Shown here: positions 1 to 15,929 of the stretch, piece after piece
Layout: every line of letters starts with the position of its first letter
Numbering within the stretch: position 1 is the stretch's first letter
Source of the DNA: an uncultured Eubacteriales bacterium
Lineage (GTDB): Bacteria; Bacillota; Clostridia; Peptostreptococcales; Anaerovoracaceae
Assembly (NCBI GenBank): GCA_902766915.1
Contig: CACXFN010000114.1
Span: forward strand, 1-15,929
DNA length: 15,929 nt
Reading direction: 5' to 3'
Notes under the pieces: model-generated
Databases searched by the model: none
Told to the model about the DNA's origin: nothing
The model's input: only the letters and a program-made list of their open reading frames with translations
Program-made: the position numbers and the translations under genes

Positions 1-34
1 TAAAAGTAGGAAGGCTTGGCTAAAAGTAAGAAGG
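1..34. repeat. Short direct repeat before cbiC
   Basis: Two 14-base copies (taaaagtaggaagg at 1-14 and taaaagtaagaagg at 21-34) differ at one base and are 6 bases apart. The second copy supplies the AAGGA ribosome binding site of cbiC. The window edge cuts the upstream context, so this may be the tail of a previous gene plus a small duplication. No function can be assigned. Confidence 0.5.
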
Positions 35-45
35 ATATGTAGCAT

Positions 46-672
46 ATGGAAATAGAAAACATTAGACCTGAAGATATTGAAAGAAGAAGCTTTGAAATAA
101 TTGATTCTGAGCTTAAGAAACGTGGCCTTAGCATTGATAAGAAACATGAACATATCATTAAGCGCTGCATTCATACCTCAGCGGATTTTGATTATGCTGA
201 GTCCCTTTATTTTTCAGAGGGTGTGGTTGAGAGAATTGCAGAAACCATTAAGAAGGGTTGCTGTATTATTACCGATACTAAAATGGCGCAGGCCGGCATA
301 AATAAAACCAGGCTTGAATTATTTGGAAGCGGAACCATGTGCTTTATCAGCTCGGATGATGTTGCTAAGTCAGCAAAGGAAAGAGGATTAACCAGGTCCT
401 TTGTTGCCATGGAGAAGGCATTGATACTTGAAAAGCCTGTTATCTTTGTTGTGGGAAATGCGCCAACAGCTCTTTTTTCCATCATAAAAATGTACCAGGA
501 GGAAAGATTCACACCTGAGGCAGTTATTGGTGCTCCGGTAGGCTTCGTTAATGTGGAGGCCAGCAAGGAAAAACTCATAGAATCAGGAATCCCATGCATA
601 GTAAATAGAGGCAGGAAGGGCGGAAGTAATATAGCTGCCTGTATAGTGAATGCAATACAGTATAAAATGTGA
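46..672 (+). CDS. cbiC: Precorrin-8X / cobalt-precorrin-8 methylmutase
   Basis: This 208-residue cytoplasmic enzyme moves a methyl group from C-11 to C-12 of the corrin ring precursor, giving hydrogenobyrinate or cobyrinate in cobalamin synthesis. The N-terminal part carries the family signature CIHTSADFDYAESL, with His43 at the position of the catalytic histidine of CobH. The middle (ITDTKMAQAGI, about 76-86) and the C-terminal VIGAPVGFVNVEASKE and NRGRKGGSN blocks are typical of CbiC/CobH. The length matches the family. AAGGA at 31-35 sits 10 bases before the ATG. No other cobalamin gene is in view, so it is probably the last gene of a cob/cbi cluster upstream. CobH (aerobic) and CbiC (anaerobic) cannot be separated by sequence alone; the anaerobic route is more likely in Clostridia. 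Confidence 0.93.
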   Translation: MEIENIRPEDIERRSFEIIDSELKKRGLSIDKKHEHIIKRCIHTSADFDYAESLYFSEGVVERIAETIKKGCCIITDTKMAQAGINKTRLELFGSGTMCFISSDDVAKSAKERGLTRSFVAMEKALILEKPVIFVVGNAPTALFSIIKMYQEERFTPEAVIGAPVGFVNVEASKEKLIESGIPCIVNRGRKGGSNIAACIVNAIQYKM

Positions 673-683
673 TATACTATAGA

Positions 684-711
684 TTGTGTGATTAAAGGGA
701 AGAAATATACT
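684..711 (+). promoter_or_regulatory. Possible sigma-A promoter for metG
   Basis: TTGTGT (684-689) and TATACT (706-711) are separated by 16 bases in the 117-base gap between cbiC and metG. Further TATACT hexamers at 673-678 and 731-736 lack convincing -35 partners. The gap is too short and lacks the motifs for a T-box leader. The call rests only on hexamer match and spacing. Confidence 0.35.
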
Positions 712-789
712 TTAAGCACAAAATAATAAATATACTAAACTATTCAAAGGCTCTTTGCTCATTTGCAGAGGGACGGGAAGGAATTAATA

Positions 790-2364
790 ATGTCTGAAAC
801 ACTTAATAAAGGAACCTACTACATCACAACACCAATTTACTATCCCAGTTCTAATCTACATATAGGTCATACCTATTGCACCGTAATGACGGATGCCATG
901 GCCAGATTTAAGAGGCTATCCGGTTACGATGTCCACTTCTTAACTGGTACGGATGAACACGGACAGAAGATTCAGAAGAAGGCTGATGAGGCAGGGGTTA
1001 CCCCCCAGGCTTTCGTGGATCAGGTGGTTGAAGGCATTAAGGAGCTCTGGGCTAAAATGGAAATCTCTTATGATGACTTTATACGTACCACTGAGCCTAG
1101 GCACATAAAGAGAGTCCAGGAAATCTTTAAGAAGATGTATGAAAAGGGTGATATCTATAAATCCGTTTACGAAGGTCTATATTGTACAGACTGTGAGGCT
1201 TTCTGGACAGAGAGTCAGCTGGAGGATGGCAAGTGCCCGGATTGCGGAAGACCTGTGGAAAAGGCCCAGGAAGAGGCATATTTCTTTAGGCTTTCTGAAT
1301 ACGGAGATAAACTCTTAAATCTCTATGATGAGCACCCGGAATTCCTGCAACCGGATACCAGAAGAAATGAAATGAAAGCATTCATCAATCAAGGGCTGGA
1401 GGATCTCTGTATTTCCAGAACCAGCTTTGATTGGGGTATTCCTGTGCCAATTGACGAAAAGCATGTTATCTATGTTTGGTTGGATGCCCTTTCCAACTAC
1501 ATAACTGCACTTGGTTATCCGGATGATCCTGAACTATACAATAAATATTGGCCGGCGGATGTACATCTGGTTGGTAAGGAGATAGTTCGTTTTCATAGCA
1601 TCATTTGGCCTGCAATGCTCATGTCCATAGAAGAACCTCTTCCGAAGCAGGTTCTGGGTCATGGATGGCTTTTGATAGATGGTGGAAAGATGAGTAAATC
1701 CAAGGGTAATGTGGTTGACCCTGTGGTTTTAATCGATAGATATGGAATCGATGCACTGAAATACTTCCTTCTGAGGGAATATACCTTTGGTCAGGACGGT
1801 GTGTTTACAAACGAAGTTATGCTAAAGAGAATGAATTTCGATTTGGCAAACGACCTTGGAAATCTCGTTTCACGAACGGTTTCTATGATAGAAAAGTATT
1901 GTAATGGAGTCATTCCAAAGGCATATACCGAGGACGATATAGATAAGGAATTGAAGTCAATTGCCATCTCCGCTCCGGAAAAGGTGGAAGCACAAATGGA
2001 TAAGTTCGCCTTTAATATGGCATTGGAGGAGATTTGGATTCTGGTATGTAGAGCAAACAAATACGTGGATGAAAAGGAACCCTGGGCTCTGGCAAAGGAC
2101 GAATCCAAGAGTGATGAATTGGAAACCTGTATGCATAATCTGGCTGAATGCCTCAGGATTATCGGTATTCTGATTTATCCTTTCATGCACACCACTACGG
2201 ATAGAATCTGGGAACAGATAGGTATAACCGATGAGGTTCGCTGGGAAGATGCTTCCAAATTCGATATGCTGGATGGACAGAAGGTTAACAAGGGACCGGT
2301 TCTGTTCCCCCGTCTGGATATTGAAAAGGAACTGGAAGCCTTGGAAGAACTTCAGAAAAAGTAG
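790..2364 (+). CDS. metG: Methionyl-tRNA synthetase (short form)
   Basis: The protein charges tRNA-Met with methionine. It has 524 residues from the ATG at 790, which has GGAAGG at 776-781 as ribosome binding site; the in-frame TTG at 763 lacks comparable support. Class I signatures are present: HIGH at 24-27 and KMSKS at 300-304. A zinc knuckle of four cysteines (132, 135, 149, 152) lies in the connective peptide. The helical anticodon-binding domain follows and ends near [20 protein letters not shown]. The C-terminal tRNA-binding (tRBD) domain found in the longer MetRS of many Firmicutes (about 650 residues) is absent, since a stop follows directly. tatD lies 12 bases downstream, a pairing common in Firmicutes. 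Confidence 0.97.
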
Positions 2365-2376
2365 TTTGGAGAAGCA

Positions 2377-3207
2377 ATGCTTTTTGACTCACATGCACAT
2401 TTAAATGAGAGGCGTTTTTCGGATGGGGAACGTCAGGCCATTTGCGAAAGGATTGAGGAAAGCGAAATCCTCAGTTTTGTTGCGGATATTGGCTTCGATT
2501 ATCCATCATCGGTTCAGGCTGCAAAGGATGCTGAGGATTATCCTTGGTGTGTGGCTGCGGTGGGGGTTCATCCACATGATGCCAAGACAGTGACGGAGGA
2601 TGTGCTTTCCGGAATCAAGGAACTTACTAAGGGCGTTAGAGTTCAGGCGATCGGTGAGATCGGATTGGACTATTACTATATGCATTCGGAAAAAGCTGAT
2701 CAAAGATACTGGTTTAGAAGGCAGATTCAGCTGGCAAATGAACTTAGGATGCCAATAGTTATTCACAGTAGGGAGGCGGATCAGGAAACCCTTGATATAT
2801 TGGTGGAAGAGGGGGCCTTCAGTCAGGAGAGAATGAGCTGGTTCCCCGGGAGACCCGGACCAAAGGGAGATTTGGTTCCTGATGCCAGAGTGGACATCCA
2901 TTGCTTTTCCGGTAGTGCGGAAATAGGAAGAGAATATGTTAAGCTAGGTGCTACGTTGGGTATTTGTGGACCTCTTACATATAAAAACAACAAGAAGACA
3001 GTCAGGGTTGTGGAGGAGGTTCCTATTGAATTTTTGATGGTGGAAACCGATACACCATACCTGACACCTATACCTTTTAGAGGGAAACCCAATAGGCCCT
3101 GGTATGTGGAATATACTGCACGTAAGCTGGCAGAAATAAAGAATATTGAATTTCAGGAAGCTGCCAGAATTACCTGCGATAATGCAAGACGTTTCTATGA
3201 TATATAG
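2377..3207 (+). CDS. tatD: TatD family metal-dependent hydrolase (DNase)
   Basis: The protein is an amidohydrolase-fold metallo-hydrolase. Family members act as 3'-5' exonucleases on DNA or RNA or in nucleic acid repair. Metal ligands are visible: H6 and H8 (DSHAHLN), E94 (IGEIGLDYY), H130 (VIHSRE), H175 (DIHCFSG) and D225 (VETDTPYLTP). It has 276 residues, some 15-20 more than usual TatD proteins. The excess lies at about residues 147-171, between the H130 and H175 strands: a Gly/Pro-rich loop that is unusual for the family. GGAG at 2367-2370 precedes the ATG. It is probably co-transcribed with metG. Confidence 0.93.
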   Translation: MLFDSHAHLNERRFSDGERQAICERIEESEILSFVADIGFDYPSSVQAAKDAEDYPWCVAAVGVHPHDAKTVTEDVLSGIKELTKGVRVQAIGEIGLDYYYMHSEKADQRYWFRRQIQLANELRMPIVIHSREADQETLDILVEEGAFSQERMSWFPGRPGPKGDLVPDARVDIHCFSGSAEIGREYVKLGATLGICGPLTYKNNKKTVRVVEEVPIEFLMVETDTPYLTPIPFRGKPNRPWYVEYTARKLAEIKNIEFQEAARITCDNARRFYDI

Positions 3208-3244
3208 ATCCTGATTGCAAATTAATAGTTATTGGAGATGTATG

Positions 3245-4675
3245 ATGGGAACAATTAGATTTGCGATAGCCCTGTTACTTGGTAAATTAGCCATATTGGT
3301 GCTATCAATAACACAGTTTGGAGGAACGGATTTTCCGGGCAGACTTGCCTTGAAGATTTGTCCGGATTTCTTGGAGAGAATAGAGAAGCCTGCCAAGATT
3401 GTGGGTGTCACCGGAACCAACGGTAAGACCACGGTGTCAAACCTAATTAGCGACTGTCTAAGGTCGATGGACATTCACGTTCTGAATAACAGCGCAGGAT
3501 CAAATGTTGAATCGGGAATCGCGACCTGCTTAATCAGAGGGGTTAGTATCCTGGGACGTGAGAAATATGGAACTGGAGTTTTGGAAATAGACGAAAGAGC
3601 GTCCAGGGTTATCTTCCCTTGGGTTGAGCCTGATGTTCTTCTGGTTACCAACCTAACCAGAGATTCCATAATGAGAAATGGACATCCTGAATATATTCAG
3701 CAGGTATTGACTCACTATATGCCGGCTAAAACCAAATTGGTGCTAAATGCGGATGACCTTATTGCAAGTGGTGTGGCTCCAAGCAATCCCAGAAAGTATT
3801 TCGGAATTGCAGGCATGCCCGGAGATAAAAAGGTTAACAACAACCTGATTGATGATTATCCCATCTGTCCATTATGTCATAAGCGATTAGCCTATGAATA
3901 CAATAGATACAGTAATATGGGAAAGGCCTATTGTCCCGTTTGCGGATTCAGATCACCCGGCTATGACTATACGGGAGAACTTTTGCAAGAAGGAAGTGGA
4001 GAAGGATCACACTACAGAGGAAAATTCGTCAGGGTCACAACCGATACAAGAAGCGAGGAATTCCCGGTACTACAGGACAGCGTCTTCAATATCTATAATG
4101 AGGTTGCGGCTATTGCGACTCTCTTGGAAATAGGCATGAGGATGGTGGATATAAAGAAGGCCATCAGCAAGCAAAGCATTATTAAATCCAGATTTGATTC
4201 CATCAGGATTGGTTCCATAAACATAATCACGCTTCTATGTAAAAATAAGAATGCATATGCCACCTCCAGAGTTTTCGAGTATATTTCCAAGCAACCGGGG
4301 GATAAGGAAATCCTGCTTCTTAACAATACCTTGGAAGATGCCAAGGCCTGGTCTGAAAATACATGCTGGCATTATGACTGCGATTTTGAACTTCTAAGCG
4401 ACAACAGGGTGAAACGAGTCGTGGTATTTGGTGACCGAGCCCTGGATTTAAGATTTAGAATGATACTTGCCGGAGTTCCTGATAGCAGGATTGTATGTGT
4501 GGATGACTATAAGGATGCACCTGCGGCTCTCCAATATTTTGATAATGATAATATTTATATTCTCTATGGCACGGATCCCATGAAGGTAGGTAAAGAGGCC
4601 ACAGAGATTGCGGTGGAATTGGCCCAGGCCAAGATGGAAGGAGGTCGTAATGAAGATAGAAATCCTTTATCCTGA
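3245..4675 (+). CDS. murT: MurT-like Mur ligase family protein (divergent)
   Basis: MurT normally works with GatD to amidate the alpha-carboxyl of D-Glu in lipid II, on the inner membrane face. This 476-residue protein has a hydrophobic N-terminus (about 4-22), the Mur ligase P-loop GTNGKTT (57-63), a four-cysteine zinc ribbon (C208, C211, C230, C233) as in MurT, and a C-terminal domain of the DUF1727 type. GGAG at 3234-3237 favours the ATG at 3245 (7 bases) over the adjacent ATG at 3242 or the TTG at 3215. Several motifs that are well kept in MurT look altered: TRDSIMRNG for the usual FRDQLDRYG, CKNKNAYA for KNPAGFN, an irregular DAKAWS..WHYDCD for DGRDVSWIWDxD, and YGTDPMK for LPTYTAM. The family motifs are recalled, not aligned by computer. 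The gene overlaps the gatD-like gene by 26 bases. Confidence 0.82.
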   Translation: MGTIRFAIALLLGKLAILVLSITQFGGTDFPGRLALKICPDFLERIEKPAKIVGVTGTNGKTTVSNLISDCLRSMDIHVLNNSAGSNVESGIATCLIRGVSILGREKYGTGVLEIDERASRVIFPWVEPDVLLVTNLTRDSIMRNGHPEYIQQVLTHYMPAKTKLVLNADDLIASGVAPSNPRKYFGIAGMPGDKKVNNNLIDDYPICPLCHKRLAYEYNRYSNMGKAYCPVCGFRSPGYDYTGELLQEGSGEGSHYRGKFVRVTTDTRSEEFPVLQDSVFNIYNEVAAIATLLEIGMRMVDIKKAISKQSIIKSRFDSIRIGSINIITLLCKNKNAYATSRVFEYISKQPGDKEILLLNNTLEDAKAWSENTCWHYDCDFELLSDNRVKRVVVFGDRALDLRFRMILAGVPDSRIVCVDDYKDAPAALQYFDNDNIYILYGTDPMKVGKEATEIAVELAQAKMEGGRNEDRNPLS

Positions 4676-5408
4676 AATATGCGGTCTCTATGGTGAACTA
4701 TATAATATTGAATATCTGAGGCGCTCCGTTCCTGATTGTGGAATTGCCACCACATCACTTGGAGAAAGACCCAGGTTTCTGGATGACAGGACTATTGATC
4801 TTGTTTACATGGGAACAATGACTGAACGCTCTCAGCTAATTGTTGTTGATGAACTTACGCCTCTAAGAGAGGAAATTTGGGATGCCATTGAAAGAGGTCA
4901 AAGATTCCTCATTACGGGTAATGCACTTGAGATTTTTGGAAACAGTATCATTGAAAAGAGCGATATGGTGATTTCCGAAATTGGAGGTGATGGCTATGAA
5001 TGCCTGGGCCTCTTCGATATCAATGTGAGCAGGGATATGCTTCATAGGTATAATTCCCTGTTTAAAGGTGCATACATGCTTACGGAAAGGGATGCCATAG
5101 AGATAGTTGGATATCAAAGTCAATTTGGTAGGGCTTCCTATGGACCTAATGCACCGGATCCTCTATTCAAGGTAATTCGTGGACCAAGCTTTGGCAATAG
5201 CCAAATGGGTGAAGGCTTTAGGTATAAGAATTTCATGGCCACGTATATTATAGGGCCATTATTGGTGCTTAATCCTGCTTTCCTGGCAAGGCTTTGCTGG
5301 GAGATGGGATATGCGGGAATCGCTCCTGCCTGTGCCGATGCAGCTATGGAGGCCTATAGAAAAAGGCTTTATGAATATAGTGATCCTGATAGGGGCTTTG
5401 AATATTAG
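4650..5408 (+). CDS. gatD: GatD-like protein lacking the glutaminase Cys and His
   Basis: GatD is the class I (CobB/CobQ-type) glutaminase that feeds ammonia to MurT. This 252-residue protein starts at the ATG at 4650, preceded by a strong GGAAGGAGGT (4636-4645), inside the 3' end of the murT-like gene, so translation is probably coupled. GatD features remain: LYPEI.GLYGELYNI at the N-terminus, FLITGNALEIFG at the nucleophile elbow, GYQSQFGRASYG, and GFRYKNFMATYIIGPLLVLNP near the C-terminus. In active GatD the elbow reads like ICGGYQ and the C-terminal motif like GTYLHGPLL. Here Thr89 stands at the Cys position and Ile201 at the His position. The usual GGGQDREQ stretch reads MGTMTERSQ. The frame is open and length normal, so it resembles a retained pseudoenzyme. 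A C-terminal tail of about 30 residues extends beyond the domain. Confidence 0.8.
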   Translation: MKIEILYPEICGLYGELYNIEYLRRSVPDCGIATTSLGERPRFLDDRTIDLVYMGTMTERSQLIVVDELTPLREEIWDAIERGQRFLITGNALEIFGNSIIEKSDMVISEIGGDGYECLGLFDINVSRDMLHRYNSLFKGAYMLTERDAIEIVGYQSQFGRASYGPNAPDPLFKVIRGPSFGNSQMGEGFRYKNFMATYIIGPLLVLNPAFLARLCWEMGYAGIAPACADAAMEAYRKRLYEYSDPDRGFEY

Positions 5409-5421
5409 TTTTAATATCAAG

Positions 5422-5463
5422 TACCTATTAGCAGTATAGAGATTTCTGATTTAGGTATTTTTT
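5422..5463 (+). terminator. Weak terminator-like hairpin between gatD-like gene and tilS
   Basis: TACCTA (5422-5427) pairs with TAGGTA (5452-5457), followed by six T (5458-5463). A second short pairing CAG/CTG (5432-5434 with 5446-5448) closes the inner loop. The outer stem is only 6 pairs and A/T-rich, so termination may be partial. It lies just before the tilS ribosome binding site and separates the murT/gatD pair from tilS. Confidence 0.4.
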
Positions 5464-5483
5464 CAAAGGTAGGCGAATTGGAA

Positions 5484-7013
5484 ATGCGAAAAGAGAATGA
5501 AGGGAAAAAGGCGGCTGTAAAAAAACAGGTTTTACAGACTATCGATGAACGCAGTATGCTGGATGGTGTTAGACATGTAGTATTAGGCTTCTCGGGAGGT
5601 CCTGATTCTATGTGTCTTTTTGATGTTTTACTATCCTTGGACAAGGATATCAAAATTCACCCGGTTCACGTTAACCATAGCATACGGAAGGGAGTCTGTG
5701 ATGAGGAACAGCTCTTCTGTGAAGAATACTCAGCTAATAGAGGTTTAGAATGTAGATCCTTCGTAGTTGACTGTGAAGGCAAGTCAATGGAATGGGGAAT
5801 CTCTTCTGAAGAGGCTGGAAGAAGACTTAGATATGAAGCCTTCGGCCAAGTGGTTAGTGAAATTGCTGAGGCAGAGGGTATGGCTCCTTCTGGGGATTCC
5901 ACCTTTGATGGTATTGTGGTGGCAATTGCCCAGAATGCCAATGACCAGGCAGAAACGGTACTTATGAGGATACTTAGAGGAACCGGTGTTAAGGGACTAT
6001 CAGGTATACCCTATACCAGGATGGATGAAGGCGGTTTCGAAGTTATTAGACCCTTGCTGGATGTGAAGAGAGAAGACATATTGGCTTATTGTGAAGAAGC
6101 CGGGCTCTCTCCCAGAATGGATAAGACAAACGAAGAACCGATTTATAAGAGAAATCAAATTCGCCTGGAACTACTTCCCTATTTGGCGCTGAAATATAAT
6201 CCAAACATTATAGAGGCATTATTGAGGCTTTCTGAATCTGCCAGGCAGGAAAGTAAATATATTGATGATGATTCTGAAGATGTGCTTTCCAAACTAACTG
6301 TTTCTGAATGCATGGAGAATCCGCGTTGGGAAATCACTGCAAACAATAATGAATTAAGAACCTTACCGGAACCCCTTTGTGTCAGGGCCATTTCTATGCT
6401 ACTTGGAAGAGTGGGCTTAACGGAAGATGTGGTTTATGAGCATATTAAGGCCATAGAAAAACTTATATTTGGAGATAACCCATCTGCCAGGGTGGACCTT
6501 CCGCGAACTTTTTACGTTAGACGTGAGTATGACAACCTTATTTTTGGATATGAAAATTGGGAAGAACTTAGTTTGTCTCACTCCAATACCAATCATGAAA
6601 GTGGCAAGTTTGAATCCAAGTTAAAGATGCAAAAATTGACGGTTTCCGAATTGGATGAATTCCTTACAGGTCTTGATTTGGGACCTGGTGACTACGCCGC
6701 TTACGATGAAGATAAATTGGTAGGGATCTATGGTGTTGGTGGAAGTAAGGCCATGGAGATTCGGTTCAGAAAACCGGGAGACGTTATGCGTCTAAATGTT
6801 GGAACCAAGAAACTTCAAGACATTATGGTGGATGCCAAAATCCCATTAAAGGAGAGAGATTTGGCAACTGTTGTAGCCATTGGAAATGAAGTTCTTTGGT
6901 TTCTGCCCTTTGATGGAAAGAACAGGCGTTGGAGCAGTGAGTTTAGAATCGATCATGATACAGAATCGGTGGTTGTATTCTATATAAACAAAGATGCCGA
7001 TAATGCTGAATAA
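5484..7013 (+). CDS. tilS: tRNA(Ile)-lysidine synthetase
   Basis: TilS attaches lysine to C34 of the CAU anticodon of a minor tRNA-Ile, using ATP, so that it reads AUA codons as isoleucine. The PP-loop SGGPDS lies at 37-42, followed by HPVHVNHSIR, AQNANDQAETVLMRILRGTGVKGLSGI and RNQIRLELLPYL, all family blocks. The C-terminal TilS domain (RFRKPGDVMRL...LQDIMVDAKIP) is present. It has 509 residues, slightly long for the family, partly from an acidic/Gly-rich insertion before AIAQNANDQ. The ATG at 5484 is preferred; AGGTAGG at 5467-5473 lies 10 bases upstream, and the in-frame TTG at 5478 is an alternative. The hpt and ftsH neighbours seen in many Firmicutes are not here; a phosphohexomutase follows after 29 bases. 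Confidence 0.95.
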   Translation: MRKENEGKKAAVKKQVLQTIDERSMLDGVRHVVLGFSGGPDSMCLFDVLLSLDKDIKIHPVHVNHSIRKGVCDEEQLFCEEYSANRGLECRSFVVDCEGKSMEWGISSEEAGRRLRYEAFGQVVSEIAEAEGMAPSGDSTFDGIVVAIAQNANDQAETVLMRILRGTGVKGLSGIPYTRMDEGGFEVIRPLLDVKREDILAYCEEAGLSPRMDKTNEEPIYKRNQIRLELLPYLALKYNPNIIEALLRLSESARQESKYIDDDSEDVLSKLTVSECMENPRWEITANNNELRTLPEPLCVRAISMLLGRVGLTEDVVYEHIKAIEKLIFGDNPSARVDLPRTFYVRREYDNLIFGYENWEELSLSHSNTNHESGKFESKLKMQKLTVSELDEFLTGLDLGPGDYAAYDEDKLVGIYGVGGSKAMEIRFRKPGDVMRLNVGTKKLQDIMVDAKIPLKERDLATVVAIGNEVLWFLPFDGKNRRWSSEFRIDHDTESVVVFYINKDADNAE

Positions 7014-7042
7014 ATTTATCGAGTTGGAAAAAGAGGAATCAA

Positions 7043-8797
7043 ATGACCTATTTAGAGAACTATAATCGCTGGTTGGAAAGTTCGTATATTTCAGAAGAAA
7101 CAAAGGCTGAACTCAGAACCCTTTCAGAAGATGAAATCAAGTCCAGATTTTCCGCTGAACTGGAATTTGGTACCGCAGGTATCAGAAGGGTAATGGAGGC
7201 TGGACCGGGAAGCTTAAACGAATATACCGTTAGGCATATTACCAGAGCTATTGCGGACAATCTCCTTAAAGGTGCCTCTGATACACAGCGCTTTTCTGCA
7301 GTTATTGCATATGATTCAAGAAATAACAGTAAAGAGTATGGAACAATTGCCGCTCAGGTATTGGCAGCAAGGGGGATCCATGTATTTCTCTATGAGAGTT
7401 TAAGGCCAACTCCTGAACTATCCTTTGCTGTAAGATATTCAGGATCCGCTGTAGGTATCAATATTACAGCCAGCCACAACACCAAAGAATATAATGGTTA
7501 TAAAGTTTATGGGCCTGATGGTGCCCAGATTTCTCCTGAACACGCATCCGAGATTGCAAATATAATAGCAAATACAGATATTCTGGAACCAGCTGATATG
7601 ATGGATTATCAGGAGGCTGTTTTCACAGGAGCCATTGAGGAAATCAATGGTTATTTCGATAGCATCTACAAGGGCCAGGTTTTGGCACAATCCAAATTGC
7701 CTGATGATGTTCCCAGGGATTTGAAGATTGTTTATACAGCTTTTCATGGTACCGGATTCATGTTTATCCCGGAGATTCTCCAAAGAGACGGATTTGAAAA
7801 TGTTGTATTGGTTGAAGAACAGTGTGTCCCTAATGGTGACTTTCCTACGGTGAAGAGTCCAAACCCGGAAACTGTGGAGAGTTTTGCCATGGCTATTGAG
7901 TTGGCAAGGAAAGAGAATGCTGATCTGATAATAGGCACCGATCCCGATGGAGATAGATGCGGAGTGGCAATTCCTGTTTCGGGTGGAGCCGGTCAATCTG
8001 ATAATCAGGATTATCGTGTTCTCACAGGTAATCAGATTGGAGTAATGCTTCTGGACTACCTGATTAAGGTAAGAGGTGAGGAATCTTCTGAAAAGGGTAA
8101 TAATCCATATGCCTGCAAGAGTATTGTTTCAACCAGTATGGCGAATCGCATCTGTGAAAAACATGGAATAGAAATGGTTGAGACACTGACAGGCTTTAAG
8201 TATATAGGTGAGAAGATGGAAGAACTGTCTGATCGCGAATTCATTCTGGGATTTGAAGAAAGTAATGGATACCTGACAGGACTCTATGCCAGAGATAAGG
8301 ATGCTGTTGTGGCATCCATGTTGGTCGCAGAAACCACTGCCTATCATAAGGCCCATGGAAGAACCATGGAAGAGGCCCTGAATGCCTTATACGAGGAATA
8401 CGGATACTACCTGGAGAAAGGTATTTCTAAGGGATTCTCCGGCGTAGAGGGATCCGCAGAAATGAAGAAATTCATGGAGGATATGAGAAACAACCCTCCA
8501 ACTGAAATAGCAGGAGAAAGGGTAATCAGGATTCGTGATTATTTAACTGGTGAAATACACAATTTGAATCAAACTATGGATAATGAATCCTCAGGAGACA
8601 CGGATATTTCTGCATCTCCAACAGAGAAAACCGGTCTTCCAACAAGTAACGTTCTTTTTTATGAATTAGCTGACAGATCCTCAGTGATTATTAGACCTTC
8701 CGGCACAGAGCCAAAGGTAAAATTCTATCTTTCTGCCGTTGCGGATAACAGAGCTGCTGCAGAGGCTAAGCTTGAGGAACTGATAAAGGCTTTCTAA
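7043..8797 (+). CDS. pgcA: Phospho-sugar mutase (phosphoglucomutase/phosphomannomutase)
   Basis: This alpha-D-phosphohexomutase of 584 residues resembles PgcA-type enzymes that interconvert glucose-6-P and glucose-1-P (or mannose phosphates) for glycogen and surface polysaccharide precursors. The phosphoserine loop is TASHN with Ser144. The metal loop GTDPDGDR has Asp300, 302 and 304. The sugar-specificity loop region GFEESNGYLTG and the phosphate-binding RPSGTEPK near the C-terminus are intact. The N-terminal substrate loop reads FGTAGIRRVMEAGPG, where FGTxGxRGxxGxG is expected. An insertion of about 20 Ser/Thr/Asn-rich residues (HNLNQTMDNESSGDTDIS, about 515-540) precedes the last domain. 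AGAGGA at 7032-7037 is the ribosome binding site. Substrate cannot be fixed from sequence. It sits immediately upstream of the ribozyme-controlled amino sugar operon. Confidence 0.9.
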   Translation: MTYLENYNRWLESSYISEETKAELRTLSEDEIKSRFSAELEFGTAGIRRVMEAGPGSLNEYTVRHITRAIADNLLKGASDTQRFSAVIAYDSRNNSKEYGTIAAQVLAARGIHVFLYESLRPTPELSFAVRYSGSAVGINITASHNTKEYNGYKVYGPDGAQISPEHASEIANIIANTDILEPADMMDYQEAVFTGAIEEINGYFDSIYKGQVLAQSKLPDDVPRDLKIVYTAFHGTGFMFIPEILQRDGFENVVLVEEQCVPNGDFPTVKSPNPETVESFAMAIELARKENADLIIGTDPDGDRCGVAIPVSGGAGQSDNQDYRVLTGNQIGVMLLDYLIKVRGEESSEKGNNPYACKSIVSTSMANRICEKHGIEMVETLTGFKYIGEKMEELSDREFILGFEESNGYLTGLYARDKDAVVASMLVAETTAYHKAHGRTMEEALNALYEEYGYYLEKGISKGFSGVEGSAEMKKFMEDMRNNPPTEIAGERVIRIRDYLTGEIHNLNQTMDNESSGDTDISASPTEKTGLPTSNVLFYELADRSSVIIRPSGTEPKVKFYLSAVADNRAAAEAKLEELIKAF

Positions 8798-8808
8798 AAG
8801 AAATATAA

Positions 8809-8853
8809 AATAACCCCTCGCGGAAGGAGGTGCGTAGGGATTGAGTGGTTATT
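8809..8853 (+). promoter_or_regulatory. Hairpin 5' of the ribozyme cleavage site
   Basis: AATAACC (8809-8815) is complementary to GGTTATT (8847-8853). Inside it, CCCT+CGC (8815-8821) faces GCG+AGGG (8832-8839) with one bulged T; the two stems share C8815. The apical loop displays GGAAGGAGGT (8822-8831), a near-perfect Shine-Dalgarno. The outer stem ends one base before the predicted cleavage site. No T-run follows, so it is not an intrinsic terminator. The minimal ribozyme needs essentially one nucleotide upstream, so this structure has another role or is incidental. A TATAAAAT-like -10 at 8804-8811 is possible, but no good -35 is seen. Confidence 0.45.
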
Positions 8854-8996
8854 AGCGCCTGGCCCATTATGGGTGACGAGGAATGGCAATTATCGAAAGA
8901 TTCGGCGGATGTTGCCACGGCTTATCATGATAATGATATGTGGGTCGATAGGAAGAAGGTAAAAAACAGAATAAAAACTGTAACAAAGATTCTTCC
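8854..8996 (+). ncRNA. glmS ribozyme (GlcN6P-activated self-cleaving RNA)
   Basis: The RNA cleaves itself when GlcN6P binds as cofactor, lowering expression of the downstream mRNA. The core matches the glmS ribozyme as in Bacillus subtilis: AGCGCC (8854-8859, cleavage expected between A8854 and G8855), GACGAGG (8875-8881), TTATCGA (8890-8896) and TTCGGCGGATG (8901-8911). P1 is a minimal hairpin, CCCA/TGGG with a TTA loop (8863-8873). P2 is TGGCAA/TTGCCA (8884-8889 with 8912-8917). CGCC (8856-8859) is complementary to GGCG (8904-8907), as expected for the core pseudoknot. P3 begins at CGGC (8918-8921). P4 is GGAAGAA/TTCTTCC (8951-8957 with 8990-8996), enclosing ACAG/CTGT (8966-8969 with 8978-8981) and the AACAAAG motif (8982-8988). 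The next gene, 41 bases later, is not glmS. Confidence 0.95.
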
Positions 8997-9037
8997 AACA
9001 CTAACTAAATAGAATTAGATAAGGAGATATCAACTTT

Positions 9038-9739
9038 ATGTATAAAATAACTGATCTATATGATTTAGATCATAGCTTGGCCGGAGACTATCTCCGACAG
9101 TTTGAATACCCATGGGAGGCCCTAAAAGGCATCAAGGAATTAATTCTGGAGTTAGGACAATCCCTGGAATCCAGGTTCCCCGGTGAATATGAGGAAAGAG
9201 AACCAGAGGTTTGGGTTCATAAAACTGCTACGGTTTTCCCCTCTGCTTATCTGGGTGCACCATGCATAATAGGTCCAAATACTGAAGTGCGTCACGGTGC
9301 CTTCATCCGTGGCTCCGCCCTTGTTGGTGCAGACTGTGTGGTTGGAAACAGTGTGGAGTTAAAGAATGTAATTCTATTCGATCACGTTCAGACTCCCCAT
9401 TACAATTATGTTGGTGATTCAATACTTGGATATTACAGTCACATGGGAGCCGGCTCAATCACGTCCAACGTAAAGGCGGATAAGCAGCTGGTGGTGGTAC
9501 ACAACGATCAAGGCGTAGGAACCGAAGACGGTGCACCGGAACAAATAGAAACGGGCATCAAGAAATTTGGGGCAATGCTGGGTGATCATGTGGAAATAGG
9601 CTGCAACGCGGTCTTGAATCCCGGTACTGTAATTGGACGTAATTCCAATGTATATCCAACCAGCTGTGTTCGCGGAGTTGTTCCGCAAAACAGCATTTTC
9701 AAGGTTGGCGGAACAATTTCGCCTAAAAAACAAGATTAG
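9038..9739 (+). CDS. Left-handed beta-helix acetyltransferase, GlmU C-terminal-like (probable GlcN-1-P acetyltransferase)
   Basis: This 233-residue protein has a short helical N-terminus (about 1-55) and then hexapeptide repeats of the left-handed beta-helix type (about 60-225). It matches the GlmU acetyltransferase half: residues equivalent to E. coli GlmU Glu349, Lys351, His363, Tyr366 and Asn386 are seen as E107, K109 (SVELKN), H121, Y124 (HYNYVGDS) and N144 (GAGSITSN). The N-terminal nucleotidyltransferase domain with its GxGTRM motif is absent. Databases often name such clostridial proteins UDP-GlcNAc pyrophosphorylase, which the domain content does not support. AAGGAG at 9021-9026 is the ribosome binding site. 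It is the first gene after the ribozyme, followed by nagB and glmM. This supports acetylation of GlcN-1-P to GlcNAc-1-P, an inference from context and residues. Confidence 0.85.
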   Translation: MYKITDLYDLDHSLAGDYLRQFEYPWEALKGIKELILELGQSLESRFPGEYEEREPEVWVHKTATVFPSAYLGAPCIIGPNTEVRHGAFIRGSALVGADCVVGNSVELKNVILFDHVQTPHYNYVGDSILGYYSHMGAGSITSNVKADKQLVVVHNDQGVGTEDGAPEQIETGIKKFGAMLGDHVEIGCNAVLNPGTVIGRNSNVYPTSCVRGVVPQNSIFKVGGTISPKKQD

Positions 9740-9806
9740 CGGAACAATTATGCAAAAAGAATAAGTTTGGCGGAAGAGTTTGGCCTAAAAAAGATTACAA
9801 GATTAA
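9708..9806 (+). repeat. Degenerate triple repeat at the 3' end of the acetyltransferase gene
   Basis: Three related units follow each other: gcggaacaattt...cctaaaaaacaagatta (9708-9738), gcggaacaatta...aaaaagaataa (9739-9764) and gcggaagagttt...cctaaaaaagattacaagatta (9770-9806). The first holds the last codons and TAG stop of the acetyltransferase gene; the other two are non-coding spacer before nagB. The second creates a four-codon ATG frame (9750-9764). The pattern suggests local tandem duplication of the gene end followed by drift. Confidence 0.65.
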
Positions 9807-9820
9807 TAGAAAGGATTAAT

Positions 9821-10621
9821 ATGCGCGTAGTAATACAGGATAATTATGAGAAAATGTGCCAGTGGGCAGCAAATTATATTCAAGATAAAATCAATGAACA
9901 TGTGGAGTTCTTTGAGACACGTCCATTCGTTTTGGGTCTTCCCACAGGCTCCAGCCCAATAGGAGTTTATCAGGAACTCATAAAGAAGAATAAGGCGGGG
10001 GAATTGTCCTTTGCCAATGTTGTAACATTCAATATGGATGAATACCTGGGGCTTCCTCGTGAGCATGACCAGAGTTATTGGTACTTCATGCATGACAATT
10101 TCTTTGATCATTTAGTGGATATGAAACCTGAGAATATCAACATTCTGGATGGTATGACTGATGATCCGGAAGCAGAATGTGCTAGATATGAAGGGAAGAT
10201 TGCCAGCTATGGCGGAATCGATTTGTTCATGGGCGGTATCGGTGTTGATGGACATTTGGCATTTAATGAGCCCTTTACATCACTTACCAGTAGAACTGGA
10301 TTGAGAGACCTAACCACAGATACCAGAATTGTCAATTCCAGATTTTTTGATAATGATCCGGAAAAGGTTCCTGCTAAGGCTTTATCCGTTGGAATCGGTA
10401 CAGTTATGGATTCTAGAGAGGTTCTGGTTTTAATATCCGGCCACAATAAGGCGCGTGCCCTGGCTGCCACAGTGGAGGGTAATGTCAGCCACAAGTGGAC
10501 ATGCTCAGCACTTCAGATGCATAATGGAGCAATCATTGCTTGCGATGAAGAAGCATGTGGTGAATTGACGGTAGATGCGTACAAATACTTCTTGGATATT
10601 GAGAAAAAGGAGCGACTGTAA
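9821..10621 (+). CDS. nagB: Glucosamine-6-phosphate deaminase/isomerase
   Basis: NagB reversibly converts GlcN6P and water to fructose-6-P and ammonia. The protein has 266 residues, the same as E. coli NagB. LGLPTGSSP (38-46) binds phosphate. NMDEY gives Asp73, and GVDGHLAFNEP gives Asp143, His145 and Glu150, the catalytic set. Residues that bind the GlcNAc6P activator in E. coli (Arg158, Lys160, Thr161) appear as Gly160, Arg162 and Asp163 here, so that allosteric site is probably absent. The ATG at 9821 has AAGGA (9811-9815) 5 bases upstream; an upstream in-frame TTG at 9767 would add a non-homologous tail. The stop overlaps the glmM start by one base (TAATG). Under a GlcN6P-repressed ribozyme, a biosynthetic direction is plausible. 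Confidence 0.96.
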   Translation: MRVVIQDNYEKMCQWAANYIQDKINEHVEFFETRPFVLGLPTGSSPIGVYQELIKKNKAGELSFANVVTFNMDEYLGLPREHDQSYWYFMHDNFFDHLVDMKPENINILDGMTDDPEAECARYEGKIASYGGIDLFMGGIGVDGHLAFNEPFTSLTSRTGLRDLTTDTRIVNSRFFDNDPEKVPAKALSVGIGTVMDSREVLVLISGHNKARALAATVEGNVSHKWTCSALQMHNGAIIACDEEACGELTVDAYKYFLDIEKKERL

Positions 10622-11976
10622 TGGGAAAGTATTTCGGAACTGATGGCTTCAGAGGGGAGGCCAATAAAGATTTAACCTTTGAGCATGCCATAAAAATAGG
10701 TCGCTTCCTGGGATGGTATTATGGATCTAAACAGGATCCGGAAAAGCGAGCAAAGGTCCTAATAGGAAAGGATACTCGCCGTTCCAGTTATATGTTTGAG
10801 GACGCTCTCTGTACCGGCCTAATAGCCAGTGGGGCGGATGCTCATATAATGCATGTAACCACAACACCGTCGGTTGCTTATATAACCAGAATAGATGATT
10901 TTGATTGCGGCATTATGATTTCCGCATCTCATAATCCATACTACGATAATGGCATCAAGCTTTTCAACGGAAACGGAGAAAAGATGGATGAGGCAACCAT
11001 TCTGGAGATTGAAAGGTATATTGATGGGGAGTTTGAGATTCCTCTTTCTGAACGTGAGTATATCGGTTCAACAGTTGACTATGAATCCGGACGTAACCGT
11101 TATATGGGTTATCTTATTTCTCTGGCCAAGTACGGATTCAAGGGAGTTAAGGTTGGTCTGGACGTTGCAAATGGCGCGGCTTGGACCATTGCCAGAAGCG
11201 TATTTGATGCACTGGGTGCCGATACATATGTGATGAATGACCATCCGGATGGTTTCAACATCAATACAGACTGTGGATCAACTCATATAGAGCATCTTCA
11301 GAAGTTTGTAGTGGATAATGGATTGGATGTCGGATTTGCATACGATGGGGATGCTGACCGCTGCCTCTGCGTGGACGAAAAGGGTAATGTCATAACCGGT
11401 GACCATATTCTATACATATATGGACTTTATATGAAGGAGCGCGATAAACTCCTGGATAATAAAGTTGTAACCACCATTATGAGTAATTTTGGTCTCTATA
11501 AGGCTCTTGATGAAATCGGAATTGAATACGAGCAAACTAAGGTAGGGGACAAATACGTTTATGAGAACATGGTGGAGAACGGATATAGAATTGGAGGCGA
11601 GCAAAGCGGACATATTATCTTTAGCAAATACGCCACAACAGGTGACGGAATTCTTACCAGCTTAAAGATTATGGAAGCAATGCTTGCAAAGAAGAAGCCC
11701 CTTTCAGAACTGGCGGCTCCCGTGGTGTTCTATCCCCAGGTACTTAAGAATGTACGAGTACACAGTAAGCCGGAAGCTCAGAACGATCCTGACGTACAGG
11801 CTGCAGTTTCAGAAGTATCAAAAGCTTTGGGTGATACGGGACGTATTCTTGTTCGTGAATCAGGTACAGAACCGGTGATTCGAGTAATGGTGGAAGCCGG
11901 GGATGATGAAACCTGTGAGAAGTATGTAGATCAAGTAATAGAAGTAATTAGAGCAAAGGGGCATATTTCAGAGTAA
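10621..11976 (+). CDS. glmM: Phosphoglucosamine mutase
   Basis: GlmM interconverts GlcN6P and GlcN1P on the route to UDP-GlcNAc for peptidoglycan. It has 451 residues, typical length. The N-terminal FGTDGFRGEAN (5-15), phosphoserine loop ISASHNPYYDNGIK with Ser103 (E. coli Ser102), metal loop DGDADR with Asp242, 244 and 246, the GEQSGH sugar-binding loop and the C-terminal RESGTEPVIRVMVE are all present. Its ATG shares one base with the nagB stop, so the two are translationally coupled. AAGGAGCG at 10607-10614 is the ribosome binding site. Together with the acetyltransferase and NagB it makes a compact amino sugar operon behind the ribozyme. Confidence 0.96.
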   Translation: MGKYFGTDGFRGEANKDLTFEHAIKIGRFLGWYYGSKQDPEKRAKVLIGKDTRRSSYMFEDALCTGLIASGADAHIMHVTTTPSVAYITRIDDFDCGIMISASHNPYYDNGIKLFNGNGEKMDEATILEIERYIDGEFEIPLSEREYIGSTVDYESGRNRYMGYLISLAKYGFKGVKVGLDVANGAAWTIARSVFDALGADTYVMNDHPDGFNINTDCGSTHIEHLQKFVVDNGLDVGFAYDGDADRCLCVDEKGNVITGDHILYIYGLYMKERDKLLDNKVVTTIMSNFGLYKALDEIGIEYEQTKVGDKYVYENMVENGYRIGGEQSGHIIFSKYATTGDGILTSLKIMEAMLAKKKPLSELAAPVVFYPQVLKNVRVHSKPEAQNDPDVQAAVSEVSKALGDTGRILVRESGTEPVIRVMVEAGDDETCEKYVDQVIEVIRAKGHISE

Positions 11977-11980
11977 AATT

Positions 11981-12400
11981 TTGAATGGTAAGAAATATAT
12001 AGTATCTACGCTGTTGATAATGGCATTTATATTTTTTCAGTCTTCTCTAAGCGCTGATTTGTCCGGGGCGGAGAGTGGATTTATAATGAGGTTTCTGGTT
12101 GGAATACTTGGATTTGAGCCAACGGAAAATGTCCATTTTATGATTCGGAAACTTGCGCATTTTACTGAATACACGTTTTTGGGAATAAGCCTTGCTTTAC
12201 TTTTTCATAAATCTCCATTGATTGCTTGGAGTATCGGTGCGGCATATTCTGTCACTGATGAACTACATCAGTCCTTTGTACCTGGTAGGAGTTGTGAAAT
12301 TAGGGATATGATTATTGATTCCTTAGGTGTGCTTCTGGGAGTATTAATTATTTGCTTGATAAGAATTCTTAAACCAAGGGAAACCGAGGAGTGGGAGTAA
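11981..12400 (+). CDS. VanZ-family integral membrane protein
   Basis: The frame encodes 139 residues with about four membrane segments (roughly 8-22, 63-76, 79-92, 111-130). VanZ-like signatures are present: RKLAHFTEYTFLG (56-68), DELHQSFVPGRSCEIRDMIIDSLGVLLG (93-120). VanZ confers low-level teicoplanin resistance in enterococci, but most family members have no known role, and none should be inferred here beyond envelope association. The start is a TTG 4 bases after the glmM stop with no good ribosome binding site, so translation probably depends on coupling to glmM. No ATG lies near in frame before residue 14. It is likely the last gene of the operon. Confidence 0.85.
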   Translation: MNGKKYIVSTLLIMAFIFFQSSLSADLSGAESGFIMRFLVGILGFEPTENVHFMIRKLAHFTEYTFLGISLALLFHKSPLIAWSIGAAYSVTDELHQSFVPGRSCEIRDMIIDSLGVLLGVLIICLIRILKPRETEEWE

Positions 12401-12425
12401 TTTCGGTAAATAATGCAAAAAAGCC

Positions 12426-12454
12426 TTGCTCGAGGGATAAAAACAGAGTATAAT
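12426..12454 (+). promoter_or_regulatory. Promoter for rpsU
   Basis: TTGCTC (12426-12431) and a perfect TATAAT (12449-12454) are separated by exactly 17 bases. Transcription would start near 12461, giving a leader of about 70 bases before rpsU. It lies in the 129-base gap after the vanZ-like gene; I see no clear terminator for that gene before it. Confidence 0.75.
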
Positions 12455-12529
12455 GTCTTTTGCTGAAGTTAGTGCTGTTCACTGCTAATTTTCAATAATA
12501 TTTCAATATGGGCAGGAGGTGAAACGGGA

Positions 12530-12709
12530 ATGGCACAGGTAATCGTCAGAGAAAACGAAAGCTTGGAAAGCGCTCTTAAGAGATTTAAGCGTTCATGCGC
12601 CAGAGACGGTGTTATGGCTGAGGTCAGAAAGAGAGAACATTACGAGAAGCCAAGTGTAAAGAGAAAGAAAAAATCTGAGGCTGCTAGAAAGAAAGCCAGA
12701 AGATACTAA
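12530..12709 (+). CDS. rpsU: 30S ribosomal protein S21
   Basis: This is a 59-residue, very basic small-subunit protein needed for translation initiation, located on the platform near the 3' end of 16S rRNA. It begins [20 protein letters not shown] and ends in a Lys/Arg-rich tail ([11 protein letters not shown]), typical of Firmicutes S21. AGGAGGTG at 12514-12521 lies 8 bases before the ATG, a strong site. It has its own promoter and terminator, so it appears monocistronic here. Confidence 0.97.
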
Positions 12710-12735
12710 TTTTGATGTAATCAAAAACTAAAATC

Positions 12736-12780
12736 AAAGGGGACAGTCAGGGATATACTTCAGACGGTCCCTTTTAGTTT
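12736..12780 (+). terminator. Intrinsic terminator after rpsU
   Basis: GGGAC (12740-12744) pairs with GTCCC (12767-12771), extended inward by GTC/GAC (12746-12748 with 12763-12765) across one mismatch and outward by A-T pairs. TTTTAGTTT (12772-12780) follows; it is also complementary to AAACTAAAA at 12725-12733, which could lengthen the stem with a bulge. It lies 27 bases after the rpsU stop. Confidence 0.75.
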
Positions 12781-12808
12781 AAGCCTATTTATTGAGCCTA
12801 TTTGGAAA

Positions 12809-13849
12809 ATGATATTTGGAAAGGATAATAATTTGTCGGAATTTCTAACAGTTAATATAGAGGAAACCATTGACCGTAGGGATTTATTTGGGAATCTTGA
12901 TGCCAATTTAAATCTGGTTGCAGAGGCAACGGGAACGGAGATTTACCAACGGGATAATGACCTTTTGATAAAAGGGAAAAATGGCACAGAGGATAATTCT
13001 CCTGAAGAGGCAGCAAAGATTCTCCGGGAATTAATGGATATCCTTAAGAGTGGTGAAGCTCTGGATACTCAGAAGGTTAGCTATGTGATTTCTTTGGCAA
13101 AGGATGGACAGTCCTACAGAGAGAGCAATATCAGCAAAGACATAATCGGTTTCACCACGAAGGGTAAACCCCTTAAAGCTAAGACAATTGGTCAACGTCA
13201 TTATGTAAAGGCTATAGAAAAAAATGGCGTGACCTTCGCTATTGGACCGGCAGGAACAGGTAAGACATATCTTGCTGTTGCAATGGCGGTGAAGGCATAT
13301 AAGAATAAAGAGGTGGAAAGAATAATCCTGACGAGACCTGCAGTAGAAGCAGGTGAGCGACTGGGTTTCCTTCCGGGAGATTTACAGGATAAGGTGGATC
13401 CATATCTGAGACCGCTTTATGATGCTCTTTATGACCTGATTGGTAGAGATAATACAATACGCTTAAAAGAGAAGGAAACCATTGAAGTGGTGCCCTTGGC
13501 ATATATGCGCGGCCGCACCCTTAATAATGCATTCATCATTTTGGATGAAGCCCAGAATACTACCCGTGAACAGATGAAAATGTTTTTAACCCGTATGGGC
13601 TTTGGATCAAAGGTGGTTGTGACGGGAGATGTTACACAAATAGACCTTCCGGAGGGTAAGCTTTCGGGATTAATAGATGCAGAGCGTGTTCTAAAGAATG
13701 TTGAAGGGATAGAAATATGCTATCTGAAAGATGTGGACGTGGTGCGTCACGAGCTGGTTAAGAAAATAATCGGTGCATATGAACGCTTTGAGAAAAAACA
13801 AATAGAGAAGAAGGTTTACAGGAAAAACAAAGATAGTAATAGGGAATAG
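12809..13849 (+). CDS. phoH: PhoH-family ATPase
   Basis: This 346-residue P-loop NTPase belongs to the PhoH/YlaK group, thought to act in RNA metabolism. Walker A is GPAGTGKT (146-153) and Walker B is FIILDEAQN (around 247-255), with sensor-like VVTGDVTQIDLP. The N-terminal 100 residues match the YqfE/PhoH KH-like region. The start is uncertain: the ATG at 12809 has only GGA close by, while the in-frame TTG at 12833 has GGAAAGGA (12818-12825) at 7 bases and would give 338 residues. ybeY follows, as in many Firmicutes, linking it to ribosome and RNA maturation. Confidence 0.94.
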   Translation: MIFGKDNNLSEFLTVNIEETIDRRDLFGNLDANLNLVAEATGTEIYQRDNDLLIKGKNGTEDNSPEEAAKILRELMDILKSGEALDTQKVSYVISLAKDGQSYRESNISKDIIGFTTKGKPLKAKTIGQRHYVKAIEKNGVTFAIGPAGTGKTYLAVAMAVKAYKNKEVERIILTRPAVEAGERLGFLPGDLQDKVDPYLRPLYDALYDLIGRDNTIRLKEKETIEVVPLAYMRGRTLNNAFIILDEAQNTTREQMKMFLTRMGFGSKVVVTGDVTQIDLPEGKLSGLIDAERVLKNVEGIEICYLKDVDVVRHELVKKIIGAYERFEKKQIEKKVYRKNKDSNRE

Positions 13850-13869
13850 AAAAGAGTAGAGGAACAATT

Positions 13870-14337
13870 ATGACGATTTACTTTGATGACGGGTTTGATA
13901 TGAATTCCAGTATGACAGGACTAATGGAGGCCGCAGCCACTGAATGCATTAAGGGTGAGGGCCTTGAGCCGCTGGATCCGGAACGATGTGCAGTAAGTGT
14001 GGCCTTTGCCATGAAGGATGAGATTCAGAAAATGAATAAAAGATATCGGGGTATAGATAAAGTAACCGACGTTCTTTCCTTCCCGCAGTTTTCGGATTTA
14101 AATGATGTTCCCGAAGAGGGGGAGATACTTCTGGGTGATGTAATGCTCTGTGTGGAAGTGGCCATGGAACAGGCAAGGGAATATGGTCATAGTCAGGAAA
14201 GGGAACTTCTTTACCTGTTTACTCACAGCATTTTGCACCTATTGGGGTATGATCATATGACTGAAGAAGAAAAGGAAATAATGAGAAACCGTGAGGAAGC
14301 GGTAATGAATGCTATCGGCCTTCCCCAGAATAAATAG
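13870..14337 (+). CDS. ybeY: Endoribonuclease YbeY (rRNA maturation factor)
   Basis: YbeY is a zinc endoribonuclease that helps process the 16S rRNA 3' end and ribosome quality control. The zinc motif is THSILHLLGYDHM with His119, His123 and His129; the usual HG at its start is HS here. The TDVLSFPQ and GEILLGDVML blocks are conserved. It has 155 residues, normal length. AGAGGA at 13857-13862 precedes the ATG. It lies 20 bases after phoH; the pgpH-type gene sometimes found between them is missing. Confidence 0.95.
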   Translation: MTIYFDDGFDMNSSMTGLMEAAATECIKGEGLEPLDPERCAVSVAFAMKDEIQKMNKRYRGIDKVTDVLSFPQFSDLNDVPEEGEILLGDVMLCVEVAMEQAREYGHSQERELLYLFTHSILHLLGYDHMTEEEKEIMRNREEAVMNAIGLPQNK

Positions 14338-14362
14338 ATACAGGAAATAGATAGAGGAAATA

Positions 14363-14428
14363 TTTAGAGGTTTAGATTATATAGAAGTATTGAAATATAT
14401 AGAGTTATTTAATATTTTTAGAGGTTTA
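14363..14428. repeat. Direct repeat in the ybeY-cdd gap
   Basis: TTTAGAGGTTTA occurs at 14363-14374 and again at 14417-14428, and a related ATAGAGGAAAT lies at 14352-14362. The second copy supplies the AGAGG ribosome binding site of cdd. The 93-base gap is very A/T-rich, with no ORF or convincing promoter seen. In Bacillus subtilis dgkA occupies this place. Confidence 0.5.
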
Positions 14429-14430
14429 AA

Positions 14431-14838
14431 ATGGATAATAAGGAATTATTTTTGATGGCACAAAAGGCCATGGAGAACGCATATACACCTTTTTCTCATT
14501 TTAATGTGGGTGCTGCGATTTTAACAGAAAATGGTGAGGTGTATACCGGCTGCAATATTGAGAATTCATCATTTGGTGGAACGATTTGTGCAGAACGCAC
14601 TGCGGCAGTAAAGGCGATTTCCAACGGTAATCGATCCTTTAAGAAGATTGCTGTTGTCTGTCATGATGGTGCAGTTACACCCTGTGGAATCTGTCGCCAA
14701 TTTCTATATGAATTTGCGCCAAAGCTAATGGTAGTGACGGGAGACGATAAAGACAATCTAAAGGAATACACTTTAGACCAGCTTTTGTTGGATGGATTCC
14801 GCCTTCAGGATAATAAAAAGATTATAGGTGTAGATTAA
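14431..14838 (+). CDS. cdd: Cytidine deaminase
   Basis: This is a homotetrameric zinc enzyme of pyrimidine salvage that converts cytidine and deoxycytidine to uridine and deoxyuridine. It has 135 residues, the usual length. FNVGAAI and CNIENSSFG bind the nucleoside; TICAERTA gives zinc ligand Cys53 and catalytic Glu55; PCGICRQ gives Cys85 and Cys88. AGAGG at 14420-14424 is the ribosome binding site. Its stop directly abuts the era start. The cdd-era-recO order is classic for Firmicutes. Confidence 0.96.
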   Translation: MDNKELFLMAQKAMENAYTPFSHFNVGAAILTENGEVYTGCNIENSSFGGTICAERTAAVKAISNGNRSFKKIAVVCHDGAVTPCGICRQFLYEFAPKLMVVTGDDKDNLKEYTLDQLLLDGFRLQDNKKIIGVD

Positions 14839-15777
14839 ATGAAGTCTGGATTTGTTGGTATAATCGGACGTCCAAATGTAGGGAAGTCCACTTTGCTTAA
14901 TAATATTCTGGGTGAGAAAATAGCCATTACTACGGAAAAAGCACAAACCACCAGAAACGTAATCAGAGGAATATACACCAATCCGGAAAAGGCTCAGATT
15001 ATTTTCATAGATACACCCGGAATACATAAGGCAAAGAACAAGCTTGGTAGTATTATGACCCAGAGCGCAATAAATACCTTTAAGGAGGTAGATGTTGTGC
15101 TATTTTTGGTTGATGGATCTCCTGATAAGGGGAAGGGTGATCTTTTCATCACGGACATGCTTAGGGATTTAAATACTCCCAAATACCTTTTAATCAACAA
15201 GATTGATGAAATGGATCCGGAAGAGTTTAAGAAAACCTTTGATAGCTATGATGAGATGGGAATCTTTGATAGAATCTTTGGGATTTCGGCTTTAAAGGGA
15301 ACACATGTGGATGAGTTGATAGATGCGGTTACTGAAGAACTTGATGAAGGACCAATGTATTTCCCATCTGATATGATTACAGATCATCCGGAGAGATTTA
15401 TTGTAAGCGAGATAATTCGTGAAAAGCTCTTGATGTATTTACAGGAAGAAGTGCCACATGGTGTAGCTGTAGAGATTGAAAGATTCCATGAAGTGTTTAA
15501 GCCAAAGAATAAAAAGGGAAATGAAAATGAGCCTCAGGATGAATATGCCGATCTGGTTGAAATCAGTGCAGTTATTTATTGTGAGAGAAAGACTCACAAG
15601 GGTATAATAATTGGCAAACAAGGTCGTAAACTGAAGGGGATTGGGAAAAGTGCCCGTCTTGAAATTGAGGCTTTACTTGGGACTAAGGTGTTCCTGGAAC
15701 TCTTTGTTAAGGTAAAAGAAAACTGGAGAGAATCAGATATTGCCATTGCCAATTTTGGTTATGGAGATATGGACTAA
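14839..15777 (+). CDS. era: GTPase Era
   Basis: Era binds the 3' end of 16S rRNA and aids 30S assembly. It has 312 residues. GTPase motifs are G1 GRPNVGKS (10-17), G3 DTPG (58-61), G4 NKID (120-123) and G5 SALKG. The C-terminal KH domain shows IIIGKQGRKLKGIGKSAR and ends with the family's VKVKENWRESD. A charged insertion (about 222-238, KNKKGNENEPQDEY) lies before the KH core and makes it about 12 residues longer than usual. The start directly follows the cdd stop; translation is probably coupled, since AGGTGTAG is the only nearby SD-like stretch. Confidence 0.97.
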   Translation: MKSGFVGIIGRPNVGKSTLLNNILGEKIAITTEKAQTTRNVIRGIYTNPEKAQIIFIDTPGIHKAKNKLGSIMTQSAINTFKEVDVVLFLVDGSPDKGKGDLFITDMLRDLNTPKYLLINKIDEMDPEEFKKTFDSYDEMGIFDRIFGISALKGTHVDELIDAVTEELDEGPMYFPSDMITDHPERFIVSEIIREKLLMYLQEEVPHGVAVEIERFHEVFKPKNKKGNENEPQDEYADLVEISAVIYCERKTHKGIIIGKQGRKLKGIGKSARLEIEALLGTKVFLELFVKVKENWRESDIAIANFGYGDMD

Positions 15778-15779
15778 AT

Positions 15780-15929
15780 ATGCAAACAGAAACTGAAGGT
15801 ATTGTCCTTAGACATATAAAAACAGCAGCTGGTCGTACCATGCTGCTCATATTTAGCCAGAAATATGGAAAAATCAGTGTTGGAACCAGTCTTACCGAAA
15901 GGAATTCCAAGTCCAAATCAACACTGGCA
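15780..15929 (+). CDS. recO: DNA repair protein RecO, N-terminal part (cut by window end)
   Basis: The first 50 codons are present and open to the end of the window. The protein begins MQTETEGIVLRHIKTAAG, continuing with MLLIFSQKYGKISV, which fits the N-terminal OB fold of RecO, a mediator that loads RecA on SSB-coated DNA. It starts 2 bases after the era stop, the standard Firmicutes neighbour. The strength of the call comes from this context together with the short sequence. Confidence 0.9.
   Translation, partial: MQTETEGIVLRHIKTAAGRTMLLIFSQKYGKISVGTSLTERNSKSKSTLA

Follow-up and report, generated by a model that had tools for sequence, protein, structure and literature searches.

The window, by which we mean the whole 15,929-nucleotide stretch of DNA analyzed, carries a glmS-class ribozyme in front of genes for a GlmU-type acetyltransferase, NagB, and GlmM. 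The preliminary description had listed these three genes with no glmS behind the ribozyme, and the family scans agree: no glmS was found in the window, either in the mechanical ORF list or in family scans of six window proteins. The features are as follows.

7043..8797, + strand: phosphoglucomutase-family protein (ORF list and family scan; likewise placed in L066/L082)
8843..9006, + strand: glmS-class ribozyme (RF00234) forming the operon's 5' leader (68.4 bits; aligned with nagB-linked relatives)
8854..8859, + strand: AGCGCC (invariant in alignments of 26 and 40 sequences, which are partly overlapping sets)
8875..8911, + strand: catalytic core GACGAGG ... TCGGCGGATG (invariant core columns in both alignments, with covarying helices flanking)
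9021..9026, + strand: AAGGAG, the probable Shine-Dalgarno element of the acetyltransferase gene (read from the sequence)
9038..9739, + strand: stand-alone GlmU-type left-handed beta-helix acetyltransferase (NCBIfam)
9821..10621, + strand: nagB, GlcN6P deaminase/isomerase (TIGR00502, 374.1 bits, cut-off 236.9)
10621..11976, + strand: glmM (TIGR01455, 548.7 bits, cut-off 447.55)
11981..12400, + strand: VanZ-family membrane protein, 3' of glmM (family scan)

The product of the first gene is likely a GlcN1P N-acetyltransferase, judging from its sequence. Its best NCBIfam matches are the C-terminal parts of GlmU-type enzymes, under cut-off (TIGR03992, positions 215–393 of 393, 132.3 bits, cut-off 292.1; GlmU TIGR01173, 55 bits vs. 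366.85, with only model positions 309–402 of 452 aligned), and it also resembles the C-terminal region of a dual sugar-1-phosphate nucleotidylyltransferase from an archaeon. It has no uridylyltransferase domain in the family scan, unlike a bifunctional GlmU. NagB falls in the same family as E. coli NagB, scoring over the cut-off, and aligns nearly full-length with solved NagBs (best 343 bits), but its operon partners are glmM and the acetyltransferase gene instead of nagA. Alignment places the nagB start at ATG 9821 (the mechanical ORF start is 9767), and glmM begins on the final base of the nagB stop codon. A related VanZ-family gene also lies 3' of glmM in L066/L082. The phosphoglucomutase-family ORF stops 57 bases 5' of the expected cleavage site and is possibly an upstream cistron. 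A promoter/terminator scan returned 16 promoter-like matches (10.6 in shuffles, sd 2.9) and two terminator-like matches (3.4 in shuffles).

By sequence, the element at 8843–9006 is a genuine glmS-class ribozyme. In a cmscan of the window it matches RF00234 on the + strand with 68.4 bits (E 3.2e-14), well over the gathering score of 37 bits, and the match spans model positions 1–167 of 167, untruncated. This covariance comparison had been proposed in the preliminary description, and of the core elements named there, AGCGCC, GACGAGG (8875–8881), TCGGCGGATG (8902–8911), and an AACAAAG motif are in place. We take the self-cleavage site to lie between A8854 and G8855. The whole source assembly contains a single RF00234 match, so the search for a second ribozyme returned none further. 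The usual location of this RNA is the 5' leader of glmS, whereas the window copy heads a nagB operon. It should be noted that location before glmS is a habit of RF00234, not a defining trait of the RNA class.

Dozens of bacteria, many of rumen or gut origin, have a glmS ribozyme linked to nagB. RF00234 matches over the Rfam cut-off precede the operon, always on the coding strand, in 52 of 80 nagB loci from named relatives; because the link is conserved to this extent, a recent loss of glmS in one strain only, which had been named as a possible undoing of the original reading, is ruled out. No match over threshold was found in 28 of the 80 loci (some of these are cut by contig ends), nor in the congeners G144, G155, and G151. 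A stringent core pattern gave 53 coding-strand matches in the 727,322 bases of the 80 relatives' loci, versus none on the opposite strand and one in reversed, uncomplemented sequence. The acetyltransferase, earlier described as the first controlled gene, is not constant in that position: of the 52 loci, 41 have nagB as the next gene 3' of the ribozyme and the other 11 have the acetyltransferase, and in G113 the ribozyme is followed by nagB alone. Given several gene orders among ribozyme-bearing loci and this case of nagB by itself, nagB is the common target of the ribozyme. The complete order phosphoglucomutase–ribozyme–acetyltransferase–nagB–glmM–vanZ recurs in G156/L082, and the arrangement is present in at least two apparent cultured isolates (L112, L144). 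Earlier reports of RF00234 copies away from glmS may exist.

Could the leader be a relic, a glmS ribozyme stranded before other genes by rearrangement and no longer functional? The window's score is lower than those of eight glmS-linked ribozymes of the family (87.1–105.7 bits), the matches in L138 and L150 span only 110 and 90 bases, and the 28 loci without a ribozyme over threshold fit such decay. Nevertheless, we find it very unlikely, given that the core columns are invariant among 40 nagB-linked sequences and that two-sided changes occur in 18 of 31 base pairs. Covarying cells number 148, compared with 39.8 in shuffles and ≤34 with slid partners, the real alignment standing above all 500 shuffles and all six slides. 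Also, the ribozyme occurs in most regions of the NagB/GlmM tree, on the coding strand throughout; on this tree, the ribozyme label changes about 17 times (L296 was entered as ribozyme-free although the pattern finds one there).

The genome-wide search for glmS that had been suggested at the outset found none over the TIGR01135 cut-off in the source assembly (G000; 77% complete, 3.65% contamination). The sole match, 118 bits over positions 1–231 (cut-off 418), looks like PurF by eye. Those assembly statistics invite the objection that the ribozyme or operon is a binning contaminant, or that glmS is simply missing from an incomplete assembly. This is scarcely credible: ribozyme and operon sit on one 15.9-kb contig whose gene order is repeated in G156/L082, the congeners G144 (96% complete) and G156 (90%) are also without glmS over cut-off, and two apparent isolates have the same arrangement.

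Within the 13-genome genus, eight genomes encode NagB, of which one has a full GlmS and one a GlmS fragment, and all five NagB-negative genomes encode GlmS. This near-exclusion has a Fisher p of 0.005, or 0.02 when the fragment is counted as GlmS. The wider family sample does not repeat it (NagB+GlmS+, 8; NagB+GlmS−, 3; NagB−GlmS+, 115; NagB−GlmS−, 22; p 0.40), and GlmS is over cut-off in 59 of 80 named genomes carrying window-type nagB. General mutual exclusion of GlmS and the nagB operon was rejected on these counts (8 of 11 NagB+ family genomes, and the 59 named ones, have GlmS). Thus, the label "GlmS-free" once given to the operon suits the source assembly and five of the seven other nagB-bearing congeners (the remaining two having the full GlmS and the fragment), but does not extend to most named relatives. 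At E ≤ 1e-90, the source assembly has no glmM besides that of the operon; among the 14 NagB+ genomes of the genus or family in which glmM was found, this holds for 12. Since this glmM is usually the genome's only one, the operon appears to be anabolic.

Where NagB+ genomes do have glmS, that gene is ribozyme-free by the core pattern in 49 of 50 loci. A complete absence of the ribozyme from the glmS genes of NagB+ genomes was rejected on account of L229, which has one; the nagB locus of its genome (L142) is without a match. Pattern matches in L300, L301, and L303 look like chance on inspection, and the one in L185 was rejected as a glmS ribozyme, contig coordinates assigning it to the convergent nagB of L110. 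Genes for glutamine or nitrogen metabolism lie near glmS in 26 of 36 cases in NagB+ genomes vs. 1 of 32 in NagB− genomes (11/15 vs. 0/18 in a stricter set with both flanks ≥6 kb and the PurF-like match dropped), a contrast confounded by ancestry (three independent pairs; sign test not significant). The references for glutamine genes came from NagB+ contexts and that for PurF from the window's genome, which could tilt a weak comparison; those for cdaA/cdaR came from a NagB− congener.

These nitrogen-gene neighborhoods, the many genomes with both GlmS and NagB, and the reversibility of NagB in species studied (according to the available text of PMC5902328 and PMC4281351) would accord with a two-way valve, in which NagB runs in whichever direction the levels of ammonia and GlcN6P dictate, neither direction being its proper function, and the ribozyme does no more than limit overall expression of the operon. 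By itself, such a valve would leave the near-exclusion in the window's genus unexplained, and we consider it improbable.

Among the 24 genomes searched, NagA over cut-off was found in five of six NagB+GlmS− genomes of the genus (G000, G144, G153, G155, and G156) vs. none of five NagB−GlmS+ genomes, and genes that look transporter-like by eye adjoin nagA in G144 and G156. The same search did not find NagA over cut-off in the NagB+ genomes G105, G113, G114, G151, G148, and G150. Of 80 window-type nagB loci, 79 have no nagA in the flanking sequence retrieved; at ordinary nagB loci nagA adjoins nagB in three of five. NagB could accordingly be an ordinary catabolic deaminase of amino-sugar salvagers, in which NagA provides GlcN6P from GlcNAc. 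Of this GlcN6P, a share would go to the wall through GlmM and the acetyltransferase and the surplus to glycolysis through NagB, with the ribozyme trimming the whole operon. The NagA distribution and the transporter-like genes favor this, as does the precedent of Akkermansia muciniphila, which combines absence of GlmS with GlcNAc dependence (in the portion of PMC5902328 available). We nonetheless think it rather unlikely: the ribozyme would shut NagB down just as its substrate builds up, nagA is linked in only one of 80 loci, six NagB+ genomes gave no NagA over cut-off, and salvage would be needless in most named relatives, which have GlmS. Arg158 and Lys160 of E. coli NagB, two basic residues that bind its allosteric activator (numbering inferred from a motif; residue list as given in the accessible part of PMC4281351), correspond to G and R in all 80 NagBs, so that window-type NagB lacks an E. 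coli-type GlcNAc6P allosteric site, but the same residues are lost in ordinary NagBs of the family.

The reading we prefer, and hold to be on balance probable, is that the ribozyme provides product feedback on an aminating NagB, which supplies the wall as a GlcN6P synthase that depends on ammonia. The ribozyme and operon, their conservation, the single operon glmM, and the glmS contexts come directly from the computations; cleavage by GlcN6P, the direction of NagB, and a division of labor between ammonia and glutamine are what we infer. The ribozyme would regulate nagB, together with the acetyltransferase gene and glmM, and not glmS. NagB would mainly convert fructose-6-phosphate and ammonia to GlcN6P, feeding the wall route through GlcN1P (GlmM) to GlcNAc1P (acetyltransferase). 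A rise in GlcN6P, as might come from salvage, would supply the ribozyme with its cofactor, the leader would be cleaved, the operon mRNA destroyed, and synthesis stopped, a feedback logic like that at glmS with another enzyme. Many relatives retain a ribozyme-free, glutamine-dependent GlmS elsewhere in the genome, frequently near genes for glutamine or nitrogen metabolism, which would take over in times of scarce ammonia. The preliminary description gave no reason for a GlcN6P off-switch on a "deaminase"; on a catabolic enzyme it would seem self-defeating, and the anatomy suggests a role in synthesis.

Counting against an aminating NagB are the GlmS genes of most named genomes and the lack of exclusion at the family level, as well as the co-occurrence of NagA with NagB in the genus, which a catabolic or salvage role predicts. 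The ribozyme-free loci, the ancestry-confounded glmS context, the Akkermansia case, and the allosteric loss in ordinary NagBs also count against it. More tentatively still, and short of what we would call probable, a wide range of rumen and gut Clostridia may use NagB, run in reverse on free ammonia, instead of GlmS as the housekeeping entry into wall synthesis, under a ribozyme moved from glmS to nagB. GlmS would then have disappeared, as in much of the genus of the window, or have been retained as a glutamine-dependent reserve situated among genes of nitrogen assimilation.

The proposed arrangement has parallels in known systems. In work of Vogler and co-workers from 1989, E. coli glmS mutants were reportedly rescued by NagB at high ammonium; NagB replaces GlmS there too, but as a laboratory suppressor and not in a natural regulated operon. 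In Clostridioides difficile, the glmS ribozyme/riboswitch (RF00234) precedes glmS (as stated in the available part of PMC11477304). The RNA family, core motifs, and fold are alike, and so would be the product feedback if NagB aminates, but here nagB plus the acetyltransferase gene and/or glmM lie downstream. Giardia lamblia has no GlcN6P synthase and makes GlcN6P by NagB, and no ribozyme is mentioned in the accessible text (PMC4281351). NagB is thus used there, and proposed here, as a GlcN6P maker without GlcN6P synthase; Giardia is a eukaryote whose NagB serves the cyst wall, with amination shown biochemically, whereas in our case it is predicted. Akkermansia muciniphila, like the source assembly, has NagB without GlmS, but its NagB makes no GlcN6P at physiological conditions and GlcNAc is needed; again, the available text mentions no ribozyme (PMC5902328).

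The conserved nagB-linked set constitutes natural variants of the glmS ribozyme and points to an additional pathway to a compound that peptidoglycan synthesis requires. The glmS ribozyme is the textbook pairing of one RNA class with one gene. Antibiotic ideas aimed at it are affected, because the regulated enzyme varies between bacteria. The arrangement can be put to the test, since at least two apparent cultured isolates carry it, and if NagB does aminate, many nagB genes would be misdescribed by the annotation "deaminase."

A scan of the window against Rfam gave one match at the gathering threshold, to RF00234 (the glmS ribozyme), which scores 68.4 bits (family gathering threshold, 37 bits; E 3.2e-14) and covers 167/167 model positions without truncation. 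The surrounding features are as follows.

Ends at 8797: phosphoglucomutase-family gene (RF00234 begins 45 bases further on)
8843-9006, + strand: glmS ribozyme (RF00234)
9038-9739: acetyltransferase gene, downstream of the ribozyme
9821 (start by alignment) to 10621 (stop): nagB (NCBIfam 374.1 bits; cut-off 236.9)
10621-11976: glmM (NCBIfam 548.7 bits; cut-off 447.55)
11981-12400: VanZ-family gene, starting 4 bases after glmM

The preliminary description had placed a glmS ribozyme ahead of an acetyltransferase-nagB-glmM operon rather than glmS, and the Rfam match and the scores for NagB and GlmM bear this out. The acetyltransferase is most likely a stand-alone GlcN1P enzyme, because its best NCBIfam matches (under cut-off) are the C-terminal parts of GlmU-like enzymes and its best match among solved structures is the C-terminal part of an archaeal bifunctional enzyme. 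In the congener G156, a gene related to the VanZ-family gene also lies behind glmM, after a gap.

The feature is real and commoner than could be seen from the window. RF00234 occurs in at least 12 of 148 sampled family genomes, one copy each (Rfam, strict filters), directly ahead of glmS in eight and of a nagB operon in four: acetyltransferase-nagB-glmM in the window's genome, acetyltransferase-nagB and then a contig end in G114, nagB-acetyltransferase-glmM in G105, and nagB alone in G113. A later pattern scan added a ribozyme at the nagB operon of G091, which brings the number with the ribozyme at that operon to five among the 11 genomes of the family sample bearing window-type nagB. The pattern found none at this operon in G038, G046, G102, G117, and G135, nor did Rfam find RF00234 there in G144 at E <= 1.

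Scanning named genomes with a NagB alignment yielded 586 confirmed relatives, of which we took the best 80. These come chiefly from metagenome-assembled genomes, many titled with ruminant gut sites (RUG and RUI names presumably denote rumen), and include two apparent isolates by record title, YRB3002 (L112) and P7 (L144). Across the whole loci, RF00234 exceeds threshold in 52/80, always on the coding strand (12, 9, 9, 13, and 9 per batch of 16); a stringent core pattern raised the coding-strand count to 53, by adding L143, and had no match on the opposite strand.

Ribozyme occurrence by gene order in the 80 named nagB loci (orders read within the fetched stretch; contig ends cut some loci)
nagB-acetyltransferase-glmM: 28/31
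nagB without acetyltransferase or glmM: 11/18
acetyltransferase-nagB-glmM: 8/9
nagB-glmM: 1/8
nagB-glmM-acetyltransferase: 0/7
acetyltransferase-glmM-nagB: 3/3
nagB-acetyltransferase: 1/1
three further single orders: 0/3

The first gene after the ribozyme is nagB in 41 of the 52 and the acetyltransferase in 11, and the median distance between AGCGCC and the point where the match to that gene begins is 192 bases. At two loci (L116:4827-4926, L128:3804-3903), a small SRP RNA gene directly precedes nagB, where relatives carry the ribozyme. A tree of NagB+GlmM (90 rows, 88 labelled) shows the ribozyme in most parts, with 17 label changes (shuffled mean ~26; at least three changes are forced by starred branches, and one label, L296, is wrong). 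This distribution fits early presence and several losses, although gain and loss are not distinguishable.

We aligned 40 nagB-linked RNAs (the window's, four from genus and family genomes, and 35 of the 52 named), leaving out partially matching copies and those with long insertions. The ribozyme core is invariant, and RNAalifold gives 31 pairs, 18 with two-sided changes. Cells able to pair make up 96.5% (86.7% shuffled, 33-47% with slid partners) and cells with two-sided changes number 148 (39.8 and 12-34), counts that relatedness inflates and that use a structure derived from the same 40 sequences. Judged from its sequence, the nagB-linked RNA is under selection and is predicted to cleave. 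In the G156 copy (L066:7526-7820; L082 is the same record), the 3' domain is retained, by eye, and long insertions follow the first stem strand and interrupt P2. These may account for its 39.4 bits, and default Rfam scans may miss such copies.

This is an RNA of a known kind in an unusual, conserved location. No report of a glmS ribozyme before nagB appeared among the full-text search matches listed (titles and abstract starts). In the parts covered, PMC2258182 speaks of downstream glmS genes and PMC3766115 counts 44 copies, each with 0 occurrences of nagB; PMC11477304, PMC9495176, PMC10668854, and PMC11602151 were also covered in part. Novelty is provisional, because the surveys of McCown and co-workers may list copies away from glmS.

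The preliminary description also called the operon GlmS-free, which holds for the window's genome and most NagB-positive congeners but not more widely. The window's assembly, of 1.44 Mb in 234 contigs (completeness 76.93%, contamination 3.65%), has no second RF00234 copy and no glmS over the TIGR01135 cut-off; the lone match, a partial one of 118 bits, falls in a reading frame judged by eye to be PurF. The genus is represented by 13 genomes, eight of them with window-type NagB. One of these eight encodes GlmS over cut-off (G148, 5% contaminated) and another, G150 (8% contaminated), a fragment, vs. GlmS over cut-off in 5/5 NagB-negative genomes (Fisher p 0.0047, or 0.021 counting the fragment, relatedness ignored). 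Incompleteness alone is an unlikely cause, because G144 (96% complete) and G156 (90%) also lack GlmS over cut-off. Near-exclusion beyond the genus is rejected by the family sample (GlmS in 8/11 NagB-positive vs. 115/137 NagB-negative genomes; p 0.40) and by the named set (40/50 in one batch, 19/30 in the other; 39/52 genomes of ribozyme-bearing loci, 20/28 of the remainder).

By pattern, just 1 of 50 glmS loci (30 + 20) in named NagB-positive genomes has a ribozyme before glmS. The genome with that locus (L229) also holds L142, a window-type nagB locus lacking the ribozyme, which looks like an either-or placement. Elsewhere glmS and the nagB operon are neighbors: glmS precedes the ribozyme (L101:16-1685), follows glmM on the same strand (L084:3826-9796, L152:5001-9703), or is convergent with the operon (L110:4831-7746), possibly as intermediate states.

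Gene neighborhoods were compared between 36 glmS genes of NagB-positive genomes (hand-picked from listed matches out of 67 genomes; at least one in both sets) and 32 of NagB-negative genomes (20 sampled at points along the score list and 12 drawn from loci already in the analysis). Within 7 kb, glutamine/nitrogen genes (glutamine synthetases, glutamate synthase, asnB, pyrG, guaA, carAB, PurF-like amidotransferase) occur in 26/36 vs. 1/32, or 11/15 vs. 0/18 with both flanks at least 6 kb and PurF-like genes omitted; cdaA or cdaR is near in 0/36 vs. 20/32. Neighboring pyrG, guaA, asnB, and gltB exceed NCBIfam cut-offs, whereas a GlnA-type protein falls under its own; a 696-aa neighbor, with no NCBIfam match at 1e-30, we take to be a type III glutamine synthetase. 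The GlmS tree parts the groups almost completely (four changes) and offers three independent pairs (sign test not significant), so the contrast reflects few evolutionary events, not many repeats. The lone NagB-negative exception, G126 (L293), has glmS amid such genes, yet no window-type nagB at E <= 1e-60. In three congeners (G011, G095, G149; L073, L074, L079), the cdaA-cdaR-glmM-glmS locus has a raiA RNA (RF03072) a few kb away.

Evidence on the direction of NagB points both ways. Amino-sugar salvage, the main rival, would have NagB consume GlcN6P, and NagA is indeed over cut-off in 5/6 NagB-positive, GlmS-negative genomes of the genus vs. 0/5 with the opposite combination; some congeners have the operon without the ribozyme, and, in the part of PMC5902328 covered, Akkermansia NagB makes no GlcN6P at physiological conditions. 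However, nagA neighbors just 1 of 80 window-type nagB loci (3/5 ordinary ones), which counts for synthesis, as do a Giardia NagB capable of it (PMC4281351, in part) and the operon's glmM. This is the only glmM in 12 of 14 genus and family NagB-positive genomes where one was found (a single copy lies outside the operon in G113 and G151), including the window's (one copy at E <= 1e-90); of the 28 NagB-positive genomes tested, 26 have a single glmM, G224 has two, and none was seen in G155, whose operon is cut by a contig end. None of the 80 window-type NagBs carries the two basic residues found at the E. coli activator site; this is weak evidence on direction, because the family's ordinary NagBs are without them as well. 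Synthesis is favored, since an off-switch that responds to GlcN6P would be of little regulatory use on an enzyme that consumes it. The arrangement most likely provides product feedback on an ammonia-dependent GlcN6P synthase: NagB would produce GlcN6P, and an off-switch responding to it would repeat the logic of glmS.
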